From assembly GCA_945876755.1 (NCBI GenBank), contig CAMCPM010000001.1:124001-188000 (forward strand): a stretch of 64,000 nucleotides of DNA, in the 5' to 3' direction. The stretch's first letter is position 1; the number at the start of each line of letters is the position of its first letter. Below are positions 1 to 64,000 of this stretch, one piece after another. The translations under genes were made by a program, and so were the position numbers. This DNA is from an uncultured Clostridia bacterium. Lineage in GTDB: Bacteria > Bacillota > Clostridia > Oscillospirales > Ruminococcaceae. Under the pieces are notes generated by a model. The model did no database searches and was not told the origin of the DNA. It saw nothing but the letters and a program-made list of their open reading frames with translations.

Positions 1-254
1 CCGATGCAGAACAATACTCTGAATGTTTCCAAAATATGAATTTATATATAAAATGCAGTTCACAAGATGCTGAAAATATTCAAAGTATTATGAATATATG
101 CAAAAAATATGCAGGCAGCAGCAGAGTCATACTATATTTTAATGACCTTAAAAAGAAGCTTACGCCTAAAGATATTTCCGGCGTAAAGATTTGCAGCAAT
201 CTTGCAGATGAACTTTATTCAATTGTAGGAGCAGAAAATGTTGCATTAAATTAA
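1..254 (+). CDS. dnaE: DNA polymerase III alpha subunit, C-terminal end (partial)
   Basis: The reading frame is open from the left window edge to a TAA at 252-254, so only the last ~84 codons are present. The segment from NLYIKCSSQDAEN to AENVALN has the pattern of the C-terminal OB-fold-side tail of DnaE: a beta strand LYIK, an internal acidic helix, then GSSRVILYFND followed by a run of lysines. DnaE is the catalytic replicative polymerase subunit. The next gene is pfkA in the same direction, and dnaE-pfkA is a common gene order in Firmicutes, which supports the call. A perfect 6-bp inverted repeat (TTAACT aaat AGTTAA, 251-266) overlaps the stop codon; its meaning is unknown. Confidence 0.75.
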   Translation, partial: DAEQYSECFQNMNLYIKCSSQDAENIQSIMNICKKYAGSSRVILYFNDLKKKLTPKDISGVKICSNLADELYSIVGAENVALN

Positions 255-282
255 CTAAATAGTTAATTGTTGAATTATGCGC

Positions 283-311
283 TTGACAAAGCAGGTATTA
301 AATAGTATAAT
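283..311 (+). promoter_or_regulatory. sigma-A type promoter of pfkA
   Basis: TTGACA at 283-288, a 17-nt spacer and TATAAT at 306-311 form a perfect consensus promoter in the dnaE-pfkA gap. pfkA can therefore be transcribed independently of dnaE. Confidence 0.85.
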
Positions 312-370
312 GTTATTTGTTTAATAAGGTTTATTATGAAAGGTATAATAAATTTTTGGAGGAAAAAGGT

Positions 371-1330
371 ATGAAGAGAATAGGCGTATTAACAAGCGGA
401 GGCGACGCTCCAGGAATGAATGCGGCTGTCAGAGCCGTTACAAGAGCTGCTATCGGCAAGGGATACGAAGTTATCGGTATTCAAAGAGGCTATAATGGTC
501 TGCTTAACGGCGAAACTGTTAAGCTTGGCGCCCGTGATGTTTCCAATATTATTCAGCACGGCGGTACTATGCTTTATACTGCAAGATGCAAGGAATTTAA
601 AGAGTGGGAATATGTTTTAAAGGCTAAGCAGCGCTGCGATGAGCTTAATCTTGTTGGTATCGTTGTTATAGGCGGTGACGGCTCATTCAGAGGTGCGGCT
701 GACCTTTCAAAGGCAGGCGTTCCATGTATCGGTCTTCCCGGTACTATTGACAATGATATTTCCTGCACAGAATATACTATCGGTTACGATACCGCTATGA
801 ACACTGCAATGGAAATGGTCGACAAGATCCGTGATACTGCAATGTCACACGACCGCTGCTCTCTCGTTGAGGTAATGGGCAGAAATGCAGGCTGGATCGC
901 TCTCAATGTAGGTACAGCAGTTGGTGCTATGGCTATTCTTACACCGGAGGTTCCTTTCAGTCTTGACGATGTTATCGCTAAGATGGAGGCTTCCAAAAAG
1001 GACAAAAAGCAGCACTTTATTATTGTTGTTTCTGAAGGTGTTGGAAATTCAGAAGCTATTGCAAAGGAAATCCAGGAAAGAACCGGAATTGAAGCAAGAG
1101 CTACTATTCTCGGTCACGTTCAGAGAGGCGGAAGCCCTACAGTTCGTGACAGAGTTGTTGCAAGCGAAATGGGTTACTATGCTGTAAACCTTCTTGATCA
1201 GGGTATCGGTAACCGTGTTGTTGCAATGCGTGACAGCAAGATAGTTGATTTTGACATTAAAGAAGCTCTTTCAATGAAGAAGCCCTTTGACGAAAATCTT
1301 TACAATATTGCCAACGAAATTTCTTTCTGA
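371..1330 (+). CDS. pfkA: ATP-dependent 6-phosphofructokinase
   Basis: Phosphorylates fructose 6-phosphate to fructose 1,6-bisphosphate in the cytoplasm, the committed step of glycolysis. The 319-aa product is the normal bacterial PfkA length. It opens with MKRIGVLTSGGDAPGMNAAV, the glycine-rich ATP-binding loop. It contains GGDGSFRGA, the catalytic segment GTIDNDI (Asp as base) and MGRNAGWIA. The start at 371 is preferred over an in-frame upstream ATG at 317 because GGAGGAAAAAGGT lies just upstream and family members begin at MKRIGVLTSGG. It follows dnaE and has its own consensus promoter at 283-311. Confidence 0.96.
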   Translation: MKRIGVLTSGGDAPGMNAAVRAVTRAAIGKGYEVIGIQRGYNGLLNGETVKLGARDVSNIIQHGGTMLYTARCKEFKEWEYVLKAKQRCDELNLVGIVVIGGDGSFRGAADLSKAGVPCIGLPGTIDNDISCTEYTIGYDTAMNTAMEMVDKIRDTAMSHDRCSLVEVMGRNAGWIALNVGTAVGAMAILTPEVPFSLDDVIAKMEASKKDKKQHFIIVVSEGVGNSEAIAKEIQERTGIEARATILGHVQRGGSPTVRDRVVASEMGYYAVNLLDQGIGNRVVAMRDSKIVDFDIKEALSMKKPFDENLYNIANEISF

Positions 1331-1353
1331 CTTTTTGCAATAATATTTTTCAG

Positions 1354-1464
1354 GCATTACAGAGTAGGCAGATGCGCGTATAGTGCTTGGCGGACGGGGA
1401 GTTGTCGCCTTGACGAAAAACATTTTTATGTTTGCGGTGCATCTGTCGCATCCCGCTGAAATGC
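1354..1464 (+). promoter_or_regulatory. THF (tetrahydrofolate) riboswitch
   Basis: The 204-nt gap before the folate transporter gene holds the conserved THF-I layout. P1 is gcatt-a-cag (1354-1362) pairing with ctg-a-aatgc (1456-1464). P2 is CAGATGC (1369-1375) pairing with GCATCTG (1439-1445). Conserved pieces include AGAGTAG near 1361, GCGTATAGTGC, GGGGAGTTG, CGAAAAACA and GCGGTGC. THF riboswitches regulate folate transport or synthesis genes in Firmicutes, which fits the downstream folT. A rho-independent terminator is not obvious between the aptamer and the gene, so control may be at translation initiation. Confidence 0.88.
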
Positions 1465-1534
1465 ATAACAGGAGCTTTTCATTTTATGTCTCCCGATTAT
1501 GCAGATTAGCATAACTTTAAGGAGGTATATTATA

Positions 1535-2101
1535 ATGAAAAGCTTTTTTTCTATGTTCAAAAATTCGGCAAGTGAGCTGAAAAACGTTCGATGTCTTGCG
1601 GTTACAGGTATCCTGGTGGCTGTTTTTATCGTTCTGGATATGTGTTCTATAAAGATCGGCGACTTTATCAAGGTCAATTTTGCATTTATTGCGCTGGCTT
1701 CCGTAGGTATGCTGTTCGGACCCGTTCCGGCTGCTCTTGCGGCTCTTGCAGGCGACCTCATCGGATGTATTCTCGGAGGTCAGGCTCCTGTTCCCCTGCT
1801 CTCCTGCACGGCTGTGCTTGAAGGACTTTTATACGGCATTTTCCTTTACAAAAAAGAAGGCATAAAACTTGTTATAATGTCAATAATAGCAAGAGTCGCT
1901 GATTCAGCTATAATTTCTCTGCTTTTGAATACTCCTATTTTGATGTACTACGGATTTATGACAAAAACAACGGCGCAGCTTTATGTGCGTTACGGAAAAA
2001 TCGCAACCGAATTGATTTTCTTTATTCCGCTTATTATTGCTGCAATGCCTGTGGTAAAAGACATTTTCAACAGAGTATTTAAACACAAACCTCAAACATA
2101 A
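1535..2101 (+). CDS. folT: ECF transporter S component, folate-specific (FolT-like)
   Basis: A 188-aa integral membrane protein with about six hydrophobic segments (AVTGILVAVFIVLDM, INFAFIALAS-like, a Gly/Ala-rich block, LVIMSIIARVA, LIFFIPLIIAAMPVV). The S-component signature GPVPAALAALAGDLIGCI is present. Substrate-binding S components dock on a shared EcfAA'T module encoded elsewhere. Assignment to folate rests on the THF riboswitch in its leader (1354-1464) and on sequence style; the family alone does not fix the vitamin. GGAGG at 1521-1525 sets the ATG at 1535, although an in-frame ATG exists at 1499. Confidence 0.85.
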   Translation: MKSFFSMFKNSASELKNVRCLAVTGILVAVFIVLDMCSIKIGDFIKVNFAFIALASVGMLFGPVPAALAALAGDLIGCILGGQAPVPLLSCTAVLEGLLYGIFLYKKEGIKLVIMSIIARVADSAIISLLLNTPILMYYGFMTKTTAQLYVRYGKIATELIFFIPLIIAAMPVVKDIFNRVFKHKPQT

Positions 2102-2204
2102 AAAAGTCTTCATAATTTATATATATTTAACGCTTTGTTAACTAAATTATTACCGAAATATGTTATTATTAAGAAAATATTTTTCCGAAAGGATATGGCT
2201 TTCT

Positions 2205-2822
2205 ATGGCACTTTTTTCATCAAGCTCCAATAAAACTAAACAAATTGAGCTTCAGAATATTATTTTCGGTACAAATGAAAAGAAACTTATGGTCTCCCCC
2301 GAATTTCTTACGGAGATGACAAAGCATTATATTACTAAAAGAATGAAGTCCATAAATCATATGATGGAAAGTATTATTGCAACTAAAAGTCCAAGAAGTT
2401 TTTTTACATATTATGATTCCATTCTGGAAAACCTCGATGAACTGATCGTTCTCGAAAAGTACCACAGCTTCAAATCCCCTATTCCGTCAGAATTCAAAAA
2501 AGGTATTGAATCGAAGCGTGAACGCTATACCGAATCTATGATAAACCGCGCATGGAAAGAAGCAAATATCAAAGCGAATTACGACCCTAAAGCTGAACAA
2601 AAACGTTCGCCGGAGGATTTTGCCGACATACTTGATGAAATGCTTGAATACAAGGACAGATATACCTCGGCGCTTACCGAGCTTGTTAACAAGTTTTATA
2701 AATCGGTTTATGAACATGGTATCAACGATTTTCCGCAGGATAAACCTGTTGAAGAACCTGTTATTGAAGAAGTGCCTGAAGAATTCACGGAAATGGAATT
2801 TAATGAATTGCCTGAAGAATAA
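2205..2822 (+). CDS. Conserved hypothetical protein with acidic C-terminal tail
   Basis: Not recognised. From the ATG at 2205 (AAAGGA at 2188-2193 upstream) the product is 205 aa, soluble, with no signal peptide. The N-terminal two thirds are predicted helical and charged. The last ~35 residues are very acidic (repeated VEEP, EEVPEE, NELPEE). It is followed by a strong terminator, so it appears to be a single-gene unit. An earlier in-frame ATG at 2160 would add 15 residues but has no Shine-Dalgarno site. Confidence 0.7.
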   Translation: MALFSSSSNKTKQIELQNIIFGTNEKKLMVSPEFLTEMTKHYITKRMKSINHMMESIIATKSPRSFFTYYDSILENLDELIVLEKYHSFKSPIPSEFKKGIESKRERYTESMINRAWKEANIKANYDPKAEQKRSPEDFADILDEMLEYKDRYTSALTELVNKFYKSVYEHGINDFPQDKPVEEPVIEEVPEEFTEMEFNELPEE

Positions 2823-2827
2823 AAAAA

Positions 2828-2851
2828 GAGTACCCGTGCGGTACTCTTTTT
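2828..2851. terminator. Bidirectional intrinsic terminator
   Basis: GAGTACC (2828-2834), loop CGTGC, GGTACTC (2840-2846), with TTTTT after it and seven A before it. It separates the convergent genes ending at 2822 (+) and 2864 (-) and can serve both. Confidence 0.9.
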
Positions 2852-2863
2852 ATTTTTCAGAAA

Positions 2864-4003
2864 TCAAAGCCTGCACTTGAAATCCTCATATCCAAACTGT
2901 TTAATTATTTTATTTTCTCCGTTCAAAGTATGCAGGACTATTGCAGGCAGCGGCATACCATTGAATGTATTGTTCTTAACCATAGAATATATCGCCATGT
3001 CGCAAAAAACAAGTCTGTCCCCCGTTTTCAGCGGCTCATCAAAGGAATAGTCCCCGATGATATCTCCGGCAAGGCAGGTAGGTCCTCCTAAACGGTAGGT
3101 ATACGCTTTTTCATCGGGCATTCCCGAACCGATAATATTGGGTCTGTACGGCATTTCAAGAACGTCTGGCATATGGCACGCAGCAGACGTATCTAAAATA
3201 GCAATATCCATACCGTTTTTCAGCGTATCAAGAACTTCGGCAACAAGATAACCGGCATTAAGAGCAACTGCCTCTCCCGGTTCGATATATACCTGCACAC
3301 CGTATTTTTTCTGAACCCGTTCTACAATTTTCACAAGCTTTTCTACATCGTAATTATCACGGGTAATATGGTGACCACCGCCGAAATTAAGCCATTTAAG
3401 TCCGTACAGATACTTGCCGAACTTTTCCTCGACTGCATTAATCGTTCTTTCAAGAACATCTGCTCCCTGCTCGCACATGGTATGAAAATGCAGTCCGCTT
3501 ATGCCGTCGGGAAGCGTTTCCGGAAACTGGTCTATAACTGTTCCAAGACGGGAATTTTTAAAACATGGATTATATATATCCGTTTCAATTTCCGAGTATT
3601 CGGGATTAATGCGTATTCCTACTTCAATTTGTCGTCCGCAGGATTTTACCGCAGGGTAAAACTTTTCATACTGTGCGAAGCTGTTAAACACGATATGGTC
3701 AGCATACTGCACAATTTCCGGAAAATCCTTTTCGCTGTAAGCAGGACAGTAAACATGGGTCTCACCGTCAGGCATTTCCTCCTTGCCGAGCCTTGCCTCA
3801 TACAAGCCGCTTGCCGTAGTACCCGAAAGATACTTTCCGATAAGCGGATATGTGCTGTACATTGAAAAAGCTTTCTGTGCAAGAAGAATTTTGCAGCCTG
3901 TTCTCTCCTGCACATATTTAAGTATTTCAAGATTTTTTACAAGCAGCCTTTCGTCCGTCACATAGCATGGCGAAGGCAGTGCAGAAACGTCAAAATCAAG
4001 CAT
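2864..4003 (-). CDS. nspC: Carboxynorspermidine decarboxylase
   Basis: PLP-dependent fold-III (alanine racemase-like) decarboxylase that converts carboxynorspermidine or carboxyspermidine to the polyamine, a cytoplasmic step. The 379-aa product has the PLP lysine in LLAQKAFSM, then HFHTMCE, the glycine-rich phosphate loop WLNFGGGHHI, EPGEAV, and the C-terminal DTSAACHMPDVLEMPYRP active-site segment from the partner subunit. The start at 4003 overlaps the last 8 nt of the upstream DUF896 gene, indicating translational coupling. No carboxynorspermidine dehydrogenase lies adjacent, so the first pathway step must be encoded elsewhere. Confidence 0.9.
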   Translation of the reverse strand: MLDFDVSALPSPCYVTDERLLVKNLEILKYVQERTGCKILLAQKAFSMYSTYPLIGKYLSGTTASGLYEARLGKEEMPDGETHVYCPAYSEKDFPEIVQYADHIVFNSFAQYEKFYPAVKSCGRQIEVGIRINPEYSEIETDIYNPCFKNSRLGTVIDQFPETLPDGISGLHFHTMCEQGADVLERTINAVEEKFGKYLYGLKWLNFGGGHHITRDNYDVEKLVKIVERVQKKYGVQVYIEPGEAVALNAGYLVAEVLDTLKNGMDIAILDTSAACHMPDVLEMPYRPNIIGSGMPDEKAYTYRLGGPTCLAGDIIGDYSFDEPLKTGDRLVFCDMAIYSMVKNNTFNGMPLPAIVLHTLNGENKIIKQFGYEDFKCRL

Positions 4004-4184
4004 CTTTCTGCCCCTTGTCAACAAATTCAATATTTTCAAGCTGACCAACAAGATTTGCCTTTATTGAATCACGGTATTCCTGCCTAAGCTGAGCCTGTTC
4101 GGCTTTTTCAGACTCGGTAAGGCCCTCTGCTGTACGTGATTTTCGTGCCAGCGCATTAATTCTATCAATTTTTTCCTTAGTCAT
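3996..4184 (-). CDS. DUF896 (YnzC-like) small protein
   Basis: A 62-aa soluble helical protein. The pattern KIDRINALARKSR followed by LTESEKAEQAQLRQEY matches the DUF896/YnzC family of Firmicutes, whose role is not settled. It is translationally coupled to nspC (8-nt overlap). The start is set by the family N-terminus. The only strong Shine-Dalgarno sequence (AAAGGAGG near 4228-4235) is ~45 nt upstream of the ATG, with a foldable GTTTCAAA/TTTTGAAAAC stem in between; see findings. Confidence 0.85.
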   Translation of the reverse strand: MTKEKIDRINALARKSRTAEGLTESEKAEQAQLRQEYRDSIKANLVGQLENIEFVDKGQKDA

Positions 4185-4249
4185 ATTTGAAATTACGTTT
4201 TCAAAAGCAAAAGTGATTTGAAACGTATCCTCCTTTATATATTTATATT

Positions 4250-4891
4250 TTACCCCAGGATTTTTGCGGCAGCATCTTCAATTTCAGCAAAGCTTTGCAC
4301 CGTTGGAACTTCTCTGTTGATTTTTCCGAAGCCGTATGCAGCATGGATAAACGGCACTCCTGCAAAATCGGAAGCATCACAGTCACCCTGTGTATCACCG
4401 ACATAAACAGCTTTTTCAATGCCGTTACGTTCCATAACTATGCCTATATTCTCGCCTTTGCCCTTACCTGTTCTGCCCGGACATTCAAAATCGGTAAAAT
4501 ATTTTTCAAGCTGTCTGTTGCAGTAAAAAAACGTCTGTATATAACCATCCTGACAATTGCTGACAATAAATAGCTTATATCTTCTGCTAAGCTTATCAAG
4601 CGTTTTTTCCAAATCGGGAAAAAGCTTTCCTCCGCCATTTTGACGAAGATATATTTCTTCCTCGGCGCAGCATTCCTGCATTATTTCCATACGAAGAACA
4701 GGCTCGATTTCGGGAAGCATAAGCTCTGCAATCGCTTCAAGGGTCTTTCCCATATATCCCTGCATTTCCTCGGAAGTTATTTGCTTTTGGGTCTCCGAAC
4801 GGCGTGCAAGCGCGTTATTCCAGCCGTTAACGACCTGTTCGGAAGAATCCCACAGCGTACCGTCCAAATCAAAAATTATACCTTTGCTCAT
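4250..4891 (-). CDS. HAD-superfamily hydrolase (phosphoglycolate phosphatase-like)
   Basis: A 213-aa haloacid-dehalogenase phosphatase. Motif I is FDLDGTLWD (nucleophile and acid Asp), motif II lies in IVSNCQ, motif III is probably the Lys in GKGKGEN, and motif IV is GDTQGDCDAS. A helical cap occupies residues ~20-90. The substrate cannot be read from sequence; PGP/YbiV-type small-molecule phosphatases are the nearest style. The ATG at 4891 has TAAGGAT upstream. The gene lies 23 nt downstream of the membrane protein gene ending at 4914, probably in one operon. Confidence 0.85.
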   Translation of the reverse strand: MSKGIIFDLDGTLWDSSEQVVNGWNNALARRSETQKQITSEEMQGYMGKTLEAIAELMLPEIEPVLRMEIMQECCAEEEIYLRQNGGGKLFPDLEKTLDKLSRRYKLFIVSNCQDGYIQTFFYCNRQLEKYFTDFECPGRTGKGKGENIGIVMERNGIEKAVYVGDTQGDCDASDFAGVPFIHAAYGFGKINREVPTVQSFAEIEDAAAKILG

Positions 4892-4913
4892 TTCAACTAA
4901 ATCCTTATACAAA

Positions 4914-6215
4914 TTACTTTTTAAGCTTGTTTTCCTCGGCGTCGATAATACTCATAAGCTCTGCAAGAGCCTTATTGTTCTTCTTCTTTTTCGGCGGCGC
5001 AATAGTCTCTTTAGGAAGAACAGCTTTCTCCGGAATAGCCGCTTCTGCAATATGCACTGGTTCAGGCTTTTCCTCCTCTGTATTTCTTTCAAAGTAGGCT
5101 TTTACGCTTTCATCAAAACCTGATTTTTTTTCTGAAGGTGCAGAAATTTCTTCCTGTACCGCAGCAATACTTTCAGGTATAATATTGCTCAAATGCGGAG
5201 TAAACACAACAGGCTCGCTTTTTTCGGAAGAAAACATATCTGAAGCTTCGGCTTCTTGAGTTTTTTTAGGAGAATATTTCTCAAAAAACTCGTTTGTTTT
5301 TTTCAGTTCCGGATTTATTCTGGTAGGACGGTTCATATAAAGTTCATCATTTGAAACCGTGGTATGTCTTGCTCCAACTACCGATGGCTCACGGTTTGCC
5401 GCAGTATTTTTTGCAGTAAGTCTGTCGTATGTAAACAGCGGAGAATTTTCGCTGTTCTGCTCAACAGGACGTTCGGTATAATCTGCACGTCCGCGGTCAT
5501 CAACGGAAAGTATCTTTTCCGGCTTAGGCTCAGAACTGCGGTTTATCTTTAGAACATCGGGAAGCTTTCCTGTCAGATCTTCTACAAACTTAGGTTCGGT
5601 AAATGTCACGGGAGCAGGCTCTTCTTCGTTTCGTGCCTGAATAAAGTCTTCAATATCGTCAAGAGCTGAGGCTTCGTCCTCAAGCTTTCGTATACTGAGT
5701 ATTCTTGCAACCTGTATTGCTATTATAAAAATAAGCGGAATTACAACAGCAATTATTATACCAACTGTCGAGGTTGCAAAATCAAGAAATGTGCCGAACC
5801 CATTTATCTGCCAGACTGCTTTTGCAATAACGTCATCCGAACCAATGCGAAAAGTTTCATTAGCAGACGAGGTATCAAACTTTACAACGTAGTTGGCCTT
5901 CCCCTCTTCCTCCTGGATCTGAACTACTCTTATCAAAGTGGTATGCTCGCCGATGTTACAAAGTATTACAGAATTTTCCTTAATATTGACTATTTCGGAT
6001 TTTTTAGCGATAACAACAGTATTTTTCGGGAAGTCCGGCAGCATATTCACCGCCTTGGTATTATAAAAGCTGTATCCGAAAACCGACACTGCGGAATTAT
6101 CTTTTTTAAAGAGGAAATTGAAGGCAAGCATTGTTACCATCACCAAGACGAGAATTACTATCAGAATTATTTCAAAAACCGCAAAAGCGGAAACTTTTTT
6201 TCCTGAACGAGACAT
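4914..6215 (-). CDS. Membrane protein with degenerate SipW-like signal peptidase domain and long acidic tail
   Basis: 433 aa. One TM segment lies near the N-terminus (residues ~10-32) and a second near 165-188, with the region between them outside or inside depending on topology. Residues ~35-150 follow the SipW/type-I signal peptidase plan (FGYSFY, then MLPDFPKNTVVIAKK, then VILC, then a late VIAKAVWQI strand before the second TM). However, the catalytic Ser position of the usual S-M-x-P motif reads N-M-L-P and no catalytic Lys/His is evident. Residues ~190-433 are low-complexity, rich in Glu, Pro and Lys, and end in a basic stretch. It probably no longer cleaves signal peptides and may act as a scaffold. 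AGGAGG sits just before the ATG. Confidence 0.7.
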   Translation of the reverse strand: MSRSGKKVSAFAVFEIILIVILVLVMVTMLAFNFLFKKDNSAVSVFGYSFYNTKAVNMLPDFPKNTVVIAKKSEIVNIKENSVILCNIGEHTTLIRVVQIQEEEGKANYVVKFDTSSANETFRIGSDDVIAKAVWQINGFGTFLDFATSTVGIIIAVVIPLIFIIAIQVARILSIRKLEDEASALDDIEDFIQARNEEEPAPVTFTEPKFVEDLTGKLPDVLKINRSSEPKPEKILSVDDRGRADYTERPVEQNSENSPLFTYDRLTAKNTAANREPSVVGARHTTVSNDELYMNRPTRINPELKKTNEFFEKYSPKKTQEAEASDMFSSEKSEPVVFTPHLSNIIPESIAAVQEEISAPSEKKSGFDESVKAYFERNTEEEKPEPVHIAEAAIPEKAVLPKETIAPPKKKKNNKALAELMSIIDAEENKLKK

Positions 6216-6312
6216 AAGCGTCCTCCTAAAGCATAGATATTACAAAAAACAACATTACTAATTTATTATACCATATAATTTTATAAATTTCAAACAAAAT
6301 TTCAATTTTATC

Positions 6313-6341
6313 TTGACTTTTTTTATTTTCACATATATAAT
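6313..6341 (+). promoter_or_regulatory. Promoter of tRNA-Thr
   Basis: TTGACT (6313-6318), 17 nt, TATAAT (6336-6341), ending 29 nt before the tRNA 5' end. Confidence 0.8.
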
Positions 6342-6370
6342 ATATAAGTGTTATTTATAAATTCAATATT

Positions 6371-6446
6371 GCTGGAATAGCTCAGTCGGTAGAGCAGCGC
6401 ATTCGTAATGCGCAGGTCGCGTGTTCAAGTCACGTTTCCAGCTCCA
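6371..6446 (+). tRNA. tRNA-Thr (anticodon CGT), CCA encoded
   Basis: Full cloverleaf: acceptor GCTGGAA/TTCCAGC, D-arm GCTC...GAGC, anticodon stem GCGCA/TGCGC with loop TTCGTAA (CGT, reading ACG), and T-arm GCGTG-TTCAAGT-CACGT. Discriminator T and CCA are encoded. It reads ACG threonine codons. It marks the left end of the prophage-like element, and a diverged 3' half of a tRNA-Thr lies at the other end (12155-12204). A strong terminator follows at 6455-6498. Confidence 0.96.
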
Positions 6447-6454
6447 TTTATAAT

Positions 6455-6498
6455 TCCTCGCAATCCGTGGTAAAATCAAGGCTTGCGAGGATTTTTTT
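6455..6498 (+). terminator. Intrinsic terminator after tRNA-Thr
   Basis: TCCTCGCAA (6455-6463) pairs with TTGCGAGGA (6483-6491), followed by seven T. Confidence 0.88.
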
Positions 6499-6561
6499 AT
6501 TTTACTTTTAAAATATAAAATCGTGTCCAAAAAAGACAAAAAGGTGTCAAAAGCAATAAAG

Positions 6562-6582
6562 ATGTGGGTCAAAATGTGGGTC
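6562..6582 (+). repeat. Tandem ATGTGGGTC repeats, left end (candidate integrase arm sites)
   Basis: Two copies of ATGTGGGTC at 6562-6570 and 6574-6582 (12-bp period), each followed by AAA. A matching pair is found at the right end, inside the 3' end of the integrase gene. Related GTGTCCAAAA and GTGTCAAAAG words lie at about 6523 and 6544. Confidence 0.7.
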
Positions 6583-6712
6583 AAAAATTTAATGCAAAGG
6601 ATAACTCCCCTACCTTGAATAATATCAAATTACATATTTTGTATATTTAGCATACACGATAACCGCAAATCCCCCTCCCACGGAAAAACCAAAACCGCAG
6701 GAGGGGGATATT

Positions 6713-7141
6713 TTACTTATCCTTATTTTTTAAAACGTCAATCGCTTTGGTGAGTACCTTTTGCACGCCATCGGGGAGTACACCCATAAGCCCGGCAGTC
6801 TCACATATGCTTATTACCTCGGCAACGCAAAACGCTATAATGACCGCATTGCGGATAAAATCAACGTCCGCAAGCACGTCTATGTAATGCGACATCACCA
6901 CTATAAGCAGGGTACAAACCTTTTTGACAAGTCCTCGCCAGCAGGCAGCGGACGACAACGCTCCGTTTGGAGACTTGTTTGACTTGCCAAATACCATGGC
7001 ACAAAGCAGACCTGTAACAAAATCAATCGCCATAAAAACAATAAGCGTGATAATAGCATCGTCCCAACCGCCGAGAGCCTCGGCGATCGCCGCGCCTACA
7101 ATACCAAAAAAGCTGCAAACAGCTATCATTTTATCGTGCAT
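6713..7141 (-). CDS. Phage holin, toxin-secretion/holin family
   Basis: A 142-aa membrane protein with about three TM segments (MIAVCSFFGIVGAAIAEAL; IITLIVFMAIDFVTGLLCA; VCTLLIVVMSHYIDVLA, then AVIIAFCVAEVISI). The D-F-V-T-G-L-L-CA motif and the WRGLVKK segment before the third helix are typical of Phage_holin_4-type holins, which permeabilise the membrane to release the endolysin. The ATG at 7141 follows CAGGAGG at seven-base spacing; an upstream TTG would overlap that site. The endolysin that should act with it survives only as a fragment just upstream. Confidence 0.88.
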   Translation of the reverse strand: MHDKMIAVCSFFGIVGAAIAEALGGWDDAIITLIVFMAIDFVTGLLCAMVFGKSNKSPNGALSSAACWRGLVKKVCTLLIVVMSHYIDVLADVDFIRNAVIIAFCVAEVISICETAGLMGVLPDGVQKVLTKAIDVLKNKDK

Positions 7142-7143
7142 AA

Positions 7144-7359
7144 TCAAACCTCCTGCTTTTTTACAACAGTCATGCCGAGCTTGCGCAGATATGCGGCAAT
7201 TTCGTCCGCTTTGTCGGACGTCAGACCGCTTTGTGCAGCAGTAATTGTATATTTGGGCTCTGCTCCATATCCGTTAAGCTTAGCATTTTTAATAATTTTT
7301 GGATAGTCCTTATATGCAATATCCATGTCGACATAACCGTTGATACCATTTACAGAGCC
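7144..7359 (-). pseudogene. GH25 lysozyme (endolysin) C-terminal remnant
   Basis: The open frame after the TGA at 7360-7362 reads GSVNGINGYVDMDIAYKDYP and continues to a C-terminal repeat-like domain ending VKKQEV. The first part matches the end of GH25 muramidase catalytic domains (a GSVNGI...VDMD strand close to the C-terminus). The whole catalytic barrel is missing. The frame is directly preceded by the stop of an unrelated small membrane protein gene, so a deletion has joined the two. A 60-codon ORF starting at 7326 could still be translated but lacks a clear ribosome site. Confidence 0.75.
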
Positions 7360-7563
7360 TCACTTTTTTGTAGGCAGGGTAAGCAGCTCACTCATAAATC
7401 CGCTTACTCCCATGGCTACAAAATTTATTGCAATGGCTACAAACGCCTGCGTGTCGCTTATAGTGCCCTGCTCCATGCTGCCGGCAAGAATGAACATACA
7501 GACGAATGTCAGGAAAAACACTACTGACAGTATATTGTTAATGATTTTACGCTTTTTACGCAT
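7360..7563 (-). CDS. Small two-TM membrane protein (phage lysis region)
   Basis: 67 aa: a basic N-terminus MRKKRK, TM1 ~8-28 (IINNILSVVFFLTFVCMFIL) and TM2 ~40-57. The start overlaps the preceding gene stop (TAATG at 7563) with GGGGAGG just upstream. The position next to holin and endolysin suggests a lysis-related or membrane accessory role, which is inference. Its last residues (LPTKK) may be chimeric because a deletion junction lies right after its stop. Confidence 0.6.
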   Translation of the reverse strand: MRKKRKIINNILSVVFFLTFVCMFILAGSMEQGTISDTQAFVAIAINFVAMGVSGFMSELLTLPTKK

Positions 7564-7772
7564 TATTTTGACCTCCCCGATACAATATCCTGCGTGCAGG
7601 TCATGACAAGATGGTGTGCCTCTTTGACTGCACTATATGCAACAGCCTGCTCCTCGGTAAACCACCCGTTTGCCGGCGCACAAGGGTAAAACTCGTTAAG
7701 TGCCTCCAGTGCCTCATCCAGCTTGTGACAGCAGTCAATAAACGCTGCTGCTTTGTCTCTTGGCTTGTCCAT
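7563..7772 (-). CDS. Hypothetical phage protein, 69 aa
   Basis: Not recognised. A soluble, helix-rich protein with MDKPRDKAAAFIDCCHKLDEALEALNEFYPCAPANG and a Cys-containing middle. GTAGGAGGAG precedes the ATG at 7772. It ends in a TAATG overlap with the next gene, so it belongs to the leftward early operon. Confidence 0.65.
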   Translation of the reverse strand: MDKPRDKAAAFIDCCHKLDEALEALNEFYPCAPANGWFTEEQAVAYSAVKEAHHLVMTCTQDIVSGRSK

Positions 7773-7786
7773 TGTTTTAACTCCTC

Positions 7787-7948
7787 CTACTTGATTTTTT
7801 CAACCGTGTATGTCTCACCAAACCTGCGCCGCTTGCACTTAAAACAGTCAATTTTCTGCACTTTATCCCCGACGGGGACAACTGTGTGCGTTCCGGCCGC
7901 TTTCAGCGCTTCGGCGCATGGCTTGCAGAGCTTACGCTTAAACTTCAT
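7787..7948 (-). CDS. Small zinc-ribbon-like phage protein
   Basis: 53 aa from the ATG at 7948, which has GGAGGGGGG upstream and a 4-nt ATGA overlap with the preceding gene. Two Cys pairs, CKPC near the N-terminus and CFKC near residue 35, are spaced as in a small zinc ribbon. Highly basic between them (KCKRRRF). Probably nucleic-acid binding; function unknown. Confidence 0.65.
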   Translation of the reverse strand: MKFKRKLCKPCAEALKAAGTHTVVPVGDKVQKIDCFKCKRRRFGETYTVEKIK

Positions 7949-8160
7949 TTCGATACCCCCCCTCCCATGGTATACGCCATAAGGTCGTCCTTGCGGATAC
8001 GCCAATAAACGTCAGCAACCTTAAACGCCTTAATGTTTCCGCGGCAGCACTCCTTGCGCACCGTTTCGGGCGTAACACCCAACACCCACGCTGCATAAGG
8101 CAAATCAACTATAACCGGGACATCGTCCCAGTTATATAAAAACTCTTTTTTTCTTACCAT
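7945..8160 (-). CDS. Excisionase-like helix-turn-helix protein
   Basis: 71 aa from the ATG at 8160 (AGAGAGGAGGGTGAGC just upstream). LPYAAWVLGVTPETVRKECC followed by GNIKAFKVADVYWRIRKDDL is the MerR/Xis-type HTH_17 pattern: an HTH, then a wing holding the basic residues. Such proteins in a tRNA-integrating element usually act as excisionase or as an accessory regulator. It is cotranscribed with the downstream early genes. Confidence 0.75.
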   Translation of the reverse strand: MVRKKEFLYNWDDVPVIVDLPYAAWVLGVTPETVRKECCRGNIKAFKVADVYWRIRKDDLMAYTMGGGVSK

Positions 8161-8192
8161 GCTCACCCTCCTCTCTAAGTCCTTACGATGTT
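8161..8192. repeat. Repeated leader module, copy 1
   Basis: 32 nt carrying the Shine-Dalgarno site of the 8160 gene. It matches 8639-8670 at 29 of 32 positions. Confidence 0.8.
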
Positions 8193-8195
8193 TTC

Positions 8196-8225
8196 TTGAC
8201 ACCCCACGCAATTCTGCTGTATAAT
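8196..8225 (+). promoter_or_regulatory. Promoter of the 8249 gene
   Basis: TTGACA (8196-8201), 18 nt, TATAAT (8220-8225), directed rightward against the surrounding leftward operon. Confidence 0.8.
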
Positions 8226-8248
8226 AATGGCGGAAAGGAGGGAATTTT

Positions 8249-8446
8249 ATGCCAGGAAGCATTTCTGAATTAAGCGACAACTTAGATGAAATAATTGATA
8301 ATTTTCGCTCTTGCATTTCGGAACGCTATGAACGTCACTGCCATGACGTTGCAACCCGTGAAGATATCTTATTCTTATCTAACGAAATATCCGAAATGTT
8401 AATCAATTTTAAGTTTGAAATTATCGATTATCTAAATCTTGAGTAA
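8249..8446 (+). CDS. Small acidic hypothetical protein on the opposite strand of the early operon
   Basis: Not recognised. 65 aa, acidic and predicted all-helical (LSDNLDEIIDNF, EDILFLSNEISEML, FEIIDYLNLE). It has its own consensus promoter (8196-8225) and a very strong ribosome site (GGAAAGGAGGG), so it is well supported as expressed. It runs against the leftward early genes and overlaps the 3' end of the 8421-8636 gene by 26 nt. Transcription through it would oppose the early operon; a small antagonist or moron protein is possible but unproven. Confidence 0.7.
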   Translation: MPGSISELSDNLDEIIDNFRSCISERYERHCHDVATREDILFLSNEISEMLINFKFEIIDYLNLE

Positions 8447-8636
8447 TCTTAGCCGTAGCTTCTTTAGCTGCGGCTTTAATTTTTCCTAAATCCGAGCTTA
8501 TGTCAAACATTTTTCTGCGAATGTATGTAATGAGCTTCTCGTTATGCTTTACTCTACTTTTTAAAATGTCTGAATTTGATTCCAAGCGCTCAATGCGCCC
8601 CACAAGCTCGTTATACTTTTTCTTGGATATAAACAC
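8421..8636 (-). CDS. Small coiled-coil phage protein
   Basis: 71 aa from a GTG at 8636 with GGAGGGTGAGC upstream. Residues ~5-35 (YNELVGRIERLESNSDILKS) form a heptad-like coiled coil, followed by a basic helix and a Lys/Ala-rich tail. Function unknown. Part of the leftward early operon; its 3' end overlaps the convergent 8249 gene. Confidence 0.65.
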   Translation of the reverse strand: MFISKKKYNELVGRIERLESNSDILKSRVKHNEKLITYIRRKMFDISSDLGKIKAAAKEATAKITQDLDNR

Positions 8637-8638
8637 CT

Positions 8639-8670
8639 GCTCACCCTCCTCTCTAATTTCTCACGATGTT
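8639..8670. repeat. Repeated leader module, copy 2
   Basis: Second copy of the 8161-8192 module. It provides the GGAGGG site for the GTG start at 8636 and overlaps the last codons of the Cro-like gene. Confidence 0.8.
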
Positions 8671-8888
8671 GGGGTATTCACCGGCGTATCTGCGAACAGG
8701 TATTCAAAATCAAAATTATCATTTTTGAAATACTTGTTGCGGATTTTGATAGCTTCCGGCACAGATATTTCTGTTTCACAGTTTAACTTATTGCGCGCTG
8801 TCTTTTCGGAACAACCGAGAGCATCTATCAACGCCTTTACGCTATCCATGTTTTTCCTTGTAAATTCTGCCTTTAAATTCAGTAACAT
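8661..8888 (-). CDS. Cro-like DNA-binding protein
   Basis: 75 aa from the ATG at 8888 (GAGGTGAT upstream). The first half contains an HTH-like segment, SVKALIDALGCSEKTARNKLN, then EISVPEAIKIRNKYF, similar to phage regulatory proteins of the Cro/Rha-neighbour type. It is the first gene of the leftward transcript and faces the cI-like gene across the operator region at 8911-9035, so a Cro role is inferred from position. Confidence 0.7.
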   Translation of the reverse strand: MLLNLKAEFTRKNMDSVKALIDALGCSEKTARNKLNCETEISVPEAIKIRNKYFKNDNFDFEYLFADTPVNTPTS

Positions 8889-8910
8889 TTGTATCACCTC
8901 GACTTTATTT

Positions 8911-9035
8911 TACCATTTTCGGTAATCTTCGTGTATATAATATCACCGTTTTCGGTAATTGTCAAGAGCTTTTTCAAAAAAAATTATATCTTTCGGTAAT
9001 TTTTTATTGACAACGGTAATTAATTGTAGTATAAT
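8911..9035. promoter_or_regulatory. Divergent lysogeny-switch promoters with four TTTCGGTAAT-type operators
   Basis: Leftward promoter: TTGACA (complement of 8960-8965), 17 nt, TATTAT (complement of 8937-8942). Rightward promoter: TTGACA 9007-9012, 17 nt, TATAAT 9030-9035. The words CATTTTCGGTAAT (~8914-8926), CGTTTTCGGTAAT (~8947-8959), TCTTTCGGTAAT (~8989-9000) and CAACGGTAAT (9011-9020) repeat through the region. One lies between -35 and -10 of each promoter, so bound repressor would block both. This is the layout expected for a cI/cro switch with repressor autoregulation. Confidence 0.85.
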
Positions 9036-9059
9036 GTAACCATAAAAGGGGGGACACAT

Positions 9060-9419
9060 ATGGAATATAGTTTCGATGAAATGATTTACCGTCTGAAAAA
9101 GATAAAAAAAGAAAGAAAGCTGACAAATGAACAGCTTTCTGAATTGTCGGGTGTTCCTTTCGGAACACTTAACAAAATTTTAGGAACAGAAACCAAGGAA
9201 ACAAACATAAGTACCGTTATAAAACTCGCCAAGGCTTTGGGCGTTTCTGCGGAAGAACTAATTTTTGGTAAATCCACTACTACAAACAATATCGAGAAGG
9301 AAGAACAAGACCTGCTCGACCTGTACCGCCAATTGCACGACGATGATAAAATAAGGATAGTCGCAAAAATGGAGCAAATGATCGAGGACTATCCCGAAAA
9401 CAAAGAAGGCGCATCATGA
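9060..9419 (+). CDS. CI-like XRE-family repressor
   Basis: 119 aa. An N-terminal HTH_3 domain (residues ~8-66) reads LTNEQLSELSGVPFGTLNKI, then ISTVIKLAKALGVSAEELIF, the classic five-helix XRE fold. The C-terminal ~45 residues are acidic and helical and probably dimerise. There is no Ser-Lys autoprotease domain, so induction would not follow the LexA-like cleavage route; an ImmA-type protease is not seen here. AGGGGGG precedes the ATG, and the promoter carries an operator copy. Confidence 0.88.
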   Translation: MEYSFDEMIYRLKKIKKERKLTNEQLSELSGVPFGTLNKILGTETKETNISTVIKLAKALGVSAEELIFGKSTTTNNIEKEEQDLLDLYRQLHDDDKIRIVAKMEQMIEDYPENKEGAS

Positions 9420-9423
9420 AATT

Positions 9424-9444
9424 AACCGCCCACAACGGGCGGTT
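9424..9444 (+). other. Hairpin after the repressor gene
   Basis: AACCGCCC (9424-9431) pairs with GGGCGGTT (9437-9444). No T-tract follows, so it may be an mRNA-stabilising or weak termination hairpin between the repressor and the cargo genes. Confidence 0.6.
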
Positions 9445-9488
9445 GATATAAAACAAGCAAACACTAAAATCGTATGGAGGAATGACAA

Positions 9489-10094
9489 ATGCAAATCAAG
9501 CGTATACCAGCAGTAATGGCGGCGGCTGTTATCGCCCTAACAATGGCAGCTCCTGCAGCATATGCCGATGAATGGGTCAAGACCGATAACGGCTATGTGT
9601 ACGAGTACACCAACGGCACAACCGCAAAAAAAGGCTGGCTTACTGTCGGCAAGGATAAATATTACATACAAAAGGACGGCACCCGTAAAACAGGCTGGCT
9701 TAAAACAAAAACGTCTAAATATTATTTTGGCAAAGACGGCAAAATGTATAAAAGCAAATGGCTGACTCTTAAATCGGGCAAAAAATATTATCTGCTCTCT
9801 AACGGCAAAACTGCAACGGGCGTTGTAAAAATCGGCGATATTGAGTATAAATTTGACGATGACGGCGTTTGTCTCGGCAAAAATACTCACTATATACTAA
9901 ATAAAGAGACATCCTGCCTGCATACCGACCCTAAGTGCCGTGCTGCCAAAAAAATTGACAAGGATAATTATGCAGAGGTTGACATCGGAGCAGACGAGCT
10001 TAGCACATACTCAAAAGACGGCTACTGGGCGTGCCGTATAAGCGGTTGTAACAGTAACGACACACGCAATGCACTCCCCAAATCCAATAAATAG
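9489..10094 (+). CDS. Secreted protein with cell-wall-binding repeats
   Basis: 201 aa. A signal peptide ends near AAYADE (residue ~26). Residues ~32-130 contain repeats of the choline-binding/CW_binding_1 type (G-W-L-x...K-Y-Y-x2-x-D-G, at least four copies: KKGWLTVGKDKYYIQKDGT, KTGWLKTKTSKYYFGKDGK, KSKWLTLKSGKKYYLLSNGK). The C-terminal ~65 residues hold four Cys (CLHTDPKC; ACRISGC), possibly two disulfides. Likely attached to the cell surface. It sits in the lysogeny-side transcript with a K+ channel gene 14 nt downstream and so looks like prophage cargo. GGAGG precedes the ATG. Confidence 0.82.
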   Translation: MQIKRIPAVMAAAVIALTMAAPAAYADEWVKTDNGYVYEYTNGTTAKKGWLTVGKDKYYIQKDGTRKTGWLKTKTSKYYFGKDGKMYKSKWLTLKSGKKYYLLSNGKTATGVVKIGDIEYKFDDDGVCLGKNTHYILNKETSCLHTDPKCRAAKKIDKDNYAEVDIGADELSTYSKDGYWACRISGCNSNDTRNALPKSNK

Positions 10095-10108
10095 GAGTAT
10101 ATAGTAAT

Positions 10109-10864
10109 ATGGACGAGCCAAAGCACAAAAAACTGCTTGCCGCCTATGATATCGGTATTACAGTGATAGCGGTTGCCTCGATAGTAATGGCTATCATGGA
10201 CATATGCGGCAAGGTCAGCCCCGATAATACCACGTTTTACGCTGTTGACACCGCAATACTGATTATTTTTGCAGCTGACTACATTGTGCGGTTTGTTGCC
10301 GCGCCTAAAAAATGGAGTTTTTTTAAATCAAATATTTTTGACCTTATCGCAATAATACCGTTTAGCAGTGTCTTTTCGTTCTTCCGCTTTGCCCGTCTTT
10401 TTAGACTGGCAAAGTTTTCGCGGTTGCTCAAACTCACCAAATTTGCAAGGATAGTCGGCGTTTTTGGCAAGATCCAGCGGCAGCTTAATAAATTTTTACA
10501 TACAAACGGCTTTATTTATATGCTTTATACCGCAGGCGTGTTGATAGTCGTATCGTCAGTACTTATCTCATATGTAGAGGATAAGCCGTTTACGGACGCT
10601 CTGTGGTGGTCGATAGTCACCTGCACAACCGTCGGCTATGGCGATATATCCCCTGCAACGGGTGTCGGGCGCGTGGTTGCCGTTATATTGATGATATTTG
10701 GTATAGGCCTTATCTCGATGCTTACTGGCACAATTACAACATTTTTTGCCGACCACAGCAAAAGCTCAAATGAGCAACCCAAGGAGCTTGACAAGCTTAT
10801 CTCTGACATGGACGATGACGAGCGCGAGCAGCTTGTGGCAATTGCAAAAATTATAAAAAAATAA
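10109..10864 (+). CDS. Voltage-gated potassium channel (Kv-type)
   Basis: 251 aa, six-TM ion channel. The selectivity filter TTVGYGD is at residues ~178-184. The S4 helix carries the regular positive charges RFARLFRLAKFSRLLKLTKF. S5 and S6 flank the pore (FIYMLYTAGVLIVVSS; VAVILMIFGIGLISML). A short acidic cytosolic tail, ELDKLISDMDDDEREQL, ends the protein. It would tetramerise in the cell membrane. It is unusual as cargo inside a small integrated phage-like element, in one transcript with a secreted wall-binding protein. Confidence 0.93.
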   Translation: MDEPKHKKLLAAYDIGITVIAVASIVMAIMDICGKVSPDNTTFYAVDTAILIIFAADYIVRFVAAPKKWSFFKSNIFDLIAIIPFSSVFSFFRFARLFRLAKFSRLLKLTKFARIVGVFGKIQRQLNKFLHTNGFIYMLYTAGVLIVVSSVLISYVEDKPFTDALWWSIVTCTTVGYGDISPATGVGRVVAVILMIFGIGLISMLTGTITTFFADHSKSSNEQPKELDKLISDMDDDEREQLVAIAKIIKK

Positions 10865-10865
10865 T

Positions 10866-10888
10866 CCCCCGTCCTCATGGATCGGGGG
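10866..10888 (+). other. GC-rich hairpin between channel and integrase genes
   Basis: CCCCCG (10866-10871) pairs with CGGGGG (10883-10888), loop of 11 nt, no T-tract. It may partly insulate the integrase gene. Confidence 0.6.
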
Positions 10889-10910
10889 AAAGCTATAAGG
10901 AGGGTATGCT

Positions 10911-12119
10911 ATGATAAAAAACAGCAAGCGCGCCGATGGGCGAGTTAAATCAGCTGTATACCTCGGCGACGGAAAATATAAGTACGTTTATGCCTCCAAT
11001 AATCGCGAGCTTGAGCAAAAAGTGCAGGAGGTTAAACTGCAGTTAGGTAAAGGCATTGATGTTAACGCTGAGCGCGATACATTTGGAGAGTGGGCGGATC
11101 GTTGGCTTAAATTAAAAAAGCCGGAAATCTCTGCAAAACGATATGCTGCATATCAATATACAGTCGGCCATTTTAAAAGTATAGCACATATGCCAATATG
11201 TAAAATCCGTACAATTGACATACAGGATATTGTTTCCGACGCTGCAGAGAGCGGCGCAGCAAAACAGACTCTATCGCAATATAAGTCTGTATGCAGACAG
11301 ATAATACAAATGGCGATTGATAACCGCGTATTGGATTATAACCCGGCTGTTGCCGTTAAAATACCTAAAAAAGCACCGCAAGATACAAAGCGTGCATTAA
11401 CAGAGCAAGAGCAAGCTTGGATTATGGCGCCCACCGAGCACCGCGGCCAACGAGCAGCAATGATAATGATGTTTGCAGGACTAAGGCGTGGGGAGCTGAT
11501 ACCGTTATTGTGGACGGACATTGACATCAAAAGCCGTACAATTAAGATAAACAAATCCGTTGAGATGGTAAATAGCCGCCCTGTTGTTAAAAATCATACA
11601 AAAACAGATGCCGGTATGCGTGTTGTCCGTATACCTCAGCTACTCGCTGATTACCTGTCAACACAGGACCATAATAATAACTTTTTGGTATGCACCGATA
11701 CTCACGGCAATATGTATACAGAGAGCGCATGGGAGCGTATGTGGGAATCATATATGCGGGAAATTAATTTTAAGTTTGGCAATTTTGATAATGTTATTTT
11801 AACTGATAAAAAAACCGGTATGCCCCAAAAATTTATTTTGCCTAAGAGTCGATTTGCACCCGTAAAAATACCTATGGTTATCCCACCTATAACCGCTCAT
11901 TGGCTCCGCCACACATATATCACCATGCTATACCTTGCCGGCGTGGATATACTCACTGCAAAGGAGCAAGCCGGACATGCCGATATAAAAACAACAATGC
12001 AGATATATACGCATTTGGACGCAGAATATAAGTCCCACCAGATTGATAAACTTGACGACTACCTAAGCAGTAAAAACAATAACAATGTGGGTCAAATGTG
12101 GGTCAGCAATATCAAATAA
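10911..12119 (+). CDS. int: Tyrosine-recombinase integrase
   Basis: 402 aa. The N-terminal arm-binding domain (~1-60) is followed by a SAM-like core-binding domain (~60-150: FGEWADRWLKLKKPEISAKRY) and the catalytic domain. Catalytic residues: Arg in AGLRRGEL, Lys in the beta-hairpin after TKTDAG, His and Arg in HWLRHTYIT, His in QAGHADIKTT, and nucleophile Tyr in MQIYTHL. It integrates the element at tRNA-Thr. The 3' end of the gene contains two of the candidate arm-binding repeats (12085-12104). GGAGGG precedes the ATG. It lies 35 bp from the partial tRNA at the right end. Confidence 0.95.
   Translation: MIKNSKRADGRVKSAVYLGDGKYKYVYASNNRELEQKVQEVKLQLGKGIDVNAERDTFGEWADRWLKLKKPEISAKRYAAYQYTVGHFKSIAHMPICKIRTIDIQDIVSDAAESGAAKQTLSQYKSVCRQIIQMAIDNRVLDYNPAVAVKIPKKAPQDTKRALTEQEQAWIMAPTEHRGQRAAMIMMFAGLRRGELIPLLWTDIDIKSRTIKINKSVEMVNSRPVVKNHTKTDAGMRVVRIPQLLADYLSTQDHNNNFLVCTDTHGNMYTESAWERMWESYMREINFKFGNFDNVILTDKKTGMPQKFILPKSRFAPVKIPMVIPPITAHWLRHTYITMLYLAGVDILTAKEQAGHADIKTTMQIYTHLDAEYKSHQIDKLDDYLSSKNNNNVGQMWVSNIK
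12085..12104 (+). repeat. ATGTGGGTC repeats, right end (candidate integrase arm sites)
   Basis: ATGTGGGTC at 12085-12093 and 12096-12104 (11-bp period), inside the last codons of the integrase gene. They match the pair at 6562-6582 near the left end. Confidence 0.7.
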
Positions 12120-12154
12120 TCCTCGTAATTGCATTGATTAACCGTATTTTTAAT

Positions 12155-12204
12155 GCTCATTCGTAATGAGCAGGTCGCAGGTTCGAGTCCCGTCACAAGC
12201 TCCA
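12155..12204 (+). pseudogene. Partial tRNA-Thr (3' half), right attachment region
   Basis: Contains an anticodon stem-loop GCTCA-TTCGTAA-TGAGC, a T-arm with TTCGAGT and the end CACAAGC-TCCA, but no D-arm or 5' acceptor strand. Compared with tRNA-Thr at 6371 it is identical over CATTCGTAATG and over GCAGGTCGC but differs in the acceptor and T stems (~82% over 54 nt). It is not functional as a tRNA. It marks the right attachment region; a terminator follows directly (12214-12250). Confidence 0.8.
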
Positions 12205-12213
12205 TTAAATGGC

Positions 12214-12250
12214 TTACCCACGTTAGTTTTTAACTGCGTGGGTAATTTTT
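12214..12250 (+). terminator. Intrinsic terminator after the partial tRNA
   Basis: TTACCCACG (12214-12222) pairs with CGTGGGTAA (12237-12245), then TTTTT. Probably the original terminator of the tRNA whose 3' half remains. Confidence 0.85.
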
Positions 12251-12402
12251 ATGCCTGAAAAACTGATTTGAAAAGCATATGCACAGCAAATTTGCAGTCA
12301 ACAAACGGATTTTCCCGTAAACTGCATTGACGAAAACCGCGTAAAATGATATAATTATCTTGCAATACATTATTAACATAATTTACACGGGGAGGACAAA
12401 TC

Positions 12403-13002
12403 ATGAAAAAGAAGCTTTTAAGCATTTTGGCAGCGGGTGCAATTACGCTTAGCCTGTCGGGGTGTCATATTAAAAAAACGGAAGAAAGCATTAGTGATAC
12501 ATCACAAGCGATTGAAACCATCGAAATGAAAACTATTGAGCCTCCGGAAGATGGGTGGACTTTAGAAGAACTCAACCAAGTTTTATACATGAATGGTCAG
12601 AAAATTGAACTGCCACTTATGTTTAGTACATTAGGGGATGGATATGAGATTAGGGATAAAAGATATAATGATGAATCAAGTGGTGATAGTGATATAGTCG
12701 GTGGGTATTTATATTATAAAGACGAATTAGTTGCTTTAGTGACATTTTACGAATTAGAAAATGATATTGAATTTTTAAAAATATATTTTTTCCCAGATAT
12801 GTATGAATCAAACATGGATAGTAAAGAGTATATAAATATTAATGGATTTGGGTTAAAGAATAATATTTATGACATATACAATTTTTTAGGCTATAACTAT
12901 AAAAACGAAAACAATTTATTGATTTATAACATTCAAAATAGTAAGTATTCTATAATCGTACCAAACACCGAGGAATTTTGGATTTCCTTGGAAGTTTTGT
13001 AA
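12403..13002 (+). CDS. Lipoprotein of unknown function, low GC
   Basis: 199 aa. A lipoprotein signal MKKKLLSILAAGAITLSLSG leads to a lipobox Cys (LSGC) at residue ~21, followed by a Thr/Ser/Glu linker and a ~140-residue extracellular domain rich in Tyr, Asn and Asp. The base composition is clearly more AT-rich than the neighbouring housekeeping genes. With its position right beside the prophage attachment end, this suggests acquired DNA. GGGGAGGAC precedes the ATG. No family recognised. Confidence 0.75.
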   Translation: MKKKLLSILAAGAITLSLSGCHIKKTEESISDTSQAIETIEMKTIEPPEDGWTLEELNQVLYMNGQKIELPLMFSTLGDGYEIRDKRYNDESSGDSDIVGGYLYYKDELVALVTFYELENDIEFLKIYFFPDMYESNMDSKEYININGFGLKNNIYDIYNFLGYNYKNENNLLIYNIQNSKYSIIVPNTEEFWISLEVL

Positions 13003-13016
13003 AGGAGAAGATAAAA

Positions 13017-13058
13017 ATGACTGAAAACGAGAAAGTACTATTTGAACTGTTTGATTAA
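13017..13058 (+). CDS. Very short ORF, possibly a truncated gene start
   Basis: MTENEKVLFELFD then TAA (13 codons). It has a good ribosome site (AAAGGAGA overlapping the stop of the upstream lipoprotein gene), so translation is plausible. The product looks like the N-terminus of a longer protein cut by a junction. It may be non-functional. Confidence 0.35.
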   Translation: MTENEKVLFELFD

Positions 13059-13099
13059 TAATCTCTTTTAATTTCATTATAATTTTACCGTCAGCGATA

Positions 13100-13128
13100 T
13101 TGCAAAACAAGCGGAAAAGTTGTATAAT
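13100..13128 (+). promoter_or_regulatory. Promoter for the ybaK-fruK unit
   Basis: TTGCAA (13100-13105), 17 nt, TATAAT (13123-13128), ending 32 nt before the ATG at 13161. Confidence 0.75.
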
Positions 13129-13160
13129 GTATGAGATAAAATAACGAATGGAGTAAGCTT

Positions 13161-13649
13161 ATGTCAATAGAAAAGGTAAAAGAATATTTTTCCGCGCTGG
13201 GCATTGCCGACAGAATACTCGAATTTCCCGTGTCAAGCGCTACGGTCGAGCTTGCAGCGCAGGCTCTCGGCTGCAAACCCGAAAACATTGCAAAGACGAT
13301 CTCATTTTACGATACCGACGGCGGAGTTATCCTTATCGCTGCGGCAGGCGACGCCAAAATCGACAACAAGCGCTTCAAGGAGTGTTTTGGTCTTAAAGCG
13401 AAAATGCTTTCCTCCGAGGACGCCGAAGCCCTTATCGGTCATGCTGTAGGCGGCGTTTGCCCATTTGCGGTAAACAGCGGAGTAAGAGTTTTTCTGGACG
13501 AATCCCTCAGGCGCTTTGAAACGGTTTATCCTGCCTGCGGAAGCTCAAACAGTGCTATTGCGCTGACTATTCCCGAGTTGGAAAAGTATGCAAATCCCGA
13601 GGGCTGGGCTGACGTATGCAAAGGCTGGCGCGATGAAGAAAAGGTCTGA
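13161..13649 (+). CDS. YbaK/EbsC-type aminoacyl-tRNA deacylase
   Basis: 162 aa, single YbaK/ProX domain that hydrolyses misacylated tRNA (typically Ala- or Cys-tRNA-Pro) in trans. Seen: VSSATVELAAQALGCKPENIAKTISF, with the conserved Lys in IAKTI, then AGDAKIDNKRFK, the GHAVGGVCPFAV loop (the GGVxPF motif) and YPACGSSNSAIAL near the end. Length fits free-standing members. The exact tRNA specificity cannot be told from sequence. fruK follows 15 nt later in the same direction. Confidence 0.88.
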   Translation: MSIEKVKEYFSALGIADRILEFPVSSATVELAAQALGCKPENIAKTISFYDTDGGVILIAAAGDAKIDNKRFKECFGLKAKMLSSEDAEALIGHAVGGVCPFAVNSGVRVFLDESLRRFETVYPACGSSNSAIALTIPELEKYANPEGWADVCKGWRDEEKV

Positions 13650-13664
13650 CTGGAGGATCTCACT

Positions 13665-14585
13665 GTGATTTATACGGTTACATTCAATCCTGCGCTTGAT
13701 TACGTGGTACATACCGACGACTTTGTCATGGGCGGAACAAACCGCGCCTCCTCTGAACAGCTTCTCGCCGGAGGAAAGGGCATCAACGTTTCCGTGGTGC
13801 TGAACAATCTCGGTACTGAAAGCGTTGCGCTTGGTTTTACGGCAGGGTTCACGGGTGCTGTTATTCGGAATATGACTGAATCGCAGGGCTGCAAATGTGA
13901 TTTTATTGAACTCCCCTGCGGCTTTTCAAGGATAAACGTCAAGCTGAAAACAGATAACGAAACTGAAATAAACGGTATGGGTCCGGATATTCCGCAGGAA
14001 AGCATGGATATGCTTATGAAAAAGCTTGACAAGCTTAAACCAGATGATTTTCTCGTTCTGGCAGGAAGCATTCCGCGGTCGCTTCCGGATACGATTTACC
14101 GCGATATAATGGAACGCCTTTCGGGAAAGGGAGTACATTTCGTTGTTGACGCAGCAAATAAGCTTCTGCTGAACGTACTTGACCTAAAACCGTTTCTTAT
14201 CAAACCTAATCATATCGAACTTGGAGAAATCTTCGGTGAAAATCTTAAAGGCGACAAGATAAAAGCGGCGTACTATGCGGAAATACTCAAAAACAGAGGT
14301 GCAAGAAATGTCCTTGTTTCAATGGCTGAGGACGGAGCTGTTCTTGCCGCAGAAGACGGAAAGGTATATTTCTGTGACGCTCCGAAAGGTACTGCGGTAA
14401 ATTCTGTAGGTGCGGGAGATTCTATGGTTGCCGGATTTCTGACCGGCTGGTGCAGTTCCCACAGCTTTGATGAGGCTCTTAAAACCGGTATTGCAGCAGG
14501 AAGCGCAAGCGCATTTTCGGCGTTCCTTGCAGAAAAAGACGATGTTGAACGTCTTTGCCGAAACATAAAAATTTCAGTTAAATAA
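13665..14585 (+). CDS. fruK: 1-phosphofructokinase (PfkB family)
   Basis: 306 aa. PfkB/ribokinase fold: N-terminal MIYTVTFNPALDYVV, GGKGINVSVVLNNLG (PfkB signature 1) and C-terminal NSVGAGDSMVAGFLTG (signature 2, with the catalytic Asp in GAGD). N-terminal TFNPALD is typical of 1-phosphofructokinase, which makes fructose 1,6-bisphosphate from fructose 1-phosphate; tagatose-6-phosphate kinase is the alternative. No fructose PTS gene lies next to it. A GTG start at 13665 with TGGAGGA upstream. Confidence 0.85.
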   Translation: MIYTVTFNPALDYVVHTDDFVMGGTNRASSEQLLAGGKGINVSVVLNNLGTESVALGFTAGFTGAVIRNMTESQGCKCDFIELPCGFSRINVKLKTDNETEINGMGPDIPQESMDMLMKKLDKLKPDDFLVLAGSIPRSLPDTIYRDIMERLSGKGVHFVVDAANKLLLNVLDLKPFLIKPNHIELGEIFGENLKGDKIKAAYYAEILKNRGARNVLVSMAEDGAVLAAEDGKVYFCDAPKGTAVNSVGAGDSMVAGFLTGWCSSHSFDEALKTGIAAGSASAFSAFLAEKDDVERLCRNIKISVK

Positions 14586-14721
14586 AATACATATATAAAA
14601 GTATATATCATATGCCGTAATGGAATTTTACTTTTCTGTGTCCGTTGTGGTATAATATTTACAGTTATGTTTTGGGTCGAAAATGTTTAAGGATTGTATA
14701 ATGAAAGGAATGATATACGTT

Positions 14722-16143
14722 ATGATGTTCGATACCAGTGTGCAGGAGCTTAAATATAAGGTTCTGCGTGAGGTTGCAAAGCTTGCCTTTGATGACAGGC
14801 TTGAGGAGGGTATGCTCGATATTGCAAAGATAATCGTTCCCGGACCTCAGCCTACTATGCGCTGCTGTATCTATAAGGAACGTGCAATTGTGAACGAACG
14901 TGTAAAGTTCGCTATGAATCAGGGAAAAACAAACAATGTTATCGAAGTCCTGCCGATTGCCTGTGATGAATGTCCCGTTGACGGCATACAGGTTTCTCAG
15001 GCGTGCAGAGGCTGTATCGCTCACCGCTGCATGAATGCCTGTCCCAAGGATGCTATCAGAATTGTTGACCACAAAGCGGTAATCGACAAGACAAAATGCG
15101 TCGAGTGTGGAAGATGTCTTGCGGCGTGTCCTTATTCGGCTATTGTAAAGAATGAACGTCCCTGCGTAAGAGCCTGCAAACCTAAGGCAATTTCAATTGA
15201 TGAAAACCGCTGCGCAAAAATTGACGATGAAAAATGCATTGCCTGCGGCGCTTGTGTTTATCAGTGTCCTTTTGGTGCGATAAGCGATAAATCCTACATA
15301 CTTGATACTATTGACATAATAAAAAATTCTGACGGAAACAAGAGTTACAATGTTCACGCTGTTGTTGCTCCTTCTATTTCCGGACAGTTTGCCGTGCCTC
15401 TCGGTAAGGTAGTTTCGGGACTTAAGCAGCTTGGCTTCAGAAGCGTTATGGAAGCGGCTCTCGGCGCTGATATGGTTGCATACAAGGAAGCTTCCGAGCT
15501 GGTAGAAAAAGGATTCCTGACAAGCTCCTGCTGTCCTGCCTTTGTACGGTACATAGAGACTCAGTTCCCGGAGATGAAGGATAAGATATCACACAATCTT
15601 TCGCCTATGGCTGAAATTGCCAAGTACATGAAGAAGCACGAACCAAACTGCAAGATCGTATTTATCGGACCATGTACTGCAAAAAAGATGGAAGCAAAAA
15701 AAGAAAGTGTAAGTCCTTATATCGACAACGTTATCACATTCGAGGAGCTTCAGGCTCTGTTCGACGCCCGTGGAATCAGTCTTGAAGCACTTGAAAATCA
15801 GCCGCTTGACAATGCTTCTTACTTCGGAAGAATTTTTGCAAGAAGCGGCGGTCTTGCCGACGCTGTTGCTCAGGCTCTCAAGGAAATGGAAATTCCCGAT
15901 GAAGTATTCAAGCTGAATGCAGTAAGCTGTGACGGCATAGACAATTGCAGAACGGCTCTTCTCAAGGCGCAGAAAGGCGTTGGTACAGAAAACTTTATTG
16001 AAGGTATGGCTTGTATTGACGGCTGTATCGGCGGTGCTGCGTGCCTTACCCATGGTCCTAAAGACAGACTTGCCGTTGACAGATACGGTAAGGAAGCAGC
16101 CGAAAAGACAATTCGGGATTCTATTTACGTTCTTGAACTTTGA
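14722..16143 (+). CDS. hydA2: [FeFe] hydrogenase, small monomeric group-B-type
   Basis: Reversible proton/H2 chemistry at an H-cluster, probably using ferredoxin. 473 aa from the ATG at 14722 (AAAGGA upstream). Residues ~80-190 hold several 4Fe-4S motifs: CRGCIAHRCMNACP, CVECGRCLAACP and CIACGACVYQCP. The H-cluster domain has L1 TSCCPAF, L2 IGPCTAKK and L3 MACIDGCIGGAACL, all four cluster Cys in place. It lacks the [2Fe-2S] N-terminal domain of group-A enzymes. It precedes rex and the sensory hydrogenase gene, an arrangement similar to that described for hydA2/hydS in Ruminococcus albus. The symbol follows that usage and is tentative. Confidence 0.9.
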   Translation: MMFDTSVQELKYKVLREVAKLAFDDRLEEGMLDIAKIIVPGPQPTMRCCIYKERAIVNERVKFAMNQGKTNNVIEVLPIACDECPVDGIQVSQACRGCIAHRCMNACPKDAIRIVDHKAVIDKTKCVECGRCLAACPYSAIVKNERPCVRACKPKAISIDENRCAKIDDEKCIACGACVYQCPFGAISDKSYILDTIDIIKNSDGNKSYNVHAVVAPSISGQFAVPLGKVVSGLKQLGFRSVMEAALGADMVAYKEASELVEKGFLTSSCCPAFVRYIETQFPEMKDKISHNLSPMAEIAKYMKKHEPNCKIVFIGPCTAKKMEAKKESVSPYIDNVITFEELQALFDARGISLEALENQPLDNASYFGRIFARSGGLADAVAQALKEMEIPDEVFKLNAVSCDGIDNCRTALLKAQKGVGTENFIEGMACIDGCIGGAACLTHGPKDRLAVDRYGKEAAEKTIRDSIYVLEL

Positions 16144-16283
16144 TACGCATAAGCTATATAAAACTGATTATACCATTTCTGTCGTCTGAAATACCCTTTT
16201 TGAACGTACTTTCATACGGAGAAATGATTGCTTCACATTGACCGGTTTTTTCTTAAACATAAAAAGGAGAGCATATTCGTAAA

Positions 16284-16931
16284 ATGAACGGTGAATCTGA
16301 AATCAGAAGCATATCAAGGGAAGCCCTAAGGCGGCTGCCCATATATCTTGATTATTTCAAACACAGAAAGCTTGACAGCTGTGATTATATTCAGTCAGAG
16401 GAAATCGAAGCAGACCTGAACGCTTGTGCAAAAGAAGATTTGTACTCGGTGGGAGCAGTTCCGGATATTCAGACAGGCGCATATAACGTTAATGAAGTAA
16501 TTGAGACGTTAAACAGTTTTCTTGACTGTGAAAACTCAAAGGATGCGGTTATTGTCGGTGCAGGTCAGTTGGGAAAAACTCTCCTTGCTTACGACGGATT
16601 TGCAAGCTATGGGCTGAACATTGTTGCGGCGTTTGACATTGACCCTGCCGTTATAGGAGGAAATGTCAGGGGCAAACAGATCTTCTCGGTTGAAAAGATG
16701 AAAAATCTCTGCGAGAGAATGAATATTCATATCGGGATAATTACCGTTCCGGCAAGAAGCGCTCAGCGTACTGCAGAGCTTATGGTAAAATGCGGTATAA
16801 AGGCGATATGGAACTTTTCTCCCGTTATTCTGAAGCTGCCGGAAGATATAATCGTTCAGGACGAAAATATGGCGGCTTCGCTGGCGGTTCTGTCAAACAA
16901 GCTTAAACAGAAAATGAAGGATAATTTCTGA
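16284..16931 (+). CDS. rex: Redox-sensing transcriptional repressor Rex
   Basis: 215 aa. Winged-helix DNA-binding N-terminus (SREALRRLPIYLDYFKHR, ending with VGAVPDIQTGAYNV), then a Rossmann NAD(H) domain with GAGQLGKTLLAY and the acidic AAFDIDP. The C-terminal swapped helix is ENMAASLAVLSNKLKQ. Rex releases DNA when NADH/NAD+ is high and controls fermentation and hydrogenase genes. It sits between two hydrogenase genes. I did not find a clear TTGTTAA-N4-TTAACAA type operator in the neighbouring gaps. AAAAAGGAGA precedes the ATG. Confidence 0.94.
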   Translation: MNGESEIRSISREALRRLPIYLDYFKHRKLDSCDYIQSEEIEADLNACAKEDLYSVGAVPDIQTGAYNVNEVIETLNSFLDCENSKDAVIVGAGQLGKTLLAYDGFASYGLNIVAAFDIDPAVIGGNVRGKQIFSVEKMKNLCERMNIHIGIITVPARSAQRTAELMVKCGIKAIWNFSPVILKLPEDIIVQDENMAASLAVLSNKLKQKMKDNF

Positions 16932-16949
16932 TTTATTTACAATTTGCTG

Positions 16950-16978
16950 TTGACGAAACGCTCATAAAATGGTATATT
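16950..16978 (+). promoter_or_regulatory. Promoter of the [2Fe-2S] protein gene
   Basis: TTGACG (16950-16955), 17 nt, TATATT (16973-16978), between rex and the 17034 gene. Confidence 0.75.
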
Positions 16979-17033
16979 ATTCTCATGGGATTTTTAGTCG
17001 AAAAACATAAAATTATAGATTGGATGTTGCATT

Positions 17034-17276
17034 ATGAACGTGTATGTTTGTGTCGGAAGCTCCTGCCATCTTAAAGGTTCTTATAAAATTATTGAACTGA
17101 TGAAGGAGAATATTGAAAAAAATAATCTGGAGGACAAGGTTTCGCTTTCTGCGGCTTTTTGTCTCGGAAAATGCACCACAGGCGTTACCATTAAGGTTGA
17201 CGATGAGATCGTATGCGGCGTGTCGCCTGAGAACTTTTCGGAAATCTTCAGAAAATATATTATCGAGCGTGTATGA
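17034..17276 (+). CDS. Thioredoxin-like [2Fe-2S] ferredoxin (HydC/NuoE-domain type)
   Basis: 80 aa. Four cluster Cys occur as CVGSSC near residue 6 and CLGKC near residue 44, the spacing of the thioredoxin-like 2Fe-2S fold found in NuoE, HoxE and the HydC subunit of bifurcating hydrogenases. A small electron carrier. Its place between rex and the sensory hydrogenase suggests it passes electrons to or from one of the two hydrogenases. There are no NADH-binding NuoF-like genes nearby, so it is not part of a local bifurcating complex. Confidence 0.88.
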   Translation: MNVYVCVGSSCHLKGSYKIIELMKENIEKNNLEDKVSLSAAFCLGKCTTGVTIKVDDEIVCGVSPENFSEIFRKYIIERV

Positions 17277-17346
17277 TTTATGCTGATACCCGTTAACAAG
17301 ATGTTATTTGCTTCTTTTATTGGGAATAGGCTTTGATATGAACGTG

Positions 17347-17399
17347 CGCAGGCAGACTAACGGTTTATTGCCGGTGCCTGCGTGCGTTTCTTTTATTTT
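17347..17399 (+). terminator. Terminator or attenuator ahead of the sensory hydrogenase
   Basis: CGCAGGCA (17347-17354) pairs with TGCCTGCG (17375-17382), followed by a T-rich run (TTTCTTTTATTTT). It lies between the [2Fe-2S] gene and the next ATG at 17419 with no clear new promoter, so read-through may set hydS expression. Confidence 0.7.
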
Positions 17400-17418
17400 G
17401 AAAGGAAGAATTACTGCT

Positions 17419-19101
17419 ATGACTGAGACTGTTAATTATCTCCAGCTTAAAACCTCGAACTGTAAAAACTGCTACAAGTGTATAAGACACTGTTCGGTTA
17501 AGTCAATCAAATTTTCCGGAAATCAGGCGCATATTCTGCCTAACGAGTGCATACTTTGCGGTACCTGTTATGTTGTCTGCCCGCAGAATGCAAAGCAGAT
17601 AAGGAATGATATAAGAAACGTTAAAAGCGCTATTGCCGACGGTAAAACCGTTATTGCAAGTCTTGCTCCCTCATTTGCTGCAAATTACGGCGTTGGTATA
17701 ACCGCAATGTCAAACGCTCTAAAAAAGCTTGGATTTGCTTTTGCTGAAGAAACTTCAATCGGTGCGGAAATTGTTAAAAAGCAATATGAAAAAATTCTTG
17801 CAAACGGTGAGACCGACGTGCTGATATCCTCCTGCTGCCATACCGTAAACACGCTTATCCAGAAATATTATCCCGACCAGCTCCCAAAGCTTGCACACGT
17901 TCTCTCCCCTATGCAGGCGCACTGTGCCCGTATTAAGGAAAACAATCCCGGTGCTTACGTTGTTTTTATTGGTCCTTGTATTTCCAAAAAGGAAGAAGCG
18001 GATAAGTATAAGGGCTACGCCGATACTGTACTTACATACAGCGAGCTTTCAGATTGGTTTGAAAGCGAAGACATAAAGCTTGAAAATTGTCCCGATGAGA
18101 GCGAACACAACCGTTCTGCGCTTTTCCCTACCACGGGAGGAATTATCCGTTCAATGAACAGAGATGATCTTCCTTACAGCTTTATAACCGTTGATGGAAT
18201 CGAAAACTGCCAGAAAGCGCTTGAAGATATCAGAAACGGTGAGATCAAGGGATGCTTTATTGAGATGTCCGCCTGTGCAGGAAGCTGTATCGGTGGTCCG
18301 GTAATGGAAAATAAAAAGCCCGAACCTGTAAAGAATTTTCTTGCCATTGACAGATATGCAGGAAAGAACGATACTCTGAACAATATTCCCGATTTTGACG
18401 CTGTGAAGAAAAGCTTTGCAGTTGAGGCAGGCTATAAGGATTATCCAAGCGAGGCTCAAATCAAGGAGATACTTATGAAAATGGGCAAGACCACTCCCGA
18501 CCACGAGCTTAACTGCGGCAGCTGCGGATATAATACCTGCCGTGAAAAGGCTGTTGCGGTATATCAGGGTAAGGCTGACTTTACAATGTGTCTGCCGTAT
18601 CTCAAGGAAAAGGCCGAATCCTTCTCGGACAATATCATCAACAACACTCCAAACGGTATTCTTGTTCTTAACGAGGACTTTGAAGTTCAGCTTATCAACA
18701 AGGCTGCCTGCCATATGATGAAAATTAAAAATCAGTCGGACGTTCTCGGATGTCCCGTAATAAGGATACTTAATCCTACCGAGTATATGAATGTTTATGC
18801 AAATAACCAGAACGTTTATGAAAAGAAAACCTATCTTGCCGAATACCAGCTTTATGTTGAGGAAACCATTATATATGACAGGAATTATCACATAATAATG
18901 AGTATTATGCGCGATATTACCGATGAAGAAAATCGCCGCACCAAAAAGGAAAATACAAATATGCAGGCGGTCGAAATCACTGACAAGGTTATCGACAAGC
19001 AGATGCGCGTGGTTCAGGAAATCGCTTCCCTGCTGGGAGAAACTACCGCTGAAACAAAGATCGCTCTTACTAAGCTGAAGGAGACTCTGGTCGATGAATA
19101 A
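17419..19101 (+). CDS. hydS: Sensory [FeFe] hydrogenase with PAS domain (HydS/group C)
   Basis: 560 aa. N-terminal ferredoxin motifs (CKNCYKCIRHC; CILCGTCYVVCP). The H-cluster domain is altered relative to catalytic enzymes: L1 SSCCHTV, L2 IGPCISKK, L3 SACAGSCIGGP. Next is a Fes/4Fe-4S domain with CGSCGYNTC plus a later Cys (~375-415), then a PAS domain (~425-515, NTPNGILVLNEDFEVQLIN to SIMRDITDEE) and a helical tail. This is the proposed H2-sensor architecture: H-cluster signal passed through Fe-S and PAS to an output. The stop overlaps the phosphatase gene by 8 nt, so the output partner is probably that protein. AAAGGAAG precedes the ATG. Confidence 0.9.
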   Translation: MTETVNYLQLKTSNCKNCYKCIRHCSVKSIKFSGNQAHILPNECILCGTCYVVCPQNAKQIRNDIRNVKSAIADGKTVIASLAPSFAANYGVGITAMSNALKKLGFAFAEETSIGAEIVKKQYEKILANGETDVLISSCCHTVNTLIQKYYPDQLPKLAHVLSPMQAHCARIKENNPGAYVVFIGPCISKKEEADKYKGYADTVLTYSELSDWFESEDIKLENCPDESEHNRSALFPTTGGIIRSMNRDDLPYSFITVDGIENCQKALEDIRNGEIKGCFIEMSACAGSCIGGPVMENKKPEPVKNFLAIDRYAGKNDTLNNIPDFDAVKKSFAVEAGYKDYPSEAQIKEILMKMGKTTPDHELNCGSCGYNTCREKAVAVYQGKADFTMCLPYLKEKAESFSDNIINNTPNGILVLNEDFEVQLINKAACHMMKIKNQSDVLGCPVIRILNPTEYMNVYANNQNVYEKKTYLAEYQLYVEETIIYDRNYHIIMSIMRDITDEENRRTKKENTNMQAVEITDKVIDKQMRVVQEIASLLGETTAETKIALTKLKETLVDE

Positions 19102-20266
19102 TTTATGTACCGATATCGGTTTCAACAGTATCAACAAAAAGGGAGAGCAGCTTTGCGGAGACCACGTTGAGATCGTTGAGCAAAACGAAAACAGCTTTGT
19201 ACTGGTTCTTGCCGATGGTCTCGGAAGCGGCGTAAAAGCTTGTATCCTTTCGACCCTTACATCAAAAATCATTTCCACAATGATGGCAAACAATCTCAGT
19301 ATTGAGGACTGCGTTGCAACTATTGCAGCTACCCTTCCCGTGTGCGAAAAGCGCGGTATTGCCTATTCGACATTTACCATTATACGAATCAACAACAACA
19401 GCGAGGCGGAAATAATTCAGTATGATAACCCTCACGTCATAATGCTTCGCGGAGGAATGAACTATGAATACCCACGTACAGGTATGGATATTGAAGGTAA
19501 AACTATCTACAAATCCAAACTCCAGCTTGAAAAAAATGATGTGTTCATTGCTATGAGTGACGGAGCCATTTACGCAGGTGTTGGTAAAACTCTGAACTTT
19601 GGCTGGCAGCGTGACAGCATTATCGACTTTATGGTGGGAAATTACGATAAAAAAATGTCCGCAAAGGGTATTTCCCAGCTTCTTCTTGACGAATGCAACA
19701 CTCTTTACGGAGGCGAACCCGGTGACGATACCACTATTGCCGCTATAAAGATTCGTCAGCGCATTCCTATGAATCTGATGATAGGTCCGCCGTCCAACCC
19801 GGGAGATCTGAAAAAAATGCAGACTCTTTTCTTTGCAAAAGAGGGCAAACATATCGTCTGCGGAGGTACAACTTCAAAGCTTGCTGCTGAATATCTGGGC
19901 AAGCCCGTTGTTCCGTGTCTTGATTATATTGACCCGGAAATTCCGCCAATCGCAAAAATTGAGGGCGTTGACCTTGTTACAGAGGGCGTCGTTACAATGA
20001 CAAAGGTGCTGGAGTACGCAAACGAATATCTTGACGGCACCATCAGCATAAGCGATCTGAGTATTCGCAAGGACGGTGCTTCACGTATTGCACAGCTTCT
20101 TTTTGAGGAGGCTACCGATATCAGCTTCTATGTAGGACGTGCAATCAACCCTGCACATCAGAATCCAAAGCTTCCCATTAACTTCAACATCAAAATGCAG
20201 CTTATTGACGAAATAAGCCGAAAGCTTAAAGAAATGGGAAAAAACATCAACGTTTCGTACTTTTAA
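19094..20266 (+). CDS. SpoIIE/PP2C-type serine phosphatase with extra C-terminal domain
   Basis: 390 aa. PP2C/SpoIIE core, residues ~1-230: CGDHVEI, LADGLGSG (metal Asp), AMSDGA and GDDTTIAAI near the end carry the metal-binding Asp residues. Residues ~235-390 form a second domain (GPPSNPGDLKKMQTLFF, VCGGTTSKLAAEYL) that is not part of classical SpoIIE; I do not recognise it. Translationally coupled to hydS by an 8-nt overlap, so it probably dephosphorylates an unknown partner in response to H2 or redox state. No anti-sigma or STAS gene is adjacent. Confidence 0.87.
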   Translation: MNNLCTDIGFNSINKKGEQLCGDHVEIVEQNENSFVLVLADGLGSGVKACILSTLTSKIISTMMANNLSIEDCVATIAATLPVCEKRGIAYSTFTIIRINNNSEAEIIQYDNPHVIMLRGGMNYEYPRTGMDIEGKTIYKSKLQLEKNDVFIAMSDGAIYAGVGKTLNFGWQRDSIIDFMVGNYDKKMSAKGISQLLLDECNTLYGGEPGDDTTIAAIKIRQRIPMNLMIGPPSNPGDLKKMQTLFFAKEGKHIVCGGTTSKLAAEYLGKPVVPCLDYIDPEIPPIAKIEGVDLVTEGVVTMTKVLEYANEYLDGTISISDLSIRKDGASRIAQLLFEEATDISFYVGRAINPAHQNPKLPINFNIKMQLIDEISRKLKEMGKNINVSYF

Positions 20267-20317
20267 TGCCGCGGCTTAATAGGGATTGTGCCGTGATACG
20301 AAAGGGAATGGTCATCT

Positions 20318-21253
20318 GTGAATTTAATGCACTTAAAATATCTTGTGGAGGTTGAAAAAACAGGTTCTATAACAAAGGCGGCTTCATCGCTTTTTATGGG
20401 ACAGCCTAACCTCAGCAAGGCGATAAAGGAAGTTGAAAACGAAGTCGGTGCGCCGATTTTTAAACGTATATCAAAGGGTGTTGAGCCTACCGAAAAAGGC
20501 AGAGAATTCCTTAAATGTGCAAAGGCAATTATCCAGCAAATGGATAAAATGGAAAACCTTTTTAAACCCGAGGTAAGCGACATTCTCAACTTCAATATTT
20601 CCGTTCCGAGAGCGTCTTATGCGGCATATGCCTTTTCGCGCTTTGTTTCGGAGCTTGATCAAAGCCGAAGGTTTGCGGTAAATTATCGTGAAGCGAATTC
20701 CCTTGACACGATAAACAGCGTGCTTGAAGGCGAGTTTGCAATGGGAATTATCCGCTATGAAGAAGCGTATGAAGATTTTTTCCTCTCGCTGCTTGCAGAC
20801 AAGGAGCTGAAAAGCGAGGAGATATGGGATTTCTCATACCTTGTACTAATGTCGGAGCAGAGCGAACTTGCAGTAAAGGAAACCGTAACGGCAGCTGATT
20901 TGGAAAATTATATTGAAGTTGTTCACGGAGATATTTCAGTGCCTTATCTTTCCGAAACATATCTTAAAAAGACCGCTGCCGGTGAGCATAACAGAGTTTT
21001 TGTCTACGACCGCGGAAGTCAGTTCAATATTCTTGATAATGTTCAAAATTCGTTTATGTGGGTCTCCCCTCTTCCTGAATCGGAGCTGAAGCGCAACGGA
21101 CTTGTCCAGAAGCGCTGCACGGATATCGTGAAAAGAAGCAAGGATGTACTTATTCAGGAGCGGCATTATCACCGTACCGATGAGGACAAGGCGTTCATCA
21201 CAGAGCTTTTCAAGGTTCGTGACGAGCTTGAAAATACTTTGAAAAAAATATGA
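20318..21253 (+). CDS. LysR-family transcriptional regulator
   Basis: 311 aa, start GTG at 20318 (AAAGGGAATGG upstream). The N-terminal winged HTH is MHLKYLVEVEKTGSITKAASSLFMGQPNLSKAIKEVE, split as the usual LysR recognition region; the C-terminal ~220 residues are the periplasmic-binding-like effector domain. LysR activators usually control a neighbouring divergent gene, but here it follows the phosphatase in the same direction, 50 nt downstream, and is closed by a terminator. It may be the last gene of the hydrogenase module or an independent regulator. The effector is unknown. Confidence 0.88.
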   Translation: MNLMHLKYLVEVEKTGSITKAASSLFMGQPNLSKAIKEVENEVGAPIFKRISKGVEPTEKGREFLKCAKAIIQQMDKMENLFKPEVSDILNFNISVPRASYAAYAFSRFVSELDQSRRFAVNYREANSLDTINSVLEGEFAMGIIRYEEAYEDFFLSLLADKELKSEEIWDFSYLVLMSEQSELAVKETVTAADLENYIEVVHGDISVPYLSETYLKKTAAGEHNRVFVYDRGSQFNILDNVQNSFMWVSPLPESELKRNGLVQKRCTDIVKRSKDVLIQERHYHRTDEDKAFITELFKVRDELENTLKKI

Positions 21254-21263
21254 TAAAACAGCA

Positions 21264-21300
21264 AAAGAGTTCCGGAGCATAAAATCCGGAACTCTTTTTT
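21264..21300. terminator. Intrinsic terminator, probably bidirectional
   Basis: AAAGAGTTCCGGA (21264-21276) pairs with TCCGGAACTCTTT (21285-21297), followed by T. It separates convergent units ending at 21253 (+) and 21315 (-). Confidence 0.92.
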
Positions 21301-21314
21301 ACACTATAAAATTA

Positions 21315-23048
21315 TCAGTAACCACGTTTATCCATTGTTCTGACAAGATATACAAACTCTGTTTTATAATCGTCGCCGCGGTAATCATAATCCTCAAGCA
21401 TTTCAAGAATATGTTCACAGCTTGCGTTTCCTCTGTACTCGCTGCCGCGGAGTATCATTCCGAACTCTGCCGCTGCTGCAGCAAAAGTCATGTTTTCAGG
21501 CATTTTTTCGGTGTAGACTTCGTTTGTCACGGGAACAGCAAGAAGCTTACTCTTGTCGCCGTCCGGCTGCTTGTAGCGCAGGGAAACGGTGAGCAGCTCG
21601 CTTCTGTCGCCCGTTGCGGTATTCTGCTGATATTTCAGTTCTGCTTCGGGAATGGAAGTTCCGCTTTCGTTCATCACAAGCTCATAAAGTGCGGTAACGG
21701 TATGTCCTGCGCCTATCTCGCCTGCATCCTTGGTGTCATCCGCAAAATCCTTGTCAGCAAGGGCACGGTTTTCATAGCCTATAAGACGATAGCCCGAAAC
21801 ATTCACGGGATTAAATTCAACCTGAATTTTAACGTCCTTTGCAACGGTATAAAGCGTACCGCACATCTCCTCAACAAGCACCTTTTTTGCTTCAAGTTCG
21901 CTGTCGATGTAGGAGTAATTGCCGTTGCCGTGGTCGGCAAGAGCCTCCATGCGGTCGTCCTTGATGTTGCCCGTTCCAAAGCCGAGAACGGAAAGAAACA
22001 CGCCCGACTCGCGCTTTTCCTCAATAAGCTCGGTAAGCTCCTCTTCTGTGGAAAGTCCGACGTTCAGGTCGCCGTCAGTAGCAAGGATAACACGGTTATT
22101 GCCGCCCTTTATGAAGTACTTTTCTGCAAGCTCATATGCACGGTTTATACCTGCCTCGCCGTAGGTCGAGCCGCCTGCTTCAAGGCTGTTTATCGCCTTG
22201 ATTATCTTGTCCTTGTCCTCGCCGCTTGTGCCTTTGAGGACTACCTTTTCATCGCCTGCGTAGGTAACGATGGAGATGCGGTCGTCCTCGGTAAGGGTCT
22301 CGGTAAGCATTGTGAAGGCTTTCTGCACAAGGGGCAGCTTATCCTCGGAGAACATTGAGCCGCTGACGTCAATAAGGAAAACAAGATTTAACGGCTCACG
22401 CTCGCTTACTTCAATATCCTTTGCTTTAAGTCCAACGAGAAGAAGCTTTGCTTCGCTGTTCCAAGGGCAGTCGGAAAGCTCTGTCGTTACCGAGAACGGG
22501 TCGTCGGTAGTCGGCTCAGGGTAGTTGTAATTGAAATAGTTGATAAATTCCTCGATACGGACAGCGTCCGGATTGATATTCTGACCGTACTCGATCATTC
22601 GGCGCACATTTGCGTATGAAGCAGTGTCAACATCCACGGAAAATGTGGAGAGAGGATTTGCCGCAACCGACTTATAGCCGTTTTCTATGATTTGGTTGTA
22701 CTCCTCGGTGTTGAAATAATCCTCATAGGTGAATCCGCCATTTGAGGTCGTATTGGTCAGCGGATAGGTTTCAGCACCGACCATGCCGCCTTTTGCTTCG
22801 TTAGCGTCTGAATGCTGGAGTACACCTTCTTCGGCAGGCGCTGCTTCTCCAATAGCTGCATAATCATAATCAGCGGCAGCATCTGAGTTCACCTGAACAG
22901 TTGCCGCTGTGGTAGTATGATAATAGCCACCGCCGGCAGCTTCATTTGTTGCCATATCGCTTTTTTCGCCGCTTGAGCAGGCGGAAAGCATACCAGTACA
23001 CATCAATATTGCCAGTATCATACTTAATGTTCTTTTTGTATTTTTCAT
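21315..23048 (-). CDS. VWA-domain lipoprotein (YfbK-like)
   Basis: 577 aa. Lipoprotein signal with lipobox LSAC at residue ~24, then a Ser/Gly/Thr-rich linker. A conserved von-Willebrand-associated N-domain starts near TYEDYFNTEEYNQI and runs to ~165. A VWA domain follows with the MIDAS motif DVSGSM (~228) and TDGDLNVG. The C-terminal DUF3520-like region ends at TMDKRGY. Likely a surface adhesion or assembly protein dependent on a divalent metal. It is the last gene of the sigma/anti-sigma/serpin operon (16 nt after the serpin gene). AAAGGATCG precedes the ATG. Confidence 0.88.
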   Translation of the reverse strand: MKNTKRTLSMILAILMCTGMLSACSSGEKSDMATNEAAGGGYYHTTTAATVQVNSDAAADYDYAAIGEAAPAEEGVLQHSDANEAKGGMVGAETYPLTNTTSNGGFTYEDYFNTEEYNQIIENGYKSVAANPLSTFSVDVDTASYANVRRMIEYGQNINPDAVRIEEFINYFNYNYPEPTTDDPFSVTTELSDCPWNSEAKLLLVGLKAKDIEVSEREPLNLVFLIDVSGSMFSEDKLPLVQKAFTMLTETLTEDDRISIVTYAGDEKVVLKGTSGEDKDKIIKAINSLEAGGSTYGEAGINRAYELAEKYFIKGGNNRVILATDGDLNVGLSTEEELTELIEEKRESGVFLSVLGFGTGNIKDDRMEALADHGNGNYSYIDSELEAKKVLVEEMCGTLYTVAKDVKIQVEFNPVNVSGYRLIGYENRALADKDFADDTKDAGEIGAGHTVTALYELVMNESGTSIPEAELKYQQNTATGDRSELLTVSLRYKQPDGDKSKLLAVPVTNEVYTEKMPENMTFAAAAAEFGMILRGSEYRGNASCEHILEMLEDYDYRGDDYKTEFVYLVRTMDKRGY

Positions 23049-23064
23049 AATATCGATCCTTTCG

Positions 23065-24330
23065 TCATTCTGTAAAGCTTTGAATTACGCCCATAAAGAG
23101 GGTCTCATCCGATGGTGATTCTATCTCATAAAGAAACGGGCGGTCTACGATAAATTCTATTGGAAGTTCTTCAATAGGAGCACAGCCTGCATCCATAATA
23201 GCTGCTGTTGCTGCCGCAGCTTCCGTGCCTTCCTCATCGCACTTGATTTTCGCCGCTTGAATTACCTCGGAAATATAAAGCTGCTCGTCGGAAATTTTGC
23301 CGAACTTTGCATTGTTCGGGTCAAAGGCTTCGGATACTCCCAGAAGCTGAAGCATTTCTTTCAGCGAGCCGCTGTAATCGCACTCAAACTTCGGCAGCGC
23401 AAGATTGATTTTCTGCTGCGTGTAGGAAGCTTCAAGCTCGGCGGAAAGCTCTTCAAGGCTCATTTCTCCGATAATATCGGCAATACTTTCCGTTTCGCTT
23501 ACGGGCAGGTATACTTTCATTCTTGAGCCGTCCTTGTAAGGAAGTACAATCGATTTCAGCTTTTTGCCCTCGGCGTAATCAAAATCTGTAGTACCGAGGT
23601 GCATGGTGGGGACCTGTTTGGTACCGTTTACGCCGTAAAAATCCCCGTCAAAGGTATCGTAAGACTCAAACTTGTAAAGCCACTCGTTGTTGAAATAGAG
23701 CGTATTTACCAGCGCAAGCCGCGCGGTCTCGTCAAGCGGCTGCGACAAAAGCTGTGTGATAAGTCCGTTTGTGTTCTCGTTGACCCAACCGTTCAGGTCG
23801 TTCACAAAGCTTTGCGAAGTCAGATCTGCGTTGAAGCTTTCGGCGCTCATAACATCTGTCAGCTCCTGCGAATAACTTTCCTTGAGCGTTTCAAGCCTGT
23901 CGGATACCCATACCGAATTGTTCACGGTAAGCGTGCCGTCCTCACGGTCAAGCTCTTCAATGAGCCGTTTGCTGTCAGCTTTCATTGCTTCCGAGTCGGC
24001 GTACCCGAAAAGCTCAAGCAGTTCTTTTTCGGTATTTTCCTCAGCACCCAAAGCCGCCATATTCAGCACCAGCTTTGCGCTTAGCGGAGAGACAACAAAG
24101 TTTTCATTTTTCTTTAAGGTCTCTTTCAGGAAAGCTCCGTCAAAGCTTCCCGAAATTTCGCCTGCGGTGTATGCCGCTTCAACAGGCACAAATTCCGTTA
24201 CGGCAGGAGGTTCGGCAGGACAGGTCACAGTGCTTACGGTTTCCTTGCCCTGTTCGGTAAAAGGTCCGCAGCCTGCAAGAGTTGCTGCGCTAAGCAGTAA
24301 AGCCGATGTTCTGTATAAGCGCTTTTTCAT
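23065..24330 (-). CDS. Serpin lipoprotein (siropin-like serine protease inhibitor)
   Basis: 421 aa. Lipobox LAGC at residue ~21, so membrane-anchored outside the cell. The serpin fold is clear: NFVVSPLSAKLVLNMAALGA, TLYFNNEWLYKFE, MKVYLPV and LPKFECDYSGSLKEMLQLLG. The hinge of the reactive-centre loop, EEGTEAAAATAA, has the small residues needed for loop insertion, so it is predicted inhibitory. The C-terminus reads FIVDRPFLYEI. The scissile bond lies somewhere in IMDAGCAPIEEL and cannot be fixed without alignment. Serpins of [Eubacterium] siraeum inhibit human neutrophil serine proteases; similar use here is inference. Confidence 0.95.
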   Translation of the reverse strand: MKKRLYRTSALLLSAATLAGCGPFTEQGKETVSTVTCPAEPPAVTEFVPVEAAYTAGEISGSFDGAFLKETLKKNENFVVSPLSAKLVLNMAALGAEENTEKELLELFGYADSEAMKADSKRLIEELDREDGTLTVNNSVWVSDRLETLKESYSQELTDVMSAESFNADLTSQSFVNDLNGWVNENTNGLITQLLSQPLDETARLALVNTLYFNNEWLYKFESYDTFDGDFYGVNGTKQVPTMHLGTTDFDYAEGKKLKSIVLPYKDGSRMKVYLPVSETESIADIIGEMSLEELSAELEASYTQQKINLALPKFECDYSGSLKEMLQLLGVSEAFDPNNAKFGKISDEQLYISEVIQAAKIKCDEEGTEAAAATAAIMDAGCAPIEELPIEFIVDRPFLYEIESPSDETLFMGVIQSFTE

Positions 24331-24348
24331 AAAAATCAGTCCTTTTCG

Positions 24349-25263
24349 TCAGTCTTTTAATTTATGCCATTTTGCTACAAGGTCGTTCACATCTGCATAG
24401 GAAAATTTCATTCGGTCATAGAAGAAATCGTCAACCTTTCCCTGCGGATAAATAACGTCTGCGGAATCAACATCAAGAGTCTGCCAGCCGTTGTGAAAAA
24501 TCAGTCCGCCGTCAAGAGTGCGCTCGATCTGCGGCGCATTCTCAAAAACAAGTGAGTAGCCGTCTTCGCTGTTTTTCAGCGGAAGAACATAACTGCGGTT
24601 TTCAAGCATAACATACGGCGTTGCGCTTACAAGCAGGATATTTTCCGTTTCGCCTGTTTCAAGGTCATCTGCGATAATTTCATAGCACATTGCGCCGCTG
24701 CCGCTGCTGTAAACTCTGTCAATATAGGCGTTTACAATCATGTCCGTCTCAATCAGAACGCTGTCCTCAACAAAGAAATCGTCGCCGCCTGTTTTTCCGT
24801 CGGGAATTTCATAGATTGGTTCTGCCTGTGCAAGGGAAAGCTTCTCATAATAAACGGTCTGAGCATTGTTGATTTTGTCCGTAATCGCTTCTGCTTCTTC
24901 TGCGGCAAAGTCTGCTGCAATGGTGTCTTCTTCGGCTGAGTTATGTTTGGGAACAGCGTCATTTGCCGCACCGTCCGCTTGAACTTCTGCATAATTTCCG
25001 TTATCCATTGAAGCTGTCATTTCTTCGTTTGAAATATCAAGATTTCTCACCGCCACAGGTACAATAATCAGCGCAGCAATACACGCCGCAGTCAGTGCCG
25101 CAGTTTTTGTCATACTGATTTTCCTGCGAATAGGTTTTGAGGTCACACCCGATTCATTCTTTTCCTCAAGGCCGCTTTCGATTTTCTCCCAGAGAGCGTC
25201 CATGTCGGGCGCAGTATTCTCTGCATGAACCTTATAAATTTCCTTTAGTCTTTTCTCTGTCAT
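24349..25263 (-). CDS. Anti-sigma factor, membrane-anchored
   Basis: 304 aa. A cytosolic N-terminus (~1-50, MTEKRLKEIYKVHAENTAPD...) is followed by one TM helix (KTAALTAACIAALIIVPVAV, ~53-73) and an extracellular domain of ~230 residues rich in Glu, Asp and Ala. The start overlaps the sigma gene stop (ATGA, 4 nt), the standard arrangement for an ECF sigma and its regulator. It probably holds the sigma factor at the membrane until an external signal acts on the outer domain. No canonical zinc-binding HxxxCxxC anti-sigma motif is visible. Confidence 0.8.
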   Translation of the reverse strand: MTEKRLKEIYKVHAENTAPDMDALWEKIESGLEEKNESGVTSKPIRRKISMTKTAALTAACIAALIIVPVAVRNLDISNEEMTASMDNGNYAEVQADGAANDAVPKHNSAEEDTIAADFAAEEAEAITDKINNAQTVYYEKLSLAQAEPIYEIPDGKTGGDDFFVEDSVLIETDMIVNAYIDRVYSSGSGAMCYEIIADDLETGETENILLVSATPYVMLENRSYVLPLKNSEDGYSLVFENAPQIERTLDGGLIFHNGWQTLDVDSADVIYPQGKVDDFFYDRMKFSYADVNDLVAKWHKLKD

Positions 25264-25814
25264 ACGGACTGCACCTCCCCGACAATTTTTCTAAGCTTGG
25301 AGATCGCATTCCGATACTTCCATGTAACGGTTCCAAGCGGTTTTCCGAGAACTGCGGCAATGTCCTTGAACGTCATGTCCGCGAGAATTTTCATATTAAC
25401 GATTTCCCTCTCGCTTTCATCCAACCGTTCAAGAGCTTTTTCAACCGTCAGCTTCTCTGTAACGGTATCTTCGGTCGATACACTATCGGCAGGCTCAAAA
25501 GCCATGCCATCATCTGTATCATCATTCAGGGTAAGCTGTTCATGCTTCTGCTTTTTCAGCAAATCAAGAGCCATATTCCTTGCTATCGTGACAAGCCAGC
25601 GCTTATGCCTGCCACCAAAGCAGTATGTATCGGCAATTTTCCACAGCTTTAAAAAGAATTCCGACGTTATATCCTCGGCGTCTTGCGGATTGTGCAAGAT
25701 CTGAAAAACGCATTGATAAATTGTTTTTCCGTATTCGTCGTAAATTTCCCTCAGACCCTGTTTGTCGCCCTGCTGTATCATCGCGATGCGGCGCTCAAAC
25801 TGTCTGTCCGTCAT
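25260..25814 (-). CDS. ECF-type RNA polymerase sigma factor
   Basis: 184 aa. Sigma-70 region 2 at ~20-90 (YDEYGKTIYQCVFQILHNPQDAEDI, then RWLVTIARNMALDLLKK) and region 4 at ~125-175 (ALERLDESEREIVNMKIL, then TFKDIAAVLGKPLGTVTWK as the HTH). It directs transcription of its own operon or a regulon that probably includes the serpin and VWA lipoproteins. AAGGGGTGAT precedes the ATG. The 250-bp gap upstream is AT-rich; I could not pick a confident ECF promoter by eye. Confidence 0.92.
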   Translation of the reverse strand: MTDRQFERRIAMIQQGDKQGLREIYDEYGKTIYQCVFQILHNPQDAEDITSEFFLKLWKIADTYCFGGRHKRWLVTIARNMALDLLKKQKHEQLTLNDDTDDGMAFEPADSVSTEDTVTEKLTVEKALERLDESEREIVNMKILADMTFKDIAAVLGKPLGTVTWKYRNAISKLRKIVGEVQSV

Positions 25815-26038
25815 ACCGTTATCACCCCTTGCTAATATATATACTTTTTGATACGGTGCTTTTTATGTTGTAATTCTGCACAAATTTACAAAATATTTTT
25901 GTGCAGCTTAAATCAATATACAATTATATCACAAAATAATAGCTATTACAACCGTTTTTAAATAAGAAAACACCGGCATAGCCGATGGTTTCTTATGTCT
26001 ACTATGTTATTGGTATAACCTCTTTCAGGCAAAATTAA
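25815..26038. other. AT-rich gap upstream of the sigma operon
   Basis: No gene seen. It holds the leader of the leftward sigma factor gene and runs up to the terminator of the next leftward gene. No convincing -35/-10 pair was found by eye. Confidence 0.5.
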
Positions 26039-26064
26039 AAGCACCCTTATTCAGAGTGCTTTTA
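26039..26064 (-). terminator. Terminator of the 26066 gene
   Basis: On the minus strand AAAGCAC pairs with GTGCTTT around an 11-nt loop, followed by a T-rich stretch, directly after the stop codon. Confidence 0.75.
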
Positions 26065-26065
26065 G

Positions 26066-26326
26066 CTATTTTGTTTGCGATAATATAGCATCGTAGATGT
26101 TGTAAAGTTGTTTGCCATATTCATTAACATTACCTGCACCACAATCATCAACACCTTTTAGCGATATTTCTTCACTTATTATAAGTTTAATATCTAATAA
26201 TTCGTTTTTATCAAATTCGAAAAGGATTTTATTTTCCTCTTCTTTAATGACAGGTTGATTTTTCAATTCTGAGAAGTCAACTGATTTTAACGAGTCTAAC
26301 AACTTTTTGTTTAATACAACAATCAT
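26066..26326 (-). CDS. Small hypothetical protein downstream of a CIRCE promoter
   Basis: Not recognised. 86 aa, acidic, mixed alpha/beta pattern (MIVVLNKKLLDSLKSVDFSE; NKILFEFDKNELLDIKLIISEE). GGAGG precedes the ATG. It is the only gene between the CIRCE/promoter region (26414-26456) and a terminator, so it appears to be a single-gene HrcA-controlled unit. It contains no chaperone-like motif. It could be a small heat-shock accessory factor or an immunity-type protein; neither is shown. Confidence 0.7.
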   Translation of the reverse strand: MIVVLNKKLLDSLKSVDFSELKNQPVIKEEENKILFEFDKNELLDIKLIISEEISLKGVDDCGAGNVNEYGKQLYNIYDAILSQTK

Positions 26327-26413
26327 AAAAATTCCTCCATGTTAAATAGGATTGCATTGTATCGCCCGTTCGCTCCTCTTTATGTAAGCAGCAATAATAT
26401 GCAATATCAGCAG

Positions 26414-26456
26414 ATTATAAAAGCCTGAATTAGCACTCTCAAATAAAGAGTGCTAA
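26414..26456 (-). promoter_or_regulatory. CIRCE operator (HrcA site) overlapping a promoter
   Basis: A perfect CIRCE, TTAGCACTC-N9-GAGTGCTAA, at 26430-26456. On the minus strand TTGAGA (complement of 26437-26442) and TATAAT (complement of 26414-26419) are 17 nt apart, so the -35 box lies inside the operator. HrcA normally represses groE and dnaK operons through this site; here the downstream gene is the 86-aa orphan at 26066-26326. Confidence 0.92.
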
Positions 26457-26522
26457 TTTTTACTTTATATCCATAAAAGCATCATAAAATATACACAAAA
26501 CGCAGTTATACTATAATCATGC

Positions 26523-26560
26523 AGAGAAAAGAAAAAGAGCCTTGGAAACTCAAGACTCTT
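26523..26560 (-). terminator. Terminator of tmRNA
   Basis: On the minus strand AGAG-T-CTTG pairs with CAAG-G-CTCT around a short loop, followed by TTTTCTTTT, ~30 nt after the tmRNA 3' end. Confidence 0.8.
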
Positions 26561-26587
26561 ACCACATAAAATGTATGTGGTTTCTTA

Positions 26588-26937
26588 TGGTGGAGATGAC
26601 GGGAATCGAACCCGTGTCCGAAAACCTATCCGCACAACTTTCTACGAGCGTAGTTTGTCATTGACATTCCCTCACAAAGCCGCGGACAAACACGCAGCAA
26701 TGCTCAGTAGCCTGCAATGCATTACACGGACGCAGGCTCTTCCGTGTAACGTTCACCGCTAATCGGCGCCTGATCCGAAGCCGCGGTACTCAACGGTCAG
26801 ACGAGCAGCAATTAAGCAGCTGCTAATTCAAAATTATTGTTGTCGTCTAATTTTAAAACGTGCGCCTTTTTAAGAGATTTGCGCTTCTCTGCTCGCTTAT
26901 CATGTTTCAAAATCCCCGTCGAAACCTTTACATCCCC
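26588..26937 (-). ncRNA. ssrA: Transfer-messenger RNA (tmRNA)
   Basis: Rescues stalled ribosomes with SmpB. The 5' end GGGGATG pairs with the 3' end CATCTCC, followed by ACCA; the T-arm TTCGATTC is near the 3' end. The tag ORF (26812-26865) probably reads AHVLKLDDNNNFELAAA before TAA; the resume codon (GCG) is inferred, but the ELAAA degron end is clear. Length ~350 nt. It starts 3 nt after the smpB stop, so it has no room for its own promoter except inside smpB. Confidence 0.95.
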
Positions 26938-26940
26938 ATA

Positions 26941-27405
26941 TTATCTGCTGCGCTCCTTGACAGCACGTTCAATATCACGCTGAGCTGCTTTCGCTGCCAT
27001 ATCATCACGCTTGTCATGAAGCTTTTTACCTTTGCATAGACCAACCTGCATTTTAACCATAGAGCCTTTAAAATAAATTGAAATCGGAATAAGCGTCAAG
27101 CCTTCCTGCTTAACCTTGCCCAGAAGCTGCATTATCTGCTTTTTGTGAAGCAGCAGCTTGCGAACACGCATAGGGTCACGGTTAAAAATGTTTCCATGGT
27201 CATAAGGTGAAATATGCATACCCTTTACCCAAAGTTCGCCGTCATCAATTGAACACCAACTGTCCTTAAGGTTTACGCCGCCTCTTCGGATAGACTTAAC
27301 CTCGGTGCCTACAAGTTCAATACCTGCCTCATAGCTGTCGAGGATAAAATATTCATGCCGTGCCTTACGGTTTTCGGCAATTGTTTTGAAAGAAGTCTTA
27401 TCCAT
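26941..27405 (-). CDS. smpB: SsrA-binding protein SmpB
   Basis: 154 aa. Binds tmRNA and loads it on stalled ribosomes. Seen: MDKTSFKTIAENRKARHEYFIL, EAGIELVGTEVKSIRRGGVNLKD (split by normal family spacing), HISPYDHGN, and the basic C-terminal tail GKKLHDKRDDMAAKAAQRD that acts in the mRNA channel. The start at 27405 follows AAAGGAC; an upstream in-frame ATG lacks support. It is followed directly by ssrA. Confidence 0.96.
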   Translation of the reverse strand: MDKTSFKTIAENRKARHEYFILDSYEAGIELVGTEVKSIRRGGVNLKDSWCSIDDGELWVKGMHISPYDHGNIFNRDPMRVRKLLLHKKQIMQLLGKVKQEGLTLIPISIYFKGSMVKMQVGLCKGKKLHDKRDDMAAKAAQRDIERAVKERSR

Positions 27406-27522
27406 AACAAACGTCCTTTTCTTTGGGTAGTATCTTATTATAGTACATTTTTTATATTTTGTCAAGAGGTTTTCATCATATCAATTGCAGCAGATATCAC
27501 AACAATATAGCGTATCACGTTA

Positions 27523-27786
27523 CTATACGGTAAATGCAGCGGTAATATACTCCTCTGCTATCTCATTGAATGTAGACGGAAGAACAAGATTATCTGCCAT
27601 TAAACGCAGCATTTCTTCGGCAAAAGAACGGTCGGAACTTATTTTCTCTTGTGAAGCTTCTTCCTCGTCTCCGAACAGCTTTGATGTAACCTTTATTCCG
27701 TAATATACAGTATTGTCCGATTCTGTGCTGAAAAGCGTGTAAACTAGTTTCCCTTTTGCAGTTTCAAGTGTTGTAACAGTTTCCAT
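27523..27786 (-). CDS. Small hypothetical protein (possibly DUF6514)
   Basis: 87 aa with alternating strand pattern (GKLVYTLFSTESDNTVYYGIKVTSK) then a helical C-terminus ending ITAAFTV. It resembles small Clostridial proteins annotated as DUF6514; function unknown. GAGGATTT precedes the ATG. Transcribed leftward as a single gene upstream of smpB. Confidence 0.65.
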   Translation of the reverse strand: METVTTLETAKGKLVYTLFSTESDNTVYYGIKVTSKLFGDEEEASQEKISSDRSFAEEMLRLMADNLVLPSTFNEIAEEYITAAFTV

Positions 27787-28012
27787 AAATAAATCCTCAA
27801 TCCTTAAACATAAAATATTTTATTATCCAACGAATAAATTATAAACTTTATTTTATAATTTTGCAACAAGAAAGTTATGATATAATTTGACATAATTTGA
27901 TATTATACGACATTTTTCGACAAATAATTATTGATATTTCATAATATTTACAAAGCTTTTTATAACATAATTGACAAAAAATTCTTTTTGCCATTTTATA
28001 CAAAAATTTATA
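27787..28012. other. AT-rich divergent intergenic region
   Basis: No gene seen. It lies between the leftward 27523 gene and clpB. A second possible clpB promoter (TTGACA 27971-27976, 17 nt, TTTTAT) is present. No CIRCE or CtsR heptad repeat was found. Confidence 0.5.
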
Positions 28013-28042
28013 TTGATTTTTAACACTACATTGTGTTAAAAT
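28013..28042 (+). promoter_or_regulatory. clpB promoter with inverted repeat
   Basis: TTGATT (28013-28018) and TAAAAT (28037-28042) are 18 nt apart. A perfect inverted repeat TTTTAACAC-tacatt-GTGTTAAAA (28018-28041) fills the spacer and would overlap RNA polymerase. It does not match CIRCE or the CtsR site. Confidence 0.65.
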
Positions 28043-28117
28043 AAATTTAAAAGTTTTGAAGCAAGTTATCCGGTTTTAAAATAATCCGGAGATACGAATA
28101 GAAAGGTGGTTATTAAT

Positions 28118-30736
28118 ATGAACGCACAAAAATTCACAAAAAAATCACTTGACGCAATCAATGAAGCTCAGAGTATTGCTATCGACTATCAAAATATGAA
28201 TGTCGAACAAGAACATCTTTTGTATGCGCTTATGACGCAGGAAAATGGTCTTATCTCCCAGCTTGTAACCAGAATCGGCGCTGACGCAGTTTCCGTAGAA
28301 AACTCACTTTCCGAAATGATAGGCTCTCTGCCTAAGGTAACCGGCAGCGGACGTGAAGCAAACACAGTTTATATTACTCAGGATGTGGACAAGTGCCTTA
28401 ACAAATCTGAGGACATTGCCAAAAATATGCACGACGATTTCATTTCCGTTGAACACATCATGCTTGCGCTTTTCGACACTGCAAATGACAGAATCAAAAA
28501 ACTGTTCAAAACATTTTCTCTTGACAAAAATAAATTTCTTGAAGTATTGAAAGATGTCCGCGGAAACCAGCGTGTAACAAGCGACAGCCCAGAGGATACC
28601 TACGACGTGCTGAAAAAGTACGGTCAGGACCTTGTGGAGCTTGCAAGGCAGAACAAGCTTGACCCTGTAATTGGCAGAGACAGCGAAATCCGTAACGTTA
28701 TACGCATTCTTTCCAGAAAGACGAAGAACAACCCTGTTATTATCGGCGAGCCGGGTGTCGGCAAAACCGCTATCGTTGAGGGACTTGCCCTGCGTATCGT
28801 CCGCGGCGATGTTCCCGACAATCTTAAAGACCGCAAGCTTTTCAGTCTTGATATGGGCAGCCTTATTTCGGGAGCAAAATTCCGCGGTGAGTTTGAAGAA
28901 CGTCTGAAAGCCGTACTGAACGAAGTCAAAAAATCCGACGGCAAAATTATTCTCTTTATTGATGAGCTGCACACCATTGTCGGCGCAGGCAAAACTGACG
29001 GCGCTATGGATGCAGGCAACCTGCTGAAACCTATGCTTGCAAGAGGCGAACTGCATTGTATCGGTGCAACGACCCTTAACGAGTACAGAAAATATATTGA
29101 AAAGGACCCTGCACTTGAAAGACGTTTCCAGCCGGTTATGGCTGACGAGCCTACCGTTGAGGACACCATTTCAATTCTCCGCGGACTCAAAGAACGCTAC
29201 GAAGTTTTCCACGGTGTAAAAATTCAGGACTCAGCGCTTATTACAGCAGCGGTACTGTCAAACCGTTACATCTCCGACAGATTTCTCCCCGATAAGGCCA
29301 TTGACCTTGTGGACGAAGCCTGTGCTTTGATTCGTACCGAGATGGATTCCATGCCTGCGGAAATGGACGACCTCGCAAGAAAGATCATGCAGCAAGAAAT
29401 TGCCGAGACTGCTCTTAAAAAAGAGGATGGCAAGCTTGCCGCAGAGGAACTTGCAGAAATCCAGAAAGAGCTTTCCGAAATGCGTGCAGAGTTCAACGAA
29501 ATGAAAGCACGCTGGGAAAACGAAAAAACTGCAATTTCCCGTTTGCAGAAGCTTCGTGAGGATATTGAGCAGACCAATGCGGATATTGCAAATGCAGAGA
29601 GAAATTACGATCTGAACAAGGCCGCCGAGCTTAAATACGGCAAGCTGCCTGCACTCAAAAAGGAACTTGAAGAAGCTGAAGCTGCTGCTGAAAAACAGAA
29701 AGAAAAGGCGGATAATCTTGTCCGTGACAAGGTTACTGATGAAGAAATTGCCCGAATCGTAGGCAGATGGACAGGTATTCCGGTTTCAAAGCTGATGGAG
29801 GGAGAGCGTGAAAAGCTGCTTAACCTTGACAAGATACTGCACCAGCGTGTTATCGGTCAGGACGAGGCTGTTCAAAAGGTCAGCGAAGCAATTCTCCGTT
29901 CTCGTGCTGGTATTCAGGACCCGGATCGTCCTATCGGTTCGTTCCTGTTTATGGGTCCTACGGGCGTTGGTAAGACCGAACTTGCAAAGGCTCTTGCACA
30001 GTCTCTTTTCGACGACGAACACAACATTGTCCGTATCGATATGACCGAATACATGGAAAAGCACAGTGTAAGCCGTCTTATCGGAGCGCCTCCGGGATAT
30101 GTTGGCTACGATGAGGGCGGACAGCTTACCGAGGCGGTGCGCCGCAAGCCATATGCGGTAGTGCTTTTCGACGAGGTTGAAAAGGCTCACCCTGATGTAT
30201 TCAATGTACTGCTGCAAATACTTGACGACGGACGTGTTACCGATTCACAGGGTAGAACAGTAGATTTCAAGAACACAATTATTATCCTTACCTCGAATCT
30301 CGGCTCGGACTACATTCTTGACGGTATTGACGAAAACGGTGTTATTTCCGATGAGGCAAGGGAGCAGGTAAACAAAGTTCTGAAAGGACATTTCCGCCCC
30401 GAGTTCCTGAACAGACTGGACGAGATCGTGTTCTACAAACCACTGACGAAAAATGAGATTTACCCCATTATCGACCTTATGCTGGGCGATTTGAGAGAAC
30501 GTCTCAAGAGCAAGCAGCTTGACGTTGCTGTTACGGATTCGGCAAAGGATTACATCGTAAAAGAAGGTTACGACCCCATTTACGGCGCAAGACCTCTGAA
30601 GCGGTTTATCCAGCGTAAGCTTGAAACTATGATTGCAAAGAAAATCATTGCTGATGACGTTGAGCCATACTCCGTTCTGAAAGTAGACTCCGATGGAAGT
30701 GACCTGACTCTTACCGCAGAAAAAGCAGCTGAATAA
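28118..30736 (+). CDS. clpB: ATP-dependent disaggregase ClpB
   Basis: 872 aa, hexameric AAA+ chaperone that pulls proteins from aggregates with DnaK. N-domain ~1-150. First AAA+ domain has Walker A GEPGVGKT (~204) and [13 protein letters not shown] coiled-coil middle domain spans ~410-530 (long Glu/Lys/Ala helices). Second AAA+ domain has Walker A GPTGVGKT (~607), [11 protein letters not shown] and the C-terminal D2-small region ending in EKAAE. The middle domain distinguishes it from ClpA/ClpC. The ATG at 28118 has AAAGGTGG upstream. A terminator follows. Confidence 0.97.
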
Positions 30737-30748
30737 TTAAAAAATATA

Positions 30749-30786
30749 AAAAACGGTGAGGCTTCAAAAAAGTCTCACCGTTTTTT
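30749..30786 (+). terminator. Terminator of clpB
   Basis: AAAAACGGTGAGGCTT pairs with AGTCTCACCGTTTTTT around a short A-rich loop. Confidence 0.9.
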
Positions 30787-30793
30787 CACTTAT

Positions 30794-30880
30794 ACTAAAC
30801 GCCATTAGAATTATGGAGAAGAAATTTGCGTATACGTGGTTTTGTGCCGAGAAATTCCCATAATTCAATGGGTGTTTAGT
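30794..30880. repeat. Long imperfect inverted repeat
   Basis: Left arm 30794-30816 (ACTAAACGCCATTAG...TTATGG) and right arm 30858-30880 (CCATAATT...GTTTAGT) are complementary over ~20 positions around a 41-nt middle that also holds a smaller near-inverted AAATTT/AAATTC pair. It sits in the clpB-30882 gap. It could be a structured RNA, a small repeat element or a 3' UTR structure. Confidence 0.55.
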
Positions 30881-30881
30881 A

Positions 30882-31310
30882 TTATACCTCCGCTTCAATG
30901 ACCCATTTTCCTCCGCTGCGGATAAGCACCTTTGAAACATTTTCAATTTTAACGTGTTCCTCGTCATTGTAAACCGTCAAATCAAAGGATATTGAGTATC
31001 TTCCGCTGCTCAGCTTTTCCCTGCCGTTAAAACTTGCCGCCGCTTTAAATTCTTCGGTATCTTCCAGATTTTCGGCAATTGACTTTGCCGCAGTAAAATC
31101 TGTCTCATCAAGCTTTTGGGCAACATTGTCCGAAAAACACGCCGTATAAGAAGCAAAATCGTCTCTTTCAAGAGCAGTCAGATACTTGTCGATAAGCTTC
31201 ATCTGACCGCCAAGGTAGATATTTACTCCGAACAGCACGCACATTGCTATAGCGGCAGATATACAGAAAATTATTCCGATAAGCTTTCCTGCCGTAAGTT
31301 TTTTACTCAT
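30882..31310 (-). CDS. Membrane-anchored protein with NTF2/DUF4878-like domain
   Basis: 142 aa. One N-terminal TM helix (LIGIIFCISAAIAMCVLFGV, ~10-30) with the rest outside. The external part starts with a helix (IDKYLTALERDDFASYTACF) and continues with strands ending VLIRSGGKWVIEAEV, the pattern of small cone-shaped NTF2-like accessory domains. Function unknown. GGAGC precedes the ATG. It lies downstream of ilvD in the same direction, 36 nt away. Confidence 0.7.
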   Translation of the reverse strand: MSKKLTAGKLIGIIFCISAAIAMCVLFGVNIYLGGQMKLIDKYLTALERDDFASYTACFSDNVAQKLDETDFTAAKSIAENLEDTEEFKAAASFNGREKLSSGRYSISFDLTVYNDEEHVKIENVSKVLIRSGGKWVIEAEV

Positions 31311-31345
31311 TTATATGCTCCTTTTTCGCCTTTTCAGACTATATC

Positions 31346-33004
31346 TCAATCTTTTAAGATAGCACCCTGAGCGCCGGATGTAACAAGCTTTGCATAACGT
31401 TTGAGATAGCCGTGAAGTTCCTTCGTTTTCGGAGTAAACGCTGCAAGTCTGCGGTCGATCTCATCCTGCGGAACATCAAGTGTAATAGTATTTTCCGGAA
31501 TGTTTATGGAGATAATATCGCCCTCCTCAACAATGCCGATAACGCCACCCACAGCTGCTTCGGGAGAAATATGACCTATCGCTGCGCCGCGTGTTGCACC
31601 GCTGAAACGTCCGTCGGTAATAAGCGCAACCTTGCTGCCCAGACCCATACCCATAATTGCAGAGGTAGGATTGAGCATTTCACGCATACCGGGGCCGCCC
31701 TTTGGTCCCTCATATCGGATAACAACAACATCGCCCTCGTGGATCTTTCCGCCTGTGATAGCCGCCATAGCGTCCTCCTCGCAGTCGAAAACTCTTGCGG
31801 GACCGCTGTGTACAAGCATTTCCTCACATACTGCGGAACGCTTTACAACGCAGCTGTCGGGAGCAAGATTTCCTCTAAGCACTGCAATTCCGCCTGTAGT
31901 GCTGTACGGGTCGTCAATGGGACGGATAACGTTTGTATCCTTGTTTACGCAGCCTGCAATATTCTCGCCCACAGTCTTGCCCGTAGCGGTCATGCAGTCA
32001 AGGTTAAGCAGGTTCTTCTTGGAAAGCTCGTTCATTACCGCATAAACGCCGCCTGCCTCGTCAAGTTCTTCAATGTATGTATGTCCTGCAGGAGCAAGGT
32101 GGCAGAGGTTAGGAGTCTTTGAGCTTATCTCATTCGCCACGTCAAGGTTAATGTCAATGCCGCACTCATGTGCAATTGCAGGCAGATGAAGCATACTGTT
32201 CGTGGAGCAGCCAAGTGCCATATCAACTGTGAGAGCGTTCATAAACGCCTTTTCCGTCATAATATCAAGAGGTCTGATGTCCTTTTCAATAAGCTCCATA
32301 ATCTTCATACCTGCGTGCTTTGCAAGCTCAATACGCTGAGAATAAACAGCAGGAATAGTTCCGTTTCCGCCGAGAGCCATACCCAGAACCTCGGTAAGGC
32401 AGTTCATGGAGTTTGCGGTGTACATACCCGAGCATGAGCCGCAGGTAGGACAGCCCTTTTTCTCGTACTCTTCAAGCTTTGCCTCGTCGATAGTTCCTGC
32501 GGCAAATTTGCCCACAGCCTCAGAAATGCTGGAAAAGCTTGTTTTCTTGCCATCAACGCGTCCTGCAAGCATAGGACCTCCGCTTACGAAAATCGTAGGA
32601 ATGTTAAGTCTCGCCGCCGCCATAAGCAGACCCGGAACGTTTTTGTCGCAGTTTGGTACCATAACAAGGGCGTCAAAGCCGTGAGCAAGAGCCATAGCCT
32701 CGGTGGAATCGGCGATAAGGTCACGGGTAACCAGGGAATATTTCATACCCTTGTGTCCCATTGCAATGCCGTCGCAGACTGCAATTGCAGGGAAAACTAT
32801 GGGCGTACCGCCTGCCATTGCAACGCCTAGCTTTACGGCGTCAACAATCTTGTCGATGTTCATATGTCCCGGCACTATCTCATTGTAGGAGCTTACGATA
32901 CCGACCATAGGACGGCTTACCTCTTCATTTGTAAGACCCAATGCGTGGTAAAGCGCACGATGAGGCGCATTATTCGCGCCTTTTTTGATTGAATCGCTGT
33001 ACAT
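31346..33004 (-). CDS. ilvD: Dihydroxy-acid dehydratase
   Basis: 552 aa. Dehydrates 2,3-dihydroxy-isovalerate and 2,3-dihydroxy-3-methylvalerate in valine/isoleucine synthesis using an Fe-S cluster. Cluster Cys segments: [21 protein letters not shown] and [23 protein letters not shown] near the C-terminus holds the catalytic Ser loop. Length fits. Other ilv genes are not in the window. AAAGGAT precedes the ATG. Confidence 0.97.
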
Positions 33005-33024
33005 TTTAATCTATCCTTTCATTA

Positions 33025-34041
33025 TTATTCTTCAAGGGTTGCACCTATTATTGTTCCGTTTTCTATGTAATATGCTTCAAGGTCTCCGTAAACAAGCCTT
33101 TCTTCCGAAAGTCCTTCTTCTGTTTCTGACCAGTTTACATACTCAACGTCAGTACCGTCTGCTGTGAATTTCACAAAGGCATATCCGTACCAATCTTCGG
33201 GTAAAGGCCAAACAGACTCTCCAAGAGGGTCAAGGTCGTTTTCTGTTATAACAAGAGTTTTTCCGCCGTATACGGAGCAGTCTCCGCCTGTATCGGAAAG
33301 CTTATTCAAGCTGCTTCGGCAATAAACAAGCGCATCAACAGCCTTTCCTATTCCGAACTGTACTTTTTCAGCAAAATCGTCGGAAGAATAAGCGTCTGCC
33401 GCAAATTCATTCAGTACACCCACAAGCTTGTCAAATGCTTCGGTAATATCTCCCCTGATGTTTGCCGTTACAGTTTTACCATCGGCACACATAATATTCA
33501 GACTGCAATTATTCAGCGGCATGGATGCATCATTATCGCCATTATTGTCGCTCCCGTTGTATTCTGCAATATTCATACCGTTGATAGTTTCGGTAAGCTT
33601 CATCACCTGCTTGTCTGTAATAAAGCCTGTTTCGTTTTTTTCGTTACTGCCCCACGCAATAATGTAAACCTGCGGATTTCTCGGGGAAATTTGGAAATAC
33701 AGATACTCGTTTGTTTCGGGATAATTATAAGTAAAATGAAGCTCGCTTATCATACCGATATTCTCATTTTTAGCAGCTGTTTCCGTATCAGGCGTTTTGC
33801 TTTCGATTGTCCGCACCGTTTCCTCAGCTAATTCGGAATATGCTTCCGACTGAGTTTCGGAAATCTGCACGGCTGCAAATTCGGTTTCCGAAGCACTTTC
33901 CAATACAGTTTCTTCTGTTTCAGACTCAATCAAATCGGTCAGCGATTCGGTTTGCTCCGTAATGACGTCAACGTTTTTTTTGCATGAAGAAAACGCCGCA
34001 CAAATTATAATTGCCATAATTGCTGCAATTGCTTTTTTCAT
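33025..34041 (-). CDS. Lipoprotein of unknown function
   Basis: 338 aa from the ATG at 34041 (GAGGTGAA upstream; a GTG nine bases earlier overlaps that site). A lipobox near FSSC follows a short signal peptide. Residues ~25-90 form a Glu/Thr/Ser-rich linker. The remaining ~240 residues are a folded outer domain with Trp, Tyr and Asp. Not recognised. It lies in the ilvD-glk leftward series. Confidence 0.75.
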   Translation of the reverse strand: MKKAIAAIMAIIICAAFSSCKKNVDVITEQTESLTDLIESETEETVLESASETEFAAVQISETQSEAYSELAEETVRTIESKTPDTETAAKNENIGMISELHFTYNYPETNEYLYFQISPRNPQVYIIAWGSNEKNETGFITDKQVMKLTETINGMNIAEYNGSDNNGDNDASMPLNNCSLNIMCADGKTVTANIRGDITEAFDKLVGVLNEFAADAYSSDDFAEKVQFGIGKAVDALVYCRSSLNKLSDTGGDCSVYGGKTLVITENDLDPLGESVWPLPEDWYGYAFVKFTADGTDVEYVNWSETEEGLSEERLVYGDLEAYYIENGTIIGATLEE

Positions 34042-34057
34042 ACCGTTCACCTCAAGG

Positions 34058-34618
34058 TCAGTCTCCGAAATATTTTCTGTACTTCATTATATAGTCATAA
34101 GCAAGCAAGGAAAATTTCTCATCGCTGAATACGTCATAAAATTCTTTGTCAGACTTTTCATATTCTCCACTGCTGCTGAAATCAAGAAAATCGTTTATAC
34201 TTCGTCCGGTTGGCTTTTTTCCGCTATCATAGTTGATTTTAAGCGCCTGTTCAATAATCTCCGCAGGTTTGGAAAATCCGATAGCACGAAAACCCTCTGC
34301 GCCTGCCCCTATAAAATCACGGGAGGTATTAAAAAATGCCTGTGCAAAGCCGCCGTTTATAATCTCTTTTGCCACATAATCGGCGCAGTAAACATTAAGA
34401 CAGGGCGTGGGCAGAGAGTTTATAACCCTGCCCATGTCCGACCAGTCATCAGCAAACTTGCCCTCGACCCAGCAAGTAACAGCAAGAACAAGTTCTTCCT
34501 TCGGAATACTGTCAAGCTCTGCCTTTTTGAGCTTTTTATATTTTTCCTGCTTTGCAATAAAGCTGTCAATGTCGGTGTATGATGACAAAAAATCAAATTT
34601 GCTCATTATTATGACCAT
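34058..34618 (-). CDS. DMP19-family (DUF4375) protein
   Basis: ~186 aa, soluble. ELVLAVTCWVEGKFADD, then NVYCADYVAKEIINGGFAQAFFNTS and a GFSKPAEIIEQAL segment match the DMP19/DUF4375 pattern (NGGFxQFFxN motif), a family of unclear role often near antiphage or immunity genes. ATGs at 34618 and 34606 are both possible. The only strong Shine-Dalgarno (GGAGG near 34633) is 20-30 nt upstream, with a small hairpin ATATTCC/GGGAATAT between. Confidence 0.75.
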   Translation of the reverse strand: MVIIMSKFDFLSSYTDIDSFIAKQEKYKKLKKAELDSIPKEELVLAVTCWVEGKFADDWSDMGRVINSLPTPCLNVYCADYVAKEIINGGFAQAFFNTSRDFIGAGAEGFRAIGFSKPAEIIEQALKINYDSGKKPTGRSINDFLDFSSSGEYEKSDKEFYDVFSDEKFSLLAYDYIMKYRKYFGD

Positions 34619-34724
34619 ATTCCCAACAAGGAATATGTGTCCTCCTCTCTATACGATATTTTGTTTTCCAATTTACAAATCAGAAAACAAAACTCGCAGT
34701 TTGAAAACAAAGCTTTTCAAACTT

Positions 34725-35678
34725 TTACTCCGCATTTCCGAGGAAAGCTGCTCCTATGATACCTGCATCGTTACCAAGCTCTGCAACTGTAATTTTCGTG
34801 TTGCAGTCGAGCATTCTGGTGTAGACCTCTTTTGCCACAAGTTCCTTGAGAGGCAGCATAAGAGGGTCGCCCTCGTTGCAAACTCCTCCGCCGATGCAAA
34901 GAATATCGGGCTGGAAAATATTTATTACGCTTGTAATACCGCTTGCAAGGTACTTGATATACTTGTCTACGACTTCCTTGCCTGCCTTGTCTCCTGCACG
35001 CATTGCATCAAAAGCGTGACGTGCGGAGGAATGACCGTCCTTTGCAGCATAGTCAGCCATAATGCTGTCGGGATGGTCTGCGATAGCCTGCTTTGTCATA
35101 TTGATAAGACCTGTTGCGGATGAGAACACCTCAAAGCAGCCCTTTCTTCCGCAGGTACACTGAGGTCCGTCTACCTCAATAACCATATGACCTATTTCCG
35201 TACCTGCAAGATTTCTGCCGGTAAAAATTTTGCCGTCAATAATTACGCCAGCGCCTACGCCGGTACCGAGAGTAATACAAACAGCATCTGTAGCTCCCTT
35301 TGCCGCACCGGCAACAAACTCGCCGTAAGCCGCAGCATTTGCATCGTTTGCAACATAAACAGGCTTGTTAATATGTTCCTGAATGTACTTTCTGATAGGT
35401 ACATTCTCAAAGCCGAGATTGTTGGAATAAGGGATCATACCGTTCACATTATCTGCAATTCCGGGAGTACCAACGCCTATCCACTCAATTTCGTCAACGG
35501 AAATTCCTGCATCCTTGCAAGCTTCAATGCTGACCTTTGCCATATCGTCTGCAATTTCCTTTGCAGGACGGGGACAAAGAGTTTTGGTCTTAGCCTTACC
35601 TATGATCTCAAACTTTTCGTTGACAACTCCTGCCTTAATGTTTGTTCCGCCAAGGTCGATACCAATGTAATACTTCAT
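34725..35678 (-). CDS. glcK: Glucokinase, ROK family
   Basis: 317 aa. Phosphorylates glucose to glucose 6-phosphate with ATP. Phosphate-1 motif DLGGTNIKAG at the N-terminus, VANDANAAAYGE with the catalytic Asp, LGTGVGAGVI, the ROK zinc site CTCGRKGC and HMVIE. No DNA-binding N-terminus, so it is an enzyme and not a NagC/XylR repressor. It stands in a leftward run with a MATE pump and manA. AAGGAGA precedes the ATG. Confidence 0.92.
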   Translation of the reverse strand: MKYYIGIDLGGTNIKAGVVNEKFEIIGKAKTKTLCPRPAKEIADDMAKVSIEACKDAGISVDEIEWIGVGTPGIADNVNGMIPYSNNLGFENVPIRKYIQEHINKPVYVANDANAAAYGEFVAGAAKGATDAVCITLGTGVGAGVIIDGKIFTGRNLAGTEIGHMVIEVDGPQCTCGRKGCFEVFSSATGLINMTKQAIADHPDSIMADYAAKDGHSSARHAFDAMRAGDKAGKEVVDKYIKYLASGITSVINIFQPDILCIGGGVCNEGDPLMLPLKELVAKEVYTRMLDCNTKITVAELGNDAGIIGAAFLGNAE

Positions 35679-35693
35679 AACCTTTTCTCCTTT

Positions 35694-37091
35694 TTATTCA
35701 TCGTTTTTGACTATATTGCGCAGCCATATGCCTTTTTTAATAAGGATAAAGCCTATTGTAACCTTTATTATATCAATAAACTGACAACAGAAATAAATTT
35801 TCCTTATGTCAAAGTCCGTAAAGCTGACCAGCAGCAAAGCTGACGGAATAGTTACCGCCCACACATAAGCGCTGTCAAACAGGAACGTAACAAGAGTACG
35901 CCCTCCCGAACGAAGGGTAAAATATGCCGCATGCATAAACGCCGCAAGAGGCATGAAAAGTCCCGAAATCATAATCAGTGTTGACGCAAGATCTCGCACC
36001 TGCTCAGTAGTATTATAAAACATCGGGAACACGCCGGAAAGCGCAGCCATAAGTCCACCTGTGACAAGTCCTGCCACAACGGTAAAAGCGATAAGCCGTG
36101 TGTCAGTTTCCTTTGCTCGCTTCATATCCCCTGCTCCAAGTATCTGTCCGACTATAATTCCAACAGAGTTGCCAAGAGCAATGAATATTACTCCAAACAA
36201 ATTAAATATCGTGGAGGAAATATTTGTTGCCGCAACCACTTCAAGTCCTTTTCGTGAGTAGCACTGGTTAAGAACTGCCATTCCGGATGACCAAAGGAAC
36301 TCGTTTACAGCAAGTGGAAGTCCGCTTATAATTATTTTCTTTACAAGACCTGCAGGAATTTTCATGCTTCTGAATGCGCCCGTAATAAATTCGTTTATAT
36401 AGCTGTTGGCGTGAGTCCAAGCAACAACTATTACACACTCGGCAAAACGGGCTATGACCGTTGCAAGTGCCGCACCCTTTACTCCCATTGCAGGAAGTCC
36501 AAGCTTACCGAAAATAAGTACCCAGTCAAGCACAAGATTTATCAGCACAGCCGCAAGTCCGGCAAACATTGGCGGAAGAGTCTTATTTGTTTCACGCAGG
36601 GTCGAAGCGTATATTTGAGTCACCGTAAACGGGACAAGTCCAATAAGCATTATGCTTAGGTATTCCTGTCCAGACTGTAATGTAAGTGCCTTATTACCCT
36701 CTGCGCCGTCACCCTTCAGATACATTGTAATAAGCTCTGTACCGAAAATCGAAAGCACCGCTACTCCTACAGCAAGGATAACCAGTCCCGAAATGGCCTT
36801 GAATCGGAATGTATCTCTTACTCCATCCATGCTGCCCTTACCGAAAAACTGTGCGCCAAAAATTCCCGGTCCTGCAAGTGTTCCGAAAACACAAAGGCTG
36901 AACACGAAAATAAGCTGGTTAATAATGGCCGTACCCGACATCTGCTCAGTACCAAGCTGACCGACCATTATGTTGTCCAGCAGTGCTACAAAGTTTGTAA
37001 TGCCGTTCTGTATCATAATTGGAACGGCTATAAGAAAAACATTTTTATAAAACTGTTTATCGCCTAAAAATCTATTTGCTTTTATTTCCAT
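35694..37091 (-). CDS. MATE family efflux transporter
   Basis: 465 aa with twelve predicted TM helices in two six-helix halves. MATE pumps export drugs or metabolites using H+ or Na+. N-terminal FLIAVPIMIQNGITNFVALLDNIMVGQLG and mid-protein repeats (the second half starting near VKKIIISGLPLAVNEFLWS) fit. Substrate unknown. AAAGGAC precedes the ATG. A second MATE gene is at 40655-42025, moderately different. Confidence 0.92.
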   Translation of the reverse strand: MEIKANRFLGDKQFYKNVFLIAVPIMIQNGITNFVALLDNIMVGQLGTEQMSGTAIINQLIFVFSLCVFGTLAGPGIFGAQFFGKGSMDGVRDTFRFKAISGLVILAVGVAVLSIFGTELITMYLKGDGAEGNKALTLQSGQEYLSIMLIGLVPFTVTQIYASTLRETNKTLPPMFAGLAAVLINLVLDWVLIFGKLGLPAMGVKGAALATVIARFAECVIVVAWTHANSYINEFITGAFRSMKIPAGLVKKIIISGLPLAVNEFLWSSGMAVLNQCYSRKGLEVVAATNISSTIFNLFGVIFIALGNSVGIIVGQILGAGDMKRAKETDTRLIAFTVVAGLVTGGLMAALSGVFPMFYNTTEQVRDLASTLIMISGLFMPLAAFMHAAYFTLRSGGRTLVTFLFDSAYVWAVTIPSALLLVSFTDFDIRKIYFCCQFIDIIKVTIGFILIKKGIWLRNIVKNDE

Positions 37092-37118
37092 AACGCCTGT
37101 AAAGTCCTTTCACGGGCG

Positions 37119-38078
37119 TTAGTCGATACGAGTCAGCACCGCCTTGCATTCGCCCGATATTGTATATTTTCCACAGCCTGCCGGAATAAATACAGTCTCG
37201 CCCTTTTTCAGAGTGATCTCATTTTCACTGCAGACAAGCTTAACTTCTCCCTCAAGATTAAGTATGCACTCAAAGGAGGTTTCATCGGCGTTGAAGCACG
37301 CCTCTTTTTCAATATCAACGGAATAAACCGTGAAGTATTCACACTTTGAAAGCAGACGCTTTACTGCGCCGTTTTCCTCAAATGAATCGGTTACGGGATA
37401 AGGCTTTGCAGGACAAAGCTTTGTAACATCAACAGCCTTGTCAATGTGCAGCTGTCTAGGCTTGCCGTCGGCACCGACTCTGCCGTAGTCGTAGATACGG
37501 TATGTAGTGTTTGAATTCTGCTGTATCTCAGCGATAAGTATACCCTTTCCGATAGCATGGAGAGTTCCCGACTCGATAAAGAACACGTCTCCCTTTTTAA
37601 CGGGAACGGATTGTGTAATTTCAAGCAGAGTGTTGTTCTGTATTCTTTCCGCAAATTCTTCCTTGCTGACTTCCTTTTTGAAGCCGTAAAGAAGCTCCGC
37701 GCCCTCGTCGCAGTCCACTATATACCACATTTCCGTTTTGCCGTACTCTCCCTCTACACGCTGTGCATACTCGTTATCGGGGTGTACCTGAACCGAAAGA
37801 TTGTCTTTTGCGTCAATAAGCTTAATAAGGATAGGAAACTGCTCAAAACGTGCGCAGTTTGTTCCGAGAACAGACTTACCCTCAGCTTCAATATACTGTG
37901 CAAGAGTTTTTCCTGCATATTCGCCGTTTGCAACAACAGAGTTTCCGTCCTTATGGCAGGAAAGCTCCCAGCTTTCGGCAACCTTGTCAAAATCGCAGTC
38001 CTTGCCGAAATCGTCACGGAGACGTGTTCCGCCCCAAAGATAGTCTTTAAATGCAGGTTTTAGCTTTAATGGATACAT
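37119..38078 (-). CDS. manA: Mannose-6-phosphate isomerase, class I
   Basis: 319 aa. Interconverts mannose 6-phosphate and fructose 6-phosphate; zinc enzyme. Conserved PAFKDYLWGG at the N-terminus, zinc ligands in VQVHPDNEYA and in the HAIGKGILIAEIQQNSN segment, and RIYDYGR. The short ~320-aa class-I form of Firmicutes. GGGAGGAAT precedes the ATG at 38078. It lies upstream of the MATE gene in the same direction. Confidence 0.94.
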   Translation of the reverse strand: MYPLKLKPAFKDYLWGGTRLRDDFGKDCDFDKVAESWELSCHKDGNSVVANGEYAGKTLAQYIEAEGKSVLGTNCARFEQFPILIKLIDAKDNLSVQVHPDNEYAQRVEGEYGKTEMWYIVDCDEGAELLYGFKKEVSKEEFAERIQNNTLLEITQSVPVKKGDVFFIESGTLHAIGKGILIAEIQQNSNTTYRIYDYGRVGADGKPRQLHIDKAVDVTKLCPAKPYPVTDSFEENGAVKRLLSKCEYFTVYSVDIEKEACFNADETSFECILNLEGEVKLVCSENEITLKKGETVFIPAGCGKYTISGECKAVLTRID

Positions 38079-38180
38079 ATATAATTCCTCCCGTTTCAAT
38101 ACATAAAAATTCATTTTAAATTATATCACAAATACCTCTCCGTGTCAATGAAACGTATCTTAAAATGAAATAAATATGAC

Positions 38181-38209
38181 TTGAAAAAATATAAGTAATG
38201 TGCTACAAT
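38181..38209 (+). promoter_or_regulatory. Promoter giving a near-leaderless mRNA
   Basis: TTGAAA (38181-38186), 17 nt, TACAAT (38204-38209). Transcription would begin near 38216, only ~3 nt before the ATG at 38219. Confidence 0.75.
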
Positions 38210-38218
38210 GTTTATATT

Positions 38219-38791
38219 ATGAAAAAATATTGCTTTTTAATTGCTTTTGTGCTGTCCGCAGCAGTTCTTTCGGGATGTTCCGTAAATAAGCCGGCAACGG
38301 TCGTTTATACCGACTCCCCTCCTCCGCTTACTGCTATGACTGAAATAACAACCATTCCTGCTGATACATACAGCCAGTATATGGAAACATACACTCCACC
38401 AACTACAACAGGTACGGACGTGTATTATTATCACCTGCCGCCATCGGAAAATATCGGAGCAGATACAGGTATGTACTCAATTCTGAAACCGAATCCGCCG
38501 CAGCAGGATATGCTGTACAAAGATACTGCTGCCACGCGAAATTCTACCGTTTCAACGGAAGGCTCTTCCGAACCTGCGGAAACAACTGCTGTTCGAGAAG
38601 AAGGCACAGGAGAAACGACCGAGACCCAAATACCCGAAACTGCTGCGCCGTCTGCCGGTACTTCTTATTATCCCGAACGCCCGTCAGCTGATACGGGATT
38701 TTCGGGCATGGTTTCTGCTGATACAGCACATTCTGCGCAATCCGTAACAACTGCACCGCCCGAAACGTCGGAAACAAGCAGTGAACAATAA
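38219..38791 (+). CDS. Proline/threonine-rich lipoprotein
   Basis: 190 aa. Signal peptide MKKYCFLIAFVLSAAVLSGC with the lipobox Cys at residue ~20. The mature part is low-complexity, rich in Thr, Pro, Ser, Glu and Tyr, with no folded domain visible, so it is probably an extended surface stalk. No ribosome site lies before the ATG, and the promoter ends 9 nt upstream, pointing to leaderless translation. metA follows 28 nt later. Confidence 0.75.
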   Translation: MKKYCFLIAFVLSAAVLSGCSVNKPATVVYTDSPPPLTAMTEITTIPADTYSQYMETYTPPTTTGTDVYYYHLPPSENIGADTGMYSILKPNPPQQDMLYKDTAATRNSTVSTEGSSEPAETTAVREEGTGETTETQIPETAAPSAGTSYYPERPSADTGFSGMVSADTAHSAQSVTTAPPETSETSSEQ

Positions 38792-38818
38792 AAATTACCC
38801 AAAGGAGCCAATCGTCAA

Positions 38819-39745
38819 ATGCCTATTAACATACCAAATAATCTTCCTGCATACGCAGTTCTGAATAATGAAAATATCTTTGTAATGACCGATACTGCCG
38901 CTGCGCATCAGGATATCCGTCCGCTGAAAATCGCAATAGTAAACCTTATGCCGAAAAAAATCGAAACAGAGACACAGATTTTGCGGCTGCTTTCAAACAC
39001 GCCGCTTCAGGTCGATATAGAGCTTATCCAGATGGCAAGTCATGTTACAAAAAATACGCCGATAGAGCATCTTACCAAGTTCTACAAAACCTTTGATGAT
39101 GTAAAAAATGAGCGATTTGACGGTCTTATTATTACAGGTGCGCCTGTTGAGCAGATTCCATTTGAGGAGGTTGACTACTGGAAAGAGCTTTGCAGCATTA
39201 TGGAGTGGTCAAAGAAAAACGTGTATTCAACTCTGCACATCTGCTGGGGAGCACAGGCAGGACTTTACTACCATTACGGAATTCCCAAATATGACCTTCC
39301 TGCGAAAATGTTCGGCGTATTCCCTCACAAAGCTGAGGTCACAAACTACCCTCTGTTAAGAGGCTTCGACGAGAAATTTTATGTTCCTCACTCACGTCAC
39401 ACCGAAATCAAGCGCATGGATATCGAAAAAGTAAGGGAGCTTCAGATACTCGCCTCCTCTCCCGAATCCGGAGTAAACATCATTGCCGACAGTACCGAAA
39501 GGCAATTCTTCCTTATGGGGCATTTCGAGTATGACCGATTTACCCTTGCAAACGAGTATTTCCGTGATAAGGACAAGGGACTTCCAATTGAAGTACCGAA
39601 GCATTATTTTCCGTATGATGACCCATCCCAGCCACCCCATTTCAACTGGCGCTCACACGCAAACCTGCTGTTCTCAAACTGGCTCAACTACTGCGTTTAT
39701 CAGCAGACGCCCTATGACCTCGAAAAACTTGAACCGATCATTTAA
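38819..39745 (+). CDS. metA: Homoserine O-acetyltransferase (MetA family)
   Basis: 308 aa. Activates homoserine for methionine synthesis. Catalytic Cys in HICWGAQAG, His in SRHTEIK and Glu in GHFEYDR. The specificity position corresponding to E. coli Gly111 is Glu here ([12 protein letters not shown]), which in characterised MetA enzymes means acetyl-CoA and not succinyl-CoA is used. Annotations by name alone would say succinyltransferase. AAAGGAGCC precedes the ATG. A long hairpin terminator follows. Confidence 0.94.
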
Positions 39746-39764
39746 ACTTTTAAGCATAAAATAC

Positions 39765-39826
39765 AAAAGAGGACGCTCTTTTACAAATGCCTGCATTTGT
39801 TTCAAAGAGACGTCCTCTTTTATTTT
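39765..39826. terminator. Unusually long bidirectional terminator hairpin
   Basis: AAAAGAGGACG (39765-39775) pairs with CGTCCTCTTTT (39811-39821). Inside, CTCTTT/AAAGAG and ACAAATGC/GCATTTGT also pair, giving ~25 bp of nearly continuous stem between convergent metA and the amidohydrolase gene. Confidence 0.92.
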
Positions 39827-39838
39827 AGCCTGTTGAAA

Positions 39839-40633
39839 TTAAATTCCGAGAAGTTTTTCTGCGTTTTCGTGCAGAATCATTTCACGTTCCCGTTCGTTCA
39901 AAGGGATACGGTCAAACCGTTCAAGCTCGTCTGCTGCATCCCACATTGGATAATCCGTACCGAACATAACTCTGTCAGCACCAAAAGTATCTATGAGCTG
40001 TCTTGCTCTTTCTGGAGTCATTGCATAAAGCGAACTTGAAGTATCAACCCAAAGACGGTCGGCATATTTTCTTCCAAGGATATCAGCGGCGGAATCCCAC
40101 TCCGACCAGCCGCCGAAATGTGCTCCTATAACCTTCAGCTTGGGGAATTTATCCATTACATTTGCAAGACGCTGCGGCTTGGAGTATTCATATCTATGGT
40201 CGCCCATGTGAATCAAGATCGGCATTTTCCCTTCGATAACCTCGTAAATTTTCATTGCCTTGTCGCAGTCAATATTAAACTGCTGAAAATCGGGATGTAT
40301 TTTCACTCCCTTGAGTCCCATTGAAGCAGCACGTTCAAGCTCTCCCTTTATGTCTGGGTAATCCGGGTGAATCGCTGCAAATCCAACAAGTCTGTCGGGG
40401 TACTGCTTAACGCTTGCGGCAATAAAATTGTTGATTCCCTCAACCTGTCCGGGAACGGTAGCGACCGATTGCACAAGAAATTTTTCTATACCGTTTTTAT
40501 CGCCTGTTTTAATAAGCGTTTCAACTTTTCCGTCCATGTGCATTTCAAGGTCGCTGTAAAACGAACCAATTCCGGCAACTGCTTTTGCCGCAATTTTATC
40601 GGGAAAAATATGAGCGTGAGCGTCAAAAATCAT
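39839..40633 (-). CDS. Amidohydrolase, metal-dependent TIM barrel (Amidohydro_2)
   Basis: 264 aa from the ATG at 40633 (AAGGAGA upstream). Metal-binding DAHAHIFPD at the N-terminus, LVGFAAIHPDYPD, GVKIHPDFQQ, ILIHMGDH, IGAHFGGW and FGTDYPMWD with the last Asp. This is the Amidohydro_2/ACMSD-like pattern (decarboxylase or lactonase type); the substrate is not clear. It is followed downstream by the shared terminator and preceded by a MATE pump 22 nt upstream. Confidence 0.88.
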   Translation of the reverse strand: MIFDAHAHIFPDKIAAKAVAGIGSFYSDLEMHMDGKVETLIKTGDKNGIEKFLVQSVATVPGQVEGINNFIAASVKQYPDRLVGFAAIHPDYPDIKGELERAASMGLKGVKIHPDFQQFNIDCDKAMKIYEVIEGKMPILIHMGDHRYEYSKPQRLANVMDKFPKLKVIGAHFGGWSEWDSAADILGRKYADRLWVDTSSSLYAMTPERARQLIDTFGADRVMFGTDYPMWDAADELERFDRIPLNEREREMILHENAEKLLGI

Positions 40634-40654
40634 AAACAAAATCTCCTTGCAAAT

Positions 40655-42025
40655 TTATTTTCCATTAAGTGAACCCGAAAAAGCTGTGTTCTTCCAATTT
40701 CCACGGAAATAAAACCAAAATGACATAACTGCCGCCAGAATCCAGCCTAAAGGCCATGCCCAGAGAAAACCATCAAAGCCCATAACGGGAACTAAAATAT
40801 ACGAAAGTATTACACGCAGCAGCAGGTCGCTGAAGGTCGCCGCCATAAAAGAACGCATTGCTCCTGCTCCCCTGAGAACTCCGTCTGAAAGAAGCTTTAC
40901 TCCGAGAATAATATAGAACGGCGAAGCCGCACGAAGGAACGACGTTCCTATTTTAAGAGCCTCCTCAGACGGTTCTGAGAAGAAAAGTCCTATCATAGTT
41001 TCAGTAAAGAAAATATAACAGATTATAAAAGGCACAAGACACACAGCAATGAAAATTATTCCTGCCTTATACCCCTGTGGAACACGCTCATGCTTGCCTG
41101 CGCCGATATTCTGTGCGGTAAAGGAGCTTATTCCGTTTGAAATACAAGCCATTGCGTTTACAGCAAAGGTATTCAGCTTGATAGCTGCTGAGTACCCTGC
41201 AATAACTGCCGAACCCATATCGTTTACCAAGCCCTGAATAAGCAGATTTCCAACAGAAACAAAGCTTTGCTGGCATATTGTTGGTATGGCTATCCTGCTT
41301 ATTGTTTTCAGCATATGAGGAGAAAATTTAGGGCAGCGGTGAGCAGTGTTTAACTTTTTCAGTCGTATAAAAAGCGTAGCCGCTGCAAGGACCGCAGATG
41401 CTCCCTGTGCAATAAATGTTGCCCACGCAACACCTGCAACGCCCATCTGAAGCGGAATTACCATAATAAGGTCGAGAATGATATTTCCGACAGAGGAAGC
41501 AATGAGAAAAATCAGCGGCGTTTTTGAGTCGCCAAGTGCAGTAAAGATACCCGTGCAGACATTGTAAAGAAAAAGGAAAACAAGTCCGCCTATGTAAATT
41601 TGCAAATACAGCACAGAATCATCAAATATGTTTGCCTGCGTGTTCAAAGCCGTCATAATAGGTCCGCAGAGGAAAAGTCCGATAATCGTAAGCAATGCCG
41701 CCAGCGACATTGTGGCAATTAGCGAGGTTGATACTGCCGTTTTCATTCTGACGTATTCCTTTGCGCCAAAAAGCTGTGATATAACAACAGCACAGCCTGC
41801 ATTAATTCCGTTTGCGATTTGTATAAAAAGCATTGTAACAGGATAGGAAGCTCCTACCGCCGCAAGTGCAAGCTCACCCTCTATCGGAGTTGAACCTACA
41901 AAATTTCCGGCAATTATACTGTCACAGATATTGTACATTTGCTGAAAAACAATACTTATAAGCATAGGCAGAGTAAACCGCCATATAAGCGAAGCCGGTT
42001 TGCCCTGAGTTAAATCTGTAATCAA
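40655..42025 (-). CDS. MATE family efflux transporter
   Basis: 456 aa, twelve TM helices. Starts at a TTG (42025) with GAGGAAG upstream. FTLPMLISIVFQQMYNICDSIIAGNFVGS, NALAAVG-like ALAAVGASYPVTMLFIQ and INAGCAVVISQLFGAKE are the NorM/DinF-style signature segments. Exports an unknown cationic substrate. It shares a leftward unit with the amidohydrolase. Confidence 0.92.
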   Translation of the reverse strand: MITDLTQGKPASLIWRFTLPMLISIVFQQMYNICDSIIAGNFVGSTPIEGELALAAVGASYPVTMLFIQIANGINAGCAVVISQLFGAKEYVRMKTAVSTSLIATMSLAALLTIIGLFLCGPIMTALNTQANIFDDSVLYLQIYIGGLVFLFLYNVCTGIFTALGDSKTPLIFLIASSVGNIILDLIMVIPLQMGVAGVAWATFIAQGASAVLAAATLFIRLKKLNTAHRCPKFSPHMLKTISRIAIPTICQQSFVSVGNLLIQGLVNDMGSAVIAGYSAAIKLNTFAVNAMACISNGISSFTAQNIGAGKHERVPQGYKAGIIFIAVCLVPFIICYIFFTETMIGLFFSEPSEEALKIGTSFLRAASPFYIILGVKLLSDGVLRGAGAMRSFMAATFSDLLLRVILSYILVPVMGFDGFLWAWPLGWILAAVMSFWFYFRGNWKNTAFSGSLNGK

Positions 42026-42095
42026 AAATTAACTTCCTCTCTTTTCTATTCATAATTATTATACAACATTTCTTCCGTAATAATCAAATAAAAAC

Positions 42096-42247
42096 AGCAC
42101 AAACTTACAAATTATTTTCCGGAAAAGATTGTGCTTTTTTGGGTATGCAAAAAAAGAAAGTCAAAACCCGAAAAAGCTATACCCTATTTGAACCGATTTA
42201 CTATGTAGCATTAAATCAAGGGTACCCGGCTTAGCTGCCCGATACCC
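42096..42247 (-). terminator. Two hairpin terminators after galT
   Basis: Hairpin 1: GGGTATCGGGC/GCCGGGTACCC (complement of 42221-42247). Hairpin 2: AGCACAA/TTGTGCT (complement of 42096-42135) followed by GTTTTTATTTG on the minus strand. No gene is seen in this 240-bp gap. Confidence 0.7.
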
Positions 42248-42264
42248 CTGAATGATAACTGAAT

Positions 42265-43776
42265 TTATATTGTTGAAACAAAACGTCCGAAAGCGGCTAT
42301 ACCCTTAGGTGTACGCTTGTATACGCCTGCGTGTTCGAGTACCTTTGCAAAAACGCGTCCAATTTCTTTTCTGATAATGTCGTTTACGTTTTCGGGAGTG
42401 ATATCATTCCGTGCAGCAAATTCCTCAGCCCAATCAGCGTGCTTTTCAAGCGTCGGGTCAAGACGTACAGCGCTCACACCCTTATTGATAAGAGTATCTG
42501 CAAGCAGTTCCATTTCTCCTTTAAGACGGGCAGGAAGAACTGCAAGTCCCATAACCTCAATAAGACCGATATTCTCCTTTTTAATATGGTGAAGCTCCTC
42601 ATGAGGATGGAAAACTCCCAGAGGATGTTCGTCGGTAGTAATGTTGTTCCTCAGCACAAGGTCAAGTTCGTAAGCATTGCCGTTTTTGCGTGCAATAGGT
42701 GTAATTGTGTTATGAGGTACGCCGTCTGTTTCGGCAAAAATGAAAGCGCTCTCGTCGGAGTAGCCTCTCCACTTTGTAAGTACCCTGTCACCCAGCTCAA
42801 CAAGCCGCTCATAGTCGGAACAGCGCAGACGAAGTACCGACATAGGCCATTTTACACGGCCTACTTCAACGTCCTCAAATCCTGGAATAACATAAGTCTC
42901 CTCAACAGGCGCAGTAGCCATAGCAAAGGTATAGCGTCCGCCCTGAAAATGCTCGTGAGTAAGAATAGAACCTCCTACGATAGGCAGGTCGGCATTTGAG
43001 CCAATAAAATAATGAGGGAACTGCTCCACGAAATCGAAAAGCTTACTGAAAGCGGAACGGTCGATTTTCATAGGCGTATGAACGCTGTTAAGAAGTATGC
43101 AATGCTCATTGTAGTAAACGTAAGGCGAATACTGGAGACACCAACGCTCATCGTTGATTTTTACGGGAATAATACGGTGATTCTGGCGTGCAGGGTGATT
43201 TACACGTCCTGCATAGCCTACATTTTCCTCACAAAGCATACATTTAGGATAACCGCTCTGCTTGGCGTTAAGGGCAGCTGCAATAGCCTTGGGATCCTTT
43301 TCCGGCTTTGAAAGGTTAATGGTAATATCAAGAGTACCGTAATCGGTAACGGTCGTCCACTTCACGTCTTTGGCAATGCGGTAACGGCGAATATAATCCG
43401 AATCGCAGCTTAATTTATAGTAATAATCGGTTGCGGCTTCGGGGGACTTTTCACGGTACAGCCTGCGGAATTTCTCGATAACTTCCGACGGACGGGGCGT
43501 AAGGCAGCCCATAAGCTTTGTATCAAACAGGTCGCGGTAAACGATGCTGTCTTCAATAATCCCCTCCTCTACGGCATAGTCAAGCAGCTCCTTCAATACA
43601 GGCTCAAGTTCAACATCTGTAAAGTTTTCCTTCGGCGGGTCATAATCATCAATTTTCAGTGCTTCGCAAACAGAATTTGCAGCATAAATTCTGTCCTCAG
43701 CGGAAATAAGTCCATTTTCAAGCCCGTAGCACACAAGCTTACGGATAGCGGTATGTATATTATCAGCGGAACGCAT
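42265..43776 (-). CDS. galT: Galactose-1-phosphate uridylyltransferase, type 2
   Basis: 503 aa, Firmicute-type GalT (GalT_N plus GalT_C), which converts UDP-glucose and galactose 1-phosphate in the Leloir pathway. Seen: CMLCEENVGYAGRVNHPARQNHR, MLLN-type ILLNSVHTPMKI, GGSILTHEHFQGG (the His-x-His-like active-site loop) and the C-terminal GVFHPHEELHHIKKENIGLIEVMG. The ATG at 43776 is set by AAGGAG. galK and galE are not adjacent. Confidence 0.94.
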   Translation of the reverse strand: MRSADNIHTAIRKLVCYGLENGLISAEDRIYAANSVCEALKIDDYDPPKENFTDVELEPVLKELLDYAVEEGIIEDSIVYRDLFDTKLMGCLTPRPSEVIEKFRRLYREKSPEAATDYYYKLSCDSDYIRRYRIAKDVKWTTVTDYGTLDITINLSKPEKDPKAIAAALNAKQSGYPKCMLCEENVGYAGRVNHPARQNHRIIPVKINDERWCLQYSPYVYYNEHCILLNSVHTPMKIDRSAFSKLFDFVEQFPHYFIGSNADLPIVGGSILTHEHFQGGRYTFAMATAPVEETYVIPGFEDVEVGRVKWPMSVLRLRCSDYERLVELGDRVLTKWRGYSDESAFIFAETDGVPHNTITPIARKNGNAYELDLVLRNNITTDEHPLGVFHPHEELHHIKKENIGLIEVMGLAVLPARLKGEMELLADTLINKGVSAVRLDPTLEKHADWAEEFAARNDITPENVNDIIRKEIGRVFAKVLEHAGVYKRTPKGIAAFGRFVSTI

Positions 43777-44019
43777 TTTCAAACAGCTCCTTGAAAGAAA
43801 TTTTAAATAGATAATATAATTATACCATATAAATCTCCATTTTTCAAGTGTTGAAAATGCTTATTTTTCGTGGTTTGGTATGACAAATAGCACAAATGTA
43901 CCGAAAATTTGTTCTAAAATTTGTTAGGTATTTTTCTTTGCAAAGTATTTACAGAACTATTGTTCCGTGATATAATGTATAACAAGAACATTTGTTGCAT
44001 TTTTAAAGGAGGTAAAACC

Positions 44020-45342
44020 GTGGATATTTCCGAAAAGCTGAAGATTCTTGCCGATTCTGCAAAGTACGACGCCGCCTGCACTTCAAGCGGAGTTGACCGT
44101 GCAGGCGGACATTCCGACGGCATTGGCAGCGCAGCAAAATGCGGCATATGCCATAGCTTTGCCTCCGACGGCAGGTGCATTTCTCTGCTTAAAATCCTTA
44201 TGACAAATTTCTGTATGTTTGACTGCAAATATTGCGTTAACCGCCACAGCAACGACGTTCCCAGAGCAAGATTTACCCCAAGTGAAATTGCCGACCTTAC
44301 AATTAATTTTTACCGCCGCAATTATATTGAAGGACTTTTTCTCAGTTCCGGGATAATCCAAAGCCCCGACTACACCTGCGAGCAGATGATTGAAACGCTG
44401 ACGATACTCCGTGTGCAGTACAAATTCGGCGGATATATCCATGCAAAGGCTATCCCAGGTGCTGACCCGGAACTTATCAACCGTCTCGGCGTTCTTGCCG
44501 ACAGAATAAGCGTAAATATCGAGCTTCCCTCACAGAAAAGCCTGAACAGACTTGCACCTGACAAATCCAAAACCTCAATTTTGCTTCCTATGGGACATAT
44601 TACGCAAAAAATCAAACAAAACAGCTATGAGATCGTAAAGTACAAAAGCGCCCCTAAGTTTGCCCCTGCGGGACAAAGCACACAAATGATAATCGGAGCG
44701 ACCCCTGACAGCGATTTTCAAATACTTCGTCTATCGGAAGCAATGTATCAAAAATACAGTCTGAAGCGTGTGTTTTATTCTGCGTATGTACCGGTCGGCG
44801 ACCAGAAGCTGCTGCCGCCTGCAGGTACAAAGCCTCCTCTTCTCCGTGAGCATCGTTTGTATCAGGCGGATTGGCTGCTTCGTTTTTACGGCTTCAAAGC
44901 GGAGGAAATTCTCGACGAACAGCATCAGGACTTCAATCCTCTGCTTGACCCAAAGTGCAACTGGGCGATACATCACCCTGAAATTTTTCCGGTTGAAATT
45001 AACAAAGCGCCATATGAAACGCTGCTGAGAGTGCCGGGGATAGGAGTAAAATCCGCACAGCGAATCATCGTGGCACGCCGCCAGTCTAAGCTTGACTATA
45101 ACGACTTACGCAAGCTTGGCGTGGTAATGAAAAGAGCTGTTTATTTCATTCTCTGTCTTGGCAAACGTGCAGAGGGGCTTGTTGTTACCGAGGCAGGAAT
45201 AATGCGGCAGCTCATGTCTGCAAGCGTAGTAAAAGAGCTTGAACAGAACGGATACAGCGGTGAACAGCTTTCATTTTTCGATACAGAAAAAGCTGTTCCC
45301 ACATTGGAGGATACTGTAAAATGTCTGACGGGAGAAATGTGA
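44020..45342 (+). CDS. Radical SAM protein, putative DNA modification/repair (UDG-linked)
   Basis: 440 aa, GTG start at 44020 with AAAGGAGG upstream. The radical SAM cluster is CMFDCKYC (~66-73, CxxxCxxC with CISLLKILMTN before). A Cys pair CGICHSF lies upstream. A C-terminal HhH-like segment (PYETLLRVPGIGVKSAQRI) can bind DNA, which suits a DNA-modification or repair enzyme. This matches the TIGR03916 rSAM_link_UDG family, which is always followed by a UDG-like partner, as here (22-nt overlap). Confidence 0.9.
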   Translation: MDISEKLKILADSAKYDAACTSSGVDRAGGHSDGIGSAAKCGICHSFASDGRCISLLKILMTNFCMFDCKYCVNRHSNDVPRARFTPSEIADLTINFYRRNYIEGLFLSSGIIQSPDYTCEQMIETLTILRVQYKFGGYIHAKAIPGADPELINRLGVLADRISVNIELPSQKSLNRLAPDKSKTSILLPMGHITQKIKQNSYEIVKYKSAPKFAPAGQSTQMIIGATPDSDFQILRLSEAMYQKYSLKRVFYSAYVPVGDQKLLPPAGTKPPLLREHRLYQADWLLRFYGFKAEEILDEQHQDFNPLLDPKCNWAIHHPEIFPVEINKAPYETLLRVPGIGVKSAQRIIVARRQSKLDYNDLRKLGVVMKRAVYFILCLGKRAEGLVVTEAGIMRQLMSASVVKELEQNGYSGEQLSFFDTEKAVPTLEDTVKCLTGEM

Positions 45343-46145
45343 TATACTGCTATGACGGCACGTTCGACGGCTTGATGTGCTGCGTTTTTGAAAGCTTTGA
45401 ACAGCGTGAGATACCATCTGAAATTTCCATAGGAGAGCCATGTCAGCTTTCCCTTTCCGATATCAGATTTATTGAAACAATTGCCGAAAAATCCGAAAGA
45501 GTAACTGCTGCAATTCCGAAAAAAATTTCATGGGACGCTCTTGACCTTGTCCGAAAAATGTTTCTTTCCTGCGCCGAAGATAAGGATTTGACAATTCTTA
45601 TCTTCCTTCACAAAGGGTTCAGGGCAGGTGCAAAAATCATGCAAATGCTTGCCGATGATACCGTAAATTCTATAAACAAAGCGGTTTTTCACTGTACTCA
45701 CGAAGCACATCTGCTTACGGGATTTATACGTTTTTCAGATTATAACGGTTATCTTGCCGCCGTAATAGAGCCCAAAAACAAAGTCATTCCCCTGCTTGCG
45801 TCACACTTTACCGACCGATTCAGGAATGAAGATTTTCTGATTTACGATAAAACTCACCGTATGGCGCTGATTTATTATTCACACAAAGCGGAAATTGCCG
45901 AAAATATTGATTTTGAGCTTCCTCCTGCAAGTGCAGAGGAAGAACGCTACCGTGAGCTGTGGAAAAGCTTTTACAAAACAATTGGAATTAAGGAACGATT
46001 CAATCCCCGATGCCGCATGAATTTAATGCCCAAACGCTTTTGGGCAAACATGACGGAAATGCGTGACGAACTTAACATTCGTGATGAAAGCACAAACAGA
46101 ATTGCAGAAAAATGTCTGACAACAATTAAGGATAATTCCGTATAG
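45321..46145 (+). CDS. SAM-linked UDG-like DNA metabolism protein (DUF4130)
   Basis: 274 aa. N-terminal YCYDGTFDGLMCCVFESF and RFIRFSDYNGYLAAVIEPKNKVIPLLASHFTDRF segments, ending PKRFWANMTEM, match the TIGR03915/DUF4130 family that pairs with the radical SAM protein; in some genomes it is fused to a uracil-DNA glycosylase. It overlaps the upstream gene by 22 nt, so translation is coupled. Its reaction is unproven. Confidence 0.88.
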   Translation: MSDGRNVIYCYDGTFDGLMCCVFESFEQREIPSEISIGEPCQLSLSDIRFIETIAEKSERVTAAIPKKISWDALDLVRKMFLSCAEDKDLTILIFLHKGFRAGAKIMQMLADDTVNSINKAVFHCTHEAHLLTGFIRFSDYNGYLAAVIEPKNKVIPLLASHFTDRFRNEDFLIYDKTHRMALIYYSHKAEIAENIDFELPPASAEEERYRELWKSFYKTIGIKERFNPRCRMNLMPKRFWANMTEMRDELNIRDESTNRIAEKCLTTIKDNSV

Positions 46146-46174
46146 AAATTTTCTTCGTATACTATTACAATAAC

Positions 46175-46215
46175 AAAAGCTTCCCGTTTTTTTCGTATCG
46201 GGAAGCTTTTTATTT
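46175..46215. terminator. Intrinsic terminator, bidirectional
   Basis: AAAAGCTTCCCG (46175-46186) pairs with CGGGAAGCTTTT (46199-46210), followed by TATTTTT. It separates convergent genes. Confidence 0.9.
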
Positions 46216-46271
46216 TTATAATATGTTACTAAATAACAAATTGAAATTTAGCAGTACAAGTAACTGATAGA

Positions 46272-46778
46272 TTATATATCAGTTCTTAAAAAATATATGT
46301 TCTGCAACCATTCAGGTTCTTTTTTCATTTCATCTTCTATCTTTTCAAGAGTTCTCTTTCCAACCCTCTTATCAAAAAGAGCAAACATTTTTACAATAGA
46401 ATTCTGAGAATAAATGCTTTTTTGTATATCTGCATTCCGATATTCCTCTAAAGCATCACAAAATTCCTCATCTGTATACTCTGTTCGTGCACTCATTGGA
46501 TACTTGTCTATGAGTTCCCAATATCCTTCCCAATACTCGACTGTATTCATTTTTTGAGGCTTTTCTACATATCCCATTTTAATGAAATAAGAATTAACTG
46601 TTTCATAAGAAAATCGTTTGATAGATTTATTATCGATAAACACTTCAAATACCCGACATCCATCCATTCCAACATATGTTGTACAATTATATCTGACTCT
46701 TCCTTGAAGTGAATCTGCTATCATTTCACTTTCAAGATATTTTCGCATTCCACTCCAAGAACCTAATATTTTACTCAT
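46272..46778 (-). CDS. SF0329-family-like hypothetical protein
   Basis: 168 aa, soluble. The start ILGSWSGMRKYLESEMIADSLQGRVRYNCTTY resembles the SF0329 family (W-S-x-x-K-x-x-E, D-S-L-x-G-R-V), whose members often sit as immunity-like orphans. A charged helical C-terminus follows. No toxin gene lies next to it. GGTAGG precedes the ATG. It is AT-rich relative to radA. Confidence 0.6.
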   Translation of the reverse strand: MSKILGSWSGMRKYLESEMIADSLQGRVRYNCTTYVGMDGCRVFEVFIDNKSIKRFSYETVNSYFIKMGYVEKPQKMNTVEYWEGYWELIDKYPMSARTEYTDEEFCDALEEYRNADIQKSIYSQNSIVKMFALFDKRVGKRTLEKIEDEMKKEPEWLQNIYFLRTDI

Positions 46779-46824
46779 AATAAATACCTACCCTTGCAAA
46801 CTCCGATTTATCTGTATTCCAAGT

Positions 46825-48222
46825 TTATTGATTTTCCTTGTTTTTCTGTATAACCGAAAAAGCCTGACGAAGAGATGACACGCCGTAAATGTGCATATTG
46901 TATTTGCTTGGGTCGATATTCCGCAAAGACTGCTTGGAAATGATACATTCCGTAAATCCGAGACGTTCTGCTTCTGTAATTCGCTGTGAAATATTTGAAG
47001 TGTTCCTAATCTCGCCACCGAGTCCGATCTCACCAAATGCAATAAGCTTTTCACTGATTGGTACGTCATAATATCCGCTGTAAATAGCAAGTGCTACCGG
47101 TAAATCTCCTGCCGGCTCGTCAAGTCTGAAGCCGCCTACTATATTAAGATAAACGTCAAGCGTTCCGAAAAACATTCCCAAACGCTTCTCAAGAACCGCA
47201 ATTATAATAGCAAGCCTGTTATAATCAAATCCTGTTGCCGTTCTCTTAGGCGTAGAAAAGCTGCTTTTTGTCACAAGTGCCTGAACCTCTGCCAAAATAG
47301 GTCTGCTGCCCTCCATTATGCAGGCAACACAAGTTCCTGAAATACCTGTGGGACGTCCAGAAAGAAGCATAAGCGACGGATTTTCAACCTCTTCAAGTCC
47401 GTTATCGCACATTTCAAACACGCCTATCTCATTTGTTGAACCGAATCGATTCTTTACCGCACGTAGTATTCGGTAACTCAAATGCCGCTCACCCTCAAAG
47501 TAAAGAACTGTATCAACTATATGCTCCATTACCTTAGGACCGGCTATTGCACCATCCTTGTTAACGTGTCCTACTATAAAAATCGGTATCTCCTCTGATT
47601 TTGCGGTACGCATAAAAAGGTTTGTACATTCACGGACCTGAGTGATGCTTCCCGAAGCGGAATTAAGTTCGCTGAGTGACATTGTCTGAATTGAGTCGAT
47701 AATTGCAATATCAGGCTTATGTACCGAAATCGTATCCGCAGCGGCTCTCGCGTCGTTTGTTGACAAAAGCGACAGATTTTCCGTATCAACTCCAAGGCGC
47801 TGTGCGCGAAGCTTGATCTGGCGTATACTTTCCTCACCCGAAATGTAGAGTATTGTATAGTTTTCTCCGAGATATTTGCATATCTGCAAAAGCAGAGTGG
47901 ATTTACCTATACCAGGTTCACCGCCGATAAGCACCAGCGAACCCTTTACCAGTCCGCCGCCGAGAACACGGTTAAGTTCGGCTATACCGGTAGAATAACG
48001 CACGTCGTCATCAACGTCAACTCCCGAAAGAGTTACAATTTTTGAAGAAAGATTGACCGTTTTTATTGATGAGACTGCCTTTCCCGTACTTTTTGCAGCT
48101 GTTTCGACAACTTCTTCCTCAAAGGTATTCCACTCGCCGCAGGACGGGCATTTTCCATTCCATTTTGAACTTTCATATCCGCACTGATTACATATGTAGA
48201 CCGATTTTAACTTTCCTGCCAT
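46825..48222 (-). CDS. radA: DNA repair protein RadA (Sms)
   Basis: 465 aa. N-terminal zinc finger CNQCGYESSKWNGKCPSC, RecA-like Walker A GEPGIGKSTL, the RadA KNRFG motif (AVKNRFGSTNEIG) and a C-terminal Lon-like domain ending with VRQAFSVI-type SLRQAFSVIQ. It promotes branch migration in recombinational repair. GGAGGC precedes the ATG. In the uninterrupted chromosome it would lie just 11 nt downstream of the cwlD-type amidase gene, so the inserted element separates it from the original upstream promoter. Confidence 0.96.
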   Translation of the reverse strand: MAGKLKSVYICNQCGYESSKWNGKCPSCGEWNTFEEEVVETAAKSTGKAVSSIKTVNLSSKIVTLSGVDVDDDVRYSTGIAELNRVLGGGLVKGSLVLIGGEPGIGKSTLLLQICKYLGENYTILYISGEESIRQIKLRAQRLGVDTENLSLLSTNDARAAADTISVHKPDIAIIDSIQTMSLSELNSASGSITQVRECTNLFMRTAKSEEIPIFIVGHVNKDGAIAGPKVMEHIVDTVLYFEGERHLSYRILRAVKNRFGSTNEIGVFEMCDNGLEEVENPSLMLLSGRPTGISGTCVACIMEGSRPILAEVQALVTKSSFSTPKRTATGFDYNRLAIIIAVLEKRLGMFFGTLDVYLNIVGGFRLDEPAGDLPVALAIYSGYYDVPISEKLIAFGEIGLGGEIRNTSNISQRITEAERLGFTECIISKQSLRNIDPSKYNMHIYGVSSLRQAFSVIQKNKENQ

Positions 48223-48233
48223 TTAAGCCTCCA

Positions 48234-48794
48234 TCACATTTTTACAAATTCATTTATACCGGAAAAAACAGTAAACGCAACCTTTTGCTGATACGCTTTA
48301 TCCGTAAGCTTTGCCGCTTCATCGGGATTTGAAAGGAATCCGCATTCTACCATTACAGCAGGATTGTTACAGTAATAGCAAAGATACAGCTCGCTTCCGC
48401 AAAGCTTGGTCTCACGCTGATTTTCCGGCTGCAAATTTCCTACGAATTTCTGCTGCATTATTGAAGCAAGCTGTGCGCTTGCAGGATTTTTGTCACTGTA
48501 AAACATCTGCGCACCACTGAATTTGGGGTCGCTGAAGGTATTCTGATGTATTGACACGCAAACAGCATTACTATATTTATTGAACAGTTCCAGTCTATTT
48601 TCCATATCTGAGACCTTCTGATTGCGAATACCTGTCACGCCCTTATCATGGATAGAAACATCCTTATCGCGTGTAGCATCGACATTATATCCGAAAAAGC
48701 GGCTCAGATCCCGTACAGAAAGAAGAATATTCAGATTGATACCCTTTTCGGTCTTTCCGTCAACAGTTGAACAGCCTCCGTCCATACCGCCGTG
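48234..48794 (-). pseudogene. cwlD: CwlD-type N-acetylmuramoyl-L-alanine amidase, 3' part (interrupted gene)
   Basis: Frame from HGGMDGGCSTVDG to the C-terminus EFVKM. Zinc ligands and catalytic residues: His in HGG, His in SIHQN, Glu in VMVECGFLSNPDEA; also FSGAQMFYS, as in CwlD. The frame hits a stop soon upstream, inside element DNA. The missing first 51 codons are at 56523-56665, across a 7.7 kb element. Joining at the TG core (48793-48794 / 56521-56522) gives IVLDAGHGGMDGG and a 237-residue protein, the same length as Bacillus CwlD. It is followed by radA. Confidence 0.92.
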
Positions 48795-48828
48795 TGGTGC
48801 GTATGTCTTAACTGTAGTTTTTGCTTAT
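48787..48828 (-). other. Attachment site, low-coordinate end of the serine-integrase element
   Basis: The host side reads CCGCCG (48787-48792), the core TG 48793-48794, and the element side TGGTGCGTATGTC from 48795. On the minus strand the element arm is ACATACGC-ACCA-CA. It joins to the other end to regenerate attB and a symmetric attP. Confidence 0.85.
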
Positions 48829-48830
48829 TA

Positions 48831-50408
48831 CTATATTTTCCAATCAATGGTAATCTTGCGGTCTTTACCTGCCTCGTATTCACCTATGTAAACAGTATCA
48901 ATAAAGTCATCAACAACTTCTCGTGTCAGCTTGTCAACATAAAGGTACTTGTCGATTATAGCCTTTTTGTCGGCTTCCTCTGACTTAATACTTTCAATGT
49001 GTGCAATCTGCCCCTGTATGTTTTCACACTTGGCGTTCAATTCTGCTATGGTGTCGGTAAACTTCTTGCTAATAATCTTGTACTGCTCCGCAGAAATTGT
49101 GCCGTCAAGGTAATCTTCATACATTTTTGTAACCTTGTTTTCTTTATCTGCAATCTGCTCTTTATATAAATTTATTGTACCTGTCAAGGTATCAATTTTT
49201 TCTTGGTGCTTGTCAAGTAACGTTAATTTGTTTGTATAACAAAACTGTCTTATGTGGGTGTTAATCTGCTGTACCAAAAATGCTTCAAGCTGCATACCGC
49301 TTATTGATTTTGTGTTGGCGCAGTTCATAGCACCTATCTTGTATGTACCACATTGCAAGCCGTAGTATTGTATGGTTCTTTTCTTGTTATAGTACACGTT
49401 GCGCTTCATAGGCTTGCCACATACCGCACACTTAACTTTACCTGCAAGCGGTGACAATGTTTGTGTAATCGTATCTACACGCACACGCCCTTGTAAACGC
49501 TCCTGCACTTTCTGCCACGTCAACGGGTCAATAATTGCCTCGTGTGTGTCGGGTACTCTTATCCACTCGCTCTCATTAACTCGTTTCTTTTTGTGGTTCT
49601 TGTAACTGACATTATGCGACTTGCCCTGTACAAGTGTGCCTGTGTATATTTCGTTGCGTATCATAGTAAAGATAGTCGAATGTGTCCACAATCCTTTACT
49701 GTGACTGTCCTGCACATTAGCATTATAAAACTTGCTGCCGCACATCTGCTTGTATAGTGTCGGACTTGGTATGCCTCGGCTGTTTAATTCAATTACAATC
49801 GCCCTGTAACCGTTGCCCTGTGCATATAAGTCAAATATCAACTTGACATTCTCTGCTGCTACAGGGTCAATAATTAAATGGTTCTTGTTCTTGGGGTCAA
49901 TAGCATATCCGTATGGTGCAAAACTACCCGTAAACTGCCCTTGCTCTCGCTTGTGCTGTAATACACTTTTTATTTTCTTGCTTGTGTCCTCGCAGTACCA
50001 CTCACTTGTCAAGGCTAATATCTGGCTCTGCTTCTTGGTGTTCTCATTATCTGTGTCAATGTGGTCGATAACGCTTTTAAACCTCACGCCCCACTCTAAA
50101 AACTTGTCGTGTATATAATGATTGACAAGCTCATTATCTCTTGCAAAACGGTCTTGGTGCTTACATAACACAAGGTTTACACGTCCGCTTTCACAATCGG
50201 CAATCATTCGGTTAAACTCTGGTCTATTCCTGTCTGTACCGCTGTAATCCTCGTCATTGTAAATATCGTATATCTCCCAGTTACGCTCACGGCAGAAATC
50301 TGTTAGCATTGACTTCTGGTTTTGTATACTCTCGCTTTCATCTCCCTTGTATTTCTTGTTTCTGTCCTCGTCTGACAGTCTGACATAAATTGCTACACTA
50401 ATACTCAT
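48831..50408 (-). CDS. Large serine recombinase (integrase)
   Basis: 525 aa from the ATG at 50408 (AAAAGGAG upstream). The N-terminal resolvase domain is YVRLSDEDR with the catalytic Ser in ESESIQNQKS, then DRFARD. A recombinase domain follows (~165-290: PYGYAIDP, GIPSPTLYK). A zinc-ribbon carries CAVCGKPM and later Cys (CGTYKIGAMNC), and a coiled-coil tail (~390-480) follows. The 36-bp gap to the attachment site is typical of serine integrases. It should catalyse insertion at and, with a directionality factor, excision from cwlD. Confidence 0.95.
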   Translation of the reverse strand: MSISVAIYVRLSDEDRNKKYKGDESESIQNQKSMLTDFCRERNWEIYDIYNDEDYSGTDRNRPEFNRMIADCESGRVNLVLCKHQDRFARDNELVNHYIHDKFLEWGVRFKSVIDHIDTDNENTKKQSQILALTSEWYCEDTSKKIKSVLQHKREQGQFTGSFAPYGYAIDPKNKNHLIIDPVAAENVKLIFDLYAQGNGYRAIVIELNSRGIPSPTLYKQMCGSKFYNANVQDSHSKGLWTHSTIFTMIRNEIYTGTLVQGKSHNVSYKNHKKKRVNESEWIRVPDTHEAIIDPLTWQKVQERLQGRVRVDTITQTLSPLAGKVKCAVCGKPMKRNVYYNKKRTIQYYGLQCGTYKIGAMNCANTKSISGMQLEAFLVQQINTHIRQFCYTNKLTLLDKHQEKIDTLTGTINLYKEQIADKENKVTKMYEDYLDGTISAEQYKIISKKFTDTIAELNAKCENIQGQIAHIESIKSEEADKKAIIDKYLYVDKLTREVVDDFIDTVYIGEYEAGKDRKITIDWKI

Positions 50409-50441
50409 ATTATTGTTACTCCTTTTCGGTAATAAACAAAA

Positions 50442-50498
50442 TATGGTATAGTTATCTAAATACAAGATAATTATACCATACTCGTTTTTGTTATTCAA
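50442..50498 (-). promoter_or_regulatory. Integrase promoter with 15-bp inverted repeat
   Basis: On the minus strand TTGAAT (complement of 50493-50498), 17 nt, TATAAT (complement of 50470-50475). An inverted repeat with arms 50442-50456 and 50466-50480 (14 of 15 matches, 9-nt spacer) covers the -10 and start site, a good operator position. Confidence 0.8.
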
Positions 50499-50514
50499 GT
50501 GTTTTGTTTATTCT

Positions 50515-50643
50515 TTATTTATTGGCGGTTACCTGCTCCAACTTCCTGTTAATCATTTTTTCTACTGCCCGTGTAACTGCCGTTGCTCTATCCTCGGCGG
50601 TCTTGGTCTTGTAATTGTTTTCTGCAATTAATTTCATTTTCAT
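50515..50643 (-). CDS. Small basic helical protein, 42 aa
   Basis: Starts MKMKLIAENNYKTKTAED at 50643 with AAAGGAGAT at good spacing and ends ...QVTANK. Basic and amphipathic, predicted one or two helices. Located directly upstream of the integrase promoter, with a palindrome in its own leader (50706-50728). Size, charge and place would suit a regulator or recombination directionality factor, but no family is recognised. Confidence 0.55.
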   Translation of the reverse strand: MKMKLIAENNYKTKTAEDRATAVTRAVEKMINRKLEQVTANK

Positions 50644-50705
50644 AGTGTGTATCTCCTTTATGGTCTGTTGTTAATGTTTATGTGTTTGTTGGTGGATATA
50701 TACAC

Positions 50706-50728
50706 AACTATACTAATTTAGTATAGTT
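50706..50728. promoter_or_regulatory. Perfect 11-bp palindrome, candidate operator
   Basis: AACTATACTAA-t-TTAGTATAGTT. It overlaps a possible minus-strand -10 (TATACT) for the 42-aa gene. It shares the TATAGTT word with the integrase operator. Confidence 0.65.
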
Positions 50729-50924
50729 TAATGTAAAAAAACACAAAATGCTTCAACAAGATATTGTTTAATAAGTTACGGCACTCAGCAATACAACTCT
50801 GTAGTTATACTCCTATCTAATAATATATTATATTATCTAATAACCCATATTCAGTTATTTTGATTTTTTTAAATTGCCCTCAAATAACGTAGCTATGGGC
50901 AAAACTGACATTTTGCAAAAATGC

Positions 50925-50952
50925 AAAAAGGGTACAAAACTGTACCCTTTTT
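50925..50952. terminator. Terminator of the 50973 gene
   Basis: AAAAAGGGTACA (50925-50936) pairs with TGTACCCTTTTT (50941-50952), T-tract on both strands. Confidence 0.9.
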
Positions 50953-50972
50953 ACACTCTTTTATGCTCGGTG

Positions 50973-51860
50973 TCAGGTATCAAAAAATCTTGCGCCGCTG
51001 TCCTTAATCATCTGCACATAGGTACAAATGTCTTTGTGCGAAAAGTATTCTATATACTTACGCTGTTTGTACCTCTTGGCTTGTTGGTCGGGGTCTTTAT
51101 AACCTAAAACCTTATAAAAGTTTGACATCTGCCTGCTTGTAAAAATACTGCTCTGGTACTTGTATAGAAATTCATTCAAGGCAAATCCTCGCTGTCGGCT
51201 CTCTATCTGGTATCGGTTGTACAGGGCGGTGTTTAACTTCTCTTGCAAGCGTTCAAAATTATCTTTAGTTACTGCCTTGTCAAGTCGCTTGCACCATTTC
51301 ATAAACTCGGTATGCTCCTTGTCATTCTCGGCGGTATCATCGTACAGCTTCTTGCTCCGCAGTTCCAATCTGTTCTTAACTTCGCCGTCTGGTTCTTCAA
51401 TACCTTTGTTGTAGTTCTCGGCTTCAATGTACTGGTTTTGTATGCGTATGCAAAGCGGTTCAAGGGTCATAGGGTTTATTGTATCGTAGTTGTTTGTTAT
51501 GTTGTATGCCTCGGCAATCAACAGTATTAATAACTTGTTCAGCTTTAGCAGCTCTTCAAAATTATCGTCAAAACTGTCAATCCTAAAATCAATCCTTGTC
51601 TTGGTTGGGTTTGTCATATTCAAGAAGTTTATCATATAATCTCTTATACCGTAATAGTCGGTGCTGTTGTAAATCTGCAAGCCGTTGTTGCCCTTGTCGG
51701 GGTTCAGCTTATAATAACAAGCACCTGTTGCCGTGTTCTTTCGTGTGCAGGTTGGTGCAAAGTCTGCCTCAGTCTCTGGTGCTATCTCTGTATCGCTCCG
51801 CACTTCTATTGTGTCAATGCCCGTATATAAATTAGCCTTCGCTAACTTATTCTTATTCAT
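50973..51860 (-). CDS. Unassigned element protein, possible replication initiator
   Basis: 295 aa, no recognised family. The start overlaps the HNH gene by 8 nt. There is a strand-like TKTRIDFRIDSF segment reminiscent of Rep_trans/rolling-circle initiator cores, followed by helix-rich regions (LLKLNKLLILLIAEAYNI) and a basic C-terminus with QAKRYKQRKYIEYF. The Rep suggestion is weak and based on local pattern only. No HUH (His-x-His) motif was seen. Confidence 0.6.
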   Translation of the reverse strand: MNKNKLAKANLYTGIDTIEVRSDTEIAPETEADFAPTCTRKNTATGACYYKLNPDKGNNGLQIYNSTDYYGIRDYMINFLNMTNPTKTRIDFRIDSFDDNFEELLKLNKLLILLIAEAYNITNNYDTINPMTLEPLCIRIQNQYIEAENYNKGIEEPDGEVKNRLELRSKKLYDDTAENDKEHTEFMKWCKRLDKAVTKDNFERLQEKLNTALYNRYQIESRQRGFALNEFLYKYQSSIFTSRQMSNFYKVLGYKDPDQQAKRYKQRKYIEYFSHKDICTYVQMIKDSGARFFDT

Positions 51861-52260
51861 TTACATCGCCCCCTTTCTGCTGTCGGCTCTGTTTCGCCGC
51901 TTCTCGCAGTTGGCGGTGTATCTGCTTGTGTTCCTCGGCAGTTACCCACATTAAATTATCTGCCCTGTTATTCTGGTTGTTACAGTCGATATGGTGTACA
52001 ATCGTCTTGCCCTGTGGGTTGTCAATAAAAATCTTTGCCACAAGTCTGTGTATCTTAACGTGTTCAAACTTGCCGTCATTTCTCTTTAGCTTCACTTCAA
52101 GATAATTTCTTGTCACAACATTGTATTTAAGTATCTTCTTGTGCTTCAAGCTGTATACCCTGCCGTAATTGCTCACTAAATAATACTGGTAACCTACAGC
52201 TACCGCCCATACTTCGCCGCTTATATAGTCGGCATAATCTGTTATAAATGTTTTTGTCAT
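51853..52260 (-). CDS. HNH endonuclease with NUMOD4 domain
   Basis: 135 aa. N-terminal NUMOD4-like segment (GEVWAVAVGYQYYLVSNYGRVYSL), then an HNH_3 nuclease (HRLVAKIFIDNP, IVHHIDCNNQNNRADNLMWVT). It nicks or cuts DNA; homing-type enzymes of this kind are common in phages and elements. The ATG at 52260 has no close Shine-Dalgarno. A 51-codon out-of-frame ORF starting at 52282 with AAAGGAGCG overlaps it, so its translation may depend on coupling. Confidence 0.85.
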   Translation of the reverse strand: MTKTFITDYADYISGEVWAVAVGYQYYLVSNYGRVYSLKHKKILKYNVVTRNYLEVKLKRNDGKFEHVKIHRLVAKIFIDNPQGKTIVHHIDCNNQNNRADNLMWVTAEEHKQIHRQLREAAKQSRQQKGGDVNE

Positions 52261-52528
52261 TTTCAGTTATTCGTGCAATCATTTTTTAATCGCTCCTTTT
52301 ATTTTTTTGGTATCGCTTCCGACCTGCTCATTTTGCTGTAATATCGTTCTGTCAATACCGTCACGCTCGCCCCCGTTTCTGTCTGTATTTGACGTTGTGG
52401 TTTATGCTTCTCATTGCACTAATCCTCACTTTCTGCCCGTTTGGGCGTTAATAATATAGTTGCTGTTCCATTTGGAACAAAAAAATAATACCGAATGTGC
52501 GGTTCTGCGCACTCGGTATGTGTTGCGG
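52261..52528 (-). other. Region with tiny ORFs and no clear gene
   Basis: Three tiny minus-strand ORFs occur here: MRSINHNVKYRQKRGRA, an overlapping GTG ORF of 21 codons, and a 51-codon ORF from 52282 that runs into the HNH gene. Only the last has a strong ribosome site. None can be assigned. Confidence 0.4.
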
Positions 52529-52726
52529 TTAAAAACCTTTACTTTGTAAAAAGTTGTCAAGTGCCGTCAATGTATCGGGGTGTAAATCCCATTCATTTCT
52601 TGCAAATCTGCCCAGTACATAACGGTGTTCAACATCTAAACCTATAAGGCAGCCTATCTTTGACAGACTTACAGGGTGCATATCGGTGTATGCTTTCAAC
52701 CTTGCTCTTACATTCGTATTGCTCAT
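52529..52726 (-). CDS. Small putative DNA-binding protein, 65 aa
   Basis: MSNTNVRARLKAYTDMHPVSLSKIGCLIGL and then helical ALDNFLQSKGF. The VSLSKIGCLIGL-turn pattern resembles a short HTH. Strong AAAGGAGG before the ATG. Possibly an element regulator; function unproven. Confidence 0.6.
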   Translation of the reverse strand: MSNTNVRARLKAYTDMHPVSLSKIGCLIGLDVEHRYVLGRFARNEWDLHPDTLTALDNFLQSKGF

Positions 52727-53413
52727 TTGTTCAGCCTCCTTTCATTCTGGCGGTATCTATGTAAACAGTTGCCTGTTACACTTGGGACAAAAAAAATTTA
52801 TATCGGCAGGCTCGTGCCGTTTCCCTTAAAGCATAGTTTTTTTCAAAACGCTATGTCTTAAAACCTGCTCAAACGGCGTAGTTATGGGGTTTAAGCAACA
52901 ATTTGTGCTGTCCACGCTAACGGAATTACTCCGCAGGCTCGTGCCGTTGCTCATTCCCTTAAAGCCTCGGTTTTTCATATAGTAATTAAAATTCAAAATC
53001 CTGCAAACAACGTAGCTGTGGCATTTGTAGGGGTTTTCTAAATTAAATTGGTAATTCTAAAAACACTTACCGCCTACTATCTGCATCGCCGTGTCGCAAA
53101 TTCTCTCCATATGGGTCTTGGTATTCATATAGTAATTGCTTGTTAAATGTCTATAAACCACGCTATTATGCGGTTTGTGGGTGCTTTCTGAAATAAATAA
53201 AAACCATTAATTGTTACCGCCGTTTCTCTCCATATACGGCAATTAGGGCAAGGTTTAATATTTCCCTTACCTATGCGGTTTGTAGCACTTTCAAAAAAAT
53301 GTTTTCGTAGTAAAAACCGCCGTTTTTTGTAAATTTTGCCGCAGACAAGCGCCGCTTTATGCTCTCCGCAGGTGTGTACCGTCATATATCTATATCAGAA
53401 TAAGAAAAAATAC
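52727..53413. repeat. Repeat-rich noncoding region of the element
   Basis: No convincing gene. Recurrent words: GGCTCGTGCCG (52808 and 52937 regions, again near 54940); CAAA-N2-CGTAG-Y-T-R-TGG (50881, 52870, 53004); CATATAGTAATT (~52976 and ~53128); TTCTCTCCATAT (~53101, ~53224, ~54351). Several fold as hairpins, e.g. CGGCA-ggctcg-TGCCG and AGCATAG/CTATG. May be regulatory RNAs, an origin or a transfer region. Confidence 0.6.
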
Positions 53414-53478
53414 AAAAATAAAAACAGCCCCTTATAAACAGCGTATTTAAGCCATTTATAAAGGACTGCTTTATAAAA
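53414..53478 (-). terminator. Terminator of the 53484 gene
   Basis: On the minus strand CAGTCCTTTATAAA pairs with TTTATAAGGGGCTG, then TTTTTATTTTT. Confidence 0.75.
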
Positions 53479-53483
53479 ACAAT

Positions 53484-54260
53484 TCAAACATTTTGTTTTC
53501 TTATTCTTGACATTCTCTCTCTTGTTTTCTCTTTGTTGACAACCTCGCTACAATTTTTACAATATCTGGTTTTGCCATTCCTGCTTTTTCTAACTACCGC
53601 TCCGCACCTTTCGCAATGTACATAATTCTCGCCGCAGTACAATAAGTATTCGTTACCTAAATCCTTTAACTGGGTAATCGTCAATACAACATCGGCTTTA
53701 TCATCAATGAAATTCACCTGTATATTTGGTTTACCTACATTCCTACTTAGGTTAATTAAATCGTTTCGGTAAAGCTCATTTATCATTAAACCTTGGTCTT
53801 GTGTGGTCATTTGCACATTTGCCAGTGAAAAAACTTTCCTACAATCAGTATTCGCCCAGTTATTGTTACTTTCGGAAACGGCATTGTAATATTTGGCTAT
53901 TACTAATAATGTAAATAATACTTTCTGCTTTCGCTTGCCTTTAACTAATTGTATTGTATCAATTTCCGACTTGGTAATATGTATGCCGTCAACTCGTTTC
54001 AATCCGTATTTTCGGGAATACTTGACTTGACGAAAAACACTATCAATCCACCTGCTCTCTTTGTAATTATCCTGTAAACATCGTTGCAGGAAATCAAGTA
54101 ATAATCTTTTTATTGTATCATCGTCTTTGCCAATCTCTCTGTAATACCTCGCTAATATATTCAAGGTTCTTGACGGTTTTGTACCAATATCTTCAATACT
54201 TAGGTTCTCTTTATTTACAAGGTTCTCGGCGTACTTATATTCATTCATAACTAAATTCAT
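53484..54260 (-). CDS. Unassigned element protein with C-terminal zinc ribbon
   Basis: 258 aa from the ATG at 54260 (alternatives within 24 nt). The N-terminal ~190 residues are helical and basic (NILARYYREIGKDD, KSEIDTIQLVKGKRKQ). The C-terminus carries CERCGAV and CKNC (zinc ribbon) followed by a basic helix KTRERMSRIRKQNV that could bind nucleic acid. Often such proteins sit in element replication or regulation modules; no specific role is claimed. A terminator follows. Confidence 0.65.
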   Translation of the reverse strand: MNLVMNEYKYAENLVNKENLSIEDIGTKPSRTLNILARYYREIGKDDDTIKRLLLDFLQRCLQDNYKESRWIDSVFRQVKYSRKYGLKRVDGIHITKSEIDTIQLVKGKRKQKVLFTLLVIAKYYNAVSESNNNWANTDCRKVFSLANVQMTTQDQGLMINELYRNDLINLSRNVGKPNIQVNFIDDKADVVLTITQLKDLGNEYLLYCGENYVHCERCGAVVRKSRNGKTRYCKNCSEVVNKEKTRERMSRIRKQNV

Positions 54261-54281
54261 TATCGCACCTGCACAACTCAT

Positions 54282-55052
54282 AATATTATCAGTTGCAATC
54301 AGTATAGCATATTATCAACAATAAATCAATACATTTTCACGGTGCAGGTTCTCTCCATATTGCCCCCTAAATTTTCAAAACACAATTTAAAATATCTCAC
54401 TCATTCTCTTGTTTTCTTGTGTTTGCTCTTATTTTCACCATAATTGTTGATTAAAAACAAAAGTCCAAAAGTGGAATATCTCGGTGCTAACTTCTGCCCG
54501 TTGGTAACTGGCGGTTGCCTCGGCGGTCTTAACCGTTGCTGTCGGTTTATGCTTTGGCGGTTTCGGTCTGCAAAAAATCAAATGTGAATAGACTGCAACT
54601 ACTATACCTATATGGTGAATAAAAGCAGCATTTCAAAATGTATATTACCCCCCACATACGCATATAACAAAATCTACACGGCATTACAGGCGTTTTGGCG
54701 TGTTCATAGTGTTATTCCCTACCACATACAAAAGTGTCTTAAATTACATTTATATTTCGTTATACGCTGTTTGTGCTAAAATTTACAATAAACTTATTAT
54801 AAATATTGACACATACCCCTTGCATAGTATAATTACCCTATAAATTAGTTATGGTAATATTTTCTTTATTCTTGTGGTAAATTTCAGCTAAAACAGGCAC
54901 TTGCAAATATACTGTTTTTACTGGTGCATATCTCCATAGGCTCGTGCCGCCACTCTCTCCACAGGTATCGGTCACGGCGATACCTTTACATACAAAAAGA
55001 GCAGGTCTGTTTAAAACCTGCTCCGTATTGGGTGTTACTCGGTAACAATGTG
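54282..55052. other. Noncoding region of the element, possible origin or transfer region
   Basis: 770 bp without a supported gene. It contains further copies of the element repeats (GGCTCGTGCCG near 54940, TTCTCTCCATAT near 54351) and AT-rich stretches. Near the end is a terminator (54999-55023). No oriT nick motif could be named. Confidence 0.45.
54999..55023 (-). terminator. Terminator of the 55053 gene
   Basis: GAGCAGGT (54999-55006) pairs with ACCTGCTC (55016-55023); on the minus strand TTTTTG follows. Confidence 0.8.
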
Positions 55053-55364
55053 TTATTCAGTTACAACGGTCTGTAGTTCATCTGTTGCTATACCAAACAA
55101 CAACATTGCTGTCAAAAAGCCTTGCTTAAATCCTACATCTGCACAAGCCATACACGCTTCATCAATATCACCACTATTGAAATAAAACCCGTTTTCATAA
55201 GCGTTTATTAAGTCGTAATAGTATTCATAGGCTGTGTCATATTCATCATTAAGCACATCTTTAATATTTTCACCAAACACATTTTCAAGTTCATCAATGT
55301 TCTCTCTAATAAATTTCAGCAATTCTGTAGCGTTTTTTCTAAATCCCAAAATCTCGTTAGCCAT
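55053..55364 (-). CDS. Hypothetical acidic protein, 103 aa
   Basis: Not recognised. From the ATG at 55364 (ATGGAGGT upstream). Acidic and helical: KNATELLKFIRENIDELENVF, then YEYYYDLINAYENGF, then a small-residue/hydrophobic C-terminal helix. It follows the resolvase gene in the same transcript with a short gap. Confidence 0.65.
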   Translation of the reverse strand: MANEILGFRKNATELLKFIRENIDELENVFGENIKDVLNDEYDTAYEYYYDLINAYENGFYFNSGDIDEACMACADVGFKQGFLTAMLLFGIATDELQTVVTE

Positions 55365-55386
55365 TGTGTGTACCTCCATTAAATCA

Positions 55387-56028
55387 TCATTTGTTTTCGT
55401 ACTGCTTCACCAACTTGTAAAAGGTTGTCCTTTTCAAGTCAAGCAGTTCCATTGCTTTGTTAGCTGTTATGCTGTCTGCTTTCCATTGCTTATATACCTG
55501 CTCCCAGTTGTCGGGGTATACAGCATTAGGTCTGCCTGTAGGTCTGCCTGTCTTTGCTGACACTCTCTTGCCGTCAACTACCTGCATAACATCAATGCCT
55601 TGTCGCTGTCGCTTGCGTGTGTTCTCTCGCTCCTTTTCGGCGGTGTATGACAGTATCTGCAATACAAGGTCTGCTATAAACCGCTTGTCAAGGTTGCCGT
55701 CTGTTGCCGTTGTGTCAAGCAAGGGTATTTCCAGTACCTTTATATCAGCCTTTAGTGTTCTGGTGATATACTCCCATTGCTCCCGTATCTCTACATAGTT
55801 GCGCCCCAGTCGGTCAAGTGACGTTATCAGCAACAAATCTCCCTCGTGTAACAATGGTGCAGTATCAGCAGTACCAACTAAACTGTTATAGCCTCGGCGG
55901 TCAAAGTTCTTACCGCTTGCCTTGTCGGTAATAATATACCGTTCATCTGCAATATGCTGCCGCAGTTGTTCAAGCTGTCGGTCAAGGTTCTGGTCTGTTG
56001 TACTTACCCTTGCATATCCATAGGTCAT
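55387..56028 (-). CDS. Small serine resolvase/invertase
   Basis: 213 aa. YARVSTTDQNLDRQ at the N-terminus holds the catalytic Ser (RVST). SLDRLGRNY, then the E-helix around RFIADLVLQILSYTAEKERENTRKRQRQG, and a C-terminal HTH (KWKADSITANKAMELLDLKRTTFYKL). It resolves dimers or inverts short segments; in a small element it usually maintains monomers. GGGGGCGA precedes the ATG. The promoter and two direct repeats lie just upstream. Confidence 0.93.
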   Translation of the reverse strand: MTYGYARVSTTDQNLDRQLEQLRQHIADERYIITDKASGKNFDRRGYNSLVGTADTAPLLHEGDLLLITSLDRLGRNYVEIREQWEYITRTLKADIKVLEIPLLDTTATDGNLDKRFIADLVLQILSYTAEKERENTRKRQRQGIDVMQVVDGKRVSAKTGRPTGRPNAVYPDNWEQVYKQWKADSITANKAMELLDLKRTTFYKLVKQYENK

Positions 56029-56058
56029 TTTATCGCCCCCTTTCGTTGCTATGGTTAT

Positions 56059-56135
56059 AGTATAGCATAAGTGTTTGTAAAAGTCAATACCTATTTACGA
56101 ATATTCACAAAATATTTTTATATCTTTACGAATAT
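56059..56135 (-). promoter_or_regulatory. Resolvase promoter with direct repeats spaced 31 bp
   Basis: On the minus strand TTGACT (complement of 56082-56087), 17 nt, TATACT (complement of 56059-56064). Upstream, TTTACGAATAT is repeated at 56094-56104 and 56125-56135, 31 bp apart (three helical turns). They may be resolvase subsites or a regulator site. Confidence 0.75.
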
Positions 56136-56250
56136 AATTATATGCCCGTTTCAAGGTGCTTTTGTGTGTTTGTAAAGGTGTACTTTTATAAACAAATTAA
56201 CAGTTCGGTGTTATACCAATATTTTCAAGGGATTTATCGCAGTCAAGTAA

Positions 56251-56296
56251 TAAAAAAACACCTGCTCATACCATTTGGGTAAAAAGAGCAGGTGTT
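56251..56296 (-). terminator. Terminator insulating the element from cwlD transcription
   Basis: AACACCTGCTC pairs with GAGCAGGTGTT on the minus strand, with TTTTTTTATTA after it. It stops leftward transcription from the 5' cwlD fragment before it enters the element genes. Confidence 0.8.
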
Positions 56297-56499
56297 ATAA
56301 AAACATAGGAAATACAAGGGTTTTCGGGCATTTATGATTTATGCTGACTTTCGGTAAACTGTTCGGCGTTTGGTTCGTAATTGTCAAAAACTATACTTAA
56401 CACATACGCAGATACCTGCATCTAACGTATGGCTATAATTTTTATATATGACGTAGGCAAGCGGTTTGTAGCGGTGTATTTAGACAACTATACTCACTA

Positions 56500-56530
56500 C
56501 ATACGCTTCTTGCCCTGCATCAAGAACTAT
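56500..56530 (-). other. Attachment site, high-coordinate end of the serine-integrase element
   Basis: The element side reads ACTACATACGCTTCT (to 56520), the core TG 56521-56522, and the host side CCCTGCAT. Opposing arms GCGTATGT/ACATACGC flank the core in the reconstructed attP. Confidence 0.85.
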
Positions 56531-56665
56531 CATAACGTTATCCTGCGGTACTGAATTTGAAACCGTGACCGCATTATCAATTTTGGTTGCTGCATAGACT
56601 ATCACTCCTACGCAGGCAAAAAATGTAAGTACCACAAAAGCCGCATTCCAATTATACTTTTTCAT
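56523..56665 (-). pseudogene. cwlD: CwlD-type amidase, 5' part (interrupted gene)
   Basis: Encodes MKKYNWNAAFVVLTFFACVG, a signal-anchor helix, and then VMIVLDAG, which is where the zinc-amidase HGG motif should begin. The frame instead runs into element DNA and stops at 56480 after ten foreign codons. It joins at the TG core to the 3' part at 48234-48794. CwlD amidases act on muramoyl peptides of spore cortex in spore-formers; whether this organism sporulates cannot be told here. Confidence 0.92.
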
Positions 56666-56731
56666 AAGATACCTCCAAACAGCTTGTATTATTGTATCCT
56701 ATGAAAAATTACGGGCTTGTATGACAGTTAA

Positions 56732-57310
56732 TTACTTATTTTTATCCTTTTTATATAAAATAATGCTCATAACGTCTATGTCGTTATAGGTAAAGAAATA
56801 GGTTGCGAAAATCGTCAACGGCTGAAGAAGTGTAACCAGTGTAATTCCTGCCATTCCCGACCATGAAATATCGTTTATTGTTCTTCCGCCGGTAAAAAGC
56901 GTTATAAACGGCAACACCCAAATGTCCAAAAGCAGATAAATACTCATAAAAGCTTCCTGAATTACTCCTGCCTTGCATAAATACAGCAGTATGAGCATTA
57001 TATACGGAACAATTGGAGCGATTACTGCCATTTTAAGCGGCATATATCTATCATACTCCATATTATGGAACTTTACAGCATTTTTGTCGCGTCTTGCCGC
57101 ATAGTACGCCCAGTTGAAAAAAAGTCCCAGCATTATCGCAGATGTACAAAATGCAATAATAACTTTAAGAATAAGCAGACTTTTCATAAGCACCAGCATT
57201 GTAGAGCATACAAAAAAGCTCATAAAATTTCCCAAAAACCAATATCCTATACCCTTGAAGCTTCTTTTTACAAAACTTTCTTTTTCTTTTGATATTATTT
57301 TTCCAGCCAT
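56732..57310 (-). CDS. Integral membrane protein, unassigned
   Basis: 192 aa with four or five TM helices (FLGNFMSFFVCSTMLVLMKSL; VIIAFCTSAIMLGLFFNWAYY; AVIAPIVPYIMLILLYLC; IYLLLDIWVLPFITLF; ITLVTLLQPLTIFATYFF). Basic cytosolic N-terminus. No family recognised. GGGAGA precedes the ATG. It precedes the interrupted cwlD gene in the same direction. Confidence 0.7.
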   Translation of the reverse strand: MAGKIISKEKESFVKRSFKGIGYWFLGNFMSFFVCSTMLVLMKSLLILKVIIAFCTSAIMLGLFFNWAYYAARRDKNAVKFHNMEYDRYMPLKMAVIAPIVPYIMLILLYLCKAGVIQEAFMSIYLLLDIWVLPFITLFTGGRTINDISWSGMAGITLVTLLQPLTIFATYFFTYNDIDVMSIILYKKDKNK

Positions 57311-57447
57311 TATAAATCTCCCGAATAAGAATATTTTTTTAATTATACAATATATTCTTTATTTTTTCAATATAATTTCCGCAAATAATTATGCCTGTAA
57401 ATTGAAACAATAATTTCAGAATAATAAATCAGAAAGGAATAAGTTTT

Positions 57448-57876
57448 ATGTCAGAACAAAACAACCTGTTTAATACACTTTACCAAAATGCTGAAATGGG
57501 AACACGTTCCATAAAAAAGATTTTTCCTAAGGTTCAGGATTCAAAGCTGAAAAATGAACTTCGTATGCAGCTTTCAAATTACAAAGAGCAGAGCAATCAA
57601 ATCGCCGGAAGAATGAAGTCACATAACATGAAGCCTAAATCTTTACCGGTTATGACAAAACTGATGACCGATGCCGGCATATCTTTTAACTGCGCAAAGG
57701 ACAATTCCACGGAACACATTGCAGAAATGCTTATACAAGGCACTAATATGGGGGTAATCAAAATCAACAAGGCACTTAACCACTCGGTAACATCTAACCC
57801 CGTGCTTGTTCAGGAAGCCAGAAATATGCTTTCAAAAGAACAGCAGTATATTGACAACCTGAAAAAATATTTATAG
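57448..57876 (+). CDS. Four-helix-type hypothetical protein
   Basis: 142 aa, soluble and predicted all-helical, with regular Lys/Glu and Met/Leu pattern (NLFNTLYQNAEMGTRSIKKIF, LKNELRMQLSNYKEQSNQIAGRMK). It resembles small stress-related helical-bundle proteins, but no name is justified. GAAAGGAAT precedes the ATG. Single-gene unit with a terminator. Confidence 0.7.
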   Translation: MSEQNNLFNTLYQNAEMGTRSIKKIFPKVQDSKLKNELRMQLSNYKEQSNQIAGRMKSHNMKPKSLPVMTKLMTDAGISFNCAKDNSTEHIAEMLIQGTNMGVIKINKALNHSVTSNPVLVQEARNMLSKEQQYIDNLKKYL

Positions 57877-57897
57877 GATAGATTTTTATTAAAAAGT

Positions 57898-57934
57898 AAA
57901 GTCACTTTTGACCGATAACATCAAAAGTGACTTT
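57898..57934. terminator. Terminator after the 57448 gene
   Basis: AAAGTCACTTTTGA (57898-57911) pairs with TCAAAAGTGACTTT (57921-57934), a perfect 14-bp stem between convergent genes. Confidence 0.85.
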
Positions 57935-58003
57935 ATAATACTTATTTAGCACTGAAAGGAATAAATCCGTAAATTTTATTCCTTATAGCATTACAGCGAT
58001 ACA

Positions 58004-59188
58004 TTAAGCTTTGATCTGTTCCGCAAACTTTTCAGCAAGTGCGTCAATCTGTTCAAAATCAGCTTCGGACGGCTTTAATATCCACTTATATGCTTCATGA
58101 ACTTTTTTCAGTCCAAGACCGTCTGCACGGGCTTCAAGCATTCCGCAGGCTTCACCGCTCCAGCCGTATGAACCGAACACCGCATAAGGCTTGCCGCGAT
58201 TCGTAATTGCATCCACAACCGAAAGAACATCCCAAACGGGCTTCAATGCGTCACGGTTGATTGTGGGAGACCCGAAAAGAAGTCCTCCCGCATTGTCAAT
58301 AACCTCTTTGATTTCGCTGATATCATGTTCGATTACATTATAACATTTTGTCTCAACGCCAAGCTCGTTAAGTTTCTTTGCATAACGCTTTGCAGCCGCA
58401 CCTGTATATCCGTAAGCCGACACATAAAAGATTGCCGCACTTCTCGAAAGTGATTTAGGTGCAGACCATTCAGCATATTTTTCCATAGCGTGCTTGATAC
58501 CGTTTTTCAGCACAGGTCCGTGCGAACAGCATACCATGTCGAAATCAAGTGCTTCAAGCTTTGCAAGACCGTCACGCACAAACTTCGGAAAAGGTCCGAA
58601 AATTGCAGCGTAATAATAAGCCAAAGCGTCTTCATATTCTTTCGGATATGTAATAACATCATCGGTAATCAGCGGTTCACAATAGTGAGCACCAAGGAAA
58701 TCGCATGTAAAAACTGTTTTACAAGCAGGAACATATGTGAATATACTGTCCGGCCAATGCAGATTAGGCGCAGAAATAAACTCAAGCACAATTCCTTTTC
58801 CCAGGTCAAGAGTATCTCCGGTTTTTACAGTCATACTGTTGAATGTACCGTTTGTTACACCGGAAATATTCTTTATCGCCGCCGCAGAACCGACTATTTT
58901 TACATCCGGATTAATTTTGATCAACTCGTCGACCGAACCGCTGTGGTCAGGTTCGGTATGATTGAACACCACATAGTCAATTTCCGAAGGATCGCATACC
59001 TGCTTGATATTGTCAAGCATAACGCCTCTGAAACGGTCATGAACAGTTTCAACAAGCGCAGTTTTTTCACCTCTGATAAGGTATGCGTTGTAGGTCGTTC
59101 CGTAATCGGTTTTCATTATAATATCGAAAACACGGAGATTAGGATTGATCGCACCTACATAATAAATATTTTCTTTAAGCCTCAGCAT
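58004..59188 (-). CDS. fprA: Flavodiiron protein (A-type flavoprotein, O2/NO reductase)
   Basis: 394 aa. N-terminal metallo-beta-lactamase-like diiron domain: HTEPDHSGSVDEL gives the H-x-E-x-D-H metal ligands, with later His in ISAPNLHWPDS and CDFLGAHYC. The C-terminal flavodoxin domain (~250-394) binds FMN (YVSAYGYTGAAAKRYA). It reduces O2 to water (or NO to N2O) for oxygen defence in anaerobes, with electrons from rubredoxin. The rubredoxin gene lies just upstream in the same direction. AAAGGAAG precedes the ATG. Confidence 0.96.
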   Translation of the reverse strand: MLRLKENIYYVGAINPNLRVFDIIMKTDYGTTYNAYLIRGEKTALVETVHDRFRGVMLDNIKQVCDPSEIDYVVFNHTEPDHSGSVDELIKINPDVKIVGSAAAIKNISGVTNGTFNSMTVKTGDTLDLGKGIVLEFISAPNLHWPDSIFTYVPACKTVFTCDFLGAHYCEPLITDDVITYPKEYEDALAYYYAAIFGPFPKFVRDGLAKLEALDFDMVCCSHGPVLKNGIKHAMEKYAEWSAPKSLSRSAAIFYVSAYGYTGAAAKRYAKKLNELGVETKCYNVIEHDISEIKEVIDNAGGLLFGSPTINRDALKPVWDVLSVVDAITNRGKPYAVFGSYGWSGEACGMLEARADGLGLKKVHEAYKWILKPSEADFEQIDALAEKFAEQIKA

Positions 59189-59245
59189 AACATTTCTTCC
59201 TTTTTACATACGTTTAAACAGGCGGATATGATCCGCCTGTAATTT

Positions 59246-59401
59246 TTAGAGCTTAGTAAACTCGCTCTTGCTAAGACCGCAAACGGGACAAACCCAATCC
59301 TCGGGAATATCCTCCCACTTTGTTCCGGGAGCGATACCTCCGTCCGGGTCACCTTTAGCTTCATCATAAACATAAGAACATGGGCACTCGTACTTTTCCA
59401 T
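59246..59401 (-). CDS. Rubredoxin
   Basis: 51 aa, too short for a usual ORF list. [19 protein letters not shown], then [22 protein letters not shown], the full rubredoxin pattern. The second knuckle is CPVC; the first is C-P-C, one residue shorter than the classical C-x-x-C. It is an electron donor to the flavodiiron protein encoded 57 nt downstream. AAAGGAG precedes the ATG. The frame ends in TAA at 59246. Confidence 0.93.
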
Positions 59402-59498
59402 AAAACACAACTCCTTTCAAAATATACCTAATCAGTATAGATTAATTATATCATACAACTCTGCATATGTCAATAGTTATTTTAAAAAAATAATATTA

Positions 59499-60944
59499 TC
59501 AACCCTTATATTCTTTGTGAAGAAGTTCGTTTTTCTTATCCCAGAGTTTCTGTGAAAGGTCAACGTAATACTTATGCGGATACTCAAACCGTTTAAGCTC
59601 ATCCCAAAGCGTATCAAGCTGTGCTGCGCAATACTCACGGATATCGTATGCCGACGGACAGATATAAACACATTCTCCGTCGGAAAAAATCTGCTCCATA
59701 AGCCGTACTGCACTGAAATGCTCAAGAGTTTTCCGCTTATAGGTATGGTCGGGGTCAAAAATTTCATACGGTTTTGTATCGTCAATGATCTCTCCCCTGC
59801 ACGTCAGCACATCTGCGATAGCCTTTCCGGTTACAGTATCGAAAAGACGCCACACTTCCTTGAAATCAGGATTAGTTATCTTTGTTGTATTCTCGGAAAG
59901 CTTGATTTTGGGTATTATCTTATTGCCTTTTTCGACTGCGGCAAGCTTGTAAACACCGCCGAAAACAGGTTCGGATTTTGAAGTTATCATACGCTCGCCT
60001 ACGCCGAAGCTGTCGATTTTTGCTCCTTGCAGCAGCAAGTCACGGATAATATACTCATCAAGAGAATTAGACGCAACTATTTTAACATCGGCAAATCCCT
60101 CATCGTCAAGCATTTGTCTTGCACGTTTTGAAAGATAGGTTATATCGCCGCTGTCAATGCGTATTCCGGCAGGCTTTTCTCCCCTTGCACGCATTTCCTT
60201 AAATACTGTTATTGCGTTTGGGACACCAGATTTAAGCACATTGTAGGTATCTACAAGCAACGTTGTTCCGTTGGGGTAACACTTTGCATATGCGCGGAAT
60301 GCCTCAAGCTCGCTGTCGAACATCTGGATCCACGAATGAGCCATTGTACCGAGAGCAGGCGTACCCATTTCCTTGTCAGAAATAGTACATGCAGTTCCGC
60401 AACAGCCTGCTATATATGCGGCTCTTGCGCCGTAAACAGCGCCGTCAAAGCCCTGCGCTCTTCGTGAGCCGAACTCCATTACGGGTCTACCCTCTGCGGC
60501 ACGGACTATTCTGTTTGCTTTGGTTGCTATAAGGCTCTGATGGTTAATGCAGATAAGCACCATCGTTTCCACGAACTGCGCCTGAATTGCAGGCCCGCGG
60601 ACGGTTACTATCGGCTCATTCGGGAAAATAGGAGTTCCCTCGGGAACTGCCCAAACATCGCAGCAAAATCTGAAATTCCGCAGATAATCAAGAAACGCTT
60701 CGCTGAAAATCCCTTTGCTTCTGAGGTAATCTATATCGTCCTCGTCAAAGTGAAGGGACTTCATATAATCTATCATCTGCTCAAGTCCGCACATTATCGC
60801 AAAGCCACCGCCGTCCGGAACACTTCTGAAAAACATATCAAAGTATGAGATAGTATCTCCCATACCATTTTCAAGATATCCATTTGCCATAGTCAGCTCA
60901 TAGAAGTCGGTCAAAAGAGTAAGATTTCTTTTATTTTTATCCAT
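59499..60944 (-). CDS. pncB: Nicotinate phosphoribosyltransferase
   Basis: 481 aa. Makes nicotinate mononucleotide from nicotinate and PRPP in NAD salvage. Seen: TDFYELTMANGYLENG, the catalytic His in TMAHSWIQMFDSELEAF, GVRIDSGD-type GIRIDSGDITYLSK and GVGERMITSKSEPVFGGVYKLA. Longer Firmicute-type PncB. It starts one or two bases after the pncA stop, so the two are translationally coupled. Confidence 0.95.
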   Translation of the reverse strand: MDKNKRNLTLLTDFYELTMANGYLENGMGDTISYFDMFFRSVPDGGGFAIMCGLEQMIDYMKSLHFDEDDIDYLRSKGIFSEAFLDYLRNFRFCCDVWAVPEGTPIFPNEPIVTVRGPAIQAQFVETMVLICINHQSLIATKANRIVRAAEGRPVMEFGSRRAQGFDGAVYGARAAYIAGCCGTACTISDKEMGTPALGTMAHSWIQMFDSELEAFRAYAKCYPNGTTLLVDTYNVLKSGVPNAITVFKEMRARGEKPAGIRIDSGDITYLSKRARQMLDDEGFADVKIVASNSLDEYIIRDLLLQGAKIDSFGVGERMITSKSEPVFGGVYKLAAVEKGNKIIPKIKLSENTTKITNPDFKEVWRLFDTVTGKAIADVLTCRGEIIDDTKPYEIFDPDHTYKRKTLEHFSAVRLMEQIFSDGECVYICPSAYDIREYCAAQLDTLWDELKRFEYPHKYYVDLSQKLWDKKNELLHKEYKG

Positions 60945-60946
60945 GT

Positions 60947-61621
60947 TTATTTCTCCTTGATTTCGGAAACGAATTTTATACCGCTGCCGCTCATAAGCTT
61001 ATAAGCGGCTATATTCATAAAATCGGCGTCGTGTCCCGGTGCGTCATAAGTCTCAATACAGTTGACAGGCACGATTATTTCCGCTGATTTATTCTGCTGA
61101 GTAAACCATGTTTTCAGCGTAAGGCAAAGCTGCATTACACAAATATCGGTACAGTCGCCCACAATTATAAATGTATTTGTCTGAGGATTCTGCATAAGGC
61201 ACTGCATAAAGCTTTTCTCATGGAAGCCGTTTGTAGAATTCTTTTTCAACAGAAAATATCCGCCGACTTTTTTCAGCTCGTCCACAAGCTCGCTTTCGCT
61301 TGTGTTTTCAAGACAGTGGGGCGGAAATGAAGAAAACTCCGCACAGCCGTCCTTATGGCAATCGGCAAAAGCTACTACGGGGATATCAAGCTTAACGCAA
61401 TGCTCCATAAGCTCTGCAATGTTCGGAACAATGCTTTCAATAAGCGGAGAAGCCATTGCTCCCTCACGAATAAAGCCGTTAACAACATCAACAACTATCA
61501 TGGCTGTTTTTTCGGGTGCAAACTCGGAAATGCTCATACTCGGAAGCCCTTTGATCTCTTCAATAATTCCGCTTACCGCATCTTTACAATTATCGGGGGT
61601 TTTGGTAGAAAACTTTCTCAT
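60947..61621 (-). CDS. pncA: Nicotinamidase/isochorismatase-family hydrolase
   Basis: 224 aa. Deamidates nicotinamide to nicotinate. Isochorismatase fold: IVVDVVNGFI (catalytic Asp), Lys in the GGYFLLKKNSTNGF segment, and nucleophile Cys in VGDCTDICVMQL. Together with the downstream pncB it forms the salvage pathway from nicotinamide to NaMN. AAAGGAG precedes the ATG. Isochorismatase activity is possible from fold alone; gene pairing favours nicotinamidase. Confidence 0.9.
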   Translation of the reverse strand: MRKFSTKTPDNCKDAVSGIIEEIKGLPSMSISEFAPEKTAMIVVDVVNGFIREGAMASPLIESIVPNIAELMEHCVKLDIPVVAFADCHKDGCAEFSSFPPHCLENTSESELVDELKKVGGYFLLKKNSTNGFHEKSFMQCLMQNPQTNTFIIVGDCTDICVMQLCLTLKTWFTQQNKSAEIIVPVNCIETYDAPGHDADFMNIAAYKLMSGSGIKFVSEIKEK

Positions 61622-61829
61622 TTTTAATGCACTCCTTTACAATCTCTTGCCAATACTGCTTACAGGTTTAACTGCATTGACCTGTTATTTACATTATATT
61701 ATAATTAGTTGTCTATTTCAACATTATTTTGCAAAATGATTGAAATTTATCGGGAAATATTTTATAATATTATTTGTACAATAAAAAACAATATGCCCAT
61801 AAATTATTAAACAAACAGGAGCTTTTTAT

Positions 61830-63098
61830 ATGAAAAGATTTTTATCTGCTGCTATTATATTTTCAATGCTGCTTGCTTTCGCTTCCTGCGGAAAGCCGGT
61901 CAGTGACGTACCTGCAACAGCTTCCGTTACAGAAATTATATCTGATATGGCAGTTTCTTCCTCAGAAACAACTATACCGCCCGAGACAACGACAGCTACA
62001 ACGGTCACGACCGAGACTGTTCCGGAATACAGCACGGTAAGCATTGCCGCTGTGGGAGATAACCTTATTCATTCAAGTATTTACAAGCAGGCTAATGCAC
62101 GGGCACTTGACGGAGGTTACGACTTTACATATGCCTATGAGAACGTCGCTGACATTATCCGCCGTGCAGATATGGCAATTATTAATCAGGAAACCCTTAT
62201 CTGCAACGATGTTTTTGAGCCGTCCACATACCCGAGGTTCAATAGTCCCACACAGCTTGGTGACCATATGCTCGACATCGGATTCGATGTATTCACCATT
62301 GCCAATAATCACACTCTTGACAAAGGTACGGACGGTCTTTCAGCTTGTCTTGACTATTGGGAAAGCAAGGAAAATGCGATTGTTGCAGGCGCATACCGCA
62401 ATGCCGAGGACAGGGCAAATATACGCACGGGTGAATTTGAGGGAATTACCTTTTCATTTCTTTCATATACCGAGTCGCTGAACGGGCTTTATCTTCCCGA
62501 CGGAAGCGAACTGGAAATCGGCGATGCTTACGATATTGACACTATGCTGAACGAAATTAAGTCTGCTTCGGAGATTTCCGACGTATGCGTTGTTTCTCTT
62601 CACTGGGGAGTGGAAAACTCAGACATAATCAGCGACTATCAGCGCACGACCGCAAAGCAGCTTGTTGATGCAGGTGCAGATATAATTATCGGAAATCACC
62701 CTCACGTTCTCCGCGATATTGAAGAAATTCAGCGTGAGGACGGCACCTATGCCCTGTGTGCTTATTCCCTCGGAAATTTCATCTCCGCACAAAGCGTAGG
62801 ACAGAATCTTATCGGCGGTATTCTGCAATTTGACATTTCTCTCCGTATTGATGAAAACGCCGATGAAAATCAACAGCCGATAATTGACAATATTGAGTTT
62901 GTTCCCGTTATTACCCATTATGACGGAAATTATCACGATGTAAGACTCTATCCTCTCTCAATGTATACCCGTGAGCTTGCCGAGTCCCATGGAGTAAAAA
63001 ATATGAGCAAGTTCGGATATGATTATATTTTTGACATACTTGAAAGAAATATTAACGAAAAATATTTTGACGCATCAGAATATTATGTTGAAGAATGA
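61830..63098 (+). CDS. CapA-family lipoprotein (metallophosphatase-like)
   Basis: 422 aa. Lipobox FASC near residue 20, then a Thr/Ser/Glu linker. The CapA/YwtB domain (~70-400) has GDNLIH, INQETLICND, ANNHTLDKG, SLHWGVE and GNHPHVLRD as metal and active-site loops. Such proteins take part in poly-gamma-glutamate or other surface polymer anchoring. No pgs or capB genes are adjacent. AGGAGC precedes the ATG. Confidence 0.9.
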   Translation: MKRFLSAAIIFSMLLAFASCGKPVSDVPATASVTEIISDMAVSSSETTIPPETTTATTVTTETVPEYSTVSIAAVGDNLIHSSIYKQANARALDGGYDFTYAYENVADIIRRADMAIINQETLICNDVFEPSTYPRFNSPTQLGDHMLDIGFDVFTIANNHTLDKGTDGLSACLDYWESKENAIVAGAYRNAEDRANIRTGEFEGITFSFLSYTESLNGLYLPDGSELEIGDAYDIDTMLNEIKSASEISDVCVVSLHWGVENSDIISDYQRTTAKQLVDAGADIIIGNHPHVLRDIEEIQREDGTYALCAYSLGNFISAQSVGQNLIGGILQFDISLRIDENADENQQPIIDNIEFVPVITHYDGNYHDVRLYPLSMYTRELAESHGVKNMSKFGYDYIFDILERNINEKYFDASEYYVEE

Positions 63099-63128
63099 TT
63101 ACAATTCGGCTTCAAAATTAAAAATTAC

Positions 63129-63157
63129 TTGAAATCAACACTTTTATAAGGTATAAT
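63129..63157 (+). promoter_or_regulatory. Promoter of rodA
   Basis: TTGAAA (63129-63134), 17 nt, TATAAT (63152-63157), ending 44 nt before the GTG at 63201. Confidence 0.8.
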
Positions 63158-63200
63158 ATTTTTATTATTGCGAAAAATCTTGCCGGAAGGAGCTGAAGCT

Positions 63201-64000
63201 GTGGTAAAAAAGCTGTTTAAAATTGTATGGCAATATTTCAGAAAGCTTGACAAAATGCTGTTCATTGCGGTTTGTGCGGTTTCGGCGCTTTCTGTTGTAC
63301 TTATGTATTCGCTTGTACGTAACGGCATAAGCGGCGAACCGCGTATGTACAAAATGCAGTTTATATGTTTATGCATAGGTGCCGGAATTGCTCTTGTAAT
63401 GTCCGCTTTGGATTATCACAAATATATCAAGCTTTGGTTTTTATACGGTCCGGCTGCGCTGGGGCTTACTATGCTGACATTTACTCCGCTTGTGTACAAG
63501 CCTTTCGACAATGTTGACGATGCGGCATGGATCGACCTTGGTTTCACTACGCTTCAGCCGTCTGAATTTTTGAAAATAGCTTTCATTATGACATTTGCTC
63601 TTCACCTTTCAAAAATCGGTGATAAAATAAATCATATCGGACACGTTGCGCTTCTTTGTCTGCATGGCGCTGTACCGACTCTTATAGTAGTTGCTCAGGG
63701 CGATGACGGAACAGCAGTCGTTTTTCTCGTAATGTTTGTCTGTATGTTGTTTTCGGCAGGGATTTCATGGAAATATATACTTCCCTGCATTATTGCCGCA
63801 CCTGCCGCAGTATGGGTGCTGTGGAACAAAATAATGCTCCCGCATCAGAAAATGAGATTTCTCGTTCTGTTTGAGGAGGACCCTATGAGTAATCCCGAAT
63901 TTGCCGACATAGCATATCAGCAATACTGGGGCAAGCTTGCGCTCGGTTCGGGACAGCTTTTCGGGAAAGGTCTTTTTGCAGACGAATATGTAAGCGTACC
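63201..64000 (+). CDS. rodA: RodA/FtsW/SpoVE-family SEDS glycosyltransferase (partial)
   Basis: The frame is open to the window end (266 codons seen). Polymerises peptidoglycan glycan strands from lipid II with a class-B PBP. Seen: KMLFIAVCAVSALSVVLMYS as TM1, then LQPSEFLKIAFI, the conserved AQGDDGTAVVF loop and the large outer-loop segment ending GSGQLFGKGLF. These fit SEDS proteins; RodA is favoured over FtsW by LQPSE and by the GDDGTA loop, but neighbours that would decide are outside the window. A GTG start with AAGGAG at 63187-63192. Confidence 0.9.
   Translation, partial: MVKKLFKIVWQYFRKLDKMLFIAVCAVSALSVVLMYSLVRNGISGEPRMYKMQFICLCIGAGIALVMSALDYHKYIKLWFLYGPAALGLTMLTFTPLVYKPFDNVDDAAWIDLGFTTLQPSEFLKIAFIMTFALHLSKIGDKINHIGHVALLCLHGAVPTLIVVAQGDDGTAVVFLVMFVCMLFSAGISWKYILPCIIAAPAAVWVLWNKIMLPHQKMRFLVLFEEDPMSNPEFADIAYQQYWGKLALGSGQLFGKGLFADEYVSV

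Follow-up and report, generated by a model that had tools for sequence, protein, structure and literature searches.

A serine integrase element at a recurrent insertion site in the spore gene cwlD: a probable skin-type element of a Ruminococcus-like bacterium

A 64,000-nucleotide stretch of DNA (the window), which is part of contig 1 of the genome G000 (2.34 Mb, 43 contigs) of a Ruminococcus-like member of the Oscillospiraceae, raises the question of whether a spore gene cut in two by a mobile element is lost to its host or can be rebuilt. The gene is cwlD, a gene of spore-forming bacteria that serves in the making of germinable spores. All genes and promoters described here lie on the minus strand. 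The N-terminal part of cwlD (56513..56665, 51 codons) encodes residues 1–51, with the membrane anchor up to LDAG, and the C-terminal part (Amidase_3; 48234..48794) runs from a His codon to the stop; the element cuts the gene at this codon, which is that of a zinc-ligand His. The open frame of the N-terminal part extends past the junction, inside the element, as far as 56480. When the flanks are joined, a cwlD frame of 237 codons (237 aa) results that includes LDAGHGGMDGG. The 2-bp TG core and the 237-residue joined frame given by the initial annotation both hold, as do its coordinates 48234-48794 and 56665 for the two halves; its 56523 is 10 nt off and should be 56513. In the present state, there is no ATG, GTG, or TTG from the preceding stop up to an ATG after the His codon, so the product of the C-terminal part as it stands should miss the membrane anchor and the first zinc ligand. 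A sigma-E-like promoter of cwlD is found at 56696..56724 (TCATACAA, 13 nt, CATAGGAT). Between the cwlD stop (48234) and the start (48222) of radA (46825..48222; TIGR00416, above its cut-off) there are 11 nt, as had been noted; the further claim that excision would reconnect the two genes is not supported beyond this layout. The joined protein has spore_cwlD as its top NCBIfam match with 186 bits, which is below the cut-off of 221.6, and an intact congener reaches 188.6 bits, likewise below the cut-off, with chain B of 7rag, a germination-specific amidase, as its top PDB sequence match (E 2.4e-33). The spore gene whose frame the element splits is thus called CwlD by its best NCBIfam and PDB matches, below the NCBIfam cut-off.

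Genomes of the same genus were searched with the C-terminal part as query, and a true cwlD C-terminal part was found in 16 of the 21. The gene is whole in 11 of these, cut at the same motif in four (G000, G001, G009, and G018), and split in one (G017) over two contigs, which share 24 nt at the site and across which it reads whole. In the 11 congeners the whole gene reads LDAGHGG(M/I)DGG, which is the empty site, and the joined reading of the G000 gene equals these 11 genes, so that precise excision would restore the frame. The survey of strains for the uninterrupted gene that the initial annotation proposed has therefore found it, and its description of a cwlD-type gene split by an element is borne out. 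The N-terminal part of G000 is 69% identical to that of the congener G011. In the five genomes in which the C-terminal part is absent (G003, G004, G006, G013, and G020), the match is to another amidase or to a short fragment only; Spo0A is present in all 21. Among other spore genes, Spo0A_C was matched in 21 of 21 genomes and SpoIVA in 19, and the sigma-E family model matched in 18 at an E value of 1e-60 or better, with three over the cut-off; the best match in G000 scores 343.6 bits, slightly below the cut-off of 348.6. Excised DNA and mixed states were also sought. The attP pattern of the G000 element has no exact match in viral_contigs, and no assembly was found with both states of one cwlD gene. 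G263 was considered as such a case and rejected, as its contig C100 bears a whole cwlD whose sequence is not that of the cut copy on C68.

The inserted element (48795..56512) measures 7,718 bp from core to core, and its core dinucleotides, CA on the minus strand and TG on the plus strand, are at 56511..56512 on the N side and at 48793..48794 on the C side. When the element ends are joined, they make up an imperfect dyad with agreement at 20 of 40 inner positions, a fraction of 0.00045 of 20,000 permutations being as good; because of this dyad and the 11 congeners with a whole gene, the split is ascribed to insertion and not to chance. A large serine integrase is encoded at 48831..50408 (525 aa from the likely ATG) and is intact, as first described, with Resolvase, Recombinase, and zinc-ribbon domains. 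Alignment with relatives suggests that it starts at the ATG at 50408 rather than at a TTG at 50498. A sigma-A-like promoter of the integrase (50470..50498; TTGAAT, 17 nt, TATAAT), predicted by consensus match only, is overlapped by a 16-bp dyad at 50442-50480. A 42-aa ORF, a candidate recombination directionality factor, lies at 50515..50643 and is preceded by a sigma-E-like promoter (50675..50703; GTATATAT, 13 nt, CATAAACA). The remaining genes encode a 295-aa protein (50973..51860) without a Pfam or PHROGs family, which is conserved in SUG1190 (91%) and G217 (49%), a NUMOD4/HNH endonuclease assigned by domain matches (51853..52260), a 265-aa protein of phrog_30716, a family of unknown function (53484..54281), and a small serine resolvase/invertase (55387..56028). 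The element thus brings its own site-specific recombinase. No phage structural gene was found with PHROGs among the seven ORFs scanned, and no relaxase or conjugation gene among the ORFs scanned in Pfam. A tblastn search for relatives of the element in phages gave none above 60% identity, a plasmid search gave two short matches only, and alignment found no relatives of the integrase in viral_contigs.

The same motif is cut in 18 genomes, 17 of them found by the C-terminal part (G000, G001, G009, G018, G098, G125, G212, G217, G219, G267, G280, G311, G321, G338, G396, SUG1190, and G414, a R. flavefaciens MAG) and G263 by the N-terminal part. The insertion in cwlD is therefore real, recurrent, and site-specific, and the motif is a recurrent insertion site. 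The exact 2-bp core is defined only where the shared stretch is short; G009, G098, and G338 share 9–12 bp. In a survey of the family, 262 genomes had a cwlD match, and among the matches listed the gene is cut in at least 13 of them. All 17 C-terminal parts examined are of full length (186–202 aa) and keep SxHQN and ECGF, and none of them is a decayed half. Low dN/dS was found for the C-terminal part in cut and whole genes alike (for G018 against G016, dN 0.002 and dS 0.44), which is not taken as proof, as dS reaches saturation in several pairs and the same would be seen after a recent insertion. The DNA inserted at the motif is of several kinds, namely small plasmid-like elements, tiny elements of 3.7–3.9 kb, and a prophage. 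The insert of G217 (approximately 5.8 kb) has the gene order of the G000 element, which consists of the integrase, the 42-aa ORF, the 295-aa protein, the HNH endonuclease, the phrog_30716 protein, and the small serine resolvase. That of G098 (approximately 3.7 kb) carries a sodium/proton exchanger, a small ORF, and an integrase, and that of G338 (approximately 3.9 kb) carries ThiF and PP-loop proteins, again with a small ORF and an integrase. An insert of approximately 18 kb in G414 has sugar-nucleotide genes. The prophage is in G018 (terminase, portal, and tape-measure proteins) and would measure approximately 100 kb if contigs C1 and C4 hold one insert. The inserts of G321 and G263 were considered as conjugative, an assignment dropped as the Pfam support was weak (coupling-protein or TraG-like hints).

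One old insertion inherited vertically was rejected as the source of these cases, since integrases and host genes do not match and, within the genus of G338, a cut gene is present in only one of 10 genomes, which shows that occupation is sporadic. The integrases beside the cut cwlD in G009 and G018 are 56–57% identical to that of G000. The integrase of SUG1190 is 98% identical to it and the cwlD C-terminal parts of the two hosts are 67% identical, so the element has crossed hosts recently. By these identities the insertion in G000 may itself be recent, in which case its intact halves prove little.

The genes beside related integrases were then assigned. Eight of the best 30 family integrases (L103-L132) are beside cwlD, 13 beside a cut cotJC, and two beside an unnamed gene; the other seven were assigned to none within 1.5 kb, and four of them (G263, G280, G311, and G396) belong to cwlD by other evidence. 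The cotJC fragments match Mn_catalase, and CotJB precedes one of them. For L115 and L131, neither Pfam nor NCBIfam gave a match to the interrupted gene, which may resemble SleC. At the level of the class, 21 new loci comprised one at cwlD, six at cotJC, and 14 unassigned. In a tree of 60 rows, a branch with support 64/20 sets the 16 cwlD rows apart from the rest (13 of them at 100/100), and the 21 cotJC rows fall within one clade of 25 (100/99); a single change is needed on the tree for the 16 cwlD rows, as against 14.2 when shuffled. Judged by these gene assignments, the sister integrase clade has a second spore gene, cotJC, as its site. There is in our estimate an even chance that mother-cell spore genes have become the special targets of one ancient group of serine integrases, found in Oscillospiraceae and related Clostridia, with a cwlD clade, a sister cotJC clade, and perhaps others, each with a small excision factor driven by sigma-E, a device that would be common to phages, plasmid-like elements, and tiny cassettes.

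In 15 of the 15 cwlD-type loci passing the filter, the integrase is closely preceded by an ORF of 39–52 codons that has a ribosome site. Twelve of these 15 small ORFs align, with an AVTxKVEKxIN-like stretch common to most, and we infer from this conservation, which is in place and partly in sequence, that the 42-aa ORF of the G000 element is a candidate recombination directionality factor. Upstream regions were scored for a sigma-E motif with the consensus ATA and CATA from C. difficile (accessible text of PMC3789822), a score of at least 16, and a spacing of 13–14, to which the spacing had been narrowed after a first look at the data. A motif at this score precedes the small ORF in 11 of 15 cwlD-type loci, or 11 of 14 without L099, which comes from a genome with a whole cwlD. 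It also precedes 14 of 15 cwlD genes of the genus, none of 10 integrase genes, and 4.8% of 352 background upstream regions. The sister set gave 11 of 15 as well, a count that includes L115 and L131 (another gene) and L123 (unassigned), the strict cotJC count being 9 of 12. For the site of the 42-aa ORF alone the result is weak, with an empirical p of 0.020 and a p of 0.066 in shuffles with wider spacing; the cwlD set combined reached 4e-5 in the shuffle test with wider spacing. In a re-test with automatic ORF choice, the motif was found in 10 of 15 cwlD loci, 10 of 18 cotJC loci, and 6 of 36 loci of other integrases, the filter having removed 2 of 21 cotJC and 6 of 46 other loci and a small ORF being absent in one and four more, respectively. 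Pooled, cwlD and cotJC (20/33) differ from other integrases (6/36) with a Fisher p of 1.8e-4, and, as related sequences are not independent, all p values for the motif are too sharp. As a positive control for the motif, spoIVA failed, as no start was found and the gene closely follows another ORF.

The reading that we consider probable is that of a skin-type element, whose excision in the mother cell rebuilds cwlD. The conserved catalytic motif of cwlD would be the attachment site of a mobile element, and the integrase, available at all times from its sigma-A-like promoter, would insert it. Since CwlD is an enzyme of the cortex, growing cells would bear the cut that the inserted element makes in the cwlD frame without cost. 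During sporulation, mother-cell sigma-E would switch on cwlD and the 42-aa gene together, and with the 42-aa protein as directionality factor the integrase would then excise the element in the dying mother cell. In this way cwlD would be rebuilt in time for a germinable cortex, and the spore would inherit the element unexcised. That the small ORF acts in this manner, that the motif is recognised by sigma-E, and that the element is excised at all is what we infer; the comparison with the sigK skin element, which the initial annotation had drawn, is favoured by the many spore-gene insertions at one site, the candidate factor gene with its sigma-E-like promoter, and the genus-wide spore genes.

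As the insertions are sporadic, the main rival is plain disruption, in which an ordinary integrative element with a conserved motif as its attachment site has knocked out cwlD, a loss tolerated because the hosts seldom rely on spores, and any excision happens by accident or in connection with transfer. Conserved genes are common targets of serine integrases (accessible text of PMC10083194), the insertions have moved recently between hosts, and five genomes of the genus have no cwlD C-terminal part at all. Plain disruption does not lead one to expect that the cwlD and cotJC clades would both target spore genes, that the sigma-E-like promoter would be more frequent at their small ORFs than at other integrases, or that 17 C-terminal parts would include no decayed half, and we regard it as rather unlikely. 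A true reversible switch, as the initial annotation had supposed, with random or stress-induced excision in growing cells and a mixture of cwlD-on and cwlD-off cells, is improbable. The overlapping contig ends of G017 with their intact reading are what a mixed population might give, and both forms of yin occur in one culture of C. botulinum (accessible text of PMC10747680); the contig break is one case, which an assembly accident can produce, the small ORF is preceded by a motif that is sigma-E-like and not sigma-A-like, and by analogy with known cases excision would be one-way, in the dying mother cell, so the supposition is probably wrong. A fixed, dead element with a non-working integrase or directionality factor and cwlD permanently lost would agree with the lack of an excised form in viral_contigs by the attP pattern and is very improbable, given the intact integrase domains and small ORF and a 98% identical integrase at the same site in another host, by which the family has moved recently.

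The skin-type reading can be set against the few systems described. In the accessible text of PMC5025042, the C. difficile skin element in sigK has an integrase, CD1231, with a sigma-A promoter and a directionality factor, CD1234, under sigma-E and SpoIIID, and C. difficile cwlD is a sigma-E gene (also PMC3789822). Judged from sequence, the element described here appears to have the same parts and regulatory pattern, with a large serine integrase behind a sigma-A-like promoter, a separate small candidate factor behind a sigma-E-like one, and a mother-cell spore gene as target; it differs in that the target is cwlD, the candidate factor has 42 aa, and the host is a Ruminococcus-like member of the Oscillospiraceae. 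Two further cases are given in the accessible part of PMC5595907. One is gin, an element that lies in the spore gene gerE of Bacillus cereus ATCC10987, where GirC and the small factor GirX rebuild the gene. Like the G000 element, it is not a phage and has several serine recombinases, but its recombinase is expressed in sporulation, whereas that of G000 looks constitutive, and gene and host differ. The SP-beta prophage in spsM of Bacillus subtilis has a constitutive serine recombinase and a factor under sporulation sigma factors, a combination that the G000 element, with its candidate factor, would resemble; the insertion in G018 is a prophage as well, whereas in the G000 element the scanned ORFs include no phage structural gene. 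The yin element in yabG of Clostridium botulinum also combines a mother-cell spore gene with a putative small factor, and it is described from one strain (accessible text of PMC10747680), whereas the cwlD site is occupied in at least 18 genomes. Many diverse large serine recombinases have one attB in common within a conserved gene (PMC10083194), as at cwlD, although the accessible text of that paper names no spore gene or amidase as target and no link to spore control.

A literature search, for which subscription papers were mostly out of reach, returned no paper on an element in cwlD or cotJC. Only a small number of cases of programmed excision from spore genes are described, from Bacillus, C. 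difficile, and C. botulinum (accessible parts of PMC5595907 and PMC10747680). If the skin-type reading is true, cwlD and cotJC would be added to the genes with programmed excision, and the device would be recurrent in gut and rumen Oscillospiraceae on several kinds of mobile DNA. It would explain how an element can reside in a spore gene free of cost, MAG annotations that call cwlD broken are predicted to be wrong, and a simple test of germination control would be at hand for uncultured spore formers. If the integrase group has indeed specialised in spore genes, programmed rebuilding of such genes would be common among gut spore formers.

Insertion into a spore gene extends to sister integrases of the 7,718-bp cwlD element, which split cotJC, a Mn-catalase coat gene, at a single site (loci L100, L116-L119, L121, L122, L124-L130, and L037); in these loci the cut cotJC lies on the 3' side of the integrase. 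A further integrase pair (L115 and L131) interrupts a gene encoding ...VTVSF..YIANVASSEVYPTW, for which no match was found in Pfam or NCBIfam. Other integrases of the class (L220, L229, L231, L232, and L233) adjoin gene pieces which, judged by eye, resemble S8 protease, D-Ala-D-Ala carboxypeptidase, and M23 peptidase genes.

Among other cwlD insertions, the tiny elements carry housekeeping-like genes, encoding ThiF and PP-loop proteins in G338 (L136, 14619-16301) and a sodium/proton exchanger in G098 (L133, 3630-4829). In an R. flavefaciens MAG (G414, L209), cwlD holds about 18 kb of sugar-nucleotide genes (about 576.4-594.3 kb), with the integrase on the N-part side, as in the skin element. 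In the window, an SF0329-family protein is encoded downstream of radA (46272-46778).

Within the genus, contigs C43 (L086) and C20 (L067) of G017 both terminate at the cwlD site and overlap by 24 nt, giving a whole reading; this may be due to chance or to a population in which both states occur. No match to the cwlD C-part was found in G003, G004, G006, G013, and G020, though Spo0A is present, suggesting that cwlD was lost or has strongly diverged.

A putative sigma-E-like promoter of a similar kind precedes the small ORF, a candidate recombination directionality factor gene, of the cotJC-cutting integrases. In the window, dyads lie over the integrase promoter (50442-50480) and before the small ORF (about 50710-50735). 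Both dyads contain TATAGTT-like words that also occur at the ends of the element; autoregulation is possible.
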